From Natrarchaeobius halalkaliphilus (GTDB lineage Archaea > Halobacteriota > Halobacteria > Halobacteriales > Natrialbaceae): a stretch of 64,000 bases of DNA. Positions 1 to 64,000 of this stretch are shown piece by piece; the stretch's first letter is position 1; every line of letters begins with the position of its first letter. The stretch spans positions 124,001 to 188,000 of the forward strand of contig NZ_REFY01000004.1 in assembly GCF_003841485.1 (NCBI RefSeq), in the 5' to 3' direction. The notes beneath the pieces were generated by a model that made no database searches, had not been told where the DNA came from, and worked only from the letters and a program-made list of their open reading frames with translations. Position numbers and translations under genes: made by a program.

Positions 1-1
1 C

Positions 2-1318
2 GAGCGAGCGATCGGTCCGATCCAGGACGGACAGGTGGCGACGGCTCCGATGGAGATCGACGTGCCCCGCGATATCGAACCCGGCGAACACACCGTCACC
101 GTCAGGGTTCGATACGCCTACACGAACCGCGTCTCCGGCGGCGACGTCCAGCGACTGACCAAAAGCGAGCGCCACAGCGTCACCGTGGTCGTTCCCGACG
201 AACCGCGCTTCGAGATCGACGACGTCGAGACGGACGTCGAGCCGGGCGGCAGCGGCGAGGCGACGATCGGCGTTCGAAACGTCGGCACCGAGACGGCCAC
301 CGATCTCAGGACCGCGATCTCGGGCGGGACCGGCATCTCGGTCGACGGCAGTACCGCGGAAGCGCCGGCCGAAGAGCTGCTGGGCGAGCTCGATCCGGGT
401 CGTTCGACCGAGTTCACCGTCGACGTCGCGATCGAGGAGTCCGTCAGCGCGGGCGAAAAGCCGCTCCAGCTCGAGTTCACCTACCGGGACGAATCCGGAA
501 TCGAACGCCAGGGCGAGACCGAAACGGCGAGCCTCGTCCCCGCGTCGGAGCAGTCGTTCTCGATTTCGGACCTCGAGGACACCCTCTCGGTCGGCTACGA
601 CGGGGAGGTCACCGGCGAGCTCACGAACGACGGACCCCGGGCGGTCGACGACGCCGTCCTGATCGTCGAGCCGATGAGCGACTCGCTGTACGTCGAGGAC
701 ACCCGATACGCCGTTCCCGAACTCGAGGCGGGCGAGTCGACGACGTTCCGGTATCCGACGGACGTCAGCGGACAGGCCGATCCGGGGCCGCGACAGCTTC
801 GCTTTACCGTCGAGTACACGAGCGGGGATCGCTCGACGCTCACCGATGGACCGATCTCCGAACGCGTCGTCGTCGACGACGAACGGGACGAGTTCTCCCT
901 CGAGACCGTCTCGGCGACGGTCGGTCAGGGCGAGACGAGCGATCTGGTCCTCGAGGTCACGAACGAGCGCCCGGAGACGCTCTCGAGCGTCGACGCGCGG
1001 TTGTACACCGATAGCCCGCTGGATACGACCAACGACGAGGCGTTCGTCCCCGAACTCGAGCCGGGCGAATCGGCCGAGATCCGCTTCGACGTGAGCGCAG
1101 CCGGCGATGCGTCGGCCGAACTCCACCCGGTCGAACTCGACTTCCAGTACGATACCGAACGCGGCGACACGGTCGTCTCGGACACCTATCTGCACCCGGT
1201 CGAAGTCGAGGCGGTCGAAGACGACGGCGGAACCAGTCTGGGTTCGATCCTGGTTCGAGGGATGGCCGTCCTCACGGTTGCCGGACTCGGAATCGGCTTC
1301 TGGTGGCGACGGCGGTAA
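2..1318 (+). CDS. COG1361-type surface/S-layer-like protein (5' end missing)
   Basis: The reading frame is open at the left edge of the window, so the true start lies upstream. The visible part (about 438 residues) consists of repeated beta-sandwich units of roughly 120-150 residues, each with the pattern 'ELEPGESAEIRF' or 'LDPGRSTEFTV' typical of NEW3/CARDB-like domains in archaeal COG1361 proteins. The C terminus has one hydrophobic helix followed by basic residues (GFWWRRR), so the protein is anchored in the membrane with its bulk outside the cell. The next gene, an MMPL exporter, starts 9 bp after the stop, and this pairing suggests one operon and a partner role for the exporter. The actual substrate cannot be inferred. 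The family call rests on domain pattern and context. Confidence 0.75.
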   Translation, partial: ERAIGPIQDGQVATAPMEIDVPRDIEPGEHTVTVRVRYAYTNRVSGGDVQRLTKSERHSVTVVVPDEPRFEIDDVETDVEPGGSGEATIGVRNVGTETATDLRTAISGGTGISVDGSTAEAPAEELLGELDPGRSTEFTVDVAIEESVSAGEKPLQLEFTYRDESGIERQGETETASLVPASEQSFSISDLEDTLSVGYDGEVTGELTNDGPRAVDDAVLIVEPMSDSLYVEDTRYAVPELEAGESTTFRYPTDVSGQADPGPRQLRFTVEYTSGDRSTLTDGPISERVVVDDERDEFSLETVSATVGQGETSDLVLEVTNERPETLSSVDARLYTDSPLDTTNDEAFVPELEPGESAEIRFDVSAAGDASAELHPVELDFQYDTERGDTVVSDTYLHPVEVEAVEDDGGTSLGSILVRGMAVLTVAGLGIGFWWRRR

Positions 1319-1327
1319 TCGGGATCG

Positions 1328-4072
1328 ATGACCGACTTCGATCGTTCAGACGGCGGCGAGGACAGCGACCCGAGAGCCGACGGTTCCGACGCGAGCATCC
1401 GAGCCAACGGCGTCGCCACGGCGTCCGACGGGGACGGCGAGATATCCCCGGATGGAACGGACGCGGACTCGAGCCGATCGAACGACGGATCGTCGTCCGA
1501 CGGCCGGTCCCGGTTGCCCGGTCTCGCGAGCGTCGGTACTGCCGTCTTCGATCGGATTGGCTCCTCGAGCGAGCCCGACGACGGTGGTCGCAAACAGGAT
1601 CCGTTCACCCGGCGGGTTAATCCGCTCATTACGAATCGGCCCTGGACGGTCGTCGTCGTCTTCCTCCTCCTGACGGGCGTTTTCCTGGGTGGTGCCGTCC
1701 TCGGCGGCGGCGGACAGGAGGCCGGTGCCGATCAGTTCACGGAGGACACCGAGGCCCAGCAGGCGTTCGACGACATGCAGGAGAACTTCGGTGACGACGG
1801 CCGTGAGAGCGGCGGAACCACCGCTCAGCTGTTCGTCGAGGACGAGCGCAACGTCCTCTCGAAGCCGAACCTGTTGCGCATGCTCGAGTTTCAGGATCGG
1901 ATCGAAACGAGGGACGACCTGCGGGTGTCCTCCTCGACGAGTCCGGCCTCGCTGACCGCCCAGCAGCTCGATCCGACCGCGGAGACGGCAGAAGAACAGT
2001 ATCGCGTCGTCGACCGCGCCAGCCAACGGGAGATCGACGCCGCGATCGCGGAGGCCGACGACGCGGCGGGACTTCCCGTGAGCACGGATTTCACTCGAGA
2101 GTCGGCGTCGGCGACCGTCGCACAGATCGCGGTCACCTACGACACCGCGCCGCGGTCGGATACGAGTGACAACGCCCACCTCCAGTTCGAAACGCAGGAC
2201 CTGGCGAACGAGATCGACGGCTTCGACACCGACGAGAACGTGGTCATCTTCGGCGATGCGATCCTCGACGAGGAGATCCTGCAGCTGCTTGGCGACACCG
2301 CGATCGTCGTCTTTCCCGCGGCGCTCGTCCTGATCATGATTTTCCTGACGATCGCCTACCGGGATCCGATCGATCTCGGGCTCGGGCTCGCCGCGCTCGT
2401 GATGACGCTGATCTGGACGTTCGGATTCATGGGCTTCGTCGGTATCCCGTTCTCGGACTCGCTGCTTACGGTCTTTCCGCTGTTGCTCGCCGTCGGCATC
2501 GACTTCGGGATTCACATCATCAACCGGTATCGGGAAGAACGGGAAACGGGTGCGGCGATCGGGGACGCGATGGGGATCACGACGGGACAGCTGACGACGG
2601 CCCTGTTGATCGTCACCATCACGACCGTCTTCAGCTTCGCCGCGAACGTCGTCAGCGAGATGACCCGCGACTTCGGGATCGTGGCCGCGTTCGGCATCAT
2701 CTTTACCTTCCTCATATTCGGCGTCTTCTTACCCGCCGGAAAGGTCGGATTCGATCGCCTCCGCGAGGGGACTCGGTTCCCGAAGTTCGGATCCAGGCCG
2801 CTCGGAAACGAGGAATCGGTCCTCGGCCGCATCCTTCCAGTCGGCGTCGAAATCGCCCGCGTCGCCCCCGTGATCTTTCTCGTCGCGATACTCGTCGGCG
2901 GTGCCAGCGTCGCTGCCTACGGCACGGGTGTCGACACCGAATTCGACGAGGAAGCGTTCTTCCCGGACGAGGATCGCATCGAGCAGTACGAGTCGCTCCC
3001 CGGTCCGCTCGCACCGGGTGAGTACACGTTCATGCAGGTTCTCGACTACATGGAAGAGGACTTCGAACAGGGGATGGACGGGACGGTGACGGTGTATATC
3101 GACGACCGAAATCTCCGATCCGACGGTTCACTTCGGGAGATCGATCGATCGCTCCAGAACCCGTCGGACGCCTTCGAGGCGGACGGAAGGCAGGCGGACG
3201 CCGACTCCATCCTCGGCGTGATCGAGTCCCAGAAGGCGGCCGACCCGCAGTTCGCGGGAACCGTCGAGCGATACGACTCGAGCGGCGACGGGATTCCGGA
3301 TCGGAACGTCGACGTCGTCTATGACGAACTGTTCGATTCCGACGCGGGCGACGAGGCTGCGGATCGACTGACGACCGACAGGAGCGCGTCGAGAATCGAC
3401 GTTCGGGTCGACGTCGACGCCGAACAGGACGAAGCGGTTCACGCCGCCAGAGAGCTCGCGGCGGACATCCGCCTGGACGCGACGGCGACGGGCCAACTCG
3501 TCATCTTCGAATCCGTCGTCGAAGAGATCTCCGACTCGGCGCTCAGGAGCCTCTTCGCCGCCTTCGTGCTCACGGCGATGTTCCTCGTCCTCTCGTACTG
3601 GTGGCTCGAGGGACGGGCAATTTACGGCGTGCTCAACCTCGTTCCCGTCTTGCTCTCCGTCGCGTTGCTCGCCGGATCGATGCGCTACTTCGGCGTTCCG
3701 CTCAGCCCGATCAACGCGCCGATCCTCTCGGTGTCGATCGGACTCGGCGTCGACTACACGGTTCACTTCATGCACCGCTTCGTCGACGAGTACGAGAGCG
3801 GCAAGGAGGTCCACGACGCGTTGCTCGTCACCGTCCGGGGAACCGGCGGCGCACTCACCGGGAGTATGCTCACGACGGTCTGCGGTCTCGGCGTGTTGTA
3901 TCTCGCGTTGATCCCGCTGATCATGGAGTTTGGCCTCTTGCTCGCCCTCGGGGTCTTTTACGCCTGGCTCTCCTCGATCCTCGTCCTCCCCTCGACGATC
4001 GTGGTCTGGGATCGCCTCGAGAACGGATACGAGCTACGCGACCGACTGCCGTGGGACGCAGACCGGTCGTAG
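1328..4072 (+). CDS. MMPL/RND-family transporter
   Basis: A 914-residue inner-membrane protein of the RND/MMPL superfamily. The first 90 residues are acidic and probably disordered. TM1 (around residues 98-118) is followed by a large extracellular loop, a block of five helices (about 320-470), a second helix-loop unit starting near 510 (APVIFLVAILVGG) and a second block of five helices (about 720-890). The duplicated 'GIDFGIHIINRYREE' and 'GLGVDYTVHFMHRF' segments are the hallmark helix-4-type motifs with an acidic residue for proton relay. It lies directly behind the COG1361-type surface protein and is probably co-transcribed with it. The exported substrate (lipid, pigment or other hydrophobic compound) is unknown. 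Confidence 0.88.
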   Translation: MTDFDRSDGGEDSDPRADGSDASIRANGVATASDGDGEISPDGTDADSSRSNDGSSSDGRSRLPGLASVGTAVFDRIGSSSEPDDGGRKQDPFTRRVNPLITNRPWTVVVVFLLLTGVFLGGAVLGGGGQEAGADQFTEDTEAQQAFDDMQENFGDDGRESGGTTAQLFVEDERNVLSKPNLLRMLEFQDRIETRDDLRVSSSTSPASLTAQQLDPTAETAEEQYRVVDRASQREIDAAIAEADDAAGLPVSTDFTRESASATVAQIAVTYDTAPRSDTSDNAHLQFETQDLANEIDGFDTDENVVIFGDAILDEEILQLLGDTAIVVFPAALVLIMIFLTIAYRDPIDLGLGLAALVMTLIWTFGFMGFVGIPFSDSLLTVFPLLLAVGIDFGIHIINRYREERETGAAIGDAMGITTGQLTTALLIVTITTVFSFAANVVSEMTRDFGIVAAFGIIFTFLIFGVFLPAGKVGFDRLREGTRFPKFGSRPLGNEESVLGRILPVGVEIARVAPVIFLVAILVGGASVAAYGTGVDTEFDEEAFFPDEDRIEQYESLPGPLAPGEYTFMQVLDYMEEDFEQGMDGTVTVYIDDRNLRSDGSLREIDRSLQNPSDAFEADGRQADADSILGVIESQKAADPQFAGTVERYDSSGDGIPDRNVDVVYDELFDSDAGDEAADRLTTDRSASRIDVRVDVDAEQDEAVHAARELAADIRLDATATGQLVIFESVVEEISDSALRSLFAAFVLTAMFLVLSYWWLEGRAIYGVLNLVPVLLSVALLAGSMRYFGVPLSPINAPILSVSIGLGVDYTVHFMHRFVDEYESGKEVHDALLVTVRGTGGALTGSMLTTVCGLGVLYLALIPLIMEFGLLLALGVFYAWLSSILVLPSTIVVWDRLENGYELRDRLPWDADRS

Positions 4073-4094
4073 CCGTCGACTCGTCCCGACGGGC

Positions 4095-4180
4095 TCATAC
4101 GGTTTGCTGTGACTTTTAACCGGAGCGACCGCGAGCCATCCTGCGGTCGCTCCGGTAACGACTCACAGTAGACCGTATCA
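4095..4180. repeat. Palindromic repeat element, copy 1 (TCA-flanked)
   Basis: A long hairpin-forming palindrome. The left end reads TCATACGG and the right end CCGTATCA, so the inverted arms TACGG...CCGTA are bracketed by a direct TCA repeat. The arms are about 36 nt each with a core CGGAGCGACCGC / GCGGTCGCTCCG and a loop of about 10 nt. It sits between two convergent genes and could work as a bidirectional terminator. Its right edge supplies the TGA stop codon of the VOC gene on the minus strand. Related copies lie near 22.1, 23.2, 24.0 and 30.8 kb. Confidence 0.85.
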
Positions 4181-4975
4181 GAACGGAAACAGCGAATCCG
4201 CGTCCGGATCGCGTTCTAACAGTTCGATCTCGTGGCCGTCCTGATCGGTCGTAAAGGCGTACATGTCGTCGTTGCTCCCTGGATCGCGATACTCCGGCGC
4301 GTCACGCTCCATCAGTCGCTCCCAGTCCTCCTCGAGGTCGTCGACGCGGACGCAGAGGTGTCCCCAGGCGTCGCCCGTCTCGTAGCTCCGGCCGTCGTAG
4401 TTGTAGGTCAACTCGACGGACATCGCCTCCTCGGCCGCGTCTCGAGGCTCGACGAAGTAGTTCGCGAAGCTGTCGGATTCCCAGCGACCGACCTCGTCGT
4501 ACTCGAACTTGCGCGTCCAGAAGCCGAGCGCCTCGTCGGCGTCCTCGACGCGGATCATGGTGTGATCGAGCGACCACAGCGCCCCCTCGTCGGGGTCGCG
4601 CTGGACGATTTCGATCTCGTGACCGTCGGGGTCTTTGACGAAGGCGTACCGACCGCCGCAGGACTCGGGGTCGCGATAGTCCTCGACGCCCTCGTCCATC
4701 AGCTGCTCGTAGTACGCCTCGAGTTCGCCCTCGGGAACGCGAACCGCGACGTGTCCCCAGGCGTCCCCGACCGCGAGTTCGTCGGTTCCCTCGTTGTGAG
4801 TCAACTCGAGCAGCGCGCCCTCCTCGTGCATCTCTTCGGGGCCGAGGTAGACGATGGTGAAGCCGTCGCCCTCGTGGCGGTCTTTCTCCTCGTACTCGAG
4901 GTGGCTCTCGTACCACTCGAGTGAGTCCTCGAGGTTCGAGACGCGGACCATGACGTGATCGAGCGTTCCGTCCAT
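4178..4975 (-). CDS. Two-domain VOC (glyoxalase/dioxygenase-fold) protein
   Basis: A 265-residue protein made of two vicinal-oxygen-chelate domains in tandem. Each begins with 'LDHVMVRVSNLEDSLEWY' or 'LDHTMIRVEDADEALGFW' and ends with 'DPDGHEIEIVQRDPD' or 'DQDGHEIELLERDPD'. The His of DH(V/T)M and the Glu of GHEIE are the usual metal ligands. I chose the start at 4975 because the VOC signature begins immediately (MDGTLDHVMV); an in-frame start 72 bp upstream would add an unrelated 24-residue leader. It resembles lactoylglutathione lyase-like proteins, but haloarchaea lack glutathione, so the substrate is open. Its TGA stop is formed by the edge of the palindromic element. Confidence 0.88.
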   Translation of the reverse strand: MDGTLDHVMVRVSNLEDSLEWYESHLEYEEKDRHEGDGFTIVYLGPEEMHEEGALLELTHNEGTDELAVGDAWGHVAVRVPEGELEAYYEQLMDEGVEDYRDPESCGGRYAFVKDPDGHEIEIVQRDPDEGALWSLDHTMIRVEDADEALGFWTRKFEYDEVGRWESDSFANYFVEPRDAAEEAMSVELTYNYDGRSYETGDAWGHLCVRVDDLEEDWERLMERDAPEYRDPGSNDDMYAFTTDQDGHEIELLERDPDADSLFPF

Positions 4976-5096
4976 GGGTGTGTCCACGAGAACTCGAATC
5001 AAAAGCGTGGCGGAGCCGGGTATCTCAACCTGAACCGGCCCGTCCAACTCGAGGCGCTCGACGGCTCCCGCGATATCGAACCGACGGTCGAGCCCG

Positions 5097-6125
5097 TCAG
5101 CGCGGCTCGAGTCCGACGCCCTCGGCCAGAAGTTCGTGCGAACGAAGCGCGTGATCGTGATCGGCGACGACGTGCTTGATCATCACTTCGTCGACGCCGA
5201 CGCGGCCGGCGAGTTGCTCGAGCAGCCCCGCGAGCGTGTCCGGGTCTCCGGAGATCGTCTGTGGCCACTCGTCGGGACCGAGCGTGGCGGGCGTCGGCTC
5301 GGGAACGCCGCCGAGTTCGTCGACGGCCTCCTCGACGGACGGAATGCCCTCGAGAGCGCCGCGTTGCAGTCGCCTGTAGAACGCCTCGGAAACCGCCCGT
5401 CGTCGCGCGGCCTCCTCGTCGGTCTCCGCACAGATCGCGTCTACCGCGATCATTCCGTGGGGTTCGTCGACGCTACCGGCCAGCTCCGTCGACCGGAACT
5501 GGTCGCGGTATTCCTCGAACGCGTTCGCGGCGAACTGCGGCCGGATAAACGCCGCGAAACAGTACCGCAAGCCGAGTTTGCCAGCGATCGCCGCGCTCGA
5601 CGGCCCCGATCCGAGCACCCACGGGACCGGCGCGGACTCGCTCGAGCGCGGGATCTCCAGGTCGCCGTAGTCGTGGCCGTCGGGGTAATCGTCGAAGAGG
5701 TGATTCACGACCGCCGTGATCTTCTCGGCGTGGTCCTCGTCGGGGTTCTGGACGTGACGCTCCGTCTCGAGGGCGCGGTCGGCGGCCGGCGACCCGTTCG
5801 CCCGGCCGAGCCCCGCGTCGATTCGACCCGGTGCGAGTGCGTCCAGCGCGCCGAACACCTCCGCGACCTTGAACGGGCTGTAGTGGTTGAGCAGTACCGC
5901 CCCCGAGCCGATCCGGATCGAGTCGGTTTCGGCGGCGAGGTGGCCGAGCAGTACCTCGGGCGTCGTTCCGGCGTTGATGTCCGCCGTGCCGTGGTGCTCG
6001 GCCACCCAGAATCGGGAGTAACCGAGGCGTTCGGCCTGTTGTGCGGACTCGACGGTGTTCGCGTAGGCATCGGCTGCGGTACCGTCGTCTGGAACCGGCG
6101 AGAGGTCGACAGCGGAGAGCTCCAT
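5097..6125 (-). CDS. LLM-class (luciferase-like) flavin/F420-dependent oxidoreductase
   Basis: A 342-residue TIM-barrel oxidoreductase of the bacterial luciferase superfamily. The N-terminal 'YSRFWVAEHHG' followed by 'IRIGSGAVLLNHYSPFKVAEVF' and 'PGRIDAGLGRANG' are characteristic of the MsnO8/YhbW-like LLM subgroup. Such enzymes use FMN or, in haloarchaea, often F420; the sequence does not decide which. The gene stands alone between the VOC gene and the DRG gene, all on the minus strand. The C terminus (EVMIKHVVADHDHALRSHELLAEG) is typical for the family, so the gene looks complete. Confidence 0.85.
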   Translation of the reverse strand: MELSAVDLSPVPDDGTAADAYANTVESAQQAERLGYSRFWVAEHHGTADINAGTTPEVLLGHLAAETDSIRIGSGAVLLNHYSPFKVAEVFGALDALAPGRIDAGLGRANGSPAADRALETERHVQNPDEDHAEKITAVVNHLFDDYPDGHDYGDLEIPRSSESAPVPWVLGSGPSSAAIAGKLGLRYCFAAFIRPQFAANAFEEYRDQFRSTELAGSVDEPHGMIAVDAICAETDEEAARRRAVSEAFYRRLQRGALEGIPSVEEAVDELGGVPEPTPATLGPDEWPQTISGDPDTLAGLLEQLAGRVGVDEVMIKHVVADHDHALRSHELLAEGVGLEPR

Positions 6126-6296
6126 ACACCCGGATTGGGGGACTCCAAGAGATAATGGTTTGGCTCTGCCGTCCGGGATGCCGGTTCGACTCCACTGGCG
6201 GGGACGACCGACCGACTCCGTCGTCGGCCACGGCGGATCGGCTAGGGGATCGATCGAGAGACCCGGATAAATCTAGCGGGGCCGGCCCGCCGGAGG

Positions 6297-7406
6297 TCAC
6301 CGACGGAGAATCAGCTTCAGCACGTCCTCGTCCTCGAGGACGTGATCGGTGCCGACCTGTTGTTCGTCGTGGGTCGCGCTGGGACCGGTGACGCGGGCGA
6401 AGCGAAACCGTTCTTCCATCTCGCCGCCGAGGTTCTCGATCGCCTCCCCGACGGTCGACCCCGTCTCGATGACGAGCGGTTCCTCCCAGTCGATCCCGCG
6501 GCTGGGTTTGTTCATGTACACCCGAATAAGCCCCAGATTCTCCCAGAGCCGATCTTTGAGCGCGTCGAGGCCGCGTTCTTTTTCGGCGCTGATGAACGTC
6601 ACCTCGTCGGGATCGAGGTCGCGGTCGCGCAGCTGGTCGTCGACCGTCTCCTTGTACTCCGGCTCGATCAGGTCGACTTTGTTGACGCAGGTGATCGAGG
6701 GGATGTACTCGCGATTTTCCATCAGGCCGTCGATCAGCCGGTCGATGGTCACCGTCTCCTGGAGGTTCAAAACGGCGTTGACGTAGCCGTGTTCGCGGAG
6801 CACGTCCGAAATCGTCTCCTCGTCTAGATCCTGATCGGCGCTCGAGGTGATCTTGATGCCGTCTTTGATCTTCGGCCGGACGGTAACCCGGGGCGGCTCG
6901 CGGTCGACGCGGATGTTGATGTCGTAGAGCTCCTCCTGGAGCCGGTCGTACTGGTCGATCTCGAACACCGAGAGGACGAAGACGATCAGGTCAGCGTTTC
7001 GGACGACTGCGAGGACCTGCTGGCCGTCGCCCCGGCCGCTGGCTGCGCCTTCGATCAGCCCGGGCACGTCGAGCATCTGAATGTTCGCCCCGCGGTGGCT
7101 GAGCATTCCGGGATTGACGTCGAGCGTCGTGAACTCGTAGGAGCCGATCTCGCTTTCGGCGTTGGTCAGCGAGTTCAACAGCGACGACTTTCCGACGCTC
7201 GGAAAGCCAACCAGCGCGACCGTCGCATCGCCGTGTTTCTCGACGGAGTAACCGCCTCCACCCCCCGACGAACTCTGGTTCTGGAGTTTCTCTTTTTTAT
7301 CCGCAAGCTTCGACTTCAGCCGGCCGATGTGGGCCTCCGTCGACTTGTTGTAGGGCGTGTTGGCGATTTCCTCCTCGATTGCATCGATCTCCTCCTCGAG
7401 CCCCAT
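6297..7406 (-). CDS. DRG-family OBG-type GTPase
   Basis: A 369-residue archaeal DRG (developmentally regulated GTP-binding) protein of the Obg family. The N-terminal helical hairpin (1-45) with 'EIANTPYNKSTEAHIGRLK' is diagnostic. It is followed by a short Gly-rich linker, the P loop GFPSVGKSS (67-75), the G3 element DVPG followed by LIEGA, the G4 element NKVD near residue 240, and a C-terminal TGS domain (about 290-369). DRG proteins associate with ribosomes and translation. Length and motif order are normal and I see no sign of damage. Confidence 0.95.
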   Translation of the reverse strand: MGLEEEIDAIEEEIANTPYNKSTEAHIGRLKSKLADKKEKLQNQSSSGGGGGYSVEKHGDATVALVGFPSVGKSSLLNSLTNAESEIGSYEFTTLDVNPGMLSHRGANIQMLDVPGLIEGAASGRGDGQQVLAVVRNADLIVFVLSVFEIDQYDRLQEELYDINIRVDREPPRVTVRPKIKDGIKITSSADQDLDEETISDVLREHGYVNAVLNLQETVTIDRLIDGLMENREYIPSITCVNKVDLIEPEYKETVDDQLRDRDLDPDEVTFISAEKERGLDALKDRLWENLGLIRVYMNKPSRGIDWEEPLVIETGSTVGEAIENLGGEMEERFRFARVTGPSATHDEQQVGTDHVLEDEDVLKLILRR

Positions 7407-7584
7407 TTGTCTGTATCCAGCCGTCCGCGCGGAAAAACACTTTCCATGCGACCCCGCGGCGACGCGAGTCGCAGGGGGAAACCCGAGCAGTAACGCCGCC
7501 TCGAGCGGGAGCGATCCGAGAATCGTCGGATGCCGCAGTCGGGAAGTCGCCCGGACTTATGTCGTCTCGGGACGACGACGGGGT

Positions 7585-7881
7585 ATGGAGATCGAGCTTC
7601 GGTTCTTCGCGACCTTTCGCGACGCCGTCGGGCAGAAGGAACGAACGGGAACGTTCGAGGACGGTGAGACCGTCGGGGACGTTCTCTCGAGTCTCGAATC
7701 GGAGTACGAGGGACTCGAGGGGCAGCTGATCGAGAACGGGGCGGTTCGGGATCAACTGAGCGTGTTGAAAAACGGTCGTGACGTGGTGCACATGGCGGGA
7801 ACCGAGACCACGCTCGAGGACGGCGACGTGCTGTCGGTGTTCCCACCGGTCGCGGGCGGCTGCGTTTCGAGAGGGATATAG
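7585..7881 (+). CDS. MoaD/SAMP-like ubiquitin-fold protein with C-terminal extension after GG
   Basis: A 98-residue beta-grasp protein of the archaeal MoaD/SAMP1 type, starting MEIELRFFATFRDAVGQK. In this family the protein ends in a diglycine that is adenylated by an E1-like enzyme, then used for sulfur transfer (molybdopterin synthesis) or protein conjugation. Here the expected end VFPPVAGG is followed by CVSRGI before the TAG stop. The codon right after the second Gly is TGC, one base from TGA, so a lost stop codon is possible. Without trimming by a JAMM-type protease the diglycine would be buried. The start is the ATG at 7585; a longer in-frame leader upstream has no family similarity. 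Confidence 0.85.
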   Translation: MEIELRFFATFRDAVGQKERTGTFEDGETVGDVLSSLESEYEGLEGQLIENGAVRDQLSVLKNGRDVVHMAGTETTLEDGDVLSVFPPVAGGCVSRGI

Positions 7882-7904
7882 GCGCTCTCGCCGTTCGAAC
7901 CGTC

Positions 7905-8729
7905 GTGGTCGAGAGAGACGGAACCGGACTCGACGAGGACGGAGGGGCGGAAGACGTCGGTCTCGGTAGAGACGATGAGACGGGCGATGGCGGTCCCGAG
8001 AAGCCGGACGCACACCGCGAGCAGCCGGTCGACGCGAACCGAGAGCCCGTCACGTTCGGTCTCGAGGGTCTTCGAACGGGGTTTTTGACGGCGACACCGG
8101 TCGCGCTCGGGGTCGGCGGATACGGGATCGCCTTCGGGGTGCTTGCCCACCAGGCCGGCCTGAGCGTGGCCGAGGCGGCACTGATGAGCGCGACCGTGCT
8201 CGCGGGAGCCTCGCAGATCGTCGCCGTCGAACTCTGGGCGGATCCGATTCCGGCCGCGACGATCGTGTTCACCGTCTTCGCGATCAACCTCCGGTACTCG
8301 TTGATGGGTGCCGCCTTGCAGCCGTGGTTTCAGCACCTCTCACCGAAGCAGATCTACGGGAGTCTGGTCGTCATGGCCGACGAAAACTGGGCGCTGACGA
8401 TGCGCGAGCTGGCCTCCGGGAGCGGACGGGGCGCGTTCCTTCTGGGAAGCGGGATCGCGATGTGGCTCTGTTGGGTCGCCTCGACGGTTCTCGGAACGAT
8501 CGCCGGTAGCGCCGTCGGCGATCCGGCCAGGTACGGCTTCGATTTCGTTCTCGCCGCCGTTTTCGTCGCGCTCGCGGTCGAACTCTGGGACGGACGGTCG
8601 TCGCTTCACCCCTGGCTCGTCGCGCTCGTCGTTTCCGTCCTCGCGGCCCAGACGATTCCTGGCCGGTGGTATATCCTGCTCGGTGGACTCGCCGCGGCCG
8701 CGCTCGAGGTGATCCGGTTTGACGGCTGA
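7905..8729 (+). CDS. azlC: AzlC-family branched-chain amino acid exporter subunit
   Basis: A 274-residue polytopic membrane protein of the AzlC family. The conserved 'GLRTGFLTATPVALGVGGYGIAFGVLAHQAGLS' region spans the first helix, followed by 'SATVLAGASQIVAVELW' and 'AINLRYSLMGAALQPW', all typical of AzlC. The first 45 residues are acidic and hydrophilic, and the GTG start is uncertain because of this. It overlaps the next gene (AzlD-like) by 11 bp, which fits translational coupling of the two subunits of one exporter. Confidence 0.85.
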   Translation: MVERDGTGLDEDGGAEDVGLGRDDETGDGGPEKPDAHREQPVDANREPVTFGLEGLRTGFLTATPVALGVGGYGIAFGVLAHQAGLSVAEAALMSATVLAGASQIVAVELWADPIPAATIVFTVFAINLRYSLMGAALQPWFQHLSPKQIYGSLVVMADENWALTMRELASGSGRGAFLLGSGIAMWLCWVASTVLGTIAGSAVGDPARYGFDFVLAAVFVALAVELWDGRSSLHPWLVALVVSVLAAQTIPGRWYILLGGLAAAALEVIRFDG

Positions 8730-9036
8730 GTCGCTGTCGCTCGATCCCGTCGTGGTCGGCGTCGTCCTGGCGATGGCCGTCGTCACGGCGGTGACGAAAG
8801 TCGGCGGAATCTGGCTCGTGCGCCGCGTCGAGGTGAGCGAGCGACTCGAGGCCGGACTGTCGGTGTTGCCGGGCGCGATCGTGATCGCGATCCTGGCCCC
8901 GGAACTCACGGCGGGAGGTCCCGCGGAGTGGGGGGCTGCCGGCGTCGTTCTGATCGTCATGTGGCGAACCGAGAGCATTCTGCTGGCGCTGTGTGCCGGC
9001 GTGCTCGGCGTGGTCCTCTTTCGAGCCGTCGTCTGA
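8719..9036 (+). CDS. azlD: AzlD-family small membrane subunit
   Basis: A 105-residue protein with three or four hydrophobic helices, matching the small AzlD subunit that partners AzlC. The pattern 'AVVTAVTKVGGIWLVRRVEVSERLEAGLSVLPGAIVIAILAPEL' corresponds to the AzlD core. The start is a TTG inside the last codons of azlC (11-bp overlap). No ATG lies upstream of the first helix in this frame, so the TTG is the best choice. Function is inferred from the pair. Confidence 0.8.
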   Translation: MTAESLSLDPVVVGVVLAMAVVTAVTKVGGIWLVRRVEVSERLEAGLSVLPGAIVIAILAPELTAGGPAEWGAAGVVLIVMWRTESILLALCAGVLGVVLFRAVV

Positions 9037-9101
9037 CCTGCGGCCGCGGTGTCGGTCTCGACCGAACGCGCTTTTATCGGTCCAGCGCCCGAACCGGGGG
9101 T

Positions 9102-9368
9102 ATGGAACCGTCGACGCGTATCGAACGGTCCTTCCGAGGGATCTCGGAGCGACTCGCGATCCGGTATCTCCGAAATTTAGGCGGCGAACGGATCGACGAC
9201 GACGTCGTCGAAGGAGCGGACTGGCGGGCGACGGTCTCGTCCGAATCGGTCACCGTCGGTCCGACGCTGTCGCTCACCGAGGTGACCGTAACGTTCGAGG
9301 GAACCGACGACGACCTCGAGTCGCTCGTCGAGCGCTTTGCACGGAAGGCGATGCGCGCGGGTGGCTGA
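9102..9368 (+). CDS. MoaD-associated C-terminal domain protein (DUF1952-like)
   Basis: An 88-residue protein with 'SFRGISERLAIRYLRNLGGE', 'DWRATVSSESVTVGPTLSL' and the end 'RFARKAMRAGG'. I recognise this as the domain often found fused to, or encoded beside, archaeal MoaD proteins (DUF1952). In this genome it stands alone, separated from the MoaD/SAMP-like gene by the azlCD pair. Its own C terminus ends in GG, which may be incidental. A role linked to molybdopterin synthesis is inferred only from family association. The next gene starts 1 bp after its stop. Confidence 0.65.
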   Translation: MEPSTRIERSFRGISERLAIRYLRNLGGERIDDDVVEGADWRATVSSESVTVGPTLSLTEVTVTFEGTDDDLESLVERFARKAMRAGG

Positions 9369-9369
9369 G

Positions 9370-9729
9370 ATGGCCGCCAATCCGATCGACGGCCAGATAC
9401 TGCTTCTCACCGCCGCGAAAGCGAGCGTCCCGCCGGTGAGATTACCGGATATAGTCGAGGTCGGGCAGGCGCACCTGTGGTCGAACCGCGAACGGTACCG
9501 CCGCGAGTACGAACGCGTCCATCGGGGCGACGAACTCGAGGCGTTTCTGGTGCCCGACGATCACTGGGACGGACTCGGAACCGAACTGGATCTCGACGAC
9601 CGGGAGCGCTCGGCCGTCCGTCGCGCACATCAAGAACAGTTCCGCCGACTCGGCCGTCGAACCGACCAGGAGGAGGCGTTCGAAACCGCCCTCGAGATCC
9701 GCGATGCGGTACTCATCGCGATCGAATAA
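9370..9729 (+). CDS. Conserved haloarchaeal hypothetical protein
   Basis: A 119-residue acidic, mostly helical soluble protein. It begins MAANPIDGQILLLTAAKA and contains many Arg/Glu-rich amphipathic stretches (residues 35-50 and 75-100). I see no known motif, signal peptide or membrane segment. It starts 1 bp after the stop of the preceding DUF1952-like gene and is almost certainly co-translated with it, so the two may share a role. I do not assign a function. Confidence 0.7.
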   Translation: MAANPIDGQILLLTAAKASVPPVRLPDIVEVGQAHLWSNRERYRREYERVHRGDELEAFLVPDDHWDGLGTELDLDDRERSAVRRAHQEQFRRLGRRTDQEEAFETALEIRDAVLIAIE

Positions 9730-9860
9730 CGGCGGTCCGCGATCGCGGCGAACCGACTCCCGACGGGCATATCGAAGAGTCCCGTCGGCCTGACACGAAC
9801 TCGAGCGCCGGGATGGCAACTATAAAGAGACCGTTTCCCCTTTTGCAAGCCATCGAGACG

Positions 9861-10313
9861 ATGGCTATCAACCAGGAAGTCGAAATGACCGACGCCGAGA
9901 TCGACGAGTTCCTCGGACGGAACGAAACCGGGGTGCTGTCGCTCGCGCGATCGGACGATCCGTACGCGATTCCGATCTCGTACGGATACGACGCGAGCGA
10001 GCGTGCGATCTATCTGCGGTTGGTCTCGACGGCAGAAAGCGAAAAGCGCGACTTTCTCGACTCGGAACCCGACGCGCGTCTCGTCGTCTACGACGAGGCG
10101 CAATCGACCTATCGAAGCGTAATCGCAACGGGAGCGCTCTGTAACATTCCCCCGTCCGAACTGACGCCGAACGAGATCGCTCAGTACGGGCAGGCGAAAC
10201 GGCCGCTGTTCGAGATCTGGGCGCAGGGAACGGACGAACTCGACATCGAGTTGTACCGGCTCGCGCCGGTCTCGCTCGAGGGCCGCCGGACCGACGTCGA
10301 ACGCGAGGAATAA
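9861..10313 (+). CDS. Pyridoxamine 5'-phosphate oxidase-fold flavoprotein
   Basis: A 150-residue protein with the split-barrel PPOX fold: 'FLGRNETGVLSLARSDDPYAIPISYGYD' followed by 'YLRLVSTAESEKRDFLDSEPDARLVVYDE' is the standard pattern of small haloarchaeal PPOX-family proteins that bind FMN or F420. The start at 9861 (MAINQEVEMTDAEIDEFL) is preferred; a second Met lies nine codons in, at 9888. An A/T-rich box (ctataaagag, near 9820) lies about 40 bp upstream and fits an archaeal TATA element. The substrate is unknown. Confidence 0.8.
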   Translation: MAINQEVEMTDAEIDEFLGRNETGVLSLARSDDPYAIPISYGYDASERAIYLRLVSTAESEKRDFLDSEPDARLVVYDEAQSTYRSVIATGALCNIPPSELTPNEIAQYGQAKRPLFEIWAQGTDELDIELYRLAPVSLEGRRTDVEREE

Positions 10314-10326
10314 GATCGGAGTTCGC

Positions 10327-10476
10327 TCACGACGTCGACTGAGTTTCCGCGAACGCCGACGAGGTGACCGATGCGCCACAAACCGGACAGCCGTGTGTCA
10401 ACGTGGCCTCCCGCATCGACTCGTTGACCTCGATTTCCTGGCCGCATTCCGGGCACGTAAATTGGTGTCTACTCAT
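10327..10476 (-). CDS. Small zinc-ribbon protein (49 aa)
   Basis: A 49-residue protein read on the minus strand: it begins MSRHQFTCPECGQEI and has a second pair in GCPVCG, giving two CPxCG/CPVCG knuckles about 26 residues apart, which would bind one zinc ion. It belongs to the class of tiny CPxCG-type proteins common in haloarchaea. It is convergent with the PPOX gene (13 bp between stops). A TATA-like box lies about 60 bp upstream of its start. Confidence 0.75.
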   Translation of the reverse strand: MSRHQFTCPECGQEIEVNESMREATLTHGCPVCGASVTSSAFAETQSTS

Positions 10477-10532
10477 GGCGGGGTTCGTCTCGTACGTTTG
10501 AACGGTACCTGACTACGCTACTAGCTGTGCGA

Positions 10533-10548
10533 TCGGTATATATAGGGT
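10533..10548 (-). promoter_or_regulatory. TATA-like promoter element of the small zinc-ribbon gene
   Basis: The minus-strand sequence reads CCCTATATATACC, a strong A/T box in a GC-rich setting. It lies about 60 bp upstream of the start codon at 10476, so transcription would start roughly 30 bp before the gene. No other minus-strand gene begins between it and 10476. The rest of the gap up to 10694 shows no coding sequence. Confidence 0.45.
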
Positions 10549-10694
10549 TGCGGTTCGATGTCGAAATTGCGGAGGTTCCGAAGCTTTCTTTGAGATCGGA
10601 TCACCTCGCGGCGGCGTTTCGTGCGGCCGTACCGATTACCGGTGCAACCGCAGCGGGTTGACGGTTGCTGCGGTACTGGCGGGTACGGATCGTC

Positions 10695-11369
10695 TCACTC
10701 GACGCCGGTGGACTCGCCGTCCAGAATCGCGTCGAGTAGCTTCGACTGCGCCGCCGCGAGGTGTTCGGCGAACGTCGCCCCCGTGATATCGAGTTCGGCC
10801 GCAACCTCGCCCGCGTTCGATCGCTTGGGATGATCGAAGTAGCCCATTCGGTGGGCCGTCTCGAGGACTTCTCGTTGGCGGTCGGTCAGCGTACTCCGGT
10901 CGACGAACACGAGGTTTCCAGCCGAGTGCTCCTGTTCGGACTGGAGCAGCCGTTTTACGTCGAGCGTCGGGTACTGTTCGATGAGTTCGCCGATAATCGA
11001 CTGGAGTCCCTCCATATCGGGTGCGTGAAACGTCAGGTGAAGCGACGAGCCGCGGGCTCGAACCTCCGTCACCGGACAGTCGAAGCGCTCGACCGATTCG
11101 CAGGGACATCCTCGGCCGAGCTCGCGATCGAACCGGTAGACGGCACTCGAGCCGTACGAAAAGATCGTCGAGAGGTCCGCCTCGACGTCGACCTCGTCCG
11201 GAGCCGTCTCCGCCTCGAGGACGAACTCCTCGGTGACGCGATCACACGCGACCGGGTTCGTACTCTTCGAGACCGAGTGGACGTTCCCGTCCGTTTCGCC
11301 GGCGACCGCCGTCACGACGCAATTCGGCGGGTCGTCGATCGTCACCTCCGCACGAATCCCCGAAGCCAT
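10695..11369 (-). CDS. HTH_10 (Bat-type) transcriptional regulator
   Basis: A 224-residue regulator. The N-terminal part (1-150) is a sensor-like domain with a Cys pair (GCPCESVERFDCP), and the C-terminal 60 residues form the HTH_10 domain of the bacterio-opsin activator family: 'STLTDRQREVLETAHRMGYFDHPKR' then 'GEVAAELDITGATFAEHLAAAQSKLL'. The start at 11369 (MASGIRAEVTIDDPPNCVV) is where the acidic, family-like sequence begins. The signal and targets are unknown; such regulators often act on metabolic genes near them. Confidence 0.82.
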   Translation of the reverse strand: MASGIRAEVTIDDPPNCVVTAVAGETDGNVHSVSKSTNPVACDRVTEEFVLEAETAPDEVDVEADLSTIFSYGSSAVYRFDRELGRGCPCESVERFDCPVTEVRARGSSLHLTFHAPDMEGLQSIIGELIEQYPTLDVKRLLQSEQEHSAGNLVFVDRSTLTDRQREVLETAHRMGYFDHPKRSNAGEVAAELDITGATFAEHLAAAQSKLLDAILDGESTGVE

Positions 11370-11567
11370 CGCCTCGTGAATGGTGGCTCCGATCAGGTAA
11401 ACCCTCCGTCCGCTCGATCGCCAGGTTCGGTCACGCGCGGTGCGAGCTGTCGGTACTCGACCGATCGGCCGACGTTCCGGACGCGGAAATAGTCGACCCG
11501 ATATAAACCACCCTGTATTTAGTGGGATTCGTTTGGTGGAGCGGCGGTCGGTACTAGCGAGTGAACG

Positions 11568-11951
11568 ATGTCTGCGACGAACCCCAACGCGACGCGAGGA
11601 TGTCCGAGCGACGACTCCCCTATCGATCCCCTGGCCGTACTGGGCGCACTGGACGACGACGCGTGTCGAGCGATCCTCGAGGCGACGAGCGACGAATCGC
11701 TGACCGCGACGGAGCTTTCGGACCGCTGTGACATTCCGGCGTCGACGGCCTATCGAAAGGTCGAGAAACTGGCCGACGCCGGTCTCGTCGAGGAACGGGT
11801 TCGGATCAACACCTCCGGAAAACACGCGACCGAGTACCGAAAGTCGTTCGACGACGTCGTCGTCTCGGTCGCGGACGGCGAAAGTATCGAAATCGAAATG
11901 ACGAGCGCTACTGTCGAATCCGATGCGGCGTCGCCCGTCGCCGGCGACTGA
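11568..11951 (+). CDS. ArsR-like winged-helix transcriptional regulator
   Basis: A 127-residue regulator with one winged helix-turn-helix domain (about 18-85): 'LAVLGALDDDACRAILEATSDESLTATELSDRCDIPASTAYRKVEKLADAGLVEERV'. There is no recognisable sensor domain, only an acidic C-terminal tail. It is divergent from the HTH_10 regulator (about 200 bp between starts), so shared regulation is possible. Its TGA stop (11949-11951) is the first three bases of a TGATACGG motif identical to the edge of the palindromic elements in this window. Confidence 0.85.
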   Translation: MSATNPNATRGCPSDDSPIDPLAVLGALDDDACRAILEATSDESLTATELSDRCDIPASTAYRKVEKLADAGLVEERVRINTSGKHATEYRKSFDDVVVSVADGESIEIEMTSATVESDAASPVAGD

Positions 11952-11958
11952 TACGGTC
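11949..11958. repeat. Solo end of the palindromic repeat (TGATACGGTC)
   Basis: The motif TGATACGGTC, as at the edge of the full palindromic elements, occurs here exactly at the stop codon of the upstream regulator gene. No matching right arm is visible in the 42 bp before the convergent gene ends, so this is either a remnant or an unrelated match. Low confidence as an element by itself; the coincidence with a stop codon is what makes it worth noting. Confidence 0.4.
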
Positions 11959-11993
11959 TTGCGCGTTCCGCGAGCCGCCTGCTGGTGACTGGG

Positions 11994-12560
11994 TCACTGG
12001 TTTTCTCTCCTGACGAGCCAGTCGACACCCGCGGCGACGGGTCGTCGGAGCGTCGCGTAGGCGATCGAAACCACGAGCATTCCGACGACGAGCACCTGAA
12101 CCGTCCCGTCGAACACGAACAGCGCGGGCACCGCCAGTACTGCCGACAGCGCGAGGTCGCCGGGTGAGCCGTCGTAGCCGATCCACCGCCGAGGCTCGAG
12201 CCACTGGCCGTGATAGTGGCTGTACACCGCCCGGTTCGACCCCGCCTGCCAGGGTTTCAACTCGTGGCTGCCGCCGACGCAGTCGGCAACGGAGTGGCCG
12301 GCGGCCGCGAGGACGAAGACGGCCAGAGCGACGGTCGCGGGTCCGGGGACGACCACCGCGATCAACAGCGTCGGAACGGCGAGTGCCGAGTAATAGACGG
12401 GATAGTGGAGGGTCTTTCGGTGATCCGCGACGACGTCCAGGTCGGGAAAGAGACCGCCGAGTATCGCTGCGAACGCGGCGACGGCGGCGAACTGCGGGGC
12501 GATCAGCGCGACGATCGCCGCGAGCACGAGCCCCGCGAAAACGTGGGTCGTGGCCATCAT
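11994..12560 (-). CDS. Membrane-bound metal-dependent hydrolase, YdjM/DUF457-like
   Basis: A 188-residue integral membrane protein with about four to five helices. The start MMATTHVFAGLVLAA with an early His, the 'GGLFPDLDVVADHRKTLHYP' segment and the later His residues (GHSVADCVGGSHELKPW) match the YdjM/LexA-regulated membrane hydrolase family, whose His and Asp residues bind metal. An upstream in-frame ATG at 12587 would add nine residues; the family normally begins at MMATTH, so 12560 is used. The enzymatic activity is not established for this family. Confidence 0.75.
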   Translation of the reverse strand: MMATTHVFAGLVLAAIVALIAPQFAAVAAFAAILGGLFPDLDVVADHRKTLHYPVYYSALAVPTLLIAVVVPGPATVALAVFVLAAAGHSVADCVGGSHELKPWQAGSNRAVYSHYHGQWLEPRRWIGYDGSPGDLALSAVLAVPALFVFDGTVQVLVVGMLVVSIAYATLRRPVAAGVDWLVRRENQ

Positions 12561-12725
12561 GAGATCCGATACGAACGACGGTCGCATATGCTCGTCGGAA
12601 CGCTCGCCGGCCGGAAACTCGAGTCCTGATCTTCGACTCCAGAGTCGGAGATCGTCGAAAAATCACGGCCGGTCATCGAACCACGAGACGGGTTCTTCCC
12701 GGCCGGTCCGTCGGAGGAATCGGGT

Positions 12726-14651
12726 TTAGTCGTCGCCGGGTGCGGCTGCACCGCTTTCGCCACTGACTCCCGTCCCGGGACCGATCTCGATGTCGAGGGC
12801 GTCGAGTTTCTCCTCGGGAACGACGCCGTCGACCCAGCCGCGGTGGTCGTAGTACTCGTCTTTCATCTCCTCGAGTTCGCAGTACTCGCCCTCGCTCGCT
12901 CCCTGGCCGGGGATGCCGCCTTCGAGGAAACGCTCGGGCAGCGAGTCGTCATCGCCGTCGAAGCCGGCCAGGTTGTTGTAGTAGCGCTCCAGATTGTAGA
13001 TACGCTCGCCGGCCTCGAGTAAGTCGTCTTCGCTGACGTCCAGGCCGGTCATGCCGTTGTACTGGAGGACGTACTCCTCGATCCCCTCTGCGAAGGCGTT
13101 GAACTTGCAGATGTCGAAGCTGTCGGATATGGCGTGGAGATCCTGGAACGCGGCGGTGAGCTCGCCTTTGCCCTCCCACTCGTAGGGGTCGACCTTCTCG
13201 GGGATGCCGAGAATTTCGGCGGCGGGCGTGTATCCCCGAAGGTGACACGCCCCGCGGTTCGAGGTGGCGTAGGCGATTCCCATGCCTTTCATACAGCGCG
13301 GATCGTAGGCGGCGATCGTCTGACCCTTGACCGCGAGCGAGTTGTCGTGGGCCCCCTTCCGATCCGCAACTCGACGTGGTCCCTCGGCCAGCAGGTCCGC
13401 GAGGTCGTCCTCGCGGCGAGCGATGCGTTCGAGCATGTCGATCATCGTCTCGTGGTCGCCCCACTCCAGGTCCCCGACGCCCTCGAGTTTGCCCTCTTCG
13501 GTCATCTCCATGGCCATCGCCATCATGTTGCCCGCCTCGATCGTGTCGAGGCCCATGTCGTTGCACCGATCGATCATGAGGGCGACGGCGTCGCGGTCGG
13601 TGTGTCCCGAGTTCGGCCCGAGTGCGTAGGCCGACTCGTACTCGTAGGATTCCGTCCGAACGTTCATCTCCTCGCCTTTGTGCATCGCCTGTACCTCGAC
13701 TTCCTTCTTGCAGGCGACCGGACAGGAGTGACATGTCGGTTCGTCGACGAGGATGTTCTCGCGGACGTTCTCGCCGGAGACGCGTTCGGCGTCGATGTCG
13801 ACGCCCTCGGCCTCGCGCATACTCCTGGTCGACGTGTACCTCCCGTTTTTCGTCGGGAGTCCGTCCATCTCCTCACCGATGTTCATCAACACGTTGGTGC
13901 CGTACATCGAGAGGCCGCCCTCGTTCGGTGCCGTGACGTCCGACTCCTGGATGGCCGTCATGGCCTGCTGGTGGCCCTCTTTGAACGTCTCCGGATCGGC
14001 GGGCTTTGGCATCTTCGTCGAGGACTTGACGACGATCGCTTTGAGGTTCTTCGACCCCATCACACAGCCCGTTCCGCCGCGTCCCGACGCTCGATCGTCT
14101 TCGTTGATGATACAGGCGTACTTGACGCCGTTCTCGCCGCCGGGGCCGATCGCCATCAGCGAGAGGTTCTTGCCGTACGCGCCGTCGACTTCCTCCTCGA
14201 GTCGGTCGCGGGTCTCGTGGACGCCAGCCCCCCAGAGGTGTGAGGCGTCCCGAAGTTCGACCTCGCCGTCTTCGACGTAGGCGTAGACCGGCTCGTCGGC
14301 TTCGCCCTCGACGAGGAGCCCGTCGAACCCGGCCCACTTCAGTCGCGCACCGGACCAGCCGCCGTGATGGCTGTCGGTGACGGTGCCGGTCAGTGGCGAC
14401 TTCGTACAGACGGCGATCCGGCCGCTCATCGTCACCTGGGTCCCCGACAGCGGCCCGTTCATGAACGCGAGTAGGTTCTCCGGACCGAGCGGATCGACAT
14501 CGGCACCCTGTTCGAAGACGTACTTCACCCCGAGGCCGCGCGCACCGATGTACTTCCGTGCGTCCTCGTCGTCGATCGACTCGGAGTCGATCGACTCCTC
14601 GGAGAGGTCGATGCGTGCGACCGTGTCCTGGAATCCGCCGAGTTCTGTCAT
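12726..14651 (-). CDS. aor: Aldehyde ferredoxin oxidoreductase family tungsten/molybdenum enzyme
   Basis: A 641-residue AOR-family enzyme. The N-terminal domain carries 'IGARGLGVKYVFEQG' and 'GRIAVCTKSPLTGTVTDSHHGG', the pterin-binding region includes 'GPGGENGVKYACIINEDDRASGRGGTGCVMGSKNLKAIVV', and the 4Fe-4S ligands are in CHSCPVACKK with the fourth Cys near the C terminus (DICKFNAF). It would oxidise an aldehyde to an acid with ferredoxin as acceptor. I chose MTELGGF at 14651; in-frame Met codons up to 14765 give a hydrophobic leader not typical of this cytosolic family. A second paralog lies at 44.5-46.2 kb. Confidence 0.9.
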   Translation of the reverse strand: MTELGGFQDTVARIDLSEESIDSESIDDEDARKYIGARGLGVKYVFEQGADVDPLGPENLLAFMNGPLSGTQVTMSGRIAVCTKSPLTGTVTDSHHGGWSGARLKWAGFDGLLVEGEADEPVYAYVEDGEVELRDASHLWGAGVHETRDRLEEEVDGAYGKNLSLMAIGPGGENGVKYACIINEDDRASGRGGTGCVMGSKNLKAIVVKSSTKMPKPADPETFKEGHQQAMTAIQESDVTAPNEGGLSMYGTNVLMNIGEEMDGLPTKNGRYTSTRSMREAEGVDIDAERVSGENVRENILVDEPTCHSCPVACKKEVEVQAMHKGEEMNVRTESYEYESAYALGPNSGHTDRDAVALMIDRCNDMGLDTIEAGNMMAMAMEMTEEGKLEGVGDLEWGDHETMIDMLERIARREDDLADLLAEGPRRVADRKGAHDNSLAVKGQTIAAYDPRCMKGMGIAYATSNRGACHLRGYTPAAEILGIPEKVDPYEWEGKGELTAAFQDLHAISDSFDICKFNAFAEGIEEYVLQYNGMTGLDVSEDDLLEAGERIYNLERYYNNLAGFDGDDDSLPERFLEGGIPGQGASEGEYCELEEMKDEYYDHRGWVDGVVPEEKLDALDIEIGPGTGVSGESGAAAPGDD

Positions 14652-14922
14652 AGTAAATCGTTCGTCCTTAGATAAGGCATCCATCGTGTTATGCGTTCCC
14701 AATAGTAGGTAACCAGATGTAGTTACTACACCGGAACGGAATCCGACACGATATCGAGCCACCATATCTTGATCTCGAGGAAACTTCGAGCAACTTCGAT
14801 CGGTAAGAATTGCTATTCGATAACTGATTGTACATTCTCGAATCGGATACTCTCATCGGCCACGACGACGACGGTCGGCTCACCCGTCACCAGAGAACAC
14901 GACAGTAACGTACCGTCGTCCG

Positions 14923-15111
14923 CTACAAGAGCAGTGCAACGATCGCGAGGATGATGAAGATCAACACGAAGATCCGTGCGATCTCCATCGAGATTCCGGC
15001 GACGCCGCGGGCACCCACGGCGGCGGCGATGATCGCGAGTACGAAAAAGACGATCGCCCAGTACAGGAAGCCGCCACCACCGAGTTGCATCGGAGTCGTG
15101 AACTCGAACAT
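14923..15111 (-). CDS. DUF1328-like small membrane protein
   Basis: A 62-residue protein with two hydrophobic helices separated by [13 protein letters not shown], which is the typical shape and sequence of DUF1328 proteins. The start [16 protein letters not shown] is at 15111; a GTG 15 bp upstream is an alternative. Function is unknown. The 270 bp between this gene and the AOR start contain no other coding sequence that I can support. Confidence 0.75.
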
Positions 15112-15330
15112 GGCGTTCGCTATCACGACCGATCGGATAAACGCCCACGACCGTCAAGCGCGGTTCACGCCCGTAACCGCAGCCTACACGTCGAATACGG
15201 TGACGTTCACCGGTGAGCGTCCGGTCGTCGTCGGGTCGTGTCGTCGGTACAGCCGATCGGGTCGAACAGTGTGCGGTTCGGTCGGTTCCACGACGACGCT
15301 CGAGCCGGCGGTCGCCAGGGCCGACGGATC

Positions 15331-17190
15331 TCAGTCGTCATCGAAGAGCGCCCGGCAGAGTTTCGCTTCCGCCGATCTGAGGTGTTCGTGAAAGGTCGGT
15401 CGGGAAACGTCGAGCGTCTCCGCGAGTTCCTCACCCGTCACCGGGCGAGGCCACTCGAAGTATCCGCCCAGATACGCCCGCTGGAGAACGGCGAACTGTC
15501 GGTCGGTCAACGAGGCCTCGATTCGAGCCGCGAACTCGCCCCGGGTCTCGTCGTCTCGCTCCCGGTGGCGAACCGAGAAGACGTCCGCTCGATCGTACCG
15601 GTTCTCGATCGTCGAGACGAGCGATCGAACGTTCGCTGATCGCGGGATCTCGAGCGTGACGCGGGCCGTCCCGTCCTCACAGTCGATGGACTGGACGCGA
15701 ACGCCGCGTTCGGAGAGCCAGCCGACGAGGTCGTCCCCGCCGCTGAGTTCGATCAGGCATTCGTCCTCGCGTTCGAGGAGGAGCCGACAGCTCGCGTCGG
15801 TGCGTTCGTCGGTCGCGGCGGTGATCGTCTCGGCGTCCGCTCCGGTGGCGGTAAACAGCGACGCGGTCTCGTCGTCGGTCCGGTGGACCGATCGACTGTA
15901 CTCGAGTCGACAGTCGGCCTCCCGAGAGAGTACCGCGGGAACGAGCGCTGGATCGGAGAGTTCGAGTTCGACGGCGACGACGGCGTCGGTCTCGAGCACC
16001 CGGCTGGTTTCACGGGCGTTGATCCCGCTGGCGACCGTTCGGGCGAGTGCCGAGAGAATAACGGCTTCCCGATCGTCGACGTCGCGGTCGCGATCCAGTC
16101 GAACAGCCATGACGCCGTACTCGATCTCGTTCGCGAACAGGGGGAACGTCGCCGTCGTCGCGCCGTCGACGGTATCGATGACGACGGTTCCGTCCGAGAG
16201 CGTCTCCACCGCGGGATGGCCGTCGTCGATGGGAGAGCCCTCGGTCCGTCCGCGATTCCCCGCACTCGTTCGAACGTCGATCGCCCCGGTGGCGGGGTTC
16301 GGTTCACCGATCCAGACACCGTCGTAGGCGGACTCCTCGACGATTCGTTCACAGACCGATCGCTCGAGTTCCGCGCGGCTGGTCGATCCCGCGACCGACG
16401 CGGTGACGTCCTGGACGAGACCTTCGACCCGATCGAGGGTGTACTCGAGTTCCTCGGTTCGGCGCTCGAGTTCGTGCTCGGCCTCTTTGCGGGCGGTAAC
16501 GTCGTTCTGAAACCCCACGTAGTTGGTGACGGTCCCGCGTTCGTCGCGTACGGGTGCGATGGTAACCTCGTTCCAGAACGACGATCCGTCCTTGCGGTAG
16601 TTCTTCAGCTCGACGGTGACGGGTCGGTCCTCCGCGATGGCTGCAGCCATCTCCGCGACGGCCTTCTCGTCCGAGTCGGGGCCCTGAAGGAACCGGCAGT
16701 TTCGACCCACCACCTCGTCGTACTCGTAGCCGGTGATGTCGCGATAAGCGTCGTTGCTGTAAACCAGCGGGTTATCCTCGCGGTCGGGGTCGGAAATCGT
16801 GATCCCGACCGGTGCCTCGTTGATCGCGCGTTCTTTGAGCGCGTGATCGTCCGACAGCGACTCACTCGCGTCGCTCGAGTCGAACGTGACCGTCGCACCG
16901 TCGGCGGCGCGGTGAATCCGCGCGAGGTCCGGTTCGCACTCGAGTTCGACCCGCCTCGCGGTTCCGACCGTCGTCTCGTCGATCGCCCGCTCGAGTCGCT
17001 CCCACGATGCGAGCGTGGCGGCCCCGCACGGCTCATCGGGAAGCGAAAACGCGTTTCGCGCCGCTGCGTTGGCGTACTCGATCCGGCCGTCGCTGACGAA
17101 TACGACGGGATCGACGACGGACTCGAGTGCGGCCACCGCGGAGCCGCGATCGTCTCCGCCGATGCGATTCGGTGGCTCGATGTCCTCCAT
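15331..17190 (-). CDS. LOV/PAS-GAF-HTH_10 sensor regulator (Bat-like)
   Basis: A 619-residue soluble regulator. An N-terminal degenerate PAS domain (about 18-110) is followed by a second PAS domain (about 117-235) that carries GRNCRFLQG (Cys165), the photo-active cysteine signature of LOV domains, and the PAC part 'NYRKDGSSFWNEVTIAPVRDE'. A coiled linker (about 235-265) and a GAF domain (about 265-400) follow, then a Bat-type middle domain and the HTH_10 DNA-binding domain (about 555-612, 'SLTDRQFAVLQRAYLGGYFEW'). This is the architecture of the haloarchaeal bacterio-opsin activator. No opsin gene is in the window, so the targets are unknown. Blue-light sensing is inferred from the motif only. 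Confidence 0.88.
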   Translation of the reverse strand: MEDIEPPNRIGGDDRGSAVAALESVVDPVVFVSDGRIEYANAAARNAFSLPDEPCGAATLASWERLERAIDETTVGTARRVELECEPDLARIHRAADGATVTFDSSDASESLSDDHALKERAINEAPVGITISDPDREDNPLVYSNDAYRDITGYEYDEVVGRNCRFLQGPDSDEKAVAEMAAAIAEDRPVTVELKNYRKDGSSFWNEVTIAPVRDERGTVTNYVGFQNDVTARKEAEHELERRTEELEYTLDRVEGLVQDVTASVAGSTSRAELERSVCERIVEESAYDGVWIGEPNPATGAIDVRTSAGNRGRTEGSPIDDGHPAVETLSDGTVVIDTVDGATTATFPLFANEIEYGVMAVRLDRDRDVDDREAVILSALARTVASGINARETSRVLETDAVVAVELELSDPALVPAVLSREADCRLEYSRSVHRTDDETASLFTATGADAETITAATDERTDASCRLLLEREDECLIELSGGDDLVGWLSERGVRVQSIDCEDGTARVTLEIPRSANVRSLVSTIENRYDRADVFSVRHRERDDETRGEFAARIEASLTDRQFAVLQRAYLGGYFEWPRPVTGEELAETLDVSRPTFHEHLRSAEAKLCRALFDDD

Positions 17191-17329
17191 GAGGGTCCGT
17201 TCGATTGGAACATCAAAGAATCCGGTGGTCGACGGGACACCCGGGCAGGAATTCCGGCAGCTGGCAGAGCTGACAACTCGAGAGGAGATACCCCTGCACG
17301 TTATTATCTATCACGGTCTATGGTGATGT

Positions 17330-17518
17330 ATGGTGCCGAAGACCAGTCCGTTCGAACGGCTCCGGGAGAAGTTCGAGGAGACGGAACTGGCGTGTCGACA
17401 GTGTGGCTACCACGACACCGACGGAGGGTGGCGCGTGACCACGTCCGGAAGTCGCGTGCAGTATCAGTTCGTCTGCTCGAGTTGTTCCGCCGTCGACACC
17501 AGGGAGATGCGGCTCTAG
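17330..17518 (+). CDS. HVO_0649-type zinc-finger protein
   Basis: A 62-residue protein with two Cys knuckles, CRQCGY and CSSCSA, spaced about 25 residues apart, and an N-terminal amphipathic helix (SPFERLREKFEETEL). This is the pattern of the haloarchaeal HVO_0649 zinc-finger family as I know it. It ends 13 bp before the end of the convergent aroC gene. A role in nucleic-acid or protein binding is possible but not shown. Confidence 0.8.
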   Translation: MVPKTSPFERLREKFEETELACRQCGYHDTDGGWRVTTSGSRVQYQFVCSSCSAVDTREMRL

Positions 17519-17531
17519 ACCGAGAAATCGC

Positions 17532-18686
17532 TCACTCGTTTCGCGGATTACTCGGATGGTAGTCCGTGTCGTAGTTTCCGGGCTGATCGTCGACGCGGTC
17601 GGGGTTTAGCCGTCCGGAAAGTAACACGAAGTCGACGAGCGTGAGCGCGAGCATCGCCTCGACGACGGGGACGCCCCGCGGCGGGAGGACGGGATCGTGA
17701 CGACCGATGACCTGTGCGTCCTCGATCAACTCGCCCGTCTCCCAGTCGGCCGTCTGTTGTTCTTTCGGGATCGACGTGGGCGCGTGGAGGGTGAGTTCGC
17801 CGTAGATCGGTTCGCCGCTCGAGATGCCGCCCTGGATGCCGCCGTGATCGTTCTCGACGGGCGTCGGATCGCCGTCCTCGCTGAACTCCCAGTCATCGTT
17901 GCGCTCCTTTCCGGTCCACTCGCGAGCCTCGCGGCCGAGTCCGAACTCGAACGCGGTCGCGGCCGGAACGGCCATCATCGCCTGGCCGAGTCGGGCCGAT
18001 AACGAGTCGAACCGTGGCGCACCGAGGCCGGCGGGAACGCCGCGGGCCTCGAAGTAAACGCTGCCACCGATGGAGTCGCCCTCGTTCTGGTAGGTTTCGA
18101 TCCGCTCTTGCATCGCCGCTGCGGTTTCGGGATGTGCACAGCGAACGTCGTTCTCTTCGGCGTGTTCGAGCATCTCCTCGAAACTCACCTCGGGCGACTC
18201 GACGTCTCCGATCTGGTTGACGTGAGCCTTGAGTTCGATCCCCTCGAGTGAGAGGAGCTTCTTTGCGATCGCGCCGGCGGCGACCCAGTTGACCGTCTCG
18301 CGCGCCGACGAACGGCCGCCGCCGCCCCAGTTTCGCGTGCCGAACTTGGCGGAGTACGTGAAATCGCCGTGGCTGGGCCTGGGAGCCGTGATAAACGGCT
18401 CGTACTTGCCCGAGCGGGCGTCCTTGTTCTGGATGACCATCCCGATCGGCGTTCCCGTCGTATAGCCGTCCTGGATTCCCGAGTTGATCGTGACGTCGTC
18501 CGGCTCCCCGCGACTGGTCGAGATCATCGATTGGCCCGGCTTTCGTCGGTCGAGATCCGTCTGGATATCCTCTTCGGAGAGTTCGAGGCCCGCCGGACAG
18601 CCCGAAACGGTACAACCCATCGCCTTCCCGTGACTCTCACCGAACGTGGTCACCTGGAACAGACGACCGAAGCGATTCCCGTTCAT
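17532..18686 (-). CDS. aroC: Chorismate synthase
   Basis: A 384-residue enzyme of the last common step of the shikimate pathway, converting 5-enolpyruvylshikimate 3-phosphate to chorismate with reduced FMN. The start MNGNRFGRLFQVTTFGESHG is canonical, followed by 'GCPAGLELSEEDIQTDLDRRKPGQ', 'RPSHGDFTYSAKFG', 'GGGRSSARETVNWVAAGAIAKKLL' and 'PVENDHGGIQGGISSGEPI'. A longer in-frame extension upstream is non-homologous and was rejected. aroA lies 6.6 kb away on the same strand, with unrelated genes between them, and 3-dehydroquinate synthase II lies at 48 kb. Confidence 0.97.
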   Translation of the reverse strand: MNGNRFGRLFQVTTFGESHGKAMGCTVSGCPAGLELSEEDIQTDLDRRKPGQSMISTSRGEPDDVTINSGIQDGYTTGTPIGMVIQNKDARSGKYEPFITAPRPSHGDFTYSAKFGTRNWGGGGRSSARETVNWVAAGAIAKKLLSLEGIELKAHVNQIGDVESPEVSFEEMLEHAEENDVRCAHPETAAAMQERIETYQNEGDSIGGSVYFEARGVPAGLGAPRFDSLSARLGQAMMAVPAATAFEFGLGREAREWTGKERNDDWEFSEDGDPTPVENDHGGIQGGISSGEPIYGELTLHAPTSIPKEQQTADWETGELIEDAQVIGRHDPVLPPRGVPVVEAMLALTLVDFVLLSGRLNPDRVDDQPGNYDTDYHPSNPRNE

Positions 18687-18712
18687 TATCACATCATCTG
18701 GGGTGGGGACAC

Positions 18713-18862
18713 TTAGCCCTGCAGGTTCGGGACCGATCGAAACCTGACTGCTGCGAGCGCCCAGTCCAGTCCGAGCTGGTCGAGGCCGCAGTAGCGAAAG
18801 AGAAACGAGTAGAGCTGGACGACGCCTGCGACGATCGACAGCGCGCCGGTCGCAAAAACCAT
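18713..18862 (-). CDS. Possible small membrane protein (49 aa)
   Basis: A short minus-strand frame starting MVFATGALSIVAGVVQLYSF, with one or two hydrophobic helices. It lies just upstream of aroC and ends 26 bp before the aroC start, divergent from the CBS-domain gene. I know no family for it. Its codon use fits the neighbouring genes, but the length is too short to be sure that it is translated. Confidence 0.4.
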   Translation of the reverse strand: MVFATGALSIVAGVVQLYSFLFRYCGLDQLGLDWALAAVRFRSVPNLQG

Positions 18863-18888
18863 AACCACGGTGTCCGTGTGATACCGGT

Positions 18889-19263
18889 ATGAGTTCCGAC
18901 GAGAGAACGGTCGTCGAAGACGTAATGTCAACACCGCTCGAGACGGTGTCGGCGGATGCAACGGTGATGGAAGCAACGCAGCGGATGCGCGAAACGGAGA
19001 TCAACGCGCTCGTCGTCCGAACGTCTCCGCGGGCGATAATCAGCAGTACGGACGTACTCGACGCCGTCGCCGAAGGGCAGGACGTCACCGAACTGGTCGT
19101 CTCGGACGTGATGACGACCGATGTCGAGACCGCGGCTCCGGACCTCTACATGGAGGAGGTCGCCGCGATGATGACGACGTACGGCATCAAACACCTGCCC
19201 GTCGTCGACGACGACTACGTCGGGATGATCTCGTCGACCGACGTCACCGCTCACCTGTCCTGA
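18889..19263 (+). CDS. CBS-domain protein
   Basis: A 124-residue protein consisting almost entirely of a CBS pair (Bateman module): 'VEDVMSTPLETVSADATVMEATQRM' opens the first CBS motif and 'VSDVMTTDVETAAPDLYMEEVAAMM' the second, ending 'KHLPVVDDDYVGMISSTDVTAHL'. Such modules bind adenine nucleotides and act as energy sensors. There is no attached effector domain, so its partner is unknown. Confidence 0.92.
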   Translation: MSSDERTVVEDVMSTPLETVSADATVMEATQRMRETEINALVVRTSPRAIISSTDVLDAVAEGQDVTELVVSDVMTTDVETAAPDLYMEEVAAMMTTYGIKHLPVVDDDYVGMISSTDVTAHLS

Positions 19264-19302
19264 TCGACCGAGCTCCCTCGACCGGGTGGTTGAGCCACCC
19301 AC

Positions 19303-19458
19303 CTACTCGAGCGATTTTGCCCGATTTTGGAAGTCGCCGCCACAGTCGTCACACGTTCCGGGATGGGTCTCCGCCGTGACGATCGTTCCGCATTGAAGAC
19401 ACTCGAACTCGGAGTCGATGTCAGCCGTATCGCCTTCGACATCCTGTTCGTGGGGCAT
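19303..19458 (-). CDS. Rubrerythrin-like zinc-ribbon protein
   Basis: A 51-residue protein, starting MPHEQDVEGDTADIDSEFEC, with ECLQCGTIV and GTCDDCGGDFQNRAKSLE. The two CxxC pairs and the ending are those of the small haloarchaeal 'rubrerythrin-like domain' proteins, which probably bind one zinc or iron ion. A Met nine codons upstream is an alternative start, but the family starts at MPHE. It is convergent with the CBS-domain gene. Confidence 0.8.
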   Translation of the reverse strand: MPHEQDVEGDTADIDSEFECLQCGTIVTAETHPGTCDDCGGDFQNRAKSLE

Positions 19459-19614
19459 ACATCGTCCATCGGTCGCCGCCGACAAGAAATGCAGGATACG
19501 AAAGATACCGTGACAGTATTCTGTGTCATATCCTCTCGCTGTCGACGCGAGTGAAGACCCACTCGAGGGTCACTGCGAGAGGATCACGACGGTACGGACG
19601 TGAAATCACATATT

Positions 19615-19630
19615 TACTACTAATTGGGTA
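19615..19630 (+). promoter_or_regulatory. Candidate TrmB operator upstream of gdh
   Basis: The sequence is TACT, seven bases, then GGGTA, which differs by one base from the TACT-N7/8-GAGTA motif described for the haloarchaeal sugar regulator TrmB. It lies 33 bp upstream of the gdh start codon, close to an A/T-rich promoter box. An exact match to the same motif precedes gnaD, which supports the assignment. Confidence 0.5.
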
Positions 19631-19662
19631 AATGTTTTGTTCATCGGCATCCGTTCTCGAGT

Positions 19663-20733
19663 ATGAACGCGATCGCTGTCGAGCCCGGAACGGGTTCGCC
19701 CGTTCTCGTAGAGCGCCCTCGTCCCGAACCGGAATCCGGCGAAGCGCTCGTCCGAACGCTTCGCGTGGGAGTCGACGGAACGGATCACGAGGTCATCGCG
19801 GGTCATCACGGCGAGGTTCCCGACGGAGAGGACCGACTCGTCCTGGGTCACGAGGCGGTCGGCGTCGTCGAGGATCCGAACGACACGTCCCTCGAGGAAG
19901 GACAGTACGTGGTTCCGACGGTTCGACGCCCGCCGGCCGGACTCGACAACGAGTACTTCGAGCACGACGAGCCCGATATGGCACCGGCCGGCGAGTACGT
20001 CGAACGCGGTATCGCCGGCGCGCACGGGTTCATGGCGGAGTACGTCACGAGCCCCGAGGAGTATCTCGTCCCCGTTCCCGCGGAACTGGCACCGCTCGGG
20101 TTTCTCGTCGAACCGATCAGCATCACGGAGAAAGCGATCGAACACGCCGTCGCCAGTCGCTCGGCGTTCGAGTGGGAGCCGGAATCCGCGCTCGTCCTCG
20201 GAAACGGGTCGCTCGGATTGCTCACGCTCGCGATGTTCGAGACGGTTCTTGGCATCGATCGCACCTACTGCCTCGGCCGCCGGGATCGGCCCGACCCGAC
20301 GATCGATATTATCGACGACCTCGGCTCGACGTACGTCGACTCCCGTGAAACGCCGGTTTCCGAGATTCAATCGACTCACGAGGCAGTCGATATCGTCTAC
20401 GAGGCGACCGGCTACCCGAAACACGCCTTCGAAACGGTCGATGCACTCGCTCCGAACGGCGTGGGCGTCCTGCTCGGCGTCCCCGAACCCTGGACGTTCG
20501 AGATCGACGGTGGCCGCCTGCACCGGGAGATGGTGCTACACAACAAGGCGCTGATCGGCACCGTCAACTCCCATCGCGGGCACTTCGAAGCCGCCGTCGA
20601 TACGCTCGCACAGCTCCCCGACCGGGTTACCGACGACCTCGTAACCGGCATCTACGACCTCGAGAACTACGAGTCCGCATTCGAGACGAACGACGGCGTC
20701 ATCAAGACCGCCGTCGAGTTCGATCAACTCTGA
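19663..20733 (+). CDS. gdh: Glucose 1-dehydrogenase (Entner-Doudoroff)
   Basis: A 356-residue medium-chain dehydrogenase of the haloarchaeal glucose dehydrogenase type. It oxidises glucose to gluconolactone with NAD(P)+, the entry step of the semi-phosphorylative Entner-Doudoroff pathway. The N-terminal catalytic domain has GVDGTDHEVI and LGHEAVGVVE (zinc ligands Asp/His/Glu region) and 'GAHGFMAEYVTS', and the Rossmann fold has VLGNGSLGLLT. Length and the glutamate-rich ending match Haloferax-type enzymes. It is followed by gnaD and kdgA on the same strand, giving three steps of one pathway. Confidence 0.92.
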   Translation: MNAIAVEPGTGSPVLVERPRPEPESGEALVRTLRVGVDGTDHEVIAGHHGEVPDGEDRLVLGHEAVGVVEDPNDTSLEEGQYVVPTVRRPPAGLDNEYFEHDEPDMAPAGEYVERGIAGAHGFMAEYVTSPEEYLVPVPAELAPLGFLVEPISITEKAIEHAVASRSAFEWEPESALVLGNGSLGLLTLAMFETVLGIDRTYCLGRRDRPDPTIDIIDDLGSTYVDSRETPVSEIQSTHEAVDIVYEATGYPKHAFETVDALAPNGVGVLLGVPEPWTFEIDGGRLHREMVLHNKALIGTVNSHRGHFEAAVDTLAQLPDRVTDDLVTGIYDLENYESAFETNDGVIKTAVEFDQL

Positions 20734-20810
20734 CAGTCGTCCTCGAGAACCGGTCGCTGGCGGCTCCGTTGACCGTTCGGGGACCTGACCGGTGCACGGA
20801 TGGTAACTAT

Positions 20811-20826
20811 TACTATTGCACGAGTA
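20811..20826 (+). promoter_or_regulatory. TrmB-type operator upstream of gnaD
   Basis: Sequence TACT, seven bases, GAGTA: an exact match to the TACT-N7/8-GAGTA consensus known for TrmB in Halobacterium. It ends 12 bp before the gnaD start codon, so it would lie at or just downstream of the transcription start of a leaderless or short-leader transcript, a position that fits repression. Confidence 0.6.
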
Positions 20827-20838
20827 AGTACCGTAGAC

Positions 20839-22077
20839 ATGGGCGTCGATTACTCTACACTCCACGATCCGAACGCCGAGTACACGATGCGCGAACTCTC
20901 GGCGGAGTCGATGAACGTCACTCGAGAGCGCGGCGGCGGACGCGACGTCGAGATCACGGACATCCAGACGACGATGGTCGACGGGAACTTCCCGTGGACG
21001 CTCGTGCGAATCTACACCGACGCCGGAATCGTCGGCACCGGAGAGGCCTACTGGGGCGCCGGCGCGCCCGAGCTTGTCGAGCGCATGAAGCCGTTTCTCC
21101 GGGGGGAGAACCCGCTCGATATCGACCGGCTGACCGAACACCTCGTCCAGAAGATGTCCGGCGAGGGCTCGATCGGCGGCGTTACCGTCACCGCGATCGC
21201 CGGCATCGAGGTCGCACTGCACGACCTCGCCGGAAAGATCCTCGAGACGCCGGCCTACCAGTTGCTCGGCGGAAAGTACCGCGACGAGGTTCGCGTCTAC
21301 TGCGACTGTCACACCGAGGAGGAAGCCGATCCCGTCGCCTGTGCCGACGAGGCGGAACGCGTCGTCGAGGAACTGGGTTACGACGCCCTCAAGTTCGACC
21401 TCGACGTCCCGTCAGGCCACGAGAAGGATCGCGCGAACCGCCACCTGCGCGACGTCGAGATCGACCACAAAGTCAGCATCGTCGAGGCGGTCACCGAACG
21501 CCTGGGTCACCGCGCCGACGTCGCATTCGACTGTCACTGGACGTTCTCCGCGGGGAGTGCAAAGCGACTGGCGAAGCGTCTCGAGGAGTACAACGTCTGG
21601 TGGCTCGAAGACCCCGTCCCGCCGGAGAACCACGACGTTCAGCGGGAGGTCACCCAGTCGACGACGACGCCGATTACGGCCGGCGAGAACGTCTACCGGA
21701 AACACGGCCAGCGCCGACTCATCGAAGAGCAGGCCGTCGATATCGTCGCTCCCGATATGCCGAAAGTCGGAGGGATGCGCGAGACCCGGAAGATCGCGGA
21801 TCTGGCGGATCTCTACTACATGCCGGTCGCGATGCACAACGTCTCCTCGCCGGTCGCGACGATGGCGAGCGCCCACGTCGGTGCGGCCATCCCGAACTCG
21901 CTCGCCGTGGAGTACCACTCCTACGAACTCGGCTGGTGGGGGGATCTCGTCGAAGAGGACGTCATCGAGGACGGCTACATCGAAATCCCGGAAAGGCCCG
22001 GACTCGGCGTCACCCTCGACATGGACGCCGTCGCAGAGCACATGGTCGAGGGCGAGGAACTGTTCGACGAAGAGTAG
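20839..22077 (+). CDS. gnaD: D-gluconate dehydratase (Entner-Doudoroff)
   Basis: A 412-residue enolase-superfamily enzyme (mandelate racemase subgroup) that dehydrates gluconate to 2-keto-3-deoxygluconate. The N-terminal capping domain includes MGVDYSTLHDPNAEYTMREL and 'EITDIQTTMVDGNFPWTLV', which I recognise from haloarchaeal GnaD. The barrel carries the metal ligands in FDCHWTF, WWLEDPVPPEN and TAGENVYR and a general base in DALKFDLDVP. Start chosen at 20839; an upstream in-frame ATG at 20800 would overlap the TrmB site. The TAG stop is followed by 17 further open codons that end in the TGA of a palindromic element, so the original gene may have been longer. Confidence 0.92.
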   Translation: MGVDYSTLHDPNAEYTMRELSAESMNVTRERGGGRDVEITDIQTTMVDGNFPWTLVRIYTDAGIVGTGEAYWGAGAPELVERMKPFLRGENPLDIDRLTEHLVQKMSGEGSIGGVTVTAIAGIEVALHDLAGKILETPAYQLLGGKYRDEVRVYCDCHTEEEADPVACADEAERVVEELGYDALKFDLDVPSGHEKDRANRHLRDVEIDHKVSIVEAVTERLGHRADVAFDCHWTFSAGSAKRLAKRLEEYNVWWLEDPVPPENHDVQREVTQSTTTPITAGENVYRKHGQRRLIEEQAVDIVAPDMPKVGGMRETRKIADLADLYYMPVAMHNVSSPVATMASAHVGAAIPNSLAVEYHSYELGWWGDLVEEDVIEDGYIEIPERPGLGVTLDMDAVAEHMVEGEELFDEE

Positions 22078-22128
22078 CTGGTCGAGAGCGACGAACCGTT
22101 CGACGATGAGGAACCGTTCGACGTGCAA

Positions 22129-22214
22129 TGATACGGTCTACTGTAAGTCGTTACCGGGGCGACCGCGAGCCGTCCTGCGGTCGCCCCGGTAAAAAGTCAC
22201 AGCAAACCGTATGA
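22129..22214. repeat. Palindromic repeat element, copy 2 (TGA-flanked)
   Basis: The left end reads TGATACGG and the right end CCGTATGA: inverted TACGG...CCGTA arms with a TGA direct repeat. The arms carry the core ACCGGGGCGACCGC / GCGGTCGCCCCGGT, nearly identical to copy 1. The loop GAGCCGTCCT has the same orientation as in copy 1, while the outer arms are exchanged (CTACTGTAAG left here, as the right arm of copy 1). It lies in the gap between gnaD and kdgA; the rest of that gap (22215-22463) shows no gene that I can support. Confidence 0.85.
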
Positions 22215-22463
22215 CGCCTCGAGAGGCCACTCGAGGGACGAAGCGATCGATTCTGGTTCTCGAGTCGCGACGACCGGTGTCCCGGCCGTCGGTCGAACGA
22301 TCGCCGGTCCGAGAGATCGGCTGTTTTTCGTGAGTGAGTAAATTTCTTGCATCGGCGTCACGAACGGGGTCGTGATGACCCGATTCCCATCGACGACGCG
22401 TGACTCGAGTCGGCGCTCGGTCCGGCGCGAGAACCTAGCCAGGACGACCGGGGGCGACTCCCG

Positions 22464-23117
22464 ATGAGCCAGAAGCGAGCGGTCGAAGACAGGATCGTCG
22501 AGAGCGGCGTCCTCGCCGTCCTCCGCGGGGTCGACGAGGATTCGATCGTCCCCGTCGCCCGGGCGATCCACGAGGCCGGCGTCGGCGCACTCGAGGTGAC
22601 GGCGGATGGAACCCGCGCGGCCGAGAAGATCGCCGCCGTCGACCGCGAACTCGAGGGGACGGAGACGGTCGTCGGTGCGGGGACGGTCCTCGACGCCTCG
22701 AGCGCGGAGTCGGTGATCGACGCCGGCGCGTCGTTCGTCGTTTCGCCCCACGTCGACGTCGACGTCGTACGCACCTGCAATCGCCACGGCGTCTTCGTCG
22801 CTCCCGGGGTTCTGACGCCGACTGAGGCCGTGACCGCGATGGAAGCCGGCGCGGACGTCCTCAAGATGTTTCCCGCGAAGACCGTCGGACCGGGGCACAT
22901 CGGCGCACTTCAGGGACCGCTCGGGGGCGTCGACATCATCCCGACCGGCGGCGTCTCGCGCGAGAACGTCGCGGAGTACTTCGACGCCGGCGCGCTGGCG
23001 GTCGGCGCGGGTGGCGCGCTCGTCGACTACGACGCCGTTTCCGAGGGCGACATGGATCAGGTTCGCGAGAGCGCGGCGGCGTTCGTCGAGACCGTCGAAG
23101 ACGCTCGGTCCGACTAG
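22464..23117 (+). CDS. kdgA: 2-keto-3-deoxy-(6-phospho)gluconate aldolase
   Basis: A 217-residue class I aldolase of the KDPG/KHG family that cleaves 2-keto-3-deoxy-6-phosphogluconate (or the non-phosphorylated form) to pyruvate and a triose. Motifs: VGALEVTADG (catalytic Glu), 'VGAGTVLDASSAESVIDAGASFVVSPH', and the Schiff-base lysine in VLKMFPAKTVGPGHI, then PTGGVS. It is the last pathway gene of the gdh-gnaD-kdgA group. A GAGTA half-site without a TACT partner lies at 22336, about 125 bp upstream, and is too weak to call. Confidence 0.92.
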   Translation: MSQKRAVEDRIVESGVLAVLRGVDEDSIVPVARAIHEAGVGALEVTADGTRAAEKIAAVDRELEGTETVVGAGTVLDASSAESVIDAGASFVVSPHVDVDVVRTCNRHGVFVAPGVLTPTEAVTAMEAGADVLKMFPAKTVGPGHIGALQGPLGGVDIIPTGGVSRENVAEYFDAGALAVGAGGALVDYDAVSEGDMDQVRESAAAFVETVEDARSD

Positions 23118-23150
23118 TTTCGATCCGTTCGACGGAGGTTCGTCTCGCTA

Positions 23151-23235
23151 TCATACGGATTACTGTAACGATTTACCGGCGCACCCGCAACCCGGGCGGC
23201 GGGTGCGCCGGCAATGATTACAGTAAACCGTATCA
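23151..23235. repeat. Palindromic repeat element, copy 3 (TCA-flanked)
   Basis: TCATACGG at the left and CCGTATCA at the right, with arms reading ATTACTGTAACGATTTACCG and its near complement, and inner stem CGGCGCACCCGC / GCGGGTGCGCCG. The stem core differs from copies 1-2 but the ends are the same, so this is a second sequence subtype shared with copy 4. The gap up to 23381 contains no gene that I can support; the minus strand frame after the downstream gene's stop stays open for about 50 codons but has no recognisable content. Confidence 0.85.
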
Positions 23236-23381
23236 AACAACTGCGACACGAGGATTCCGTTTTTCGGTATACGATCGTCAAAACTCAAATCATATCCGTA
23301 GCCCGGATACGAGTGATTCCCGACGAGTCGTCCGGAGTTATCGTAGCCGCAGATGAGGGGGAACTCGTGTGGGTGTCGCGC

Positions 23382-23936
23382 CTAAGCTATTATCTTCCGT
23401 TTATATTTGGGAAGCTCCTCTTCAACCCAGCGTAAGCCGGACTGATCTTTGACTGTGTCTATAGACGAATTGTGATCTGGTTCATCTTCGTCAGCACCTG
23501 ATTCCGTCATCCGCAATTCATTCCTCCGGTTTTTCGCAATGAATTTTGCGACCATTCGAAGCCTCATCTCATTAACTCGCTCGAAAAGAGCACCGGTCAT
23601 TTCTTCCATATATAGTTCCGCAAACTCGCGAGCAGAGACGTCCTCTTCGGAAGCAATCCGCTTGGCCTCATTTGTTACTTCTTCAATCGTTGTTTTCGAT
23701 GCCGAATCAAGCGCTACCCGTGCAATGAGATAGTATTCTGGTTCACGCAGATAAACAAAGATATCACGAGTGTCCGAGGAAAGGACCTCTTCAAGTTTCG
23801 CTGCAAAATGGGGTAACAGTTGCTTTTTAACACCCTGGAAGACCTCTTCATCAGAAACCAGCTCTGAGTATCTAAGCGGTGGTGCCTCTCGACGAAGCCA
23901 TTCCTGTTCTTCCCGCTCGGTCAAATCGATACTCAT
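23382..23936 (-). CDS. Unknown protein of the low-GC cassette (184 aa)
   Basis: A 184-residue, mostly helical soluble protein with a charged N terminus (MSIDLTEREEQEWLRREAPP). No signal peptide, membrane segment, zinc motif or helix-turn-helix is visible. It contains 'IFVYLREPEYYLIARVALDS' as a possible beta-rich core and 'KRIASEEDVSAREFAELYMEE' as a long helix. The codon use is clearly more A/T-rich than that of the neighbouring genes, and it shares this with the 320-residue gene upstream. The two face the same way and may form a pair, with a palindromic element between them. I do not assign a function. Confidence 0.6.
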   Translation of the reverse strand: MSIDLTEREEQEWLRREAPPLRYSELVSDEEVFQGVKKQLLPHFAAKLEEVLSSDTRDIFVYLREPEYYLIARVALDSASKTTIEEVTNEAKRIASEEDVSAREFAELYMEEMTGALFERVNEMRLRMVAKFIAKNRRNELRMTESGADEDEPDHNSSIDTVKDQSGLRWVEEELPKYKRKIIA

Positions 23937-23989
23937 CGGTTGTTAGTTTCAACTACACTACTAGGCCCTTAAAACCTTCTGCCGGCTTC

Positions 23990-24075
23990 TCATACGGATT
24001 ACTGTAACGATTTACCGGCATACCCGCCGCCTGGTTCACGGATGCGCCGGCGTTGATTTACAGTAAACCGTATCA
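23990..24075. repeat. Palindromic repeat element, copy 4 (TCA-flanked)
   Basis: TCATACGG left and CCGTATCA right, with outer arms ATTACTGTAACGATTTACCG and CGGCGTTGATTTACAGTAAA, subtype of copy 3 but with a decayed inner stem. It lies in the 136-bp gap between the two low-GC genes. The right edge provides the TGA stop codon of the 320-residue gene (minus strand reading CAC TGA TACGG), so the element abuts or ends that gene. Confidence 0.85.
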
Positions 24076-25035
24076 GTGGAGATGGATCGATCGGTCAAGC
24101 ACTTGTTCAACCTGTGCTTTAATGTTCAAAGCCTTATTCGGATCTTTCTGGAAATAGTTGAAGAACCAACTTTCGACGGCGTCTATAGCTGCGTCTGGAA
24201 TAACCTCGTTCTCATCAGCGACTTTTTTAATAATACCCGCAGCATAATCATGTTCTTCGATCGTATTTTGGTTTGCGGGATCAAATAATAAGGAGATGGG
24301 CTTCCTACCGTCTTTGACAGTGATCTTTGAAGTGGTAATGTCAGGAACTGTATCTCCAATCAGACGTATTTCGCCTTCGTTCTTTGAGATTTCGTCTGCG
24401 GCTGGTATCTCAGTATGATCAGTTTCTGAATACGGTAGGAAAAAATCCGCAGCAATCGCTGCCTGTTTAGGTTCCAAGTCGACGCGCACAACGACCAGTC
24501 CATGATAATCCGCTGTTCCCCGATCAAGCGTGAAATTTGATAGCTTGGTGAGATCAAGGTTTGTACTGTTCCTCTCCGGATTCAACGCGTCCAAAACCGC
24601 TTCGATCATCCCATCATAGGTATTCACACCCCGATACACTTCAGACACACCATTGTGTGAATTAATGTAGTGCGAGGAAAGTCGGTACATTACTTCCAAA
24701 ACCGTGTCTTCATTGCCTCGGGACGGTCGTCCCGCTAACTCACCACCGTTTCCACGGAGCGGACGGTCGATATCGAGGAAGGAATCGTATATTCTCTCCA
24801 GGGTTTGGCCTTCATCACAAAAGCTCCCGTTTTTCCATTCGTATGACAGACGCCGGATTTCGTTTACGTCTTCTACTGATGTCTTCTTTTTCAACAGTGA
24901 ATAGATCCCTTTGCGGGTGTCTTGATCAAGCACTGTCATCGAGCCCGAATTATATTCGAGAGGAACTGAGACAGTGGAGTCTGTGTTGATATTCTTGATA
25001 ATATCTCGGGTGATAGATATCGGATTAGATCTCAT
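24073..25035 (-). CDS. Candidate ADP-ribosyltransferase-fold protein (320 aa, low GC)
   Basis: A 320-residue soluble protein with no signal peptide. Three segments in order fit the R-S-E class of ADP-ribosyltransferases: VYRG (Arg135 in 'SEVYRGVNTYDG'), an 'LSNFTLDRGTADYHGLVVVRV' strand-helix-strand block (166-185) in the place of the S-T-S motif and following helix, and 'NEGEIRLIG' (E220-G-E222) in the place of the ExE catalytic glutamate motif. The first 110 residues look like a separate helical domain. The gene is strikingly A/T-richer than the flanking genes and its partner downstream is equally odd. The motif reading is my inference; no homolog was compared. Its TGA stop comes from the edge of a palindromic element. 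The 230 bp upstream hold no supported gene. Confidence 0.55.
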   Translation of the reverse strand: MRSNPISITRDIIKNINTDSTVSVPLEYNSGSMTVLDQDTRKGIYSLLKKKTSVEDVNEIRRLSYEWKNGSFCDEGQTLERIYDSFLDIDRPLRGNGGELAGRPSRGNEDTVLEVMYRLSSHYINSHNGVSEVYRGVNTYDGMIEAVLDALNPERNSTNLDLTKLSNFTLDRGTADYHGLVVVRVDLEPKQAAIAADFFLPYSETDHTEIPAADEISKNEGEIRLIGDTVPDITTSKITVKDGRKPISLLFDPANQNTIEEHDYAAGIIKKVADENEVIPDAAIDAVESWFFNYFQKDPNKALNIKAQVEQVLDRSIHLH

Positions 25036-25265
25036 AGAGAGGACGACTGAACGAACAATAAAAAAGATTGGTTTGGGGCTGTGAAAGCGTCCGAATCCGA
25101 GTCAATACAGCGTTCGTTCACTGCAGAGTCGACGACATTCACGTCCATCAGAAATCGGATTTCATTCGGAAGATGAACTAACTGCCGGCACTATCCGGAT
25201 ACCGTGTCGGAACGATCCGTTCAGCCGCGAGAAGCGTTCAGTTCTCCGTCGTGTTCGCATCGATG

Positions 25266-26561
25266 TTACTCCCGTCGACGCTCGAGCGACGCGCCGAGCC
25301 CCTCGAGCGCGTCGAAGAAACCGGGGTAGGAGACGTCGACGTGTTCGGCACCCGTAATCGTCGTCTCGCCGTCGGCGACGAGTCCCGCCAGCGCGAGCGT
25401 CATGACGATCCGGTGGTCGCCGCGTCCCTCGACGGTCGCACCCTCGAGTCGGGAGTCGCTACCGTGGATCGTCAGCGAGTCGGGTTCTTCGGTCGTCTCG
25501 ACGCCCATCTTCCCGAGCTCTTCGGCCATCGCGCTCACGCGGTCGGTCTCCTTGTAGCGAACGTGTTCGGCGTTCGTGATCCGGGTGTCGCCGTCGGCGA
25601 CTGCACCGAGCGTCGCGATCGTCGGCAGGAGGTCCGGCGTGTTTTCGACCGACACCTCGATCCCCTCGAGCGATCCCGTCGTGACGTCGATGGTTCCCGC
25701 GTCGCGGTCCCAGTCGACGCTCGCGCCCATTCGGTCGACGATCTCGACGATGGCGGTGTCGCCCTGTGCGCTCGGTTGGGCGCCCTCGATTCGAACGCCG
25801 TTCTCACCGGCGATCGCGCCCGCCGCGAGCGGGTAGGATATCGACGAGAAGTCCCCGGGAACGGCGTACTCGCCGCTCTCGGCCCCGTAGCGCTGTCCCC
25901 CCTCGACCGCGAAGCCGTCGTCGGTCCGCCGTGCGTCGACGCCGAACGCCTCGAGCAACTCGAGCGTGATATCGACGTACGGCGCGGATTTGAGTTCCGT
26001 CTCGAGCGTGAGCTCGAGGCCGTCGTCGGTCACCGCGCCGGCCATCAACAGCGCCGTGACGTACTGCGAGGAGACGTCGCCCGGAATCGAGACCGCATCG
26101 CCGGAGATCGGGCCGGTGACGACCAGCGGAGCCTGCCCGTTCGATCGGGTGCTCGCTGCCTGTGCGCCGAGATCGGTGATCGCCTCGAGCAACGGACCCT
26201 GGGGCCGCGAGCGAAGCGATTCGTCGCCGGTGAGCACCGACGTTCCGTCGGCCAGCGCAGCAGTCGCGGTGACGAGACGCATCGTCGTTCCGCTGTTATC
26301 GCAGTCGATGACGTCCGCGGGGACGCCGGGCGTTCCGTCGAAGCCCTCGATCTCGAGGGTTCCGCCGTCGCGTCGGTCGACGTCACCGCCGAACAGCTCC
26401 ACCGCCCGGGCGGTCGCGCGGGTGTCCGCGCTCCAGAGCGCGTCCCGAACCGACGTCCGATCGGCGTAGCCGGCCGCGAGGATCGCTCGGTGGGTGTAAC
26501 TCTTCGACGGCGGTGCCCGGATCGTCCCCTCGACGCTCGAGGGCGAAATCGTGACGTGCAT
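25266..26561 (-). CDS. aroA: 3-phosphoshikimate 1-carboxyvinyltransferase (EPSP synthase)
   Basis: A 431-residue enzyme of the shikimate pathway that joins shikimate 3-phosphate and phosphoenolpyruvate. The start [27 protein letters not shown] contains the KSYTHRAI substrate-binding motif; '[15 protein letters not shown]', '[17 protein letters not shown]' and the C-terminal '[17 protein letters not shown]' and '[15 protein letters not shown]' are all typical. Start at 26561; an upstream extension is non-homologous. It provides the substrate of AroC, whose gene lies 6.6 kb away on the same strand. Confidence 0.96.
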
Positions 26562-27161
26562 GCTCGGTCTGTGGGGTGGATTCCCTATACCGGTACCGAT
26601 CCGGCGAATGGTGTCGGATCGGCGCGGGATAAATCGCCGGTCTCGTCGATTGCGGTACCGGCGACCCGCTTCCGTCACTCGAGGGCGGTTCGCCGGTTCG
26701 TCTTCCTCGCCGGGATCGAATTCGAACGACGAACGTGCTCGCCCCGTTGGGGGCCGTCGACCGATGCCGCCTGCTTCATACGGTTTAGCGTGTCATAGAA
26801 TACGTCTCCCTTCCTGACGATTATACAACTCACAATTAGCGTTTAGCCGGAATATCGTTAGCTAGCTGTTTTCTCACGATTAAGACGACGAATCGTGTAC
26901 AGAAAGAATCATTGTATGACACGGTCAGTTGAAGCTACACTCAGTTGGGAAGTTTGATCGAGTGGTTCACTCTCACTGACGAAGGCTTTCAAGAAAAGTG
27001 ACCTAAGGCAGACTCGTATCACGGTCTTCTCCTTCTCCTGTTCTTAGTAACACTCAGGTAATGAAACTAGCAATATAGTTGTATACACTAATAAAAGAAA
27101 ATAAAATAATACTCTATCTAGTAGGAGAATTTATATTATTGGTCGGCCAACAATAGTTGGC
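26562..27161. other. Gene-free, A/T-rich boundary of the accessory island
   Basis: A 600-bp stretch without a supportable gene. Its first 200 bp are normal in composition; from about 26780 it becomes strongly A/T-rich. It holds an edge of the palindromic family (TCATACGGTTT at 26776), and a 9-bp inverted repeat CGTGTCATA (26789-26797) / TATGACACG (26915-26923) that could be the remains of a small mobile element. The last 100 bp (long A/T runs, 27080-27150) probably contain the promoter of the exported-protein gene. Short open frames here are not convincing. Confidence 0.55.
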
Positions 27162-28139
27162 ATGTCGAAAGACAACCCACTGCCCCGTCGTATAGTCCTC
27201 GCTGCGGCAGGAGCTTCGGCAACTGCTGGATTGACCTCGGTTGCCGCTGCTCGCGACGAGGATCAACAACGAACCCCGGACGAGATCGGGAGTGCAACCC
27301 GACACCTGACTGTCGAGATCGAACGATACGACGACAGGTCACCTGCCGTGGTCGTACCGGATCAGTTCGAGACGCTCGCTGACGATGCACAGTCGACGAT
27401 CAACATCGCTATCGAAAACGGTCGAACCATCCGGTACGAACGACCGTGGGTTCGTGGTACTGGCTTCGTCGTCGACGACGAATATTACCAGTACGACGTT
27501 TCATTTTCCGGTCGTGAAACAAGAGAGACACCGGTACTCGTCGCCGAGTCCGTAGACGGAAAGGAGCTCGAAACGGACTCCGTCACCCCGGTCGACGAGT
27601 TCACCTCCGCTGCTTGGGAGGCAATTCACGGTGCGATCGGCCGCGAGCGGTATCTGCACCTGCTCGAAACGGACCCCGACACTTCAGTCGATGACGCAAA
27701 GCCCCGCCAGCGCGGGTACGTGTTCGGTTCGTCCGAGAACGTTCCGACCCAGTTGGCCGACGTGGATTTCCCCCACTACGTCCAAGACGAAACCGGAGAT
27801 TATCACCGTCTTTTTCTCCGGCCGATGCAGGCGAGCGTAGAGGTCTACGATGTCCGTACCGAATCTGTCGCGAAGACGGCCGCGGAATTCGACGAGTGGT
27901 TCGCAACGGAGCAACTCGCGGTGGACGATCAATTATCGCTACTCTCAGCCCAGGAAGAAGAAGTTCTTATGGCCGCAAGTGAGGGGGGTATCACCGAGAA
28001 AGGTGAGCCGAACGAAGCAGTCGCACAGTTCCTCAAGCGCATCAACGTGGATCCGACTTCGACACTCGATGATCGTCGCTGGGCGAGAATCGGGTCGGAA
28101 CTTCTGTTTATCGACGTCACAAGGGGGGTGGGTTGCTAA
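27162..28139 (+). CDS. Tat-exported protein of unknown function
   Basis: A 325-residue protein. The N terminus, MSKDNPLPRRIVLAAAGASA, has twin arginines (9-10) followed by a hydrophobic stretch and an Ala-rich end, so export by the Tat system is likely. The mature part has no motif I recognise; it is acidic and contains 'DFPHYVQDETGDYHRLFLRP' and a helical C-terminal part with 'LSAQEEEVLMAASEGG'. The stop overlaps the next gene's start by one base (TAATG), so both proteins are probably translated from one message. The last bases before the stop contain a run of six G, which raises the possibility of a frameshift linking the two. Part of the A/T-rich island. Confidence 0.65.
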   Translation: MSKDNPLPRRIVLAAAGASATAGLTSVAAARDEDQQRTPDEIGSATRHLTVEIERYDDRSPAVVVPDQFETLADDAQSTINIAIENGRTIRYERPWVRGTGFVVDDEYYQYDVSFSGRETRETPVLVAESVDGKELETDSVTPVDEFTSAAWEAIHGAIGRERYLHLLETDPDTSVDDAKPRQRGYVFGSSENVPTQLADVDFPHYVQDETGDYHRLFLRPMQASVEVYDVRTESVAKTAAEFDEWFATEQLAVDDQLSLLSAQEEEVLMAASEGGITEKGEPNEAVAQFLKRINVDPTSTLDDRRWARIGSELLFIDVTRGVGC

Positions 28140-28822
28140 TGTCCAGTCCGGCGTTGGATATAACGATGTTCCGGGACGAGGACGTCGACGATGACACCTT
28201 CAGCGTGGCGGTGGACGCCATTGGAAACCTCGCGGACCAACTTGGGACTGACTCTTCAGCCACCTCCCACGGCACACGAGATGGCCCCGATCATAATGAT
28301 TACAGTGACTATCTGGATGAACTTGAGTACCGAAACATCCCAGGAGTACACGCTGACTTCGTCCCCGATGGTAATCAGGGACTTCTCCTCTACAAACGCG
28401 ACCTGTCAAGCGAGGTCCCAGCGGGTGCTAGTCGGAGTTTTTTCCGATCCGATGATAGCTGCTACGCAGTTGCCAATGCGTACCTTATGGAGAGTTCTAT
28501 CGGGAGCGAAAGTGCTTTCAGAAATATAGTCAAACACGAACTCCTCCACTCGTTGATGAACGGCGACGACAACTGCCCAGGAACGCACGTTTCGAGAAGT
28601 GACGACCACTCCTGTGGTCACGTTGAGGAATCCTGGTTTCAGGCCACCATTACGCCGATGGCGACGGGGTATGCACTTTCGCTCCCCGGGGTTGACACCA
28701 ATCACCCCCCGTCCGAATTCTGTGGGTACGAAGGTGATCCTTCGGGGTCTCCCAACTGGACGCCTGACCTCTCTGGATGCACCGAATCAGAAGCTACTCG
28801 TTGGTTGAGTGACGAATATTGA
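28139..28822 (+). CDS. Putative zinc metallopeptidase (HELLH zincin)
   Basis: A 227-residue protein counted from the ATG at 28139. It carries VKHELLHSLM (His133, Glu134, His137), the HExxH zinc-binding and catalytic motif, followed by a possible third ligand His150 (NCPGTH) and a methionine-containing turn (TPMATGY, Met174) as in metzincin-like enzymes. The HExxH-to-H spacing is longer than in classic metzincins. At least six cysteines (108, 146, 159 and others) suggest disulfides and so an extracytoplasmic location. However, the gene encodes no signal peptide of its own. It might be joined to the upstream Tat protein by frameshifting, or the peptidase may stay inside. The family is not identified. 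Confidence 0.6.
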   Translation: MSSPALDITMFRDEDVDDDTFSVAVDAIGNLADQLGTDSSATSHGTRDGPDHNDYSDYLDELEYRNIPGVHADFVPDGNQGLLLYKRDLSSEVPAGASRSFFRSDDSCYAVANAYLMESSIGSESAFRNIVKHELLHSLMNGDDNCPGTHVSRSDDHSCGHVEESWFQATITPMATGYALSLPGVDTNHPPSEFCGYEGDPSGSPNWTPDLSGCTESEATRWLSDEY

Positions 28823-28826
28823 ACTG

Positions 28827-29234
28827 ATGCCAAGCACACGTCGGTCGGTCCTCGGAAACGCGGCGGCCGTCGGAGCAATCTTGGCAGCCGGCTGTCTGGA
28901 TATCGAAGGTGAAGAACCAAAGTACATCAGTATCAGCAATTGGCACGAAGACCCAATCACGATCGACGTAACGATCACCAACGTCGATACCGTGGAAGTC
29001 GTCTACGACGAGGCGCTGGAATTCGATGGCTTCGCTGGACCCGAGGAAGACGGGTCGCCACCGAGTAAAAAACCCGATCTCGGCATCGGAGCGGAGTTCG
29101 AGGCAACCGTGACCGCTGCCACCGACCGAGACAGCGTCGAACTCACCGACGACATCAGCCCAGGTGCTGGTGCCTGGATCCACGTTGGGCACACGCCCGA
29201 CGCCAAACTCAGCATCTCGAGGGATGTCGTCTAA
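28827..29234 (+). CDS. Tat lipoprotein of unknown function
   Basis: A 135-residue secreted protein. The N terminus MPSTRRSVLGNAAAVGAILA, followed by AGC, has twin arginines (5-6), a hydrophobic stretch and a lipobox (LAAGC), which marks a Tat-exported lipoprotein anchored to the membrane. The mature domain is a short beta-rich sequence (about 30-130) with a cupredoxin- or immunoglobulin-like look, and no motif I recognise. It starts 4 bp after the stop of the peptidase gene and is the third gene of the presumed operon. A role as an anchor or immunity-like partner of the upstream pair is only a guess. Confidence 0.7.
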   Translation: MPSTRRSVLGNAAAVGAILAAGCLDIEGEEPKYISISNWHEDPITIDVTITNVDTVEVVYDEALEFDGFAGPEEDGSPPSKKPDLGIGAEFEATVTAATDRDSVELTDDISPGAGAWIHVGHTPDAKLSISRDVV

Positions 29235-29492
29235 TCCCCCGTCTATTCGGTGATCATCTCTGAACGTAGGGGAAAACGGACTTTCAGCTATCTATCAGGG
29301 ATTTGTATCGGAAGAAGAGGGTGTGCTCACGGGTTCGACATCGCGTACTGGTTTTGTACTTGGAGGTGACAGTCGGGGTCGATGTCGGTCGTCGCTACGA
29401 TGTTTCGGGCCAGTGGAAGGGATCTGATTGCCGGTCGATCGCCCACCCTTGTGCGATCGGTCGGAAACGACTCATAGCGGATTGTGTCATAA

Positions 29493-29585
29493 GGATTATC
29501 GTAGCCAACCGAAGATTTCGGCCACCGTCCGTCGTGGCTGTGTCTCGATCCTTCACATGAAAATTATGAACTGCTACGATAATCC
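29493..29585. repeat. Inverted-repeat element (13-bp arms), right edge of the island
   Basis: The 13-bp sequence GGATTATCGTAGC (29493-29505) recurs as its exact inverse complement GCTACGATAATCC (29573-29585), 67 bp apart. No open frame of use lies inside. This has the size of a small non-autonomous mobile element or a hairpin terminator. The sequence just before it (GTGTCATAAGGATTAT) resembles that at the left edge of the island (GTGTCATAGAATAC). The rest of the 29235-29649 gap has no gene. Confidence 0.6.
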
Positions 29586-29649
29586 CCATCGAAGGCGACA
29601 CCGTCCGGTACCCCCCGTCGTTTTGTGTTCGCCCTGCACACACACTGAC

Positions 29650-30840
29650 ATGGAGTTTACCGCCGATCTCTCGGCTCTGATCGACGTCCTCGATTCGGAC
29701 GACGTCGACGGCTATCTGATCGACGACGATTCGACGGATTCCGACCAGCGATACGTCTCCGGGTTCACGGCGCCCGACGCCTACCAGACGCTCGTCACGC
29801 CCGACGGCGGGGTTCACCTGCTCGTCTCGGGACTCGAGTACGGCCGCGCTACCGCCGAGTCGAACGCCGATTCGGTGACCCGCCGGGCGAGCTACGACTA
29901 TCAGGGGCTGGCCGTCGAACACGGCCCTCACGAGGGGAAGATCCGCATGCTCGAGACGTTTCTCGACGACCACGACGTGGCCTCCGTCTCCGTCCCGCGC
30001 TCGTTCCCGACCGGGACGGCGGACGGCCTGCGCGACCGGGACGTGTCCGTGACGGTCGAACCCGAGAGCATCGTCGAGGGCATTCGGGCGACCAAAACCG
30101 ACTGGGAGATCGACCAGATCGAAGCGACCCAGCGAGCGAACGAGGCGGCGATGGCCACCGCCGAGGCCCTCATCGCGAGCGCCGACGTCGAGGACGGCGT
30201 TCTGGTTCACGACGGCGAGGTACTCACCAGCGAGCGCGTCACGGAGGAAATCGAGATCACGCTCCTCCGAAACGGCTGTCAGCTGGACGAAACCATCGTT
30301 GCCTGCGGAGCGGACGGTGCGGACCCCCACGACCGCGGGAGCGGCCCGCTCGAGGCGAACGAGCTGATCGTGATCGATATCTTCCCGCGCGATAAGGAGA
30401 CGGGCTACTTCGGTGATATGACCCGGACGTTCGCCCGCGGTGATCCCGGCGAGGAGGCGAGGCGGCGATACGAGGTGACCGAACGGGCCTACGAGGCCGC
30501 CCTCGAGGCGGTCGAACCCGGCGTCACCGGCGCGGAAGTTCACGACGTCGCCTGCGACGTCATCGAGGAAGCCGGGTACGAGACGCTACGAAGCGATCCG
30601 AGCACGGACACGGGCTTCATCCACGGGACGGGCCACGGCGTCGGCCTCGACATTCACGAACAGCCGACCGTCTCGCCCGGTGGCGGCGAACTCGAGCCCG
30701 GACACGTTCTCACGATCGAGCCGGGGATCTACGATCCCGCCGTCGGCGGTGTCCGAATCGAGGACCTGGTGGTGGTCACCGAGGGCGGATCGGAGAACCT
30801 CACCGAGTATCCGGTGGCGCTCGAGCCGGCCGCTCGCTGA
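29650..30840 (+). CDS. M24-family Xaa-Pro-type metallopeptidase
   Basis: A 396-residue peptidase of the M24B (Xaa-Pro dipeptidase-like) family. An N-terminal creatinase-like domain (1-140) is followed by the pita-bread domain with the metal ligands in order: 'ELIVIDIFPRDKETGYFGDMTRTFARG' (two Asp), 'GFIHGTGHGVGLDIHEQP' (His), 'VLTIEPGIYDP' (Glu) and 'GGVRIEDLVVVTEGG' (Glu). It would release N-terminal amino acids before proline. The start MEFTADLSALIDVLDSDDVDG was chosen; a longer upstream extension is unrelated. The TGA stop is followed immediately by TACGG, the edge of a palindromic element. Confidence 0.9.
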   Translation: MEFTADLSALIDVLDSDDVDGYLIDDDSTDSDQRYVSGFTAPDAYQTLVTPDGGVHLLVSGLEYGRATAESNADSVTRRASYDYQGLAVEHGPHEGKIRMLETFLDDHDVASVSVPRSFPTGTADGLRDRDVSVTVEPESIVEGIRATKTDWEIDQIEATQRANEAAMATAEALIASADVEDGVLVHDGEVLTSERVTEEIEITLLRNGCQLDETIVACGADGADPHDRGSGPLEANELIVIDIFPRDKETGYFGDMTRTFARGDPGEEARRRYEVTERAYEAALEAVEPGVTGAEVHDVACDVIEEAGYETLRSDPSTDTGFIHGTGHGVGLDIHEQPTVSPGGGELEPGHVLTIEPGIYDPAVGGVRIEDLVVVTEGGSENLTEYPVALEPAAR

Positions 30841-30921
30841 TACGGGTTTCCGTTTCGATTTACCGGTACGCCAATAGTTCGCCGGCGGTTGCACCGGCGA
30901 ATCGGTACAGCGGTCCGATGA
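30838..30921. repeat. Palindromic repeat element, copy 5 (degenerate)
   Basis: It begins TGATACGG and ends in TCCGATGA, a decayed CCGTATGA, so the TGA direct repeat is kept. The inner arms (TTTACCGGTACGCC and CGCCGGCGGTTGCACCGGCG) are weaker than in copies 1-4. It starts at the stop codon of the M24 peptidase gene and reaches to within 30 bp of the convergent carB gene. Confidence 0.65.
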
Positions 30922-30951
30922 GTCGAGACGAACGTCGCGGGCGAGCCGAAC

Positions 30952-33900
30952 TCAGCCCCACCGCTCGGTCCGTTTCGGTCGGTCCGTCACCGACGCGACC
31001 TCGAGGTCGTCACCGACGGTCGCGAGCGCCTCGAGGTAGGCTTTCGCGCTCGATTCCGTCGAGAGGTAGGGGACCTCCTCTTCGACGGCCGTCTCGAGGG
31101 TCTCGCGGTCGCGGCTGACGACGAAATCGACCGCCCCCTCGCGGATCGCCTGGGGGGTGTCCTCGGATTCGTCGAGTTCGACGACGTCGAAGTGGTCCTC
31201 GAAGCCGTCGACGTCGAGATCGACGACCGCGGCTCCCTCGCTGGCCGCGTTGTAGGCGGCCTGCTGGGCCTTCCAGTAGGCCATGCCGAACTCGCTCGCG
31301 GTTCCCATCACCTCGCCCGTGGATTTCATCTCCGGGCCGAGGCGGGGATCCGATCCCGGCAGGCGGTCGAACGGCAGGACGACCTCCTTGATCGACGTGT
31401 GTTCGGGGATCCGTTCGTCGACGTCGAGGCTCGCTAGCGTCTCGCCGGCCATCACCTGCGCGGCGAGTTTCGCGATCGGAACGCCCGTCGCCTTCGAGAT
31501 GAACGGCACCGTTCGCGAGGACCGCGGGTTGGCCTCGAGGACGTACACTTCGCTCGCGGTTTCACCGCTCGCGTTATCCGAGGCGCCTTGCGCCTCGCTT
31601 TCACCGTCTCTGACTGCAAGCTGGACGTTCAGCAGGCCTTTCGTCTTCAGCGCCGCCGCGATGTCCTCGGTGACCTCCCGGACGCGTTCCAGGGTGTCCT
31701 CGTCGAGCGAGCGCGGCGGTATCATGCAGGCGGAGTCGCCGGAGTGGACGCCCGCGGTCTCGACGTGTTCCATGATGCCGCCGATCAGCACCGAGCGGCC
31801 GTCGGAGACGGCGTCGACGTCGAGTTCGATCGCGTCCTCCAAGAAGTCGTCCACGAGGATCGGCTTGTCCGGGGAGACGCGGACGGCCTCCTCGATGTAG
31901 GTCTCGAGTTCGTCGTCGTCGTAGACGACGTCCATCGCGCGGCCGCCGAGAACGTAGGAGGGACGCACGAGGACGGGGTAGCCGATCTCGTGGGCGAGTT
32001 CGAGCGCCTCTTCTTTCGAGTACGCCGTTCCGCCGTCGGGCTGGGCGATCTCGAGTTCGTCCATCAGCGCGTTGAACCGGTCGCGGTCTTCCGCCAAGTC
32101 CATCGCCTCGACGGAGGTCCCCATGACCTCACACTCGAGGCCGCGGCGGTCGATCTCCTCGGCGAGCGGTTCGGCGATGTTGACGGAGGTCTGGCCGCCG
32201 AACTGGACCATCACGCCGTCGGCGTCTGCCGCCTCCGCGACGTCAGCGACCTCCTCGGCCGTGATCGGCTCGAAAAAGAGGCCGTCGGAGGTGTCGTAGT
32301 CCGTCGAGACAGTCTCGGGGTTGTTGTTGACGACGTGGGCGTCGATACCCAGCTCGCGAAGCGCCTGGACCGCGTGGACCGAACAGTAGTCGAACTCGAC
32401 TCCCTGTCCGATTCGGATCGGGCCGCCGCCGACGACGATAACGCTCTCGACGTCGCGGGACACCTCGAGTTCGCCGGCCGCGGCCTCACCGATCAGCGGC
32501 CCGGACTCGAACTCGGTTTTGCGCGCGGAGTAGTAGTACGGCGTTTCGGCCTCGAACTCGCCGGCGCAGGTGTCGACTTGCTTGTAGGTCCGACCGGGAA
32601 CCTCGGTTTCGACGGTTCCGACGTCGGACGCGGTCGTCGCCGCGATGGAGGTGTTGGTGTGGCCGGTGATCGCCGCCGTCGTGAAGTCGCCCTCGGCGGC
32701 GGCGCGCATCGAGCCGGCGATGCGCCCGTAGCGTTCGACGTACCACTCGAAGATACCCGTCAGCTCGACGACTTCGTCGACGGTGTAGCCGCGTTCGAAC
32801 GCCTCGAACATCGCGTACGGCCTGTCCGGGGAGGGACGCTCGAGGTAGCGTTCCTCGAGTTCGTCGTCGTCCACCTCCTCCCAGTCGACGTCGGGATCGT
32901 ACTCGGACGATCGGAGGGCTTTGAGCAGCGACTCCTCGAAGGTTCGACCGATCGCCATCGCCTCGCCGGTCGATTTCATCGCGGTGGTGAGCTCGAAGTC
33001 GACGTCGTCGAACTTGTCCTTGGGCCAGCGCGGCACCTTGGTGACGACGTAATCGATCGCGGGCTCGAACGCCGCGGTCGTCTCGCCGGTGATCTCGTTT
33101 TCGATCTCGTGGAGTCGCTTGCCGAGGGCGACTTTCGCGGTGACGCGGGCGATCGGATACCCCGTCGCCTTCGAGGCGAGCGCCGACGAGCGCGAGACGC
33201 GGGGATTCACCTCGACGACGCGGTACTCGCCGCCGGGGGTGCCGTCGTCGTGCCAGGCGAACTGGATGTTACACCCGCCCTGGATACCGAGTTCGCGGAT
33301 GACGTCGAGCGCCGCGGTGCGCATCTCCTGGTGGCCCTCGTCGGGCACGAGTTGTGAGGGCGTAACGACCGTCGACTCCCCGGTGTGGATCCCCATCGGA
33401 TCGATGTTCTCCATGTTGCAGATGATGATACAGGAGTCGTCGGCGTCGCGCATCACCTCGTATTCGTACTCGACCCAGCCGGCGATCGACTCGGTGATGA
33501 GGACCTCGCTGTTCCGCGAGAGGCGAAGACCCTTGCGCACGCGAGAGAGCAGTTCGTCCATCTCGCCGACGACGCCCGAACCGGAGCCGCCAAGCGTGTA
33601 CGTGGTCCGGGCGATGACCGGCAGTCCCCCGACCTCCTCGACTGCGGCTTCGACGCGCTCGCGGACGTCCTCGTCGCTGAGTTCGGTGACCGACTCACCC
33701 TCCTCGAGCGAGATGGTCGTCGATCTGGGAACGGGCTGGCCGATCTTCTCCATTCGCTTGCGAAAGAGGTCGCGGTCTTCGGTCGCGTAGATCGTCTCGA
33801 GCGGCGTTCCCATGATTTCGACGTCGTACTCCTCGAGGACGCCCTCCTCGGCCAGTTCGGCGGTGACGTTGAGGCCGGTCTGGCCGCCGAGTCCGGCGAT

Positions 33901-34176
33901 GACGCCGTCGGGAGCTTCCTTCCGAATGATCTCGGCGATGGCCTCGGTCGTGATCGGCTCGATATAGACCTCGTCCGCCATCTCCGGATCGGTCATGATC
34001 GTCGCGGGGTTGGAGTTGACGAGGACGACTCGAGCGCCTTCTTCCTGCAGTGCGCGGCAGGCCTGTGCGCCGGAATAGTCGAACTCGGCGGCCTGCCCGA
34101 TCTGTATCGGTCCGCTCCCGATGAGCAAGATCGTGCGTCCGTCCCCGCCCGTCGCTCCGTCCTGGTCCGTACTCAT
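30952..34176 (-). CDS. carB: Carbamoyl-phosphate synthase large subunit
   Basis: A 1074-residue enzyme that makes carbamoyl phosphate from ammonia, bicarbonate and two ATP for arginine and pyrimidine synthesis. The two homologous halves are plain: each opens with 'IGSGPIQIGQAAEFDYSGAQACRALQEEG' or 'VGGGPIRIGQGVEFDYCSVHAVQALRELG' (carboxyphosphate and carbamate sites) followed by an ATP-grasp domain with 'ARTTYTLGGSGSG' or 'VRPSYVLGGRAM'. The C terminus (about 950-1074) is the MGS-like allosteric domain. No small subunit gene (carA) is in the window. A long intergenic stretch of 144 bp separates it from the DUF5778-like gene. Confidence 0.97.
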   Translation of the reverse strand: MSTDQDGATGGDGRTILLIGSGPIQIGQAAEFDYSGAQACRALQEEGARVVLVNSNPATIMTDPEMADEVYIEPITTEAIAEIIRKEAPDGVIAGLGGQTGLNVTAELAEEGVLEEYDVEIMGTPLETIYATEDRDLFRKRMEKIGQPVPRSTTISLEEGESVTELSDEDVRERVEAAVEEVGGLPVIARTTYTLGGSGSGVVGEMDELLSRVRKGLRLSRNSEVLITESIAGWVEYEYEVMRDADDSCIIICNMENIDPMGIHTGESTVVTPSQLVPDEGHQEMRTAALDVIRELGIQGGCNIQFAWHDDGTPGGEYRVVEVNPRVSRSSALASKATGYPIARVTAKVALGKRLHEIENEITGETTAAFEPAIDYVVTKVPRWPKDKFDDVDFELTTAMKSTGEAMAIGRTFEESLLKALRSSEYDPDVDWEEVDDDELEERYLERPSPDRPYAMFEAFERGYTVDEVVELTGIFEWYVERYGRIAGSMRAAAEGDFTTAAITGHTNTSIAATTASDVGTVETEVPGRTYKQVDTCAGEFEAETPYYYSARKTEFESGPLIGEAAAGELEVSRDVESVIVVGGGPIRIGQGVEFDYCSVHAVQALRELGIDAHVVNNNPETVSTDYDTSDGLFFEPITAEEVADVAEAADADGVMVQFGGQTSVNIAEPLAEEIDRRGLECEVMGTSVEAMDLAEDRDRFNALMDELEIAQPDGGTAYSKEEALELAHEIGYPVLVRPSYVLGGRAMDVVYDDDELETYIEEAVRVSPDKPILVDDFLEDAIELDVDAVSDGRSVLIGGIMEHVETAGVHSGDSACMIPPRSLDEDTLERVREVTEDIAAALKTKGLLNVQLAVRDGESEAQGASDNASGETASEVYVLEANPRSSRTVPFISKATGVPIAKLAAQVMAGETLASLDVDERIPEHTSIKEVVLPFDRLPGSDPRLGPEMKSTGEVMGTASEFGMAYWKAQQAAYNAASEGAAVVDLDVDGFEDHFDVVELDESEDTPQAIREGAVDFVVSRDRETLETAVEEEVPYLSTESSAKAYLEALATVGDDLEVASVTDRPKRTERWG

Positions 34177-34320
34177 TGGTCTTGTCCGTTCGAAGTTCGC
34201 ACATCGTAATAAGCCCCACGAAACGATACGATTCTCGAAATCACTTTTCGAATTTCGAATTCGTCGCCCACCCAGCCTCGAGCCCGGACTCTCGGCGTCT
34301 GAGCTGCCGTCGGTCGACGC

Positions 34321-34737
34321 TCAGTCGCCTTCGACGCCCGTCACGTCGTAGCCGAGATCCGTGATTCCCTCGAGGATCGCCTCGTGATCGGCGCGCCCGT
34401 CGTAGTACATCACCACGTCGAAGCTCCCCTCCCGGAGGAGTTGCTGGCACTCCCAGACGAACGCCTCGTCCCCGAGCGTCAAACCCTGGTGCTGGTTCGA
34501 GGAGAACTCCGGGTCGTCGTTGCCCGAGTGGACGAAACAATCCTGCGGGTCGTACCCCGAGTGTTCAGCGATGATGTCGCCGGCGTCGATCGTCGCCTGC
34601 ATCATCCGAACGTCCTCGCTCCCGTCGTAGGGCGTCTGGATGATCACGCCGTTGAGGTCGATCTCGCCAGGCTCGAGAAGCGCCTTCGTCCGCCGGTAGA
34701 GGTCGTCGTCGACGGGACTCGAGTTCGCGTCTGTCAT
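34321..34737 (-). CDS. DUF5778-like haloarchaeal protein
   Basis: A 138-residue acidic soluble protein. It begins MTDANSSPVDDDLYRRTKALLEP and contains 'DLNGVIIQTPYDGSEDVRMM', 'SGYDPQDCFVHSGNDDPEF' and 'CQQLLREGSFDVVMYYDGRADHEAI'. I recognise the pattern as that of the uncharacterised haloarchaeal DUF5778 family. It lies upstream of carB on the same strand (144 bp apart). No function is proposed. Confidence 0.7.
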   Translation of the reverse strand: MTDANSSPVDDDLYRRTKALLEPGEIDLNGVIIQTPYDGSEDVRMMQATIDAGDIIAEHSGYDPQDCFVHSGNDDPEFSSNQHQGLTLGDEAFVWECQQLLREGSFDVVMYYDGRADHEAILEGITDLGYDVTGVEGD

Positions 34738-35151
34738 CGCTCGACTCGAGGCTCCCCGGACTGATAGCCGTCACGATTCCGCCCGTGGGATGGCTCGAGC
34801 CGCCCTGGGAGTGATCCGATTGCGCCTGGACGCACTCGAGTCCGTCCGGCGAGTGAGACGAACCCGCCCGCCGGAGAGTCATCGCGGTAGACGTCGATCG
34901 GTTTCAATATTTGTCGATTGAAGGCCACTGGTGTACGTCTTCCCTATTACTTTGGTTTCCGAAGTAATGGATCAGCGGGGGTGATTGGTCCCTCCTCGAT
35001 CGCCCGGTCGCGGGGACGTTGGCAGACCATCCGTTCCGTGAACGCGATCCGCGCCCGACCCGGTCCACGAGACGAGTTAGTGTTTTGACTCTTCTCACTG
35101 TCGGAGAGTGACACACAAGAAACATAGTCATCCATACCGTCGAATCGAACG
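34738..35151. other. Gene-free gap with a 23-bp palindrome
   Basis: No convincing gene lies here between the divergent DUF5778-like gene and uppS. The notable signal is the palindrome ATTACTTTGG-TTT-CCGAAGTAAT (34946-34968), with ten-base arms that match at nine positions. It sits about 210 bp from the DUF5778 start and about 185 bp from the uppS start, too far from either for a simple operator at the start site. The A/T-rich stretch near 34905-34920 is a possible promoter element. Confidence 0.45.
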
Positions 35152-36135
35152 ATGAAGCGGTGGCTCCGCCAGCGCGTCGACGCGGCCTACGAGCGCCTGC
35201 TTTCGCGGGAGATCGCGGGAGCACCGACGCACGTCGCGGTGATTCAGGACGGCAACCGGCGGTACGCCCGCGGACGCGGCGGCGACGCACACGACGGCCA
35301 CCGAGCGGGTGCGGAGACGACCGAACGCGTTCTCGAGTGGTGTCAGGACGTCGGCGTCGAGGAACTGACGCTGTATACCTTCTCGACGGAGAACTTCGAT
35401 CGGCCGCCCGAGGAGAACGAACGGCTGTTCGACCTCCTGGTCGAGAAGCTTCGAGAGTTCGCGGACGCAGACCGCGTCCACGAAAACGGCGTCTGCATTC
35501 GCGCCATCGGGGAGACGGGACTGCTCCCCGAGCGCGTCCGGGAGGCGGTTGCCTACGCGGAAGAGCGGACCCGCGACTACGACCAGTTCGTCCTCAACAT
35601 CGCACTGGCCTACGGCGGTCGCTCCCGGCTGCTCGAGGCCGCCCGAGGCGTCGCGACCGAGGTCGACGGGGGCGCGATCGAGCCCGACCAGATCGACGTC
35701 GAAGCGATCGAGAACCGACTCTACGACCAGCCGGTCCGGGACGTCGACCTCATTATTCGAACCGGCGGCGACGAGCGCACCTCGAACTTCCTGCCGTGGC
35801 ACGCGAACGGAAACGAGGCGGCCGTCTTCTTCTGTACGCCCTACTGGCCCGAGTTCTCGAAGGCCGACTTCCTGCGGGGCATCCGAACCTACGAGCACCG
35901 AAAGGAGTCCTGGCGTCGAACCCGCGCCCGGCGGGCACTCGCGTTGCTCGCCGCGATGAGCGAACCCGACCTGCCGGAGGCCCGGTCCGTCGTCGATCGC
36001 TTTCGCGACTCGCTCCCGACCGCCGAGCGCTCGGATCTCGAGGAGATCGAAGGCAAAGAAAGCGCGGAGGAGACGGGCCAGCCCGGGGGACAGGGTGTCG
36101 AGAGTATCGACTCGAGCGGACGGGCGGCCGACTGA
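35152..36135 (+). CDS. uppS: Polyprenyl diphosphate synthase (cis-prenyltransferase, catalytic type)
   Basis: A 327-residue cis-prenyltransferase that extends a prenyl diphosphate with isopentenyl diphosphate to a long-chain dolichyl- or undecaprenyl-type carrier for glycan assembly. The catalytic Asp lies in HVAVIQDGNRRYARG (Asp33), followed by 'LYTFSTENFDRPPEE' and 'LIIRTGGDERTSNFLPW' in the second half. The last 70 residues are an acidic tail and lack the C-terminal RxG motif that many homodimeric enzymes carry. A second, shorter and degenerate paralog is at 37.1-37.7 kb. The start ATG at 35152 is supported by the family. Confidence 0.93.
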   Translation: MKRWLRQRVDAAYERLLSREIAGAPTHVAVIQDGNRRYARGRGGDAHDGHRAGAETTERVLEWCQDVGVEELTLYTFSTENFDRPPEENERLFDLLVEKLREFADADRVHENGVCIRAIGETGLLPERVREAVAYAEERTRDYDQFVLNIALAYGGRSRLLEAARGVATEVDGGAIEPDQIDVEAIENRLYDQPVRDVDLIIRTGGDERTSNFLPWHANGNEAAVFFCTPYWPEFSKADFLRGIRTYEHRKESWRRTRARRALALLAAMSEPDLPEARSVVDRFRDSLPTAERSDLEEIEGKESAEETGQPGGQGVESIDSSGRAAD

Positions 36136-36214
36136 GAACGGCCGGCGAAGTTAGAACGGCCGGCAGATTAGAACGGCCGGCCGACTGGAGTCGAGCGCCG
36201 ACTCCCATCTGCAA

Positions 36215-36976
36215 TCAGAGCAGAAGTAACACCACCGCGTAGGTCCCCGAACCCAGCGCGAATGGCCAGAACCGGCTCTCTCGCGTCCGGGGAAGTTCGT
36301 CCTTGATCGAGTTGAAGAGGATGCCGCCGGTCAGCAAGCCAAGCAGCGTCGTCACCGTCACGTCGTCGATCGTATAGCCCACGCCGACCGCGGCACCGAG
36401 GACGACCGCGCCCGCGAGGATCCACTTCCCGAACCGGCTATAGAGCTCGCGGTGGTGGTGTTGCATCGCCTCGTCGTTACCGAACAGGTGCAACGCCATC
36501 GCGACCCCGAACAGCGCGACGTTGTCCGTCCCCGTTTCACCCTGGACGAGCGCGTAGCCGATGAAGGCGTTGTAGACGGCGAAGCCCCCGACGTGGATCC
36601 AGAAGACTGGCTCCTCTCCGACCGACCCCAGTTCGCGCTCGACGCCGTAAGAGCGAGACATCCTCGCCAGTCGCTCGAGCCCGTAAAACAGCGCGAGTCC
36701 GACGAACGCGACGGCGTACACGTGGTGGGAAGCGAGCGACCAGACGAGGACGGGCACACCCTCGAGCGCCTCCTGGCGCTCGTCGAGTTCGGGGAGCAAA
36801 TGGAGGAACGCGTAGACGATCGAGACGCCGCCGGTCAGCGAAAGGAGGTCGTGACGCGACAGTCCGACGGACACCGAAAGCTCGTCCGGCAGCAGGTGGG
36901 CAACCGTGACCAGCGCGACGAGAACCGCCACGAGTACCGTCTCTCCGTCGATCGACGCCGCGAACGCGAGGGACAT
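36215..36976 (-). CDS. Polytopic membrane protein, ZIP-transporter-like
   Basis: A 253-residue integral membrane protein with about seven to eight helices and His-containing loops (AFLHLLPELDERQE, GNDEAMQHHHRELYSRFG). It loosely resembles ZIP-type proteins in the His-rich and proline-containing helices, but the classic ZIP motifs are not clear. The start MSLAFAASIDGETVLV is preferred; an in-frame upstream Met at 37045 adds a basic, non-hydrophobic leader. It lies between the two cis-prenyltransferase genes, on the minus strand like the second one. Whether it has a role in lipid carrier transport is not known. Confidence 0.65.
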   Translation of the reverse strand: MSLAFAASIDGETVLVAVLVALVTVAHLLPDELSVSVGLSRHDLLSLTGGVSIVYAFLHLLPELDERQEALEGVPVLVWSLASHHVYAVAFVGLALFYGLERLARMSRSYGVERELGSVGEEPVFWIHVGGFAVYNAFIGYALVQGETGTDNVALFGVAMALHLFGNDEAMQHHHRELYSRFGKWILAGAVVLGAAVGVGYTIDDVTVTTLLGLLTGGILFNSIKDELPRTRESRFWPFALGSGTYAVVLLLL

Positions 36977-37114
36977 CTCCGTTGGACGACACCGCGCAGA
37001 CGGCTGTCGCTTTCGGTGCAACTGCCGGGTCGACGTCGCGATCACGAACTCCCGGCTCGCTCGAGCGATCGGTTCGGACTCGAGACGGACGAACTCGCTG
37101 GCGACCGGAACCGC

Positions 37115-37720
37115 CTACCGTCCGAAGCGTCGGGACCGGTTGCAGTACTCCCTGACCGCCCGCAGGAAGTCCCGCTTGCGGAAATCGCGCCAGTTGACGT
37201 CGGTGAAGTACAGCTCCGAATAGACCGACTGCCAGATCATGAAATCGGAGAGTCGCTCCGCGCCGGTCTTGATGACGAGATCCGGCTCGGCGGGAAACAC
37301 CAGGTGATCCTCGACGTCCCCGTCGTCTATCTCGTCGGGCTCGATCTCGCCTGCGTCGACGCGTTCGGCAAGCGTCCGGACGGCACTCGTAAACTCGTGT
37401 TTGCCGCCGAGTCCGATCCCGATCTGGATCGGCGCATCGGCCCGCGTTCGGTCGTCCGGCCCGCGGACGGCCACCACCTCCGGCGCGTCGATTCCCTCGA
37501 GATCGCGACGAAGGGTCGGTACCGCCTCGGCGTCGAGGACGCTAACGTAGACGGTGACCCGGCCGGCGTACTCGAGCGCCCACGAGAAAAACGCGACGAG
37601 CGTCTCGTAGGCACCGTCCTCGAGGAGGTCCCGTTCGGTGATGATGAGCGCGACGTGGTTCGGGGGATCGGCCTCGTGATTGCGGATACGGCGGGCGAGA
37701 TAACGCTCGTACAGTCCCAC
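37115..37720 (-). CDS. Degenerate cis-prenyltransferase paralog (NgBR/Nus1-like)
   Basis: A 201-residue protein of the cis-prenyltransferase fold: it keeps 'PDLVIKTGAERLSDFMIWQSVYSELYFTDVNW' in the second half, but at the place of the catalytic DGN(R)R signature it reads HVALIITERDLLEDG, so the essential Asp is gone, and the first Arg of RTGGE is Lys. Its very C terminus is RRFGR, an RxG motif, which the catalytic paralog at 35.2 kb lacks. This is the division of labour seen in eukaryotic heteromeric enzymes (catalytic subunit plus NgBR/Nus1). GTG at 37720 is preferred as start (MGLYERYLARRIRNHEAD); an ATG at 37768 is possible. Confidence 0.82.
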   Translation of the reverse strand: MGLYERYLARRIRNHEADPPNHVALIITERDLLEDGAYETLVAFFSWALEYAGRVTVYVSVLDAEAVPTLRRDLEGIDAPEVVAVRGPDDRTRADAPIQIGIGLGGKHEFTSAVRTLAERVDAGEIEPDEIDDGDVEDHLVFPAEPDLVIKTGAERLSDFMIWQSVYSELYFTDVNWRDFRKRDFLRAVREYCNRSRRFGR

Positions 37721-37884
37721 GGGTTCGCATTCCCGACCCGATACTATACCAGTTACGAGACTGTTCACACAGCGGACCGGTTCGATCCGGCGTTACTTCC
37801 GGGTAGGGGAGCTCTGGGGGCCTATACATGCATGACGGTTGTTCGGGAACCTTCAAGTAACCGCCACAGAAAGAGACCGATATC

Positions 37885-39216
37885 GTGACCACCCCGATCC
37901 GGCGAGCCGCGGTCTTTGCGGCCATCTGTACGCTCTCGCTCGCCGTTCCGCTGTCCGGTCCGGGAACGGGTGCGGTCCTGGCGGCGGTCGTTTTGCTGGG
38001 CGCGTTCGTCGTGACCGAGGGCCCGCTGTTCGATCTACTCGCCTATCCCGGCGACTACGAGGATGGACGCCTCTACGGGCTCATCACGTTCGTGCTCGCC
38101 GTCGTTGCGCTCGGTCTCATCGCGGTCATGTCCTCGATGTCGATCGCGGTCTTCGTCGGAACCGCCTTCCTCATCGGATACGGCAATGTCGCAGAGCAGA
38201 TCGCACGCTCGAGAACCGACGACGAGGTCGTCGTCGCGACGGTCTTCGCACTGGTTGCGACGGTCGGAGCGGTCGTCGGCCAGGCGGCTACGCACGCGAT
38301 CGACGGCGTCCCGATCGAGCCGATGGTTCCGACGATCGTCTTTCTCGCCGCGACCGGCGCGCTCTTGGCAGCCCTGCTCCGGGACGTCCTGTTGCTCTAC
38401 GATGATCCGATCGTCATGGTTTCGGTCGGGCTCTTGCTCTGGCTGCTGGCCGAACTCGAGCCGGCGATCGGTCCGCTCGAGATCGTCGCGGCGCTGGTCG
38501 TCACCGTTGCGCTCGGCTACGTCTCGTACGTCCTCGATACGGCGTCGATCGCCGGCATGGTCACCGGAATTCTCCTCGGGCTGGTGACGATCGTTCTCGG
38601 GGGCTACGGCTGGTTCGCCGTCCTCATCGCCTTCTTCGCCATCGGCGGACTCTCGACGAAGTTCAGATACGACCGCAAGGAAGACCTCGGCGTCGCAGAG
38701 GACAACAACGGCGCACGCGGAACCGGGAACGTCCTCGGAAACGCCGCCGTCGCGCTCGTCGCAGTCCTCGGGTACGCCGCAAGCTCTGCGGGTCTCTTCC
38801 CCGGAAACCCCGATCCGATCCTGTTTCTCTTCGCGTTCACTGGCTCCGTCGCGACCGCCATGAGCGACACCCTCTCGAGCGAGATCGGGAGCGTCTTCGA
38901 GACCCCGCGACTCATTACCACCTTAGAGCGCGTCGAGCCCGGAACCGACGGCGGCGTCACCTGGCAGGGCGAACTCGCGGGACTCGTCGGGGCGGCGATC
39001 GTCGCCGGAATCTCGTACGCGCTGTTTCCCGAGGTCGACGCGACCGGAGCCGCGATCATCGTCGCCGCCGGCTTCGTCGGGATGACCGTCGACAGCCTGC
39101 TCGGAGCGACGCTCGAGGGGACCGTCCTCGGTAATCAGGGCGTCAACTTCCTCGCGACGCTGTCGGGCGCACTCGCGGGCGCGTTGCTCGTTCTCTCGTT
39201 CGCCGTCCTCGGCTGA
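37885..39216 (+). CDS. DUF92-family membrane protein (polyprenyl/phytyl-phosphate kinase-like)
   Basis: A 443-residue integral membrane protein with about 13 helices. Its C-terminal 220 residues carry the DUF92 signature: 'GYGWFAVLIAFFAIGGLSTKFRYDRKEDLGVAEDNNGARGTGNVLGNA', 'ATAMSDTLSSEIGSVFE' and 'AGFVGMTVDSLLGATLEGTVLGNQGVNFLAT'. Plant DUF92 protein VTE6 phosphorylates phytyl phosphate, so a kinase acting on isoprenoid phosphates is plausible here, especially next to two cis-prenyltransferase genes. The start is GTG at 37885; it is divergent from the short cis-prenyltransferase gene, 164 bp apart. The enzymatic role is inference. Confidence 0.8.
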   Translation: MTTPIRRAAVFAAICTLSLAVPLSGPGTGAVLAAVVLLGAFVVTEGPLFDLLAYPGDYEDGRLYGLITFVLAVVALGLIAVMSSMSIAVFVGTAFLIGYGNVAEQIARSRTDDEVVVATVFALVATVGAVVGQAATHAIDGVPIEPMVPTIVFLAATGALLAALLRDVLLLYDDPIVMVSVGLLLWLLAELEPAIGPLEIVAALVVTVALGYVSYVLDTASIAGMVTGILLGLVTIVLGGYGWFAVLIAFFAIGGLSTKFRYDRKEDLGVAEDNNGARGTGNVLGNAAVALVAVLGYAASSAGLFPGNPDPILFLFAFTGSVATAMSDTLSSEIGSVFETPRLITTLERVEPGTDGGVTWQGELAGLVGAAIVAGISYALFPEVDATGAAIIVAAGFVGMTVDSLLGATLEGTVLGNQGVNFLATLSGALAGALLVLSFAVLG

Positions 39217-39286
39217 GTAGCGATCTCGATCGCCGTCGAATAACGGTCTCGGCCGTCGTCCTCGGACGAGCGGGGATCCGGGCGCG

Positions 39287-40681
39287 CTACTCCGGTGGCG
39301 ACTCCTCGGCTATCTCGTCGATCGCGTGAACGCGGACGCTGGTCGGCCGCTTGGTGAACTGACCGAGCGAGCGCGCGATGACGAGGTCGACGTCCCGATC
39401 CGCGGACAGATCCAGCAGGCGCTGGCTGAGAATGCCGTCGATGACGACGGTTTCCGGCGACGTTTCGATCGCCTCGAGCGCGTCATAGGCCTCGCTCGCG
39501 TCGGTCTCGTCGACGGTTTCGCCGTCCGCGTCGACAAATCGAACCCGGTCGGTACTCGCCCGGATGACGGCGTCCGCGTGGTCGTAGACGGTTTCGGAGG
39601 CCGGCTCCGGCGTCTCGTCGACAGCGTCGTCGGTCTCGAGCGCTCGAGCGGGAGGACTCGAATCCGCCCGTTCCGGCGTCGATGGGTGTGACGGGGCGAC
39701 CGTGGCGTTCGGTCCCGTCTCGGGGCCGTTCGTCGGCTGTTCCCCCCGTCCCGGCGAGGATTCGGCTTCCCCGGACGGAGAGACTGCCGATCGCGTCCCA
39801 CTGGATTCGTCCGTCGGAACCGGGGCGGGAGTCGCACTGCCGTCGGTCGCTGCAACGGCGTCTCGAGGCTCGTTCAGGTCCGAGACGCTGTCGTAGGGAA
39901 CCTTTTTTCGAAGAGCGGCGAACAGCTGGTGGTGGTCGAGTTCCTCGACGGATTCGTCCGGCGGAGCGAACGCGACGTAATCGAGGTCACCGACCTGAGA
40001 CAGCTCCTCGAGAATCAGGTCACCGCCGCGGTCGCCGTCGAGGAAGGCGGTGACGGTCCGATGGCGCGTGAGCTCGGCCACGGCGTCGGGGACGTTGGTT
40101 CCCTCGACCGCGATAGCATTTTTGACACCGTACTTGAGCAGCGTGAGGACGTCCGACCGGCCCTCGACGACGATGATCGCGTCGCTGTCGGTCACGCGGG
40201 GACCGGCCGGCAGCCCCTCGTACTCGGTGATGTCCTCGACTCGGACGTGCTGGCGAACCTCCGCGAGGATCTCGTCGGAGGACATCACGGTGTCGTCGAA
40301 CCCCGTCTGAAGCAGTTCCTTCGCTCGCTCGACGACTTCCTTTCGTTTCGCAGCCCGGACGTCCTCGATTTCGCTGACCGCCAATTCGGCCCGACAGGGA
40401 CCGACCCGGGTGATCGTCTCGAGGGAGGCGGCGAGCGTCGCGGTTTCGACTTTGTCGAGGCTGGTTGCGATTGTCAGGTGGCCGCGCGAGTTGCCGTGCG
40501 TGCTCGCGATTTCGACGTCGATACGGCCGACTTTCTGTGACTGACGGAGATCGCGGAGATCGAGATCGTCGCCCAGCAGGCCCTCGGTTTGCCCGAAGAT
40601 CGCACCGACGACGTCGCTCCGCTCGACGACCCCGTCGGCCGTGACGTCCGCGTGAATGAGGTATTTGGTGGTGTCTTCCAT
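39287..40681 (-). CDS. dnaG: Archaeal DnaG (TOPRIM primase-like)
   Basis: A 464-residue archaeal DnaG protein. The N-terminal DnaG-specific part ('KYLIHADVTADGVVERSDVVGAIFGQTEGLLGDDLDL') is followed by the TOPRIM domain with the Glu in 'AIIVVEGRSDVLTLLKYGVKNAIAVEG' and the DxD in 'TAFLDGDRGGDLILEEL', then a long low-complexity acidic/Ser-Pro-rich region (about 270-380) and a C-terminal part. Archaeal DnaG is known as a primase-like protein and as a component of the exosome. Length is normal for haloarchaea. Confidence 0.96.
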   Translation of the reverse strand: MEDTTKYLIHADVTADGVVERSDVVGAIFGQTEGLLGDDLDLRDLRQSQKVGRIDVEIASTHGNSRGHLTIATSLDKVETATLAASLETITRVGPCRAELAVSEIEDVRAAKRKEVVERAKELLQTGFDDTVMSSDEILAEVRQHVRVEDITEYEGLPAGPRVTDSDAIIVVEGRSDVLTLLKYGVKNAIAVEGTNVPDAVAELTRHRTVTAFLDGDRGGDLILEELSQVGDLDYVAFAPPDESVEELDHHQLFAALRKKVPYDSVSDLNEPRDAVAATDGSATPAPVPTDESSGTRSAVSPSGEAESSPGRGEQPTNGPETGPNATVAPSHPSTPERADSSPPARALETDDAVDETPEPASETVYDHADAVIRASTDRVRFVDADGETVDETDASEAYDALEAIETSPETVVIDGILSQRLLDLSADRDVDLVIARSLGQFTKRPTSVRVHAIDEIAEESPPE

Positions 40682-40798
40682 GGGAGATCTGTCCCCTGGG
40701 AAGGGGCGCGGTGACGCGGCTATCGCGTACAGAGACCGGTTTGGATGGAATGTGGGTCGTGAGCGGCAAATAGCTGTTGACCTGAGCCAGGACGCGAC

Positions 40799-41755
40799 TC
40801 AGCACGCTGGTCGGTACCAGTACCAGTAGATCGAGACGGCGACCAGCACGGCGAGGCCGCCGAGAAAGAACACCAACCCGGGCGGCAGCGTTCCGACTGC
40901 CGCATCCGCCGCCTCGGCACCGCCATCCGCGACGATCGTCCCGTCGTCGGCCGCGGGCTCTGCGGCGCTATCGAACGACGAACTCGGCTCGTCGGTCGTC
41001 TCCGTCGCCGGTTCGTCGTCGAGGGCGTCCGCATCCTCCTCCGTCGATACGTCGGCTTCGGGTTCGTCGAGCGCGTCGGCGTCCTCCGCATCCTCCTCGA
41101 GTTCGTCATCGTTCGCAGCGTCCTCGTCGTCAGCGGTTTCGGCCTCGAGTTCTTCGTCCTCCGGTGGCGCTTCTTCGTCGGGAGCGTCCGTCGGTTCCTC
41201 GTGTCGGTCGTCTCCGACGGTGTACTCCTCGCCCGTCGTCTCGTCGCCGTCGTCCGCCGGCGTTCGCTCTTCGCCCGTCGCCGGAGCGGACTCATCGAGC
41301 ACTCCACCGGAGGCCCCGAACCACCTGCTCGCCCCGTACTGGACCAGCAGGCTGCCGCCCGCGAGCGCGCCGATGCCGCCGATCAGTCGCGAAATAGCGG
41401 TCTTCAGCTGCGAGGCCGTCGACTCGTCGCTCGTGACGATCAACGGCCCGTCGGTCGTCGCGTAGACGCTCATCTCGTTGCCCCGCGAGGAGTACCAGGT
41501 GTCGACGATCTCGACCAGCCCCGCGTCCTCTAACTTCTCTAAGTGGTAGCGAACGTTCTGAATAGAGGAGTCGATCGCGTCCGCGACGTCGCTCGGCGTC
41601 CCGGGGTCCTCGTCGAGTCGGGCGTAGATCCGCCGGGCCGTGGTCGAGGAGAGCGCGCTGAAAACCGCGTCGCCGTCTTCACCCTCGAGGTCGACGACGC
41701 GCGGCTGCCCATCCCGGGTGGTCGTCTCGGAACGAAACGGGAACAGACGGGCCAT
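40799..41755 (-). CDS. ArsR-type winged-helix protein with acidic region and C-terminal helix
   Basis: A 318-residue protein. Residues 25-90 form a winged helix-turn-helix of the ArsR type ('FSALSSTTARRIYARLDEDPGTPSDVADAIDSSIQNVRYHLEKLEDAGLVE'). It continues with a small hydrophobic segment (about 120-140), then a long run of Glu/Asp/Ala repeats, and ends in a transmembrane helix (FFLGGLAVLVAVSIYWYWY). This suggests a membrane-tethered regulator. The acidic low-complexity part is unusually long even for a haloarchaeon. The target is unknown. Confidence 0.75.
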   Translation of the reverse strand: MARLFPFRSETTTRDGQPRVVDLEGEDGDAVFSALSSTTARRIYARLDEDPGTPSDVADAIDSSIQNVRYHLEKLEDAGLVEIVDTWYSSRGNEMSVYATTDGPLIVTSDESTASQLKTAISRLIGGIGALAGGSLLVQYGASRWFGASGGVLDESAPATGEERTPADDGDETTGEEYTVGDDRHEEPTDAPDEEAPPEDEELEAETADDEDAANDDELEEDAEDADALDEPEADVSTEEDADALDDEPATETTDEPSSSFDSAAEPAADDGTIVADGGAEAADAAVGTLPPGLVFFLGGLAVLVAVSIYWYWYRPAC

Positions 41756-41931
41756 GTCAGGATAGTTTCCAGTCTCGCACGGATCCCTATACGCTTTTTC
41801 CTACGTAAAAGGACGATTTCAGCTTTCGAAACCCGTTCGTAGGCGGGAGATCGACCCGGTGAAGAACGAATCTCTTCAACGCTCGATTTCGAACGGAAAC
41901 AGTTACACAGGTCGAGTGCCGACCGTCCGAC

Positions 41932-42210
41932 ATGCCTCGAGGAGAACTCGGCGGGTGGGTCGCGATCGGGATTACACTCAGCGCCCTCGCGATTCCGTGG
42001 TTCCTGTGGGGATCGGACGCCGTCGTCGCCGGCTTCCCGCTGTGGCTCTGGTGGCACATCGCCTGGATGGTGATCGCGTCGGTCGTTTTCTGGCTGTTCG
42101 CACGGCGGGCCTGGGGAATCGGTATCGAACCCGAGTCGACGCCCGACGACTCGAGGGCCGAAGATGGAACTCGGCCGTCGCGCTCGGACGCAGGGGGTGA
42201 CCGCCGGTGA
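41932..42210 (+). CDS. DUF3311-like small membrane protein
   Basis: A 92-residue protein with two hydrophobic helices (about 8-28 and 45-65, WLWWHIAWMVIASVVFWLFA). This size and shape, and its position just before a sodium:solute symporter, match the DUF3311 proteins that are usually encoded with SSS-family transporters. Its stop overlaps the symporter's start by 4 bp (GTGA), so the two are translationally coupled. It may be a subunit or assembly factor of the transporter. Confidence 0.75.
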   Translation: MPRGELGGWVAIGITLSALAIPWFLWGSDAVVAGFPLWLWWHIAWMVIASVVFWLFARRAWGIGIEPESTPDDSRAEDGTRPSRSDAGGDRR

Positions 42211-43754
42211 CGCTATCGATCCAGGTGGGAATTATCGTCGCCTACCTGTGTCTGGCGCTGGTCGTCGGCGTGGTCGCCTACCGGATGACCGACCGAACCG
42301 CCGAGGACTTCTATCTCGCGAGCCGAACCTTCGGAACGGTCGTGCTCCTCTTTACGACGTTCGCGACCCTGCTGTCTGCGTTTACGTTCTTCGCCGGTCC
42401 GAACATCGCCTACCACGAAGGTCCCGAATGGATACTCGTCATGGGCCTGATGGACGGCATCATCTTTGCGATCCTCTGGTACGTCATCGGTTACAAGCAG
42501 TGGCTGCTCGGCCGCCAGTACGATTACGTCACGCTCGGAGAGATGCTCGGCGACCGCTTCGCCTCGAGACGGCTTCGCGGACTGGTCGCCGGCGTGAGCC
42601 TGCTCTGGCTCTTTCCCTACGTCATGTTACAGCAGGTTGGTGCGGGCACCGCGCTCGCGGCGCTGACCGAGGGCGCACTGCCGTACGCCGTCGGTGCCGG
42701 GTTGATCACCGCGTTCATGATCCTCTACGTCGTCGTCGCCGGGATGCGCGGCATCGCCTGGACCGACACGCTCCAGGGGGCGTTCATGCTGGTCACCACC
42801 TGGGTCGCGATGATCTGGGTGCTCGCCGTCGTCGGTGGTCCCGGTGTGGCGACCGCGGCGCTCGAGGCGGAAGCGACACAGCACCTCGCGCTGGGAAGCG
42901 AGTTCTATACGGTTCAGTGGATGCTCTCGACGGCGATCGTCATCGGCTTCGGCGTCGCGATGTTCCCGCAGGTGAACCAGCGCTTTTTCGTCGCGGGCTC
43001 GCGCACCGTCCTGAAACGGTCGTTCGCGCTCTGGCCGATCCTCTGTGTCCTGCTGTTCGTTCCGGCGTTCATGCTCGGCGCGTGGGCGCGCGGCCTCGAC
43101 GTGACCGTCCCGGAGGGTGGAAACGTCCTCCCCGCAGTTCTTGCCGAGTTCACCCCGTTCTGGTTCGCCGCGCTCGTCATCGCCGGCGCGATGGCCGCGA
43201 TGATGTCGTCGTCGGACTCGATGTTGCTCTCGGGTTCGTCGTACTTCACTCGAGATATCTACCGTCCGTTCGTCGATCGGAGCATTTCGGACCGCCGCGA
43301 GGACCTCCTCGCTCGCGTCGGCGTCGTCATCTTTGCGACCGCAGCCTTCGGTGCGAGCCTCTGGAATCCCGCGACGCTGTTCGAACTGGGTGATGCGGCG
43401 TTCAGCGGCTTCGCCCAGCTCGCACTTCCCGTACTGGTTGCGCTCTACTGGCGACGGACGACTCGAGCCGGCATCACGGCGGGCATCGTCGCGAGTCAGC
43501 TGTTTTACCTCGCGAACCTGTTCGTCGACTCGATCGTGGCCGCGATCGAACTCGCGGGTCCGGTTCTCGGCGGCCTCGAGCCCGGCCTGGTCGCTCTCGT
43601 CACGGTCGTCTTTCAGGGAACGTACCTGGGCTGGACGGCCGGACTCGTGGGAATGGGAGTCGGCTTCGTGCTCACCGTCGGCGTCTCCCTCGCGACGTCC
43701 CCGGCGGCCGAGGAGCGACGGGCGATCTACTTCGACGGGTTGAACGCCGACTGA
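42207..43754 (+). CDS. Sodium:solute symporter (SSS family)
   Basis: A 515-residue integral membrane protein with about 13 helices and the SSS features 'SRTFGTVVLLFTTFATLLSAFTFFAGPNIAYHEG', 'YDYVTLGEMLGDRFASRRLRG', and 'AALVIAGAMAAMMSSSDSMLLSGSSYFTRDIY'. It would use a sodium gradient to import an organic solute. The substrate cannot be deduced; PanF-like or proline-like groups are possible. It overlaps the DUF3311-like gene by 4 bp, which suggests a two-protein transport unit. Confidence 0.9.
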   Translation: MTLSIQVGIIVAYLCLALVVGVVAYRMTDRTAEDFYLASRTFGTVVLLFTTFATLLSAFTFFAGPNIAYHEGPEWILVMGLMDGIIFAILWYVIGYKQWLLGRQYDYVTLGEMLGDRFASRRLRGLVAGVSLLWLFPYVMLQQVGAGTALAALTEGALPYAVGAGLITAFMILYVVVAGMRGIAWTDTLQGAFMLVTTWVAMIWVLAVVGGPGVATAALEAEATQHLALGSEFYTVQWMLSTAIVIGFGVAMFPQVNQRFFVAGSRTVLKRSFALWPILCVLLFVPAFMLGAWARGLDVTVPEGGNVLPAVLAEFTPFWFAALVIAGAMAAMMSSSDSMLLSGSSYFTRDIYRPFVDRSISDRREDLLARVGVVIFATAAFGASLWNPATLFELGDAAFSGFAQLALPVLVALYWRRTTRAGITAGIVASQLFYLANLFVDSIVAAIELAGPVLGGLEPGLVALVTVVFQGTYLGWTAGLVGMGVGFVLTVGVSLATSPAAEERRAIYFDGLNAD

Positions 43755-43793
43755 TCGCCACACCGAAAAGCGAACGTCGCGTATCCACGGTCG

Positions 43794-44456
43794 ATGACCG
43801 CCGACCTGCCGGAGTCGCTCGCAGGCGCGTGGCAACCACACGCGACGCATGCGGACGAGCTTACGGTCCTCTTCGCGTCGATCAGCGCCGAAACGACGGT
43901 GTTCGAACCCGTCGAAACGACGCCGCTCGAGGCGGCCCTCGCGAGCGAGCTTCCCGTCCGCTCGCTGTTCGTCGTCGAGCTGTCGTTTTCACCACCGTTA
44001 CCGTCGCTCGGTGTCTCGCCCGCGTCGGTTCACTCGAAGGCGGTTTCGAGGGCCACCGACCAGCTCGTCTCGCTGCTCACGGACGCCGGCGTGATCGTCG
44101 ATGGCGTGCGAGAGCGCCTCGAGTTCGAAGCGCCGAACGGCAAGCCGGGAACGTGGTCCGTCGTCGACGTCCGCTACCCGATTGCCGACGGCCGATCCGT
44201 AGACGCGACGAACGGAACCGACGACGCCGATCCTATCCGCGCGGAGGCCCACGTCGCTGTCTGGCCGGGCGAACGAACGTTCGGCGTCGCCGGCGGGACG
44301 CTGCCGCTCGAGCGGCCCGACCGGTTCCGAACGAATACAGCGGCGGTCAGCGACGGCCGTTCGGACGAAAACCGGACGGTCGAGATCGATCCGGAGCGCG
44401 ATCGAGAAACCGTGTCGACGCTGATCAGTGACATCGATCTCGACGCCGATCAGTGA
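43794..44456 (+). CDS. Haloarchaeal hypothetical protein, C terminus ends in tandem repeats
   Basis: A 220-residue soluble acidic protein beginning MTADLPESLAGAWQPHATHADELTVLFAS. I see no known motif; the N-terminal half has an alternating beta/alpha pattern ('PVRSLFVVELSFSPPLP', 'LVSLLTDAGVIVDGVRERLEF'). The last codons lie inside a 25-bp tandem repeat, and the TGA stop at 44454-44456 is in the second copy. No function can be assigned. Confidence 0.6.
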   Translation: MTADLPESLAGAWQPHATHADELTVLFASISAETTVFEPVETTPLEAALASELPVRSLFVVELSFSPPLPSLGVSPASVHSKAVSRATDQLVSLLTDAGVIVDGVRERLEFEAPNGKPGTWSVVDVRYPIADGRSVDATNGTDDADPIRAEAHVAVWPGERTFGVAGGTLPLERPDRFRTNTAAVSDGRSDENRTVEIDPERDRETVSTLISDIDLDADQ

Positions 44457-44497
44457 CATCGATCTCGACGTCGATCAGTGACATCGGTCTCGACAAT
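44423..44497. repeat. Tandem repeat, 3 x 25 bp
   Basis: Three adjacent copies of a 25-bp unit that starts GATCAGTGACATCGATCTCG (the third copy has a G for A in the middle). The unit is not a multiple of three. The first copy and part of the second encode the C terminus of the upstream protein and include its stop codon; a change in copy number would alter the C-terminal end. Confidence 0.85.
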
Positions 44498-44544
44498 CGA
44501 ATTCGGCCAGTGAACGCGGCCGATCGGGAGGATCGCCAACCTGA

Positions 44545-46221
44545 TTAGTCGTCCGCGGGAACGCCGTCGAACTGCGCGTCGGGGACCGTTCCGTCGTCGT
44601 TCCAGCCGCGTTCGTCGTAGTACTCGTCGAGACCCCGCTCGAACTCCGGAACCTCGTACGGCAGCGTGTCGTCCGCCCGGTCGAAGCCGCGTTTGTTATT
44701 GAAGTGGCGCTCGAGCGTGACGATTTCGCTGCCGATCTCGAGTAGCTCCTCGTAGTCGGCGTCGAGCAGCGTCGAGAGGCGATCCTCGTCGACGAAATCC
44801 CGAGAGAACTTACAGAGAACGGCGCTGTCTTTGATCGCATTGGCGTTCTCGAGTTCGACGAGTTTCGGGGGCTTACCCTCGAGACCCTCCTTGTCGAAGG
44901 CCTTCTCGGCGTCGACGAGCGGGTACTCGTAGGGGTAGAACTCGGCGTACATGTGATCGGCACCGCGATTCGCAGTGGCGAAGGCGAGGCCCTGCCCGTT
45001 CAGCGTCCGGCCGTCGTGGGCGGAGAACTCCATCCCCTTGACCGACCAGTTCTCGACGCCGAGTTCGCCGTGAATCCGGGCGACGCCCTCCGCGAGCGTG
45101 TCCCCGATCCCCTCGCGATAGGCGATCTTCTCGACGGTTTCGTGGATCAACTCGGCGTTTCCGAACTCGTCTTCGCTGGCGAGGTAGGCGGCGACGACGT
45201 CGCCCGCGGAGATCGTATCGAGACCGAGTTCGTCGCACAGCCTGTTCGATTTCATCACGTCGACGATGTCGTCGACGCCGGAGTTCGAACCGAAGGCCAT
45301 CAGCGTCTCGTACTCGGGGCCTTCGGTCTCGAGGCCCGTTTCTTCGTCCTTCGTCGGGAGTTTACAGGCGAACGCACAGGCCGAGCAGGTCCCCTTCTTG
45401 TACTTTTTCTCCTCGACGCGATCCCCGCTGATGTCGTCGATGTGTTCGAACGTGAGTTCCGAGAAGTACCGCGTCGGCAACGCCTCCACCATGTTCGCGT
45501 ACTCCGCGACCGACGTCGTCCCCTGATCTTTCATCGGGTGGTCGGCCTGTGCGGCCTCGCCGTGGACCTCCATCTGGATCGGCGGAATCTCGACGTCGCG
45601 GGTGGAGTCGCCGTCGAAGGTGATCGCCTTGACGTTTTTCGAGCCGAGGACGGCACCGAGGCCGCCGCGACCGAAGGCACGCTCTTTGGAGGTCATGATC
45701 GACGCAAAGCGCACCTGATTCTCACCGGCGGGACCGATGACGACCGTGTGCTCTGAGCCGAGGCCGCGTTCGTCCTCGATATACTCGCAGGTCTCGAAGA
45801 CTGTCGCCTCCTCGAGGTCGGGAACCGACTCGAACTCCACGCCCTCGTCGGTGAGGTGGACGATGACGAGTTCGTCGCTTTCGCCCGCCACCTCGACGGC
45901 GCTGTATCCGGTTCCGGTGAAGTTCCGCGAGAGAAATCCGCCCGCGTTCGAAGAGAGCAGTCCGTCGGTGAGCGGCGAGACGCCGGTGACCGACATTCGT
46001 CCGGTAAAGCTCATCGTGGAGTGCTGGAACGGCCCCGTCGCGAAGTAGAGTCGGTTCTCCTCACCGAACGGATCGGCGTCGAACGGGATCCGATCGTGTG
46101 CGAGTCGTGTCCCGAGTGCGCGTCCGCCGATCGACGACTCGAGTACGTCGTCGATCGGTTCGGTTTCGACCGTTCGTGCGCTGACGTCGATCGTACACAG
46201 TGGTCCCCGTACGTGTTTCAT
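44545..46221 (-). CDS. Second aldehyde ferredoxin oxidoreductase family enzyme
   Basis: A 558-residue AOR-family enzyme. The N-terminal domain has 'SSIGGRALGTRLAHDRIPFDADPFGEENRLYFATGPFQ', the pterin region 'IGPAGENQVRFASIMTSKERAFGRGGLGAVLGSKNVKAITF', and the 4Fe-4S ligands are in CSACAFACK with the last Cys near AVLCKFSRDF. The start MKHVRGPLCTIDVSARTVETEP at 46221 is used; a longer leader upstream is non-homologous. It is about 80 residues shorter than the first paralog at 12.7 kb and clearly diverged from it, so the substrate probably differs. Confidence 0.9.
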   Translation of the reverse strand: MKHVRGPLCTIDVSARTVETEPIDDVLESSIGGRALGTRLAHDRIPFDADPFGEENRLYFATGPFQHSTMSFTGRMSVTGVSPLTDGLLSSNAGGFLSRNFTGTGYSAVEVAGESDELVIVHLTDEGVEFESVPDLEEATVFETCEYIEDERGLGSEHTVVIGPAGENQVRFASIMTSKERAFGRGGLGAVLGSKNVKAITFDGDSTRDVEIPPIQMEVHGEAAQADHPMKDQGTTSVAEYANMVEALPTRYFSELTFEHIDDISGDRVEEKKYKKGTCSACAFACKLPTKDEETGLETEGPEYETLMAFGSNSGVDDIVDVMKSNRLCDELGLDTISAGDVVAAYLASEDEFGNAELIHETVEKIAYREGIGDTLAEGVARIHGELGVENWSVKGMEFSAHDGRTLNGQGLAFATANRGADHMYAEFYPYEYPLVDAEKAFDKEGLEGKPPKLVELENANAIKDSAVLCKFSRDFVDEDRLSTLLDADYEELLEIGSEIVTLERHFNNKRGFDRADDTLPYEVPEFERGLDEYYDERGWNDDGTVPDAQFDGVPADD

Positions 46222-46363
46222 ACTTACGATAGTTGGATAGCCGACCGCAAAACGGTACCGGTTTCGGACGTTATCTCGTATTATTCTTTCGATTCGTTCA
46301 CGGCCCAAAAATGTCGACGAACCGGCTGCCAACCATTATTTTCACACGGGAGAGTTACCCGAT

Positions 46364-46933
46364 ATGAGCGATCCGGACGGAATACCTGAAGCGGCCACGA
46401 TAGACGACATCTACGAGCAACTCGAGGCGCTCGAGGAGACGGTAGACGATCCAACAGAGCAAACCGAGGTCCGGCGGACCATGACGTTGCTCGATCGAGT
46501 CGCCCACAACGGGGCCGTCGGTCGGGTGATCACCGAGTTCACCGGCAAAGACAAGGCCGAAGCGTTCCTCGGAAGCGTGATCATCGGCATGCCGTTGCTC
46601 GTCGAGGACGGTGTCATCGAGATCGGGGAGTTCCTCGCCGAGACGCCCGCGTTTTTCGTCGCCAACGGTGCGCTCGCGGTCGTGATGGTCGTCGGTATCC
46701 TCTACATCGCTGACTTCCGGGAGGTCAGAATCACCGATCCGTACCTCGGTGTCGTCCCGCGACGTCCGCTCTGGGTCCTCGGTATCGCGTGTGGGACTGC
46801 AACGGCGATGATGACGCTCTGGGGACGCGTCACCTGGGAGGACCCCTGGGTGAATCTCTGTCAGGTGTCGGTGATCGTCACCGCGATGGCGATCGGCGGC
46901 TCCCTGGGCGATATCCTTCCCGGAGAGCGCTGA
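46364..46933 (+). CDS. DUF2391-like membrane protein
   Basis: A 189-residue protein. An N-terminal helical region (1-50) with an acidic, coiled-coil-like stretch is followed by about four membrane helices ('FLGSVIIGMPLLVEDGVIEIGEFLA', 'VANGALAVVMVVGILYI', 'LGIACGTATAMMTLWG', 'VSVIVTAMAIGGSLGDILPG'). This matches the DUF2391 group of uncharacterised membrane proteins as I know it. It is divergent from the second AOR gene (about 140 bp apart). Confidence 0.7.
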   Translation: MSDPDGIPEAATIDDIYEQLEALEETVDDPTEQTEVRRTMTLLDRVAHNGAVGRVITEFTGKDKAEAFLGSVIIGMPLLVEDGVIEIGEFLAETPAFFVANGALAVVMVVGILYIADFREVRITDPYLGVVPRRPLWVLGIACGTATAMMTLWGRVTWEDPWVNLCQVSVIVTAMAIGGSLGDILPGER

Positions 46934-47029
46934 CACCGTTTCTCCCGGTCGAAATGATCGACGTCCCACCCACCGATACGGGGGGTAACCACTCCATACC
47001 AATGAGTTGGTCCGTCGGATCGATCGAGT

Positions 47030-47668
47030 ATGTACGCGACGGTAACGACCGTCCTCGAGTCGCTCCATCCGTGGGGACGGACGACAGAACCCGACGGCGA
47101 TCGGTCGCGAGCGGCCAGTGCACCGCCACTCGAGCGTGCGGCCGGCTCCGACGCCGAGACGCTGTTACGGTCGACCAGCGCGGTCGTGGATGCGGGACGC
47201 AAAGACGGCGACCGGGGGCTGCGTCTCGAGCCCACGTTCCGGACCGCCTGGAACGACCGAATCGAGGAGATACGCGAGACGAACAGTCGGCTGGAGGAAC
47301 TCGCCGCGCGTCTCGACTGCGAGCGCGACCGGCTGGCGCTTTCGGTGAGTTCCGACGGTTTCGTCGCGAGCCGTGACCGGGATCGAATCGGGTGCTGGCC
47401 CTCCGATAGCGCGTTTCTCGCGGACCTCGCGGCGACAGCAGTTCTGAGCGAAAGTGATCCGGTCTGGCAGACGCTCGAGCGGGACGAGCGACGACTCGTC
47501 CTGACCGGCCTTCGGCTGTTTCTCGAGCGGTGTCCGAACTGTAAAGGGGAACCGACCGCACGGACGAACCCGCCAGTCGGTGACGGAGCGGGCGGGTCGT
47601 CGGTGTGCCTCGAGTGTTCGCGGTGTGGCTCGCGACTGATCGCCGGCGTCGAGGACTCCGCTCCGTGA
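47030..47668 (+). CDS. Haloarchaeal zinc-ribbon-containing hypothetical protein
   Basis: A 212-residue soluble protein. The C-terminal part carries a Cys4-type ribbon, RCPNCKG and RCGSR, separated by about 35 residues. The middle has a helical segment (RIEEIRETNSRLEELAARLDCERDRLAL). No other motif is visible. I do not assign a function. Confidence 0.6.
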   Translation: MYATVTTVLESLHPWGRTTEPDGDRSRAASAPPLERAAGSDAETLLRSTSAVVDAGRKDGDRGLRLEPTFRTAWNDRIEEIRETNSRLEELAARLDCERDRLALSVSSDGFVASRDRDRIGCWPSDSAFLADLAATAVLSESDPVWQTLERDERRLVLTGLRLFLERCPNCKGEPTARTNPPVGDGAGGSSVCLECSRCGSRLIAGVEDSAP

Positions 47669-47728
47669 TCGGCGCGGAGTCGACTCCGAATCGGAATGTT
47701 AACCAGTCGGCTCTTCTATGGTATACGT

Positions 47729-48184
47729 ATGACATGGCTCCGTGCGCTCGCGGCGGCCGGCCTCTCGGTACTCCTTCCGGGTGCGGGCCACGCGCTCATC
47801 CGGGACTGGCTTCGGACGCTGGTGTTCGCCGGACTGTATCTCACCGCTGCCGTCCTCTTTTTGCCCTCGCCCGAGCAGATCGCTGCCGCGGGCTCGATCA
47901 CGGACAGTATGGAACTCGTCACCCAGGAGATCGACACCATGGGACAGTTCATCCTCTCGTTTATCGTCCTGTTCGCCGCGATCGACGCCACGTTCCGATC
48001 GCTCGGCTTTCCGCCCGGATCGAACAGTAAGGCGGCCGACGGACCGACCTGTCCACACTGTGGCAAAGAACTCGATCAGGACCTCTCGTTCTGTCACTGG
48101 TGTACCACCCGCCTCGAGCCCCAGGATCCCGAGGAGCCGACGGACGCCGAACAGGACGAGCGGCCGATACGGGCGAACAACTGA
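47729..48184 (+). CDS. Small membrane protein with C-terminal zinc ribbon
   Basis: A 151-residue protein starting MTWLRALAAAGLSVLLPGAGH with about three hydrophobic helices in the first 90 residues and a zinc ribbon CPHCGKELDQDLSFCHWC at the C terminus, followed by an acidic tail. The arrangement is common among haloarchaeal zinc-ribbon membrane proteins (DUF7575-like). An in-frame upstream start at 47696 is rejected because the family begins near MTWLRA. Function unknown. Confidence 0.7.
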   Translation: MTWLRALAAAGLSVLLPGAGHALIRDWLRTLVFAGLYLTAAVLFLPSPEQIAAAGSITDSMELVTQEIDTMGQFILSFIVLFAAIDATFRSLGFPPGSNSKAADGPTCPHCGKELDQDLSFCHWCTTRLEPQDPEEPTDAEQDERPIRANN

Positions 48185-48208
48185 TCGCCCTCGGCGCCGT
48201 CCGTTGCG

Positions 48209-49393
48209 TTACTTCTCGATGATGCTCTCTTCGACCGCCTCACCGAAGTGACGCGCCGTGTCCTCGTAGTACAACAGGAGTTCGTCCCCCGCCTCGAGAT
48301 CCGTGACCGCGGCTCGGCCCTCGGCGGTCGAGACCTTGATCGTCTCCGCGTTCTGGAGGAGCGTCTCGATCCGATCGCCGTCGGCGGTCTCGAGTGCGAT
48401 CCGGAACATCGGCCGCTTCTCGATCTTCACCCGACCGACGATGGCTTCGCGGGTGTGGCCGGCGGTGTCGACGATCTGAACCTCGTCGCCGCTCCGGAGC
48501 TCGGAGAGGTACTTGGTGCCGCCGTCGGGCGTTCGGACGTAGGCGTGGACGGCTCCCGCGTTTACGCGAAACGGCCGCGAAGCGACGTACGGGGAGTCGG
48601 CGGTTTCGGCGTGGACGAAGACGAGCCCGCGAGACATCGAACCCACGAGCATCCCCTCGTCGTGCTCGAGCAGGCTGCCGGTGTCGACGCAGACGCGATC
48701 CGCGCTTCCGATCTGTTCGACGTCCAGGACTTCGGCGTACTCGAGGTCCAGTGACTCGCGTTCGGCCTGATCGCGGACCTCGACCGTTCTGCGGATCTCG
48801 TCGGGGTCGTCCGAGTCGAGCAACACCGAATCGGCTCCGATCTCGAGGGTTTCGAACGCCGTTTTCGCCTCCTCGGCGCTCGTGACACCCGCGACGAGGT
48901 CGGTCTCCTCACCGATCCGTGCGATCAGGTTTTCGAGGGGGATGATCGTCCAGTCGTCACCGATGACGATCGTGTGGTCCGCCTCCTCGGCGGCGGTCTC
49001 TGCGAACGCTTCGTACTCCGTGCCGAGGATACGAACGTACGCTCCGCGCTCGAGGTCGGTCTCGCCGTCACGCCGGAGCGTCGAGAGATCGGCGGAGCCG
49101 GAGAAATCCTCGGGAAGGTCGATCGTTGCATCGCCTTCGCCGTCCTTTCCGACGACGATGGCGTCGGCCGCGGCGTCGGAGTCGTCGGCCTCGACATCGT
49201 CGACGAGCGTGACGTCGCCGTCGGTCCGAAACGCGGCGACGTTGATCTCACCGAGTTCCCGCACGCGGGAAACGTCGTCTTCGTCGACCAGTACCCAGTC
49301 TACGCCGGCCTCGAGCGCGGTGGTGATCCGCGCGCGGCGATCGTCCCAGTCGCCGACGGTGTCGTCGGCTTTTATCCAAACGGATCGGGTCAT
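48209..49393 (-). CDS. 3-dehydroquinate synthase II
   Basis: A 394-residue archaeal-type 3-dehydroquinate synthase that converts 2-amino-3,7-dideoxy-D-threo-hept-6-ulosonate to 3-dehydroquinate, the archaeal entry to the shikimate pathway. It starts MTRSVWIKADDTVGDWDDRRARIT, carries 'GVDWVLVDEDDVSRVRELGEINVAAF', 'VIGDDWTIIPLENLIA' and the C-terminal 'EGMLVGSMSRGLVFVHAETADSPYVASRPFRVNAGAVHAYV' and 'KYLSELRSGDEVQIVDTAGHTREAIVGRVKIEKRPM'. The paired archaeal aldolase gene (2-amino-3,7-dideoxy-hept-6-ulosonate synthase) is not in the window. Confidence 0.95.
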   Translation of the reverse strand: MTRSVWIKADDTVGDWDDRRARITTALEAGVDWVLVDEDDVSRVRELGEINVAAFRTDGDVTLVDDVEADDSDAAADAIVVGKDGEGDATIDLPEDFSGSADLSTLRRDGETDLERGAYVRILGTEYEAFAETAAEEADHTIVIGDDWTIIPLENLIARIGEETDLVAGVTSAEEAKTAFETLEIGADSVLLDSDDPDEIRRTVEVRDQAERESLDLEYAEVLDVEQIGSADRVCVDTGSLLEHDEGMLVGSMSRGLVFVHAETADSPYVASRPFRVNAGAVHAYVRTPDGGTKYLSELRSGDEVQIVDTAGHTREAIVGRVKIEKRPMFRIALETADGDRIETLLQNAETIKVSTAEGRAAVTDLEAGDELLLYYEDTARHFGEAVEESIIEK

Positions 49394-49609
49394 ATCTCTA
49401 CGATCGAAGGGAATCGGCTTGAACGTGGCGAATCACGGAGCCACACTCGCGGCGGATCGGTCGATCGGAACGGGCGGGACGTCACCACGACCGAATAGAC
49501 AATCGTGTGACGGCCGCTGGACGACGACACAGAAATCGTTACAACGCCCCATATGAAGGCGCGTCCGACGGTCGAAACGTTGAGAACGCTCCGGACCCTA
49601 CGGCCGGTG

Positions 49610-50281
49610 ATGGCCGCCTACGATGCGATCTGCTTCGACCTCGATAACACCCTCTGTGAGCCCACGCAGGACGCCTCGAGCGTACTCGAGGCGACCTTCG
49701 AACGGGCGGGGCTCGAGCAGTTCTGTACGGCGGCCGATCTCCGAAACGCCGTTCCGGCGCTTCCGACGGCCGAAACCGACCGCGAGTTCTACGAACATCT
49801 GTTTTCGGAAGTGGCGAGTCGGGCCAACGTCGACCCGGTCGTTTCGTCCCGGCTCACCGACTGGTATCTCGAGATACGGAATCCGACCGCCGTCCGGTTC
49901 CGGCCCGGGGCGCGGGAGGCCCTCGACTACGCACGCGATCGCGGTCCGGTCGCGCTCATTACGAACGGCGGCAGACGAACCCAGACGAAAAAGCTCCGCG
50001 CACTCGAGATCGAGGGCGAATTCGACGTTCGAGTCTTTACCGAACCCAGCGCGGGGATCTATCCGAAACCCGATGCGGCCCCGTTCGAGTACGCCCTCAG
50101 CGAACTCGGGGCCGAGCCACGGCGGTCGATCCACGTCGGAGATTCGTTACACGCGGACGTCGCGGGTGCGAACGCGATGGGACTCGATTCCGCGTGGGTC
50201 GACACCGGACGCGGCCGGAACGGCGATCACCAACCGACCTACGAGCTGTCGACGCTCGAGGCCCTCGAGACGATCGCGTAA
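49610..50281 (+). CDS. HAD-superfamily hydrolase
   Basis: A 223-residue haloacid dehalogenase-like phosphatase. The DxD nucleophile motif is in ICFDLDNTLCEP (Asp residues 9 and 11), the second motif in ALITNGG and the last motif in HVGDSLHADVAGANAMG. The start MAAYDAICFD was chosen so that the motif lies near residue 9, as in the family; an ATG at 49553 would add 19 residues. The substrate is unknown. Confidence 0.9.
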   Translation: MAAYDAICFDLDNTLCEPTQDASSVLEATFERAGLEQFCTAADLRNAVPALPTAETDREFYEHLFSEVASRANVDPVVSSRLTDWYLEIRNPTAVRFRPGAREALDYARDRGPVALITNGGRRTQTKKLRALEIEGEFDVRVFTEPSAGIYPKPDAAPFEYALSELGAEPRRSIHVGDSLHADVAGANAMGLDSAWVDTGRGRNGDHQPTYELSTLEALETIA

Positions 50282-50321
50282 CCGTCACAACTGTCACCGC
50301 GGCGGCGCAGTTGTCCCCACC

Positions 50322-50687
50322 CTATCGCTCGTCGAACCAGACCGCGTAGACGTAGAGACCGATTCCGACGAAAACGGCGATCGACGAGGCGTGGTCGATG
50401 ATCGACGCCTGCTGGACGGCCAGAACGTGCGACAGGAGATATCCGAACTGGAGGACGCCACCGGCGACGAGGGCAATCGCGGCTCCGAACAACACGGACC
50501 GCGTCGCGTTGGCCACCGCGTACAGCAGCGTGCCGAGTCCGATCGCGATCACGCCGAAGACGAACTCCGCGGCGAGCGTGGCCAGGGGTTCGTTCGCGAA
50601 CGACCCGTAGATGACGAGTCCGAAGTAGACGACGATTCCCAGAAATATCGCACCGAAGGCTCGTTCCGATATGTCGACGTGGCTCAT
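50322..50687 (-). CDS. Four-helix membrane protein of unknown function
   Basis: A 121-residue protein with four predicted membrane helices (AIFLGIVVYFGLVIYG, FVFGVIAIGLGTLLYAVA, VLFGAAIALVAGGVLQFGYLL, IAVFVGIGLYVYAVWF). No motif is recognisable. The start is the ATG at 50687; a GTG two codons upstream is an alternative. It lies downstream of the protease operon on the same strand. Confidence 0.65.
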   Translation of the reverse strand: MSHVDISERAFGAIFLGIVVYFGLVIYGSFANEPLATLAAEFVFGVIAIGLGTLLYAVANATRSVLFGAAIALVAGGVLQFGYLLSHVLAVQQASIIDHASSIAVFVGIGLYVYAVWFDER

Positions 50688-50747
50688 ACTCACTCGATGT
50701 GACTCGCTCTCCTTAGCGGTACTGACTCCAGTTCGACCGGCGGACGA

Positions 50748-51791
50748 TCAGCGCTCGAGCGGCTTCGCCCACTCGAACTCGAACCCCTCGTGAACGACGA
50801 ACTCGAGGGCGTTGATGAGGTAGTGGGCGACGACGACGACAAGCAGGCTTTCGGTGAGGATGAATATTCCCGCGAGGACGAACCCGAGGAGACCGGTTAC
50901 GACGATTCCGACCGAGCCCTGCATGCCGTGGCCGACCGCGAACGCGATCGAGGAGAGGACGGCCAACAGCCACGGCGAGATGCCGAACCCTGCCGCGACG
51001 ACTCCGATCAGTGCCGCCCGAAAGAGCAACTCCTCGAAGAGGGCGATGATCGGCAGGACGACGGCGAGCAAGACGAGCCAACCGCCCCCCGAGTCGGGAG
51101 CGAGAAGCGCTCGTAACCGCTCGTCGTGGTCGAACCCGAATCGGGTCGCGATCGCCGCGCCGAGTTCGTTTGCGACGTAGAGAACGACTCCCGCAGCCAC
51201 ACCCAGAACCAGCCCCGCTTCGAGATACGATCGCGAGAACTCGAGTCCCAGCGCGTCCGCCGGAATACCGGTATAGAGTATCGCGCCGATCAACACGAAC
51301 GCGAACAGTCCCTGCGAGAGCGCGACGTTCGCGAGCATCGCGCCGGTCGAGAGCGATTCCGGATCGATCTCGTTCGCCATCTCCGCCGGGATCGGTTCTG
51401 CCGTCTCCGTCTCGAGGGTCGTTTCGTCCGATTTCCTCTCCGGAGCGGTGTCGTCACGCCGTCGCTCGAGGGGCCGTTCCACGTCGGCTTCGGGCGTGGA
51501 CCTCGAGTTTGCTTCGGGCGTAGAATCCGGTTTCTCCCCCGGCGTCTCGGTTTCAGAATCGCGTTGTCTCGGCGTGGCGGTTTCAGATGCGGACGAGCCC
51601 GAACGGACCGCTTCGGACTCGGCCCGGTTGAGAGGAGAACCCGTCGACTCGAGTACCCCTTCGGAATTATCTTCCCGGCCTGAATCGGGACTCTGTGGGT
51701 CTGAAAGCGTCGATTGCGTTAGATACGAGAGAACGAGCAGTAATGCGAGGACGACGCACGTGATCGCGACGAACGCCGTCCACTGGGGCAT
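50748..51791 (-). CDS. CPBP-family intramembrane protease
   Basis: A 347-residue integral membrane protein of the CAAX/CPBP (Abi) family. An N-terminal helix is followed by a 110-residue acidic, Ser/Thr-rich loop, and a set of helices carries the catalytic motifs FEELLFRAAL (Glu-Glu...Arg) and SSIAFAVGHGMQG (His). Its ATG follows directly after the lonB stop (TAGATG), so the two proteins are translated from one message. This couples an intramembrane protease to the membrane-anchored Lon. Confidence 0.85.
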   Translation of the reverse strand: MPQWTAFVAITCVVLALLLVLSYLTQSTLSDPQSPDSGREDNSEGVLESTGSPLNRAESEAVRSGSSASETATPRQRDSETETPGEKPDSTPEANSRSTPEADVERPLERRRDDTAPERKSDETTLETETAEPIPAEMANEIDPESLSTGAMLANVALSQGLFAFVLIGAILYTGIPADALGLEFSRSYLEAGLVLGVAAGVVLYVANELGAAIATRFGFDHDERLRALLAPDSGGGWLVLLAVVLPIIALFEELLFRAALIGVVAAGFGISPWLLAVLSSIAFAVGHGMQGSVGIVVTGLLGFVLAGIFILTESLLVVVVAHYLINALEFVVHEGFEFEWAKPLER

Positions 51792-54011
51792 CTATTGCGG
51801 GCTCGGGTTCGAGCCGCTGGCCGAGCCGACGGCACCCTGTCTCTGGTCGAAGGCGGATTCGGTGATCGCCTTCAGCCGATCGACCAGCGAGTCCTTTTTC
51901 GGTTCGCCCATCAGGGCGACGTCGAGGACTTCGCTGATGTTCGAACACGGGATGATCTCGACCATCTCCTCGTACTCGTCTTCGATCATCACGTCCTGTT
52001 CGTTGGCTTTTGGGATGATGACCTTGCTGCAGCCGGCTTTCGCGGCGGCTTCGATCTTGTGGGTGACGCCACCCACCGGGAGGACGTCGCCGCGCACCGA
52101 CAGCGAGCCGGTCATCGCGACCGACTGATCGACCGGGATGTCCTCGAGCGCGGAGATGACAGCCGTCGCGACCGTAATCGAAGCGGAGTCACCGTCGACT
52201 CCCTGCTGGCCTGCCTGAACGAACTGGATGTGGATGTCCTTTTCGGAGAGGTCGACGTCCGAGAACTTCTTGATGATCGCGGAGACGTTCTGGACGGATT
52301 CTTCGGCCATCTCCTTTAGCTTGCCCGTCGCGATCACTTTCCCGCCACCCTGGGCGGGAGCGATTTCGGCCATCACGGGGAGCATGATCCCGGAATCCTC
52401 GCCCATGACGGCAAGTCCGTTGACCCGTCCCTCGACGCCGTCCTGGGTGACCTGGAGTTCGTAATCCTTGCGCCGTTCGATGTAGTCGTCCGCGAGTTGC
52501 TGTTCGATCGATCGCGAGCGCTCTTTGGCCTGCAGGACGTCGTCGCGGGTCGTGAGCTCGCGGTCCTCGGCGCGGGCGATGTCGCCGGCGACGCGGACCA
52601 GCCCACCGAGGTTTCGGAAGAGAAGCGTCAGGTGTTCTTTGCGACCGGCTCGGCGCTTGGCCTCGAGGAGGAGTTCCTCGACGGCCTCGCGCGTGAAGTG
52701 CGGGAGTCGGCCGTCGCGTTCGACTTCCTGGGCGACGAACCGGGCGTACTTGCGTCGCATCTCGGGGGTATCCTCGATTGTGTCGTCCATGTACACCTCG
52801 TAGCCGTATCCCTTGATGCGCGAGCGAAGCGCGGGGTGCATGTTCTCCATCGCGTCCAGGTTCCCTGCAGCGATCATGACGAAGTCACAGGGGACGGGCT
52901 CGGTCTGGACCATCGCGCCCGAGGAGCGCTCGGACTGGCCCGTGATCGCGAACTCGCCTTCCTGGATCGCCGTCATCAGCTTCTGCTGGGTACGGACGTC
53001 GAGCGTGTTGATCTCGTCGACGAACAGCACGCCCTTGTTCGATTTGTGGATCGATCCGGGCTCGACGCGGTCGTGACTCGGCGTCTCCATTCCGCCGGAC
53101 TGGAAGGGGTCGTGGCGGACGTCCCCGAGCAGGGCACCGGCGTGAGCGCCGGTCGCGTCCTCGAAGGGAGCGGTGCGCTGTTCGCCGTTGTCGACGATCA
53201 TGTTCGGCACCATCGCGTCCGTTCCACGGGACGTATACCGGAAGATCAACCAGACGATACCCGCAGCGAGGATTCCCAGAAGGATGCTCGCGGGACTGAT
53301 GATCGCGTATCCGATGATGATCGCGATGATGATCCACATCAGGATCGAGCGCATCTGGTTTCGCTTTCGGGCCTCTTCTTTGTGGGCGTCGATGATCTGT
53401 TCGCCCTTTCCGGCGGGAACGGTCCTGACCTTCGGTGCGTTGCCGTCGTCCGGGTTGTGGTAGACCAGAACGTCCTGGAGGTCCTCTTGAGGGAGCAACT
53501 GGCTCATCGCCTTCGCCAGCATCGACTTTCCGGTTCCGGGTGACCCGATCATCATGACGTGGCGGCGCTGTTTGGCCGCTTTGATGATTATATCACGCGC
53601 CTCGTCCTGTCCGATCACCTGATCGACGAGCCGATCCGGAACTTCGATGTCTTCGGTCGAGTCGATTTTGAGGCCGCCAAGGAGATCATCTTCAGCGATC
53701 TCCTCGTCGACTTCGACACCGGGGTCGACCTCGACCGCACTTCCGAGGTCTTCGACGGTCTCGATGTCGTCGTCGCTGGTGTCGTCTCCCTGCACGCTGT
53801 CACCGTCGAACTCCGATCGATCGTCGTCGATCGGGGTCTCGAGATCGTCGACGTCCTCGCTCCGGTCACCGTTTCCATCCGACGGCGACCGTTCTCCCTG
53901 ACGCTCCCGCGAGCGCTCGTGCTCGTGATCGTCGTCCGGATTCCGCTCACTGTCGGGGGAGGAATCAAGGGCATCCGTGGGAGGATCGTCAACGTTCGTA
54001 TCGTTGCTCAT
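51792..54011 (-). CDS. lonB: Membrane-anchored ATP-dependent protease LonB
   Basis: A 739-residue archaeal LonB. The first 105 residues are acidic and probably disordered. The AAA+ domain has the Walker A motif GSPGTGKSMLAKAM, then an inserted pair of transmembrane helices (about 215-265, 'SILMWIIIAIIIGYAIISPA'), followed by the Walker B element (LFVDEIN). The C-terminal Ser-Lys protease domain carries GDSASITVATAV (Ser) and VGGVTHKIEAAAKAG (Lys). It degrades misfolded and membrane proteins and is essential in haloarchaea. It is co-transcribed with the CPBP protease. Confidence 0.97.
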   Translation of the reverse strand: MSNDTNVDDPPTDALDSSPDSERNPDDDHEHERSRERQGERSPSDGNGDRSEDVDDLETPIDDDRSEFDGDSVQGDDTSDDDIETVEDLGSAVEVDPGVEVDEEIAEDDLLGGLKIDSTEDIEVPDRLVDQVIGQDEARDIIIKAAKQRRHVMMIGSPGTGKSMLAKAMSQLLPQEDLQDVLVYHNPDDGNAPKVRTVPAGKGEQIIDAHKEEARKRNQMRSILMWIIIAIIIGYAIISPASILLGILAAGIVWLIFRYTSRGTDAMVPNMIVDNGEQRTAPFEDATGAHAGALLGDVRHDPFQSGGMETPSHDRVEPGSIHKSNKGVLFVDEINTLDVRTQQKLMTAIQEGEFAITGQSERSSGAMVQTEPVPCDFVMIAAGNLDAMENMHPALRSRIKGYGYEVYMDDTIEDTPEMRRKYARFVAQEVERDGRLPHFTREAVEELLLEAKRRAGRKEHLTLLFRNLGGLVRVAGDIARAEDRELTTRDDVLQAKERSRSIEQQLADDYIERRKDYELQVTQDGVEGRVNGLAVMGEDSGIMLPVMAEIAPAQGGGKVIATGKLKEMAEESVQNVSAIIKKFSDVDLSEKDIHIQFVQAGQQGVDGDSASITVATAVISALEDIPVDQSVAMTGSLSVRGDVLPVGGVTHKIEAAAKAGCSKVIIPKANEQDVMIEDEYEEMVEIIPCSNISEVLDVALMGEPKKDSLVDRLKAITESAFDQRQGAVGSASGSNPSPQ

Positions 54012-54339
54012 AGAACTCTGTTCGGTACCTGTCCCGAAGGGATTGCCACTGATATACTTTCTCCATGCGGAGGATGGTGTCAGTGGTTGAAAACGTCGGG
54101 TAGAGGCTACGAGAGCGGCGTTTGTGATCTGTCGATCGAGTCGAAAGTCGAGTTCGTAAACCGGTGAGTATCACCGAACGAAGGAACTGGATATACAGGG
54201 GAAGGAGGTCGAGTGCCCCGGGACGCGACCTCGAGGCGGTTCGCCGCTGATTCGGAATCGGTTCGTTTCCGTCGCGATAGTCGATAGATCGCGGTCGCAA
54301 CTCGCCACGCTTAAGCCTCGCGGTCGAACAGTTCTCGAC
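54012..54339. other. Intergenic gap between divergent lonB and nadM
   Basis: The gap is 328 bp. No gene that I can support lies within it. An A/T-rich element (GATATACTTTCTCC near 54050) lies about 40 bp upstream of lonB, and a CTTAAGCC box lies about 30 bp upstream of nadM; both fit archaeal TATA elements. Confidence 0.4.
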
Positions 54340-54858
54340 ATGACCCGGGGGTTCTACATCGGACGCTTCCAGCCCTTCCACAACGGGCATCGGAACATGG
54401 TCGCGCGGATCGCGGACGACGTCGACGAACTCGTCCTCGGGATCGGCAGCGCCGACGACTCACACACCGTCCGAAACCCGTTTACGGCGGGCGAACGGAT
54501 CATGATGATCACGAAATCGCTCGTCGACACCGACCTCGTCACCTACGCCGTCCCGATCGAGGACCTGGAGCGAAACTCGGTGTGGGTGAGCCACGTCCAG
54601 AGCATGAGCCCGGATTTCGACGTCGCCTACTCGAACAACCCGCTCGTCATCCAGCTCTTTCGTGAAGCCGGTATCGAGATCCGCCAGTCACCGATGTTCA
54701 ACCGAGACGTACTCGAGGGGACCGAAGTTCGGGAACGGATGATAACCGACGGGGACTGGCAGTCGCTCGTCCCGGAGGCAGTCGTCGAGGTCGTCGACGA
54801 GATCGACGGAACCGAGCGCATCCAGATGATCAGCGACACGGACTCGAACGGCGTGTAA
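54340..54858 (+). CDS. nadM: Nicotinamide-nucleotide adenylyltransferase (NadM)
   Basis: A 172-residue archaeal-type NMN adenylyltransferase that forms NAD from NMN and ATP. The nucleotidyltransferase motif GRFQPFHNGH (HxGH-like) lies at residues 7-16, and the second motif near the C terminus is FNRDVLEGTEVRERMI. Length and motifs are normal. The following gene, the SAM hydroxide adenosyltransferase, starts 61 bp later on the same strand. Confidence 0.95.
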   Translation: MTRGFYIGRFQPFHNGHRNMVARIADDVDELVLGIGSADDSHTVRNPFTAGERIMMITKSLVDTDLVTYAVPIEDLERNSVWVSHVQSMSPDFDVAYSNNPLVIQLFREAGIEIRQSPMFNRDVLEGTEVRERMITDGDWQSLVPEAVVEVVDEIDGTERIQMISDTDSNGV

Positions 54859-54919
54859 CCGGGAGCGCCACCCTCTTCGAGACCGATCTATTTTCCTCGA
54901 GCACCGCCTACGGACACTC

Positions 54920-55720
54920 ATGATCACGATCGCGACGGATTTCGGAACTCCCTATCCCGCGGCGATGAAAGGGGTGCTTCTGCAGCGAACCGACGCGCGA
55001 CTCGTCGACGTCGCTCACGACTTCCCCCGACAGGACGTTCGAGCCGCGGCGTTCTGGCTGCGCGAAGTGCTTCCGTACTTTCCGCCCGCGACACACCTCG
55101 TCGTCGTCGATCCGGGCGTCGGAACCGACCGCGATACTCTCGTCCTGCGCGCGGACGAGCACGTACTCGTCGGCCCGGACAACGGCGTCCTCGTGCCTCC
55201 CGCCCGTCGGCTCGCCGGGACGACGGAACTCGAGGCGTACGGCATCGACGAACGAGCCGTATCCCACGACGGACGTTCCGGACCGGCGAGCAACACGTTC
55301 CACGGACGTGACGTTTTCGCGCCTGCAGCCGCGGCGGTCCACGGGACGAGTCGCGACTCACTCGAGTCGGTCGCGGCTCTCGAGGCGACCACGTCGTACG
55401 TCGATCTCGAGCTTCCGTCGGCCGCCGTCGAGAGCGACGAGAGCCGTGCCGCCGGCGACGTCCTCGCCATCGACGATTTCGGCAACGTCGTGACGAACGT
55501 CCCGGGCGACTTTCTCGAGGGGCGGTCGCGCCTTGTCGCGAACGGCGAGGTCGTTCCCGTCGGTGAGACGTTCGCGTCAGTTTCGATCGGCACCCGCCTC
55601 GCGACCGTGGGAAGTCACGGCTACGTCGAACTCGACGTCAATCAGGGCCGCGGAGACGACGCGTTCGGTCTCGATACCGGCGACCGGGTGATCCTCGAAG
55701 GCGACGAGCGCGAAGAGTGA
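54920..55720 (+). CDS. SAM hydroxide adenosyltransferase (DUF62)
   Basis: A 266-residue protein of the S-adenosyl-L-methionine hydroxide adenosyltransferase family (formerly DUF62), which splits SAM with water into adenosine and methionine. The start MITIATDFGTPYPAAMKGVL is canonical (TDFG, the first part of the active site), with 'HLVVVDPGVGTDRD', 'VGPDNGVL' and 'AIDDFGNVVTNVPG' later. It is followed by the convergent HalOD1 gene after 8 bp. It may be co-transcribed with nadM. Confidence 0.93.
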   Translation: MITIATDFGTPYPAAMKGVLLQRTDARLVDVAHDFPRQDVRAAAFWLREVLPYFPPATHLVVVDPGVGTDRDTLVLRADEHVLVGPDNGVLVPPARRLAGTTELEAYGIDERAVSHDGRSGPASNTFHGRDVFAPAAAAVHGTSRDSLESVAALEATTSYVDLELPSAAVESDESRAAGDVLAIDDFGNVVTNVPGDFLEGRSRLVANGEVVPVGETFASVSIGTRLATVGSHGYVELDVNQGRGDDAFGLDTGDRVILEGDEREE

Positions 55721-55728
55721 AGGGACTC

Positions 55729-56091
55729 TTATGGAAACGACCGCTGGCGACGGTTCGGATCGATCACGATCTCACCGCTTGCCAGCACGGTGATTCCGCA
55801 GTCCGAGAACGTAAACGAAATCGAGCCGCCGCCGTCGGAACCGCCGGTTCGCCAATGATGGACCATGGCGTTCAGCGCGTCCGGATCGACGCGGTCCGAG
55901 AGCGACTCGAGTTCGACGGGATCGGTGCCGATAACGGACGAAACGACAGCGAGCAGGGCCGTACTCACCGGCTCGTAATCGTCGTCGTCACACCAGGTGT
56001 GGTACGTCCGCTGGTCTTCGTCGTAGTAGACCGTTCGTCCGGCGGCGTTCTCGACCGGCGTCAGTCGACCTGTTGGTGTTTTCCCGGACAT
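55729..56091 (-). CDS. HalOD1-domain protein
   Basis: A 120-residue soluble protein made of one HalOD1 output domain, the haloarchaeal module often found in regulator-like proteins: 'YEPVSTALLAVVSSVIGTDPVELESLSDRVDPDALNAMVHHW' and 'SISFTFSDCGITVLASGEIVI'. Stand-alone HalOD1 proteins are common and uncharacterised. An A/T-rich inverted motif TATGT..ACATA lies just upstream of its start (56104-56121). Confidence 0.82.
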   Translation of the reverse strand: MSGKTPTGRLTPVENAAGRTVYYDEDQRTYHTWCDDDDYEPVSTALLAVVSSVIGTDPVELESLSDRVDPDALNAMVHHWRTGGSDGGGSISFTFSDCGITVLASGEIVIDPNRRQRSFP

Positions 56092-56176
56092 TACGGTTTT
56101 ACTATGCTATGTTAACACATAACAGTATTGGCTACTATTGACGGCGTGACGGTCGAAAAGAAAGCGACGAAGCGCG

Positions 56177-57754
56177 TTACTCGGCGGCGATGACGTCGTC
56201 GATGCGAACGATCATCGTCGCGGCTTCGGTCGCGCTTTCGATCGCTTCACGCTTGACGTCGGCCGGATCGACGACACCGTACTCGAACGGATCGTCGATA
56301 GTGACGGTCTCTCCGTCCGTGATGAGACCGGCACGGCCTTCGGATTCGTGGGCGGCACGGAGGTCCACGAGCGAGTCGATCGGGTCCTGGCCGGTGTTGG
56401 AAGCCAGCGTCCGCGGAACGATGTCGAGTGCGTCCGCAAAGGACGTGACGGCGAGTTGCTTGCGACCCTCGATGCCGGCCGCTTCCTGACGGATTTTGTC
56501 TGCGACCGCGATTTCGGTCGCGCCGGCACCGGGAACGACTTCACCGGAAGCGAGCGCGGTCGCCGCGACGTCGAGTGCGTCACCGATGGCGCGCTCGAGT
56601 TCGTCGACCATGTGTTCGGTGCCACCGCGGACGAAGACGGTGACGGCTTCGGCGGCCGCACCGCCCTCGACGAACGCGAGGTCGTCGTCTCCGAAGCGTT
56701 CGGTGCGGATTCGGTCGGCCTGACCGAAGTCGTCCGCTTCGAGGTCCTCGAGCGCACCGACGCGGCGTGCGCCGGTCGCGGAAACGATGCTGCGCGCGTC
56801 GGAGTTTCCGAGCCCGTCGAAGAGGAGGATGCCCTCGTTGGCGAGGGCGGTACTCACGCGGTCGTCGACGTCGTCGGTCGTGAAGACGACGTCAGCACCG
56901 CTTTCGACGATCGCCTCCGCATATCCCTGAAGCTCGCCTTCCTCGGCGTCGATGGCGGCGTTGAGCTGGTCGATCGAGTCGATGGCATACTCGGCGTCGA
57001 CCTCACCGGTTCGAACCTCGAGTTCGACGTCGAGGACGGCGATCGAGGCGTCCTCGACCTCGTCCGGCATCTCGTCGTGAGCGGGCTCTTCGTCGACGAT
57101 GATGCCGGGGACGAGTTCGGTCGCGTTCGTGGAAGCACCGATCTGTGTGTGGACCGTGATGTTGTCGCGCTCGACGCTGTCGTCGCCTTCGACGTGGCGA
57201 ACGGCCTCGACGACCGTTTCAGCGAGCGATTCGGCGGTGAGTCCGCCGGTTCCTTTGCCGGTCATGCTCGACTCAGCGACCTGTTTCAGGACGTCGTCGT
57301 CGACGTCGGCCTCGCCGATCTGTTCTGCGATCGCATCCAGTGCGATTCTGGACGCCTCGTGATAGCCTTCGACGATGGTCGTCGCGTGGACGTCCTGTTC
57401 GATCAGGTCCTCTGCCTCAGCGAGCAGGTTGCCAGCGATTACGGCCGCGGTGGTCGTGCCGTCTCCGACTTCTTCCTCCTGGGACTCCGCGACTTCGACG
57501 ATCATCTGGGCCGCAGGGTGCTCGATATCCATCTCGTTGAGGATCGTCGCACCGTCGTTGGTGATGACGACCTCTCCGCCGGAGTCGACGAGCATTTTGT
57601 CCATTCCACGGGGGCCAAGCGTCGTCCGTACCGCCTCGGAAACGGCCTTGCCGGCCATGATGTTCGACGATTGGGCGTCTCGACCCTGCGTTCGTTGGCT
57701 GTCCTCGCTCATGATGAACATGGGTTGTCCGCCCATGCGTCGCTGTTGTGCCAT
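56177..57754 (-). CDS. Thermosome subunit (group II chaperonin)
   Basis: A 525-residue group II chaperonin subunit. The starting [20 protein letters not shown] and the ATP-binding motifs '[41 protein letters not shown]' and '[16 protein letters not shown]' are typical. It folds proteins in the cytosol in an ATP-dependent double ring. The C terminus (RIDDVIAAE) lacks the Gly-Met tail of some subunits. A strong TATA box lies about 40 bp upstream. Other subunits are not in the window. Confidence 0.97.
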
Positions 57755-57786
57755 TGTGAATCCTCACTAACTATGTCGTCAGCACT

Positions 57787-57803
57787 TCTATATAAATTTT
57801 TCC
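57787..57803 (-). promoter_or_regulatory. TATA box of the thermosome promoter
   Basis: The minus strand reads GGAAAAATTTATATAGA, a strong archaeal TFB/TBP element, centred about 40 bp upstream of the thermosome start codon. A transcription start about 25 bp downstream would leave a short leader. The promoter also fits heat-shock genes in haloarchaea, which have purine-rich BREs before a TTTATATA-like box, but no heat-shock element can be proven here. Confidence 0.6.
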
Positions 57804-57909
57804 CTACCGAAGTCCCTCCCTCTGGCGATTCCCGTGTGAACCGTCGGCACGAACGCGCCGACCGAAAGTCGGTAGCAAAATATGCCTCGACACTAAACGG
57901 TTCACTGGG

Positions 57910-58743
57910 ATGCTGGAGCTGGAACACGGGTTTCGCGTCGTCGACGTGTACACGCAACTTACGCCAGATGGGGGAAACGGGCCAGTTCAACGGCCCGTCG
58001 TCTCCCCCGACCAACTCGAGCGGGAGATGCATCAGGCGGGGATCACCAAATCGGTAGTGTTCCCGCCCTCGAGACCGGAAACGAGCTACGTTGCCGCGAA
58101 CAACGGCGTCGCTCGGCGTAGCGTCGACCGTCCGTTCGTCGCGTTCGCCAGAATCAACGGAACGAAACAGTCGGAACGGTGTCCGACGGGACGTCTCCAC
58201 AACGCCGTCAGCCGGCGAAAGGAGTATCACACGACGCCCGGCGACATCGAAAAGTACGCCTACGACGACCGATTTCACGGCTTCGTACTGGACCCCACGA
58301 TCGACGAGTACCCCGACGACGACGTCCTCGCGGTTCTCGAGGACGTGGGCCTTCCGCTGCTCGTCCGCGGGGGTGTCGATGCGCCGCCGGAGGCGATCGC
58401 GGACGCACTCCTGGGACGGTCGTTTCCGGTTATCGTCGCGCATTTCGGGGGGTATCCGCTCGAGCGCTCGCTGATGAACGAAATGATCGACCTGCTCGGG
58501 GAGTACGACGACTGCTACCTCGAGACGAGTTTCGTCAGATACCGCGAACTCCTGGAGCGAGCGCTGCTCGAGCATCCGGATCGAGTTCTCTTCGGAAGCG
58601 GTGCGCCCTCGTGTCACCCCGACGTCGCTGTCATGGAGATCCTGACGCTCGACGTCACCGAAGATCTTCTCTGGCGGGCATTTTCGAAGAACGCCTGTCG
58701 CGTGATCGACGCGCTCACACCGGATACGGAGCTTCGCCACTGA
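57910..58743 (+). CDS. Amidohydrolase-fold protein with degenerate metal site
   Basis: A 277-residue TIM-barrel protein that resembles the amidohydrolase_2 family in the C-terminal half: 'FPVIVAHFGGYPLERSLMNEMIDLLGEYDDCYLETSF', 'HPDRVLFGSGAPSCHPDVAVMEILTL', 'NACRVI'. In active members the N terminus has an HxH motif (DVHTHL-like); here it reads VVDVYTQL, so both His residues are lost, and the usual FGSD is FGSG, so the catalytic Asp is lost too. It is probably non-catalytic. The start is MLELEHGFRVVD. Confidence 0.75.
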   Translation: MLELEHGFRVVDVYTQLTPDGGNGPVQRPVVSPDQLEREMHQAGITKSVVFPPSRPETSYVAANNGVARRSVDRPFVAFARINGTKQSERCPTGRLHNAVSRRKEYHTTPGDIEKYAYDDRFHGFVLDPTIDEYPDDDVLAVLEDVGLPLLVRGGVDAPPEAIADALLGRSFPVIVAHFGGYPLERSLMNEMIDLLGEYDDCYLETSFVRYRELLERALLEHPDRVLFGSGAPSCHPDVAVMEILTLDVTEDLLWRAFSKNACRVIDALTPDTELRH

Positions 58744-58917
58744 CGTCGTTCCGTCGGGTCGTCACGTCGGTCGAAACGCCGTCCCGACCGGACGAGTACG
58801 CACGCCGTGCAGCGAACGGGTCCGTTTATACCACCGCGGAGCGTCGTGGACGTATGGACGAGCTACGCACGCGCGGTTCCCGCCGAGGGAACGCAACCGA
58901 GCGAAAAAGAGGTGTCG

Positions 58918-59880
58918 ATGGGATATAACCTCGCAAATCGAACCGTCGACTGGTTCGACGTGCTTCGGACGTACGGCTACGGCCTCTGTATGGGGACGGC
59001 AGACGCCTTGCCCGGCGTTTCCGGTGGCACCGTCGCGCTCTTGCTCGGCTTTTACGGTCGCCTGATCGCGGCGATCACCGCCCTCACGCCCGGACGGGCA
59101 CTCGCAGTACTCCGCGGCTACGACGCGGACCGCCGGGATCGGGCACGGACGGCTCTCGTCGAGATGGACCTCGAGTTCCTCCTTCCGCTCGGCGTTGGAA
59201 TGGTGACCGCCGTTGCGCTGATCGCGACCACCGTCTCCGCGTTGGCCGAATCCCACCCCATCGCCCTGTTCGGCTTCTTTACGGGTTTGATAGCCGCGTC
59301 CGCCATCGTCCTCTTTCGCAGCCTCGAGTTCTCGTCGCCCGCCCACGGACTCGCCGGGAGTGCCGGCGTCGGGCTCGCGCTCCTCGTCGCCAGCAACGTC
59401 ATCCAACTCCCCGGAAGCGGATCTGTCCTGATCTTCCTCGCGGGTGCGCTCGCGATCAGCGCGATGATCCTGCCGGGGATCTCCGGTGCGCTGATTCTGA
59501 TCTTGCTCGGACAGTACGTCTTTCTCTCGGCGGAACTGAGCGCGTTCCTCGACTCGATCAGCGCGCTCGTCTCCGGCAGCGGCTCGGTAGCTGCCGTTCT
59601 CGAGCCCGGAGCGACGGTCGTGGTTTTCGTACTCGGTGGCTTCGTCGGCCTCGTCACGATCGCCAGAGTCGTCCGACGCGCACTCGAGGCTCGACGTGAG
59701 TTGACGCTGCTCTTTCTCGTCGGACTGATCGCCGGCTCGATTCCCGCACCGCTTTACAGCATCGACGAGGCGTACGCTTGGACGACCGATATCGTCGTCC
59801 TCACCGGCGCATGGGCGCTCGTCGGTATCGTCGCGTTGCTCGCACTCGATATCCTGGCCGGCGGGTTCGATCCGGAGTGA
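58918..59880 (+). CDS. DUF368-family membrane protein
   Basis: A 320-residue integral membrane protein with about eight helices. The segment 'GLCMGTADALPGVSGGTVALLLGFYGRLI' (residues 21-50) is the DUF368 signature, and 'SAMILPGISGALILILLGQYVFL' is its repeat in the second half. DUF368 proteins have been linked to polyprenyl-phosphate translocation in bacteria (with the DedA-like and UptA families), so a role in lipid carrier recycling is possible. The start MGYNLANRTVDWFDVLRTYG is preferred over an upstream frame extension of 37 residues. Confidence 0.85.
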   Translation: MGYNLANRTVDWFDVLRTYGYGLCMGTADALPGVSGGTVALLLGFYGRLIAAITALTPGRALAVLRGYDADRRDRARTALVEMDLEFLLPLGVGMVTAVALIATTVSALAESHPIALFGFFTGLIAASAIVLFRSLEFSSPAHGLAGSAGVGLALLVASNVIQLPGSGSVLIFLAGALAISAMILPGISGALILILLGQYVFLSAELSAFLDSISALVSGSGSVAAVLEPGATVVVFVLGGFVGLVTIARVVRRALEARRELTLLFLVGLIAGSIPAPLYSIDEAYAWTTDIVVLTGAWALVGIVALLALDILAGGFDPE

Positions 59881-59894
59881 GTAGTGACGCTCGC

Positions 59895-60797
59895 TCACCG
59901 CCAGTCGTACAGTCGAACCGCTCGGTCGTGACGAACCGAAATCCCGTTCGGGTTCCGGCGTGCGGATCGGTCAGCGTATCGCGCTCGGAGTCCGTCTCGA
60001 GCGCCGCAAGCGACGTTCGTGAGGACCTCGATTCCGTCGGAAACCCAGCCCGTTGGCGTCACGTCGCCCGAGAAAATACGACGGACGCCGAAGACGCCGT
60101 CACGGACCGCACTCGCGACCGTTCGGATCAGGACGGTCGGTCGCGGACCGTAGTTCTTCGCGAGCCGATACGAGAGCGACCGATACGCCGATCCCCACTC
60201 CGATTGTGTAGTTCCCCCGTCGGCTTCGATCTCGCTTCGAACCGCCATCTCCCCGCACCAGTCGACCTCGAATCCTAACCCGGCGACCCGGTGTGCACAG
60301 TCGCGATCACCGCCGACGTCGAGATACTCGTCGAATCCGTCGAGTGCATCGAGAACGGTTCGATCGAACGCAACGTTGTCGGCGTCGAACGGCGTGACGC
60401 TCCGGCCGGCAACGGTTCGAGTGTGGCCGAGATCGTCGACGGTCGTCTTCCGGCCGGTAATCGGTCCCGAAACGATATCGACCTCGGTCTCGAGCGACCG
60501 TTCGATGGCGTCGTACCAGCCCGGTTCGACGGTACACGCGCCGTCGAGGAACGCAACGATGTCACCCGTTGCGGCCTCGAGGCCGGCGTTTCGAGAGACG
60601 TTCGGGCTTCGCTCGGAAATTTCGACGAGTACGTCGACGTCAGTCCGTTCGCGGACGACGCCGGTCGTCCCATCGGAAGAGGGACCGTTGACGACGATCA
60701 CCTCCGTCCGTGGCGGGGTTCGTTCGGTGAGTGCGTCGAGACACGACAGCAACTGCTCTCGGTCGTTCAACGTGGAAACGACTACCGAGAGCACCAT
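59895..60797 (-). CDS. Family 2 glycosyltransferase
   Basis: A 300-residue GT-A type glycosyltransferase (GT2). It begins MVLSVVVSTLNDREQLLSCL with the classic nucleotide-binding start, then 'VNGPSSDGTTGVV', 'NVSRNAGLEAATGDIVAFLDGACTVEPGW' (the DxD-like acidic motif is DGA here) and 'GGDRDCAHRVAGLGFEVDW' with the catalytic acid region. It would transfer a sugar to a lipid or protein. It is convergent with the DUF368 gene. Confidence 0.88.
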   Translation of the reverse strand: MVLSVVVSTLNDREQLLSCLDALTERTPPRTEVIVVNGPSSDGTTGVVRERTDVDVLVEISERSPNVSRNAGLEAATGDIVAFLDGACTVEPGWYDAIERSLETEVDIVSGPITGRKTTVDDLGHTRTVAGRSVTPFDADNVAFDRTVLDALDGFDEYLDVGGDRDCAHRVAGLGFEVDWCGEMAVRSEIEADGGTTQSEWGSAYRSLSYRLAKNYGPRPTVLIRTVASAVRDGVFGVRRIFSGDVTPTGWVSDGIEVLTNVACGARDGLRARYADRSARRNPNGISVRHDRAVRLYDWR

Positions 60798-60870
60798 ACA
60801 CTCGGGTAACCGTCCCCGATAGTAAAAAGACGGTGGGTTCTTCCCTCTCGCCTCGCGAAGTCTCGTCCGT

Positions 60871-61578
60871 TCACCGAAGGCTGACGTTCCAGTACGAAAC
60901 CGACGCGAAGTGATCCGGTATCGAATGCCCGCCGATCGCCGTATCGAGGGTCCGAATCGGAGTCGCCAGCGCGTTCGGAATCGCCCGGTACAGTCCGTAG
61001 GGAACGAGGAAGTCGTCGACGACGTCGACCAGCGTGAGGTCGGTCTTTGCGAGCAACGTCGTGACTTCGCTCTTCGAGTAGAGGCGAGATCCCATCGGAA
61101 GCGCCCAGTTGTACACGCTACGGGCGCTAAATCGGTTGAACGTATCGAAGACGATCTGGTCTCGAGAAACGCGGCGCATCTCTCGTAAAAACGCTTCGGG
61201 ATCGTCCGCGAGATGGAAAAATCGCATCGCGATGACGGTATCGAAGTGATCGTCCGGAAACGGCAATCGTCCCGCATCTCCGCGCAAGAACTCGAGCGTT
61301 CCCGAGAGATTCGACCCCCTGGTCTTGGCTCGTCCCTGTTGTAGCATCGCCGCCGAGATGTCCAGCCCAACGACGTCGGCTCCCTGCTCTGCGAGCATCA
61401 CGGTAAACCGACCGGTTCCGCAGGCGATTTCGAGAACCGATCGATCCTCGACCGGCATGATCGCCTCGAGAACGGCCCGCTTCTCACGGTGGTCGATCAG
61501 CTGACCGCCCCGAGAGAAGCGCTTATCGTCGTACTCCTCGGCGACATCGTCGGCCTGGTACCACTCCTGTCCTTTCAC
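60871..61578 (-). CDS. Class I SAM-dependent methyltransferase
   Basis: A 235-residue methyltransferase. Motif I is VLEIACGTGRFTVMLAEQG (SAM-binding), followed by DVVGLDISAAMLQQGRAK and 'LPFPDDHFDTVIAMRFFHLADDPEAFLREMRRVSRDQ'. This resembles the UbiE/COQ5-like group. It ends about 74 bp before the glycosyltransferase gene's start on the same strand and could be co-transcribed with it. The substrate is unknown. Confidence 0.88.
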   Translation of the reverse strand: MKGQEWYQADDVAEEYDDKRFSRGGQLIDHREKRAVLEAIMPVEDRSVLEIACGTGRFTVMLAEQGADVVGLDISAAMLQQGRAKTRGSNLSGTLEFLRGDAGRLPFPDDHFDTVIAMRFFHLADDPEAFLREMRRVSRDQIVFDTFNRFSARSVYNWALPMGSRLYSKSEVTTLLAKTDLTLVDVVDDFLVPYGLYRAIPNALATPIRTLDTAIGGHSIPDHFASVSYWNVSLR

Positions 61579-61766
61579 ACTGGCCGCAACTACAGGAGCG
61601 CGAGGATAAAACGATACTGGAGTCTCTCCGACGCCTGCCGGCGCGAGCCACCGGTCTCTCGCCGTTTTGGATGTGTTAATATGCCACTAGTACACCTATT
61701 ATAAACTACAGTATTCGTATCCACATATAGGGAAGGTTTACCATCAGCGGTTCCGCTGGAGGTGGT

Positions 61767-62048
61767 ATGAGCACGACCATTTCGGAGGACCGCATCGGTG
61801 CCGCCGAACAGCCGCTGTCCGAAGACGAGTACCGCGACCGACTCCGTGAGCTTCCACCGAGTGCGAAACTCGTCGCGAAAGTCCTCGAGGCCGACTCGCC
61901 GCTTTCACAGGGCCAACTCGCAGAGGAGTCCTTACTTCCCGATCGAACCGTTCGCTACGCGCTCAACCGTCTCGAGGACGTGGGGCTCGTCGGCTCTCGA
62001 TACAGTTTCCGCGACGCCCGCAAACAGGTGTACTTTCTCAACAACTGA
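61767..62048 (+). CDS. MarR/TrmB-like winged-helix regulator (93 aa)
   Basis: A 93-residue regulator with one winged helix (about 30-90): 'LPPSAKLVAKVLEADSPLSQGQLAEESLLPDRTVRYALNRLEDVGLVGSRYSFRDARKQVYFLN'. It has no attached sensor domain. A Shine-Dalgarno-like GGAGGTG (61758-61764) lies right before the ATG, which sets it apart from most genes here that appear leaderless. A small hairpin (AGCGGTTCCGCT) precedes the SD. Confidence 0.88.
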   Translation: MSTTISEDRIGAAEQPLSEDEYRDRLRELPPSAKLVAKVLEADSPLSQGQLAEESLLPDRTVRYALNRLEDVGLVGSRYSFRDARKQVYFLNN

Positions 62049-62132
62049 GTGGCCGAGCTGTTCATCGACTGAGTTACGCACGGAGTAAGGAACATCCGGT
62101 AGGCCCTTTTCCCATCGAGGCCATACCGACGT

Positions 62133-62921
62133 ATGGACGTCGTTCGTCGACCCGTTTCGGCTCCGACGCGGGCACCGGAGGGAGAGACCAACGCGTACGT
62201 GCTCGGGACCGATCCGGCGATTCTCGTCGATCCCGCGAATCGTTCCGACGAACTCGACCGACTGGTCCGCGACCGCGAGATCGCACACGTTCTCGTCACC
62301 CATGCGCATCCGGATCACGTCGGCGCGGTCGAGGCCTACGCGAGAGAAACGGGAGCGGCCGTCTGGGCCAGAGGCGGGCGAACGGATCGGTTTCGTGAGG
62401 CGACCGGCAGACGACCAGACCGGAGATTCTCGTCGGGGACGACGATCACCCTCGGTGAGTCGTCCGTTCGCGTTCTCGAGACGCCCGGACACGCCTCCGA
62501 CCACGTCGCACTCGAGGTCGGTCGGAACGGCCCGATTCTCTGTGGCGACTGCGCGGTTCGTGACGGCAGCGTCGTGGTCGGCGCGCCGGACGGAGACATG
62601 CGCGCGTACGTGAGCACGCTCCGTCGGCTGTGGGCGATCGATCCGCCGGCTCTGTATCCCGGTCACGGCCCGGTCATCGAGCGACCCCGAGCGACGCTCG
62701 AGCGCCACCTCTCGCATCGGCACGACCGCGAACGTCGGATCGAGGCGGCCGTCGACGATGGTGCGACGACGCTCGAGGGAATTCTCGAGGGTGCATACGA
62801 GAAGGAACTCGCGGGCGTTCGAGATCTCGCGCGAGCGACGGTCATCGCCCATCTCGAGAAACTCGTCGTCGAGGACCGACTCGAGTGGGACGGCGAGCGG
62901 GCGGGACCCGTTCGGGACTGA
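62133..62921 (+). CDS. MBL-fold metallo-hydrolase
   Basis: A 262-residue metallo-beta-lactamase-fold enzyme with the zinc ligands in VTHAHPDHVGAVEAYA (HxHxDH), VLETPGHASDHVALEVG (His), LCGDCAV (Asp) and LYPGHGPVI (His). A C-terminal winged-helix-like tail (about 200-262, 'RRIEAAVDDGATTLEGILEGAYEKELAGVRDLARATVIAHLEKLV') matches the LACTB2-like subgroup. Hydrolase of unknown substrate; complete. Confidence 0.92.
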   Translation: MDVVRRPVSAPTRAPEGETNAYVLGTDPAILVDPANRSDELDRLVRDREIAHVLVTHAHPDHVGAVEAYARETGAAVWARGGRTDRFREATGRRPDRRFSSGTTITLGESSVRVLETPGHASDHVALEVGRNGPILCGDCAVRDGSVVVGAPDGDMRAYVSTLRRLWAIDPPALYPGHGPVIERPRATLERHLSHRHDRERRIEAAVDDGATTLEGILEGAYEKELAGVRDLARATVIAHLEKLVVEDRLEWDGERAGPVRD

Positions 62922-63059
62922 GCGGGCGAGCAGGGTCGACGATGTGACCCCAGCGACGAGACGGTAACCGGCGGTATTTTCGATCCGAAAATACCCTGGC
63001 CAATAGTTGCGGAAACGGAAGCACCACAGCTATATATTCAGCTATCGCACAGTACGCCC

Positions 63060-63848
63060 ATGGGCGATGGGATCGGCGGAAGCTATCGACTCGACGAGAT
63101 CGATCGGCGGATCGTCTACGCGTTGATGGGCGACGCCCGGAACACGTCAGCACCGGCGATCGCCGACGAGGTAAGCGTCTCCGGTGCGACGGTTCGCAAC
63201 CGGATCGCACAGCTCGAAGAGCACGGAATCATCGAGGGATACCACGCGACGGTCGACTTCGAACACGCCGACGGCTCGCTTATGAATCTGTTTCTGTGTC
63301 ACGCACCGTTCGGTGACGTCGAGGGCGTCGCCCGCAAGATCGGGACGATTCCGGGGATCATCAACGTCCGGGAACTGATGGGTGGTCGGATGAACCTCCA
63401 CGTGCTCGCGGTCGGGACCGACACGACCGATCTGCGACGGATCGGCCGAGAACTCGAGAACATCGACGTCGAGATCGAGGACGAATTTCTCTTGCAGAAC
63501 GAACACGACTTCCCGTATACGCCGTACGGACCGGCCGACAGCCGTCGGCTGGAACCGCTCGCGGACTACATCAGCCTCACTGGCGGTGCCAACATCGTCG
63601 AAGTAACCGTCTACGAGGACGCGCCGATCGCCGGTCGAACGCTCGAGGAGGCCGCTCGTGAGAAGGTTCTCGGTGAGGAAACGCTCGTCGTCGCGATCGA
63701 ACGCGATGATGCGGTCATCACGCCACACGGCGAAACGACGATCCGTCCACACGACGTCGTGACCGTGTTCTCCCCGGATGGAGCCGGCGAGTCCGCACTG
63801 AAGGGATTCGACGAGACCGACGGAACGCGATCGAGACGAATCGATTGA
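63060..63848 (+). CDS. Lrp/AsnC-type regulator with TrkA-C (RCK_C) domain
   Basis: A 262-residue protein. An N-terminal AsnC-type winged helix (12-60, 'LDEIDRRIVYALMGDARNTSAPAIADEVSVSGATVRNRIAQLEEHGIIEGYHA') is followed by an Lrp ligand-binding domain (about 65-145, 'NLFLCHAPFGDVEGVARKIGTIPGIINVRELMGGRMNLHVLAVG'), and a C-terminal TrkA-C domain (about 180-250, 'VEVTVYEDAPIAGRTLEEAAREKVLGEETLVVAIERDDAVITPHGETTIRPHDVVTVF'). Such a fusion is known from haloarchaea and couples transcription control to ligand or potassium-transport signals. Confidence 0.92.
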   Translation: MGDGIGGSYRLDEIDRRIVYALMGDARNTSAPAIADEVSVSGATVRNRIAQLEEHGIIEGYHATVDFEHADGSLMNLFLCHAPFGDVEGVARKIGTIPGIINVRELMGGRMNLHVLAVGTDTTDLRRIGRELENIDVEIEDEFLLQNEHDFPYTPYGPADSRRLEPLADYISLTGGANIVEVTVYEDAPIAGRTLEEAAREKVLGEETLVVAIERDDAVITPHGETTIRPHDVVTVFSPDGAGESALKGFDETDGTRSRRID

Positions 63849-63849
63849 T

Positions 63850-64000
63850 ATGCCAGTCGACAGACTCATCCCCGAGTTCCTCCAGCGGGAGGACGGGTCG
63901 GAAAGCGACGACGCGGTACTCCACGAGTGTCGACACTGCGGCTCGAAGTTCGAGGAGGCGATCGATCAGTGTCCGGTCTGTGGTGCGACCGAGATCGCGA
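63850..64000 (+). CDS. Zinc-ribbon protein, cut by the window end
   Basis: The first 50 codons of a gene that runs off the right edge. It starts MPVDRLIPEFLQREDGSESD and carries CRHCGSKF and CPVCGATE, a zinc ribbon with two CxxC knuckles. It starts 1 bp after the stop of the Lrp/RCK_C gene and is probably in the same transcript. The rest of the gene is not in the window. Confidence 0.7.
   Translation, partial: MPVDRLIPEFLQREDGSESDDAVLHECRHCGSKFEEAIDQCPVCGATEIA

Follow-up and report, generated by a model that had tools for sequence, protein, structure and literature searches.

The window analyzed here, a 64,000-nucleotide stretch of DNA from Natrarchaeobius halalkaliphilus with a GC content of ~63%, encodes two paralogous proteins, termed subunits A and B (Table 1), that very probably form a heteromeric cis-prenyltransferase (cPT), supplying the polyprenyl diphosphate from which dolichyl phosphate, the glycosyl carrier of archaea, is made. 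The heteromeric reading, in which an inactive subunit gives an RxG motif to the active site of its partner, had been put forward in the initial annotation, and several observations support it: the motifs of the two proteins are complementary, the proteins co-occur 1:1 throughout the phylum, the genome has no other cPT, and the predicted fold of A resembles that of DHDDS. This split-active-site design is best known from human disease genes. With the design already known from a methanogen and from human, the haloarchaeal pair represents a well-supported further case, and the analysis indicates that a split active site is the standard cPT design of a whole archaeal phylum, beyond one methanogen or the eukaryotes.

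Table 1. Coordinates of the cPT subunits and neighboring features (window positions)
Feature	Coordinates	Strand	Remarks
Subunit A, catalytic cPT, 327 aa	35152..36135	+	PF01255, full-length match, E=6.6e-67
Polytopic membrane protein gene between A and B	36215..37045	-	No Pfam or NCBIfam match; co-directional
Subunit B, catalytically degenerate cPT, 201 aa; no DGN loop, ends in RRFGR	37115..37720	-	PF01255
RRFGR (RxG) motif of subunit B	37118..37132	-	Putative last element of the A active site
DUF92 (VTE6-like) integral membrane protein	37885..39216	+	PF01940, E=4.7e-60; divergent from B

The catalytic motifs DGNRR and RTGGDER are both present in subunit A, and Asp33 within the former is the aligned counterpart of Asp26 of E. 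coli UppS. Residues D26, G27, N28, R30, S71, N74, R77, R194, R200, and S202 of E. coli UppS had invariant counterparts in an alignment with 70 A proteins, in which the site of RRFG was occupied by ESWR or a similar sequence, never by a conserved RxG. In subunit A of the window, RxG is likewise absent from the homologous C-terminal site, where ESWR stands. DGNRR was found in every A protein of an enlarged, phylum-wide set (95/95). RxG tripeptides scattered in some A tails were rejected as a functional motif, since neither their position nor their residues are conserved. Methanosarcina-type A proteins end in tails that resemble each other (PIKRQGFS, PVKKQGIS, and PIKKQGLS at loci L118, L120, and L136). 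In a relative of Methanohalobium (G214:C103), the subunit A region is split by several stops, while the B gene and an MM_0014-like gene remain; the broken region may reflect either a pseudogene or faulty assembly.

Subunit B shows the reverse pattern. Its PF01255 match is confined to the C-terminal half (E=1.2e-25), HVALIITERDLL replaces HVAIIMDGN, KTGAE replaces RTGGE, and the C terminus is RRFGR. Across 69 B proteins aligned in the numbering of E. coli UppS, the equivalents of R241 and G244 were kept in all 69; the D26 position was T, S, or A, apart from three proteins in which an aligned D is not followed by GN; the equivalents of N28, R30, S71, N74, and R77 fell in gaps; and R194 was mostly Lys. 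A C-terminal R[RK]xG was present in 95/95 sampled B proteins and DGN in none of the 95. Most of the N-terminal half of B varies freely, while the RxG is invariant, as are P20, G106, E109, W163, Q164, E169, R195, R197, and G200 across the phylum. The alignments thus agree with the motif assignments of the initial annotation, which had described a 327-residue protein with DGNRR (Asp33) and RTGGDER but no C-terminal RxG, and a 201-residue protein that has lost DGN and the first Arg of RTGGE and ends in RRFGR. The 201-aa protein starts at a GTG at 37720, and the open reading frame listing also holds a longer, 217-aa frame from 37768; the shorter version is supported by the homologs, whose alignment begins at a conserved VGLYERYL. 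In one Methanosarcinaceae genome, the subunit B gene (G248:C1:2055467-2056006, minus strand) contains a single in-frame TAG, possibly read as pyrrolysine.

The whole genome contains exactly two PF01255 genes, A and B, and no further cPT. In the family sample, PF01255 was found in 101/101 genomes, with at least two matches in 100 of them; the remaining genome is 53% complete. At least two matches were likewise present throughout the class sample (69/69 genomes), and the A/B pair was present in 67 of the 70 genomes of the phylum sample, the three genomes with none belonging to one family. One A and one B were found in nearly all genomes of the Methanosarcinaceae sample, where the exceptions were mostly fragmented or incomplete assemblies. 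The two subunits were told apart by wide margins in the profile search, and in the tree they formed two separate clades (support of 97/93 and 96/100), with long branches among the B proteins. Both clades span the phylum, and the A/B split therefore predates it. In the sampled sequences, the motif complementarity of A and B is fixed across the phylum and is not due to chance. A scan of genome contigs with a methanogen B yielded two loci, in Methanohalobium and Methanosaeta; the search for relatives stayed within the phylum. Four genomes of family f16 (G159, G168, G177, and G266) gave no PF01255 match; three of them were searched for DUF92, and all three have it. In these organisms, the enzyme may be divergent or of another kind. 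One haloarchaeon has a third cPT-like protein, in which DGH replaces DGN (locus L122, G102:C1:478000-480900, ORF 911-2728, minus strand); its gene adjoins a PAP2-like phosphatase-type ORF.

Profiles and predicted structures of the pair were compared with bacterial and eukaryotic enzymes. A cPT fold was predicted for both subunits, more loosely for B, and the single-chain AlphaFold2 models were confident over most of their length (mean pLDDT of 86 for A and 87 for B). DHDDS chains from the human complex took the first seven places among the Foldseek matches of A; these alignments covered ~319 columns at a global rmsd of about 12 A, and E. coli UppS fitted the core at 2.0 A. The rmsd to DHDDS suggests that the cores are alike but that the extension is positioned differently. 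This C-terminal helical extension of A comprises about residues 255-308, and the C-terminal helices of the model lie at 237-268, 271-287, and 290-308, with confidence falling from ~79 to 49; many methanogen A proteins have a shorter extension than the haloarchaeal ones. Since the human heterotetramer is formed through the C-terminal extension (PMC7573591), an A2B2 assembly through the C-terminal helices of A is possible by analogy. Against PDB, the A profile scored best with human DHDDS (240 bits), a small difference from E. coli UppS (237 bits). For B, Foldseek returned cPT chains including NgBR with a loose fit (TM-score on query of 0.60-0.74, rmsd of 4-6 A), and its profile gave no special tie to NgBR/Nus1, with scores of ~120 bits for bacterial UppS against ~46 bits for NgBR.

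In bacterial homodimeric UppS (E. coli and B. subtilis), DGN and RxG lie on one polypeptide, whereas the haloarchaeal pair carries them on separate proteins; A shares the fold and catalytic residues of these enzymes, and B shares their C-terminal RRFG. Human DHDDS-NgBR and yeast Rer2-Nus1 divide the labor in the same way, with a catalytic subunit lacking RxG and a degenerate subunit carrying it. The comparison with these eukaryotic pairs, drawn in the initial annotation, stands for the division of motifs and, more tentatively, for A, whose profile and fold come nearest to DHDDS, its C-terminal extension included. It does not extend to B, which is much nearer ordinary bacterial UppS, differs from NgBR in having no membrane anchor, and shows no specific relation to NgBR, and a nearer precedent is archaeal. 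In the tree, which included one eukaryotic sequence, DHDDS branched as the sister of A, a weakly supported position (90/74). A thus looks DHDDS-like, and a common origin of the archaeal and eukaryotic heteromers is possible.

The closest precedent is a pair from Methanosarcina mazei, of the same phylum and nearer than the eukaryotic pairs. MM_0618/MM_1083 was reported as a heteromeric cPT giving C45-50 products for the glycosyl-carrier lipid (Emi et al. 2019, BBRC 520:291, as cited in PMC8131916). These are likewise two paralogs and, according to that citation, have been biochemically tested, whereas the haloarchaeal pair is known from sequence and predicted folds. A Methanosarcina-type genome (G218) contained three PF01255 genes, namely, one A, one B, and an ortholog of M. 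mazei MM_0014, which scored 441 bits against PDB 7caq. As only A and B occur there besides the MM_0014 ortholog, they are likely the counterparts of the reported pair, and A and B of the window are presumably orthologous to MM_0618 and MM_1083, by elimination in G218 rather than from M. mazei's own sequences. A heteromeric cPT has reportedly also been found in Archaeoglobus fulgidus; no such report was found in the literature searched. Nor was a description of a haloarchaeal heteromeric cPT found in that literature, a search with most subscription journals outside its scope, and such an enzyme may be known elsewhere.

In the proposed mechanism, the tunnel for the allylic substrate would lie in A, along with the catalytic Asp33 and the Arg and Ser residues that bind IPP. 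B would be noncatalytic, retaining the dimer-forming C-terminal half, and its C-terminal RRFG would reach into the active site of A to bind IPP-Mg, in the manner of NgBR with DHDDS. In homodimeric enzymes, the Arg of RxG contacts Mg via water and the Gly backbone contacts the acceptor phosphate (PMC8131916), and RxG is donated across the interface from NgBR to DHDDS (PMC7573591). Donation of RxG by B to A is the best-supported interpretation of the conservation pattern. Physical binding of A and B is inferred, as is the length of the product chain. The two genes are convergent and do not form an operon, and their layout therefore does not imply coexpression. Direct coupling analysis of 92 A-B pairs (effective number, about 45) placed the top-20 coupling above clade-shuffled nulls; however, control couplings of A and of B with DUF92 were as high as that of A with B (z of 5.3, 5.5, and 7.8). 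A-B covariation was consequently rejected as evidence of binding, as the controls indicate that it reflects only shared ancestry. Haloferax volcanii and other genetically tractable haloarchaea would be suited to simple in vivo work on A and B.

We also considered whether A alone might be a working homodimer, with B as a noncatalytic regulator or in some other role. All catalytic residues are indeed present in A, some cPTs lacking RxG are active, and two metagenome-assembled genomes (MAGs; G212 and G232) carry A and no B. Nevertheless, the homodimeric M. mazei MM_0014, which is active without RxG, uses a TLGG tail in its stead and yields short products (PMC8131916); no comparable tail is conserved in A. 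B is absent almost only from fragmented MAGs, and its invariant RxG next to a freely varying N-terminal half fits active-site donation better than general regulation. We therefore regard a self-sufficient A as unlikely. An even more improbable alternative is that B is a paralog in decay, or else a homodimeric enzyme in its own right with a different activity. Although its long branches and the loss of the DGN loop and several substrate residues would be in keeping with this, B is kept phylum-wide with invariant residues, and the Asp needed for cPT catalysis is absent from all 95 B proteins sampled. The heteromeric cPT, with A as the catalytic subunit and B as the donor of RxG, remains the preferred reading.

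A DUF92 isoprenoid-phosphate kinase-like gene had been noted in the same small region, and it was recovered here by its PF01940 match (Table 1). Its start is separated from that of B, on the opposite strand, by 164 bases. Counted from coordinates, DUF92 lies within 3 kb of B and divergent from it in 35/67 genomes over ten families, and A and B lie within 5 kb of each other in 26/67 genomes, tail to tail every time; the 3' ends of A and B overlap in some pairs. Close reading of individual loci showed the cassette A> <B DUF92> repeatedly, both in haloarchaea and in four other families. DUF92 is single-copy in 70/70 phylum genomes, and together with its frequent position divergent from B, this hints at a role in the same pathway. 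The gene shares PF01940 with plant VTE6, a phytyl-phosphate kinase. From the gene neighborhood and the activity of VTE6, DUF92 may act on the downstream polyprenyl phosphate, which we offer as a lead only. No study of archaeal DUF92 was found in the literature searched, and the recurrent neighbor provides a concrete lead on an archaeal family of unknown function. A broader scenario, in which the Halobacteriota and DHDDS heteromers would derive from one archaeal ancestor and DUF92 would serve the pathway as an enzyme dedicated to polyprenyl or dolichyl phosphate, appears doubtful when taken as a whole. The membrane protein gene between A and B was present at 2/20 family loci, that of the window and L080, and it is therefore probably incidental and outside the A/B system.
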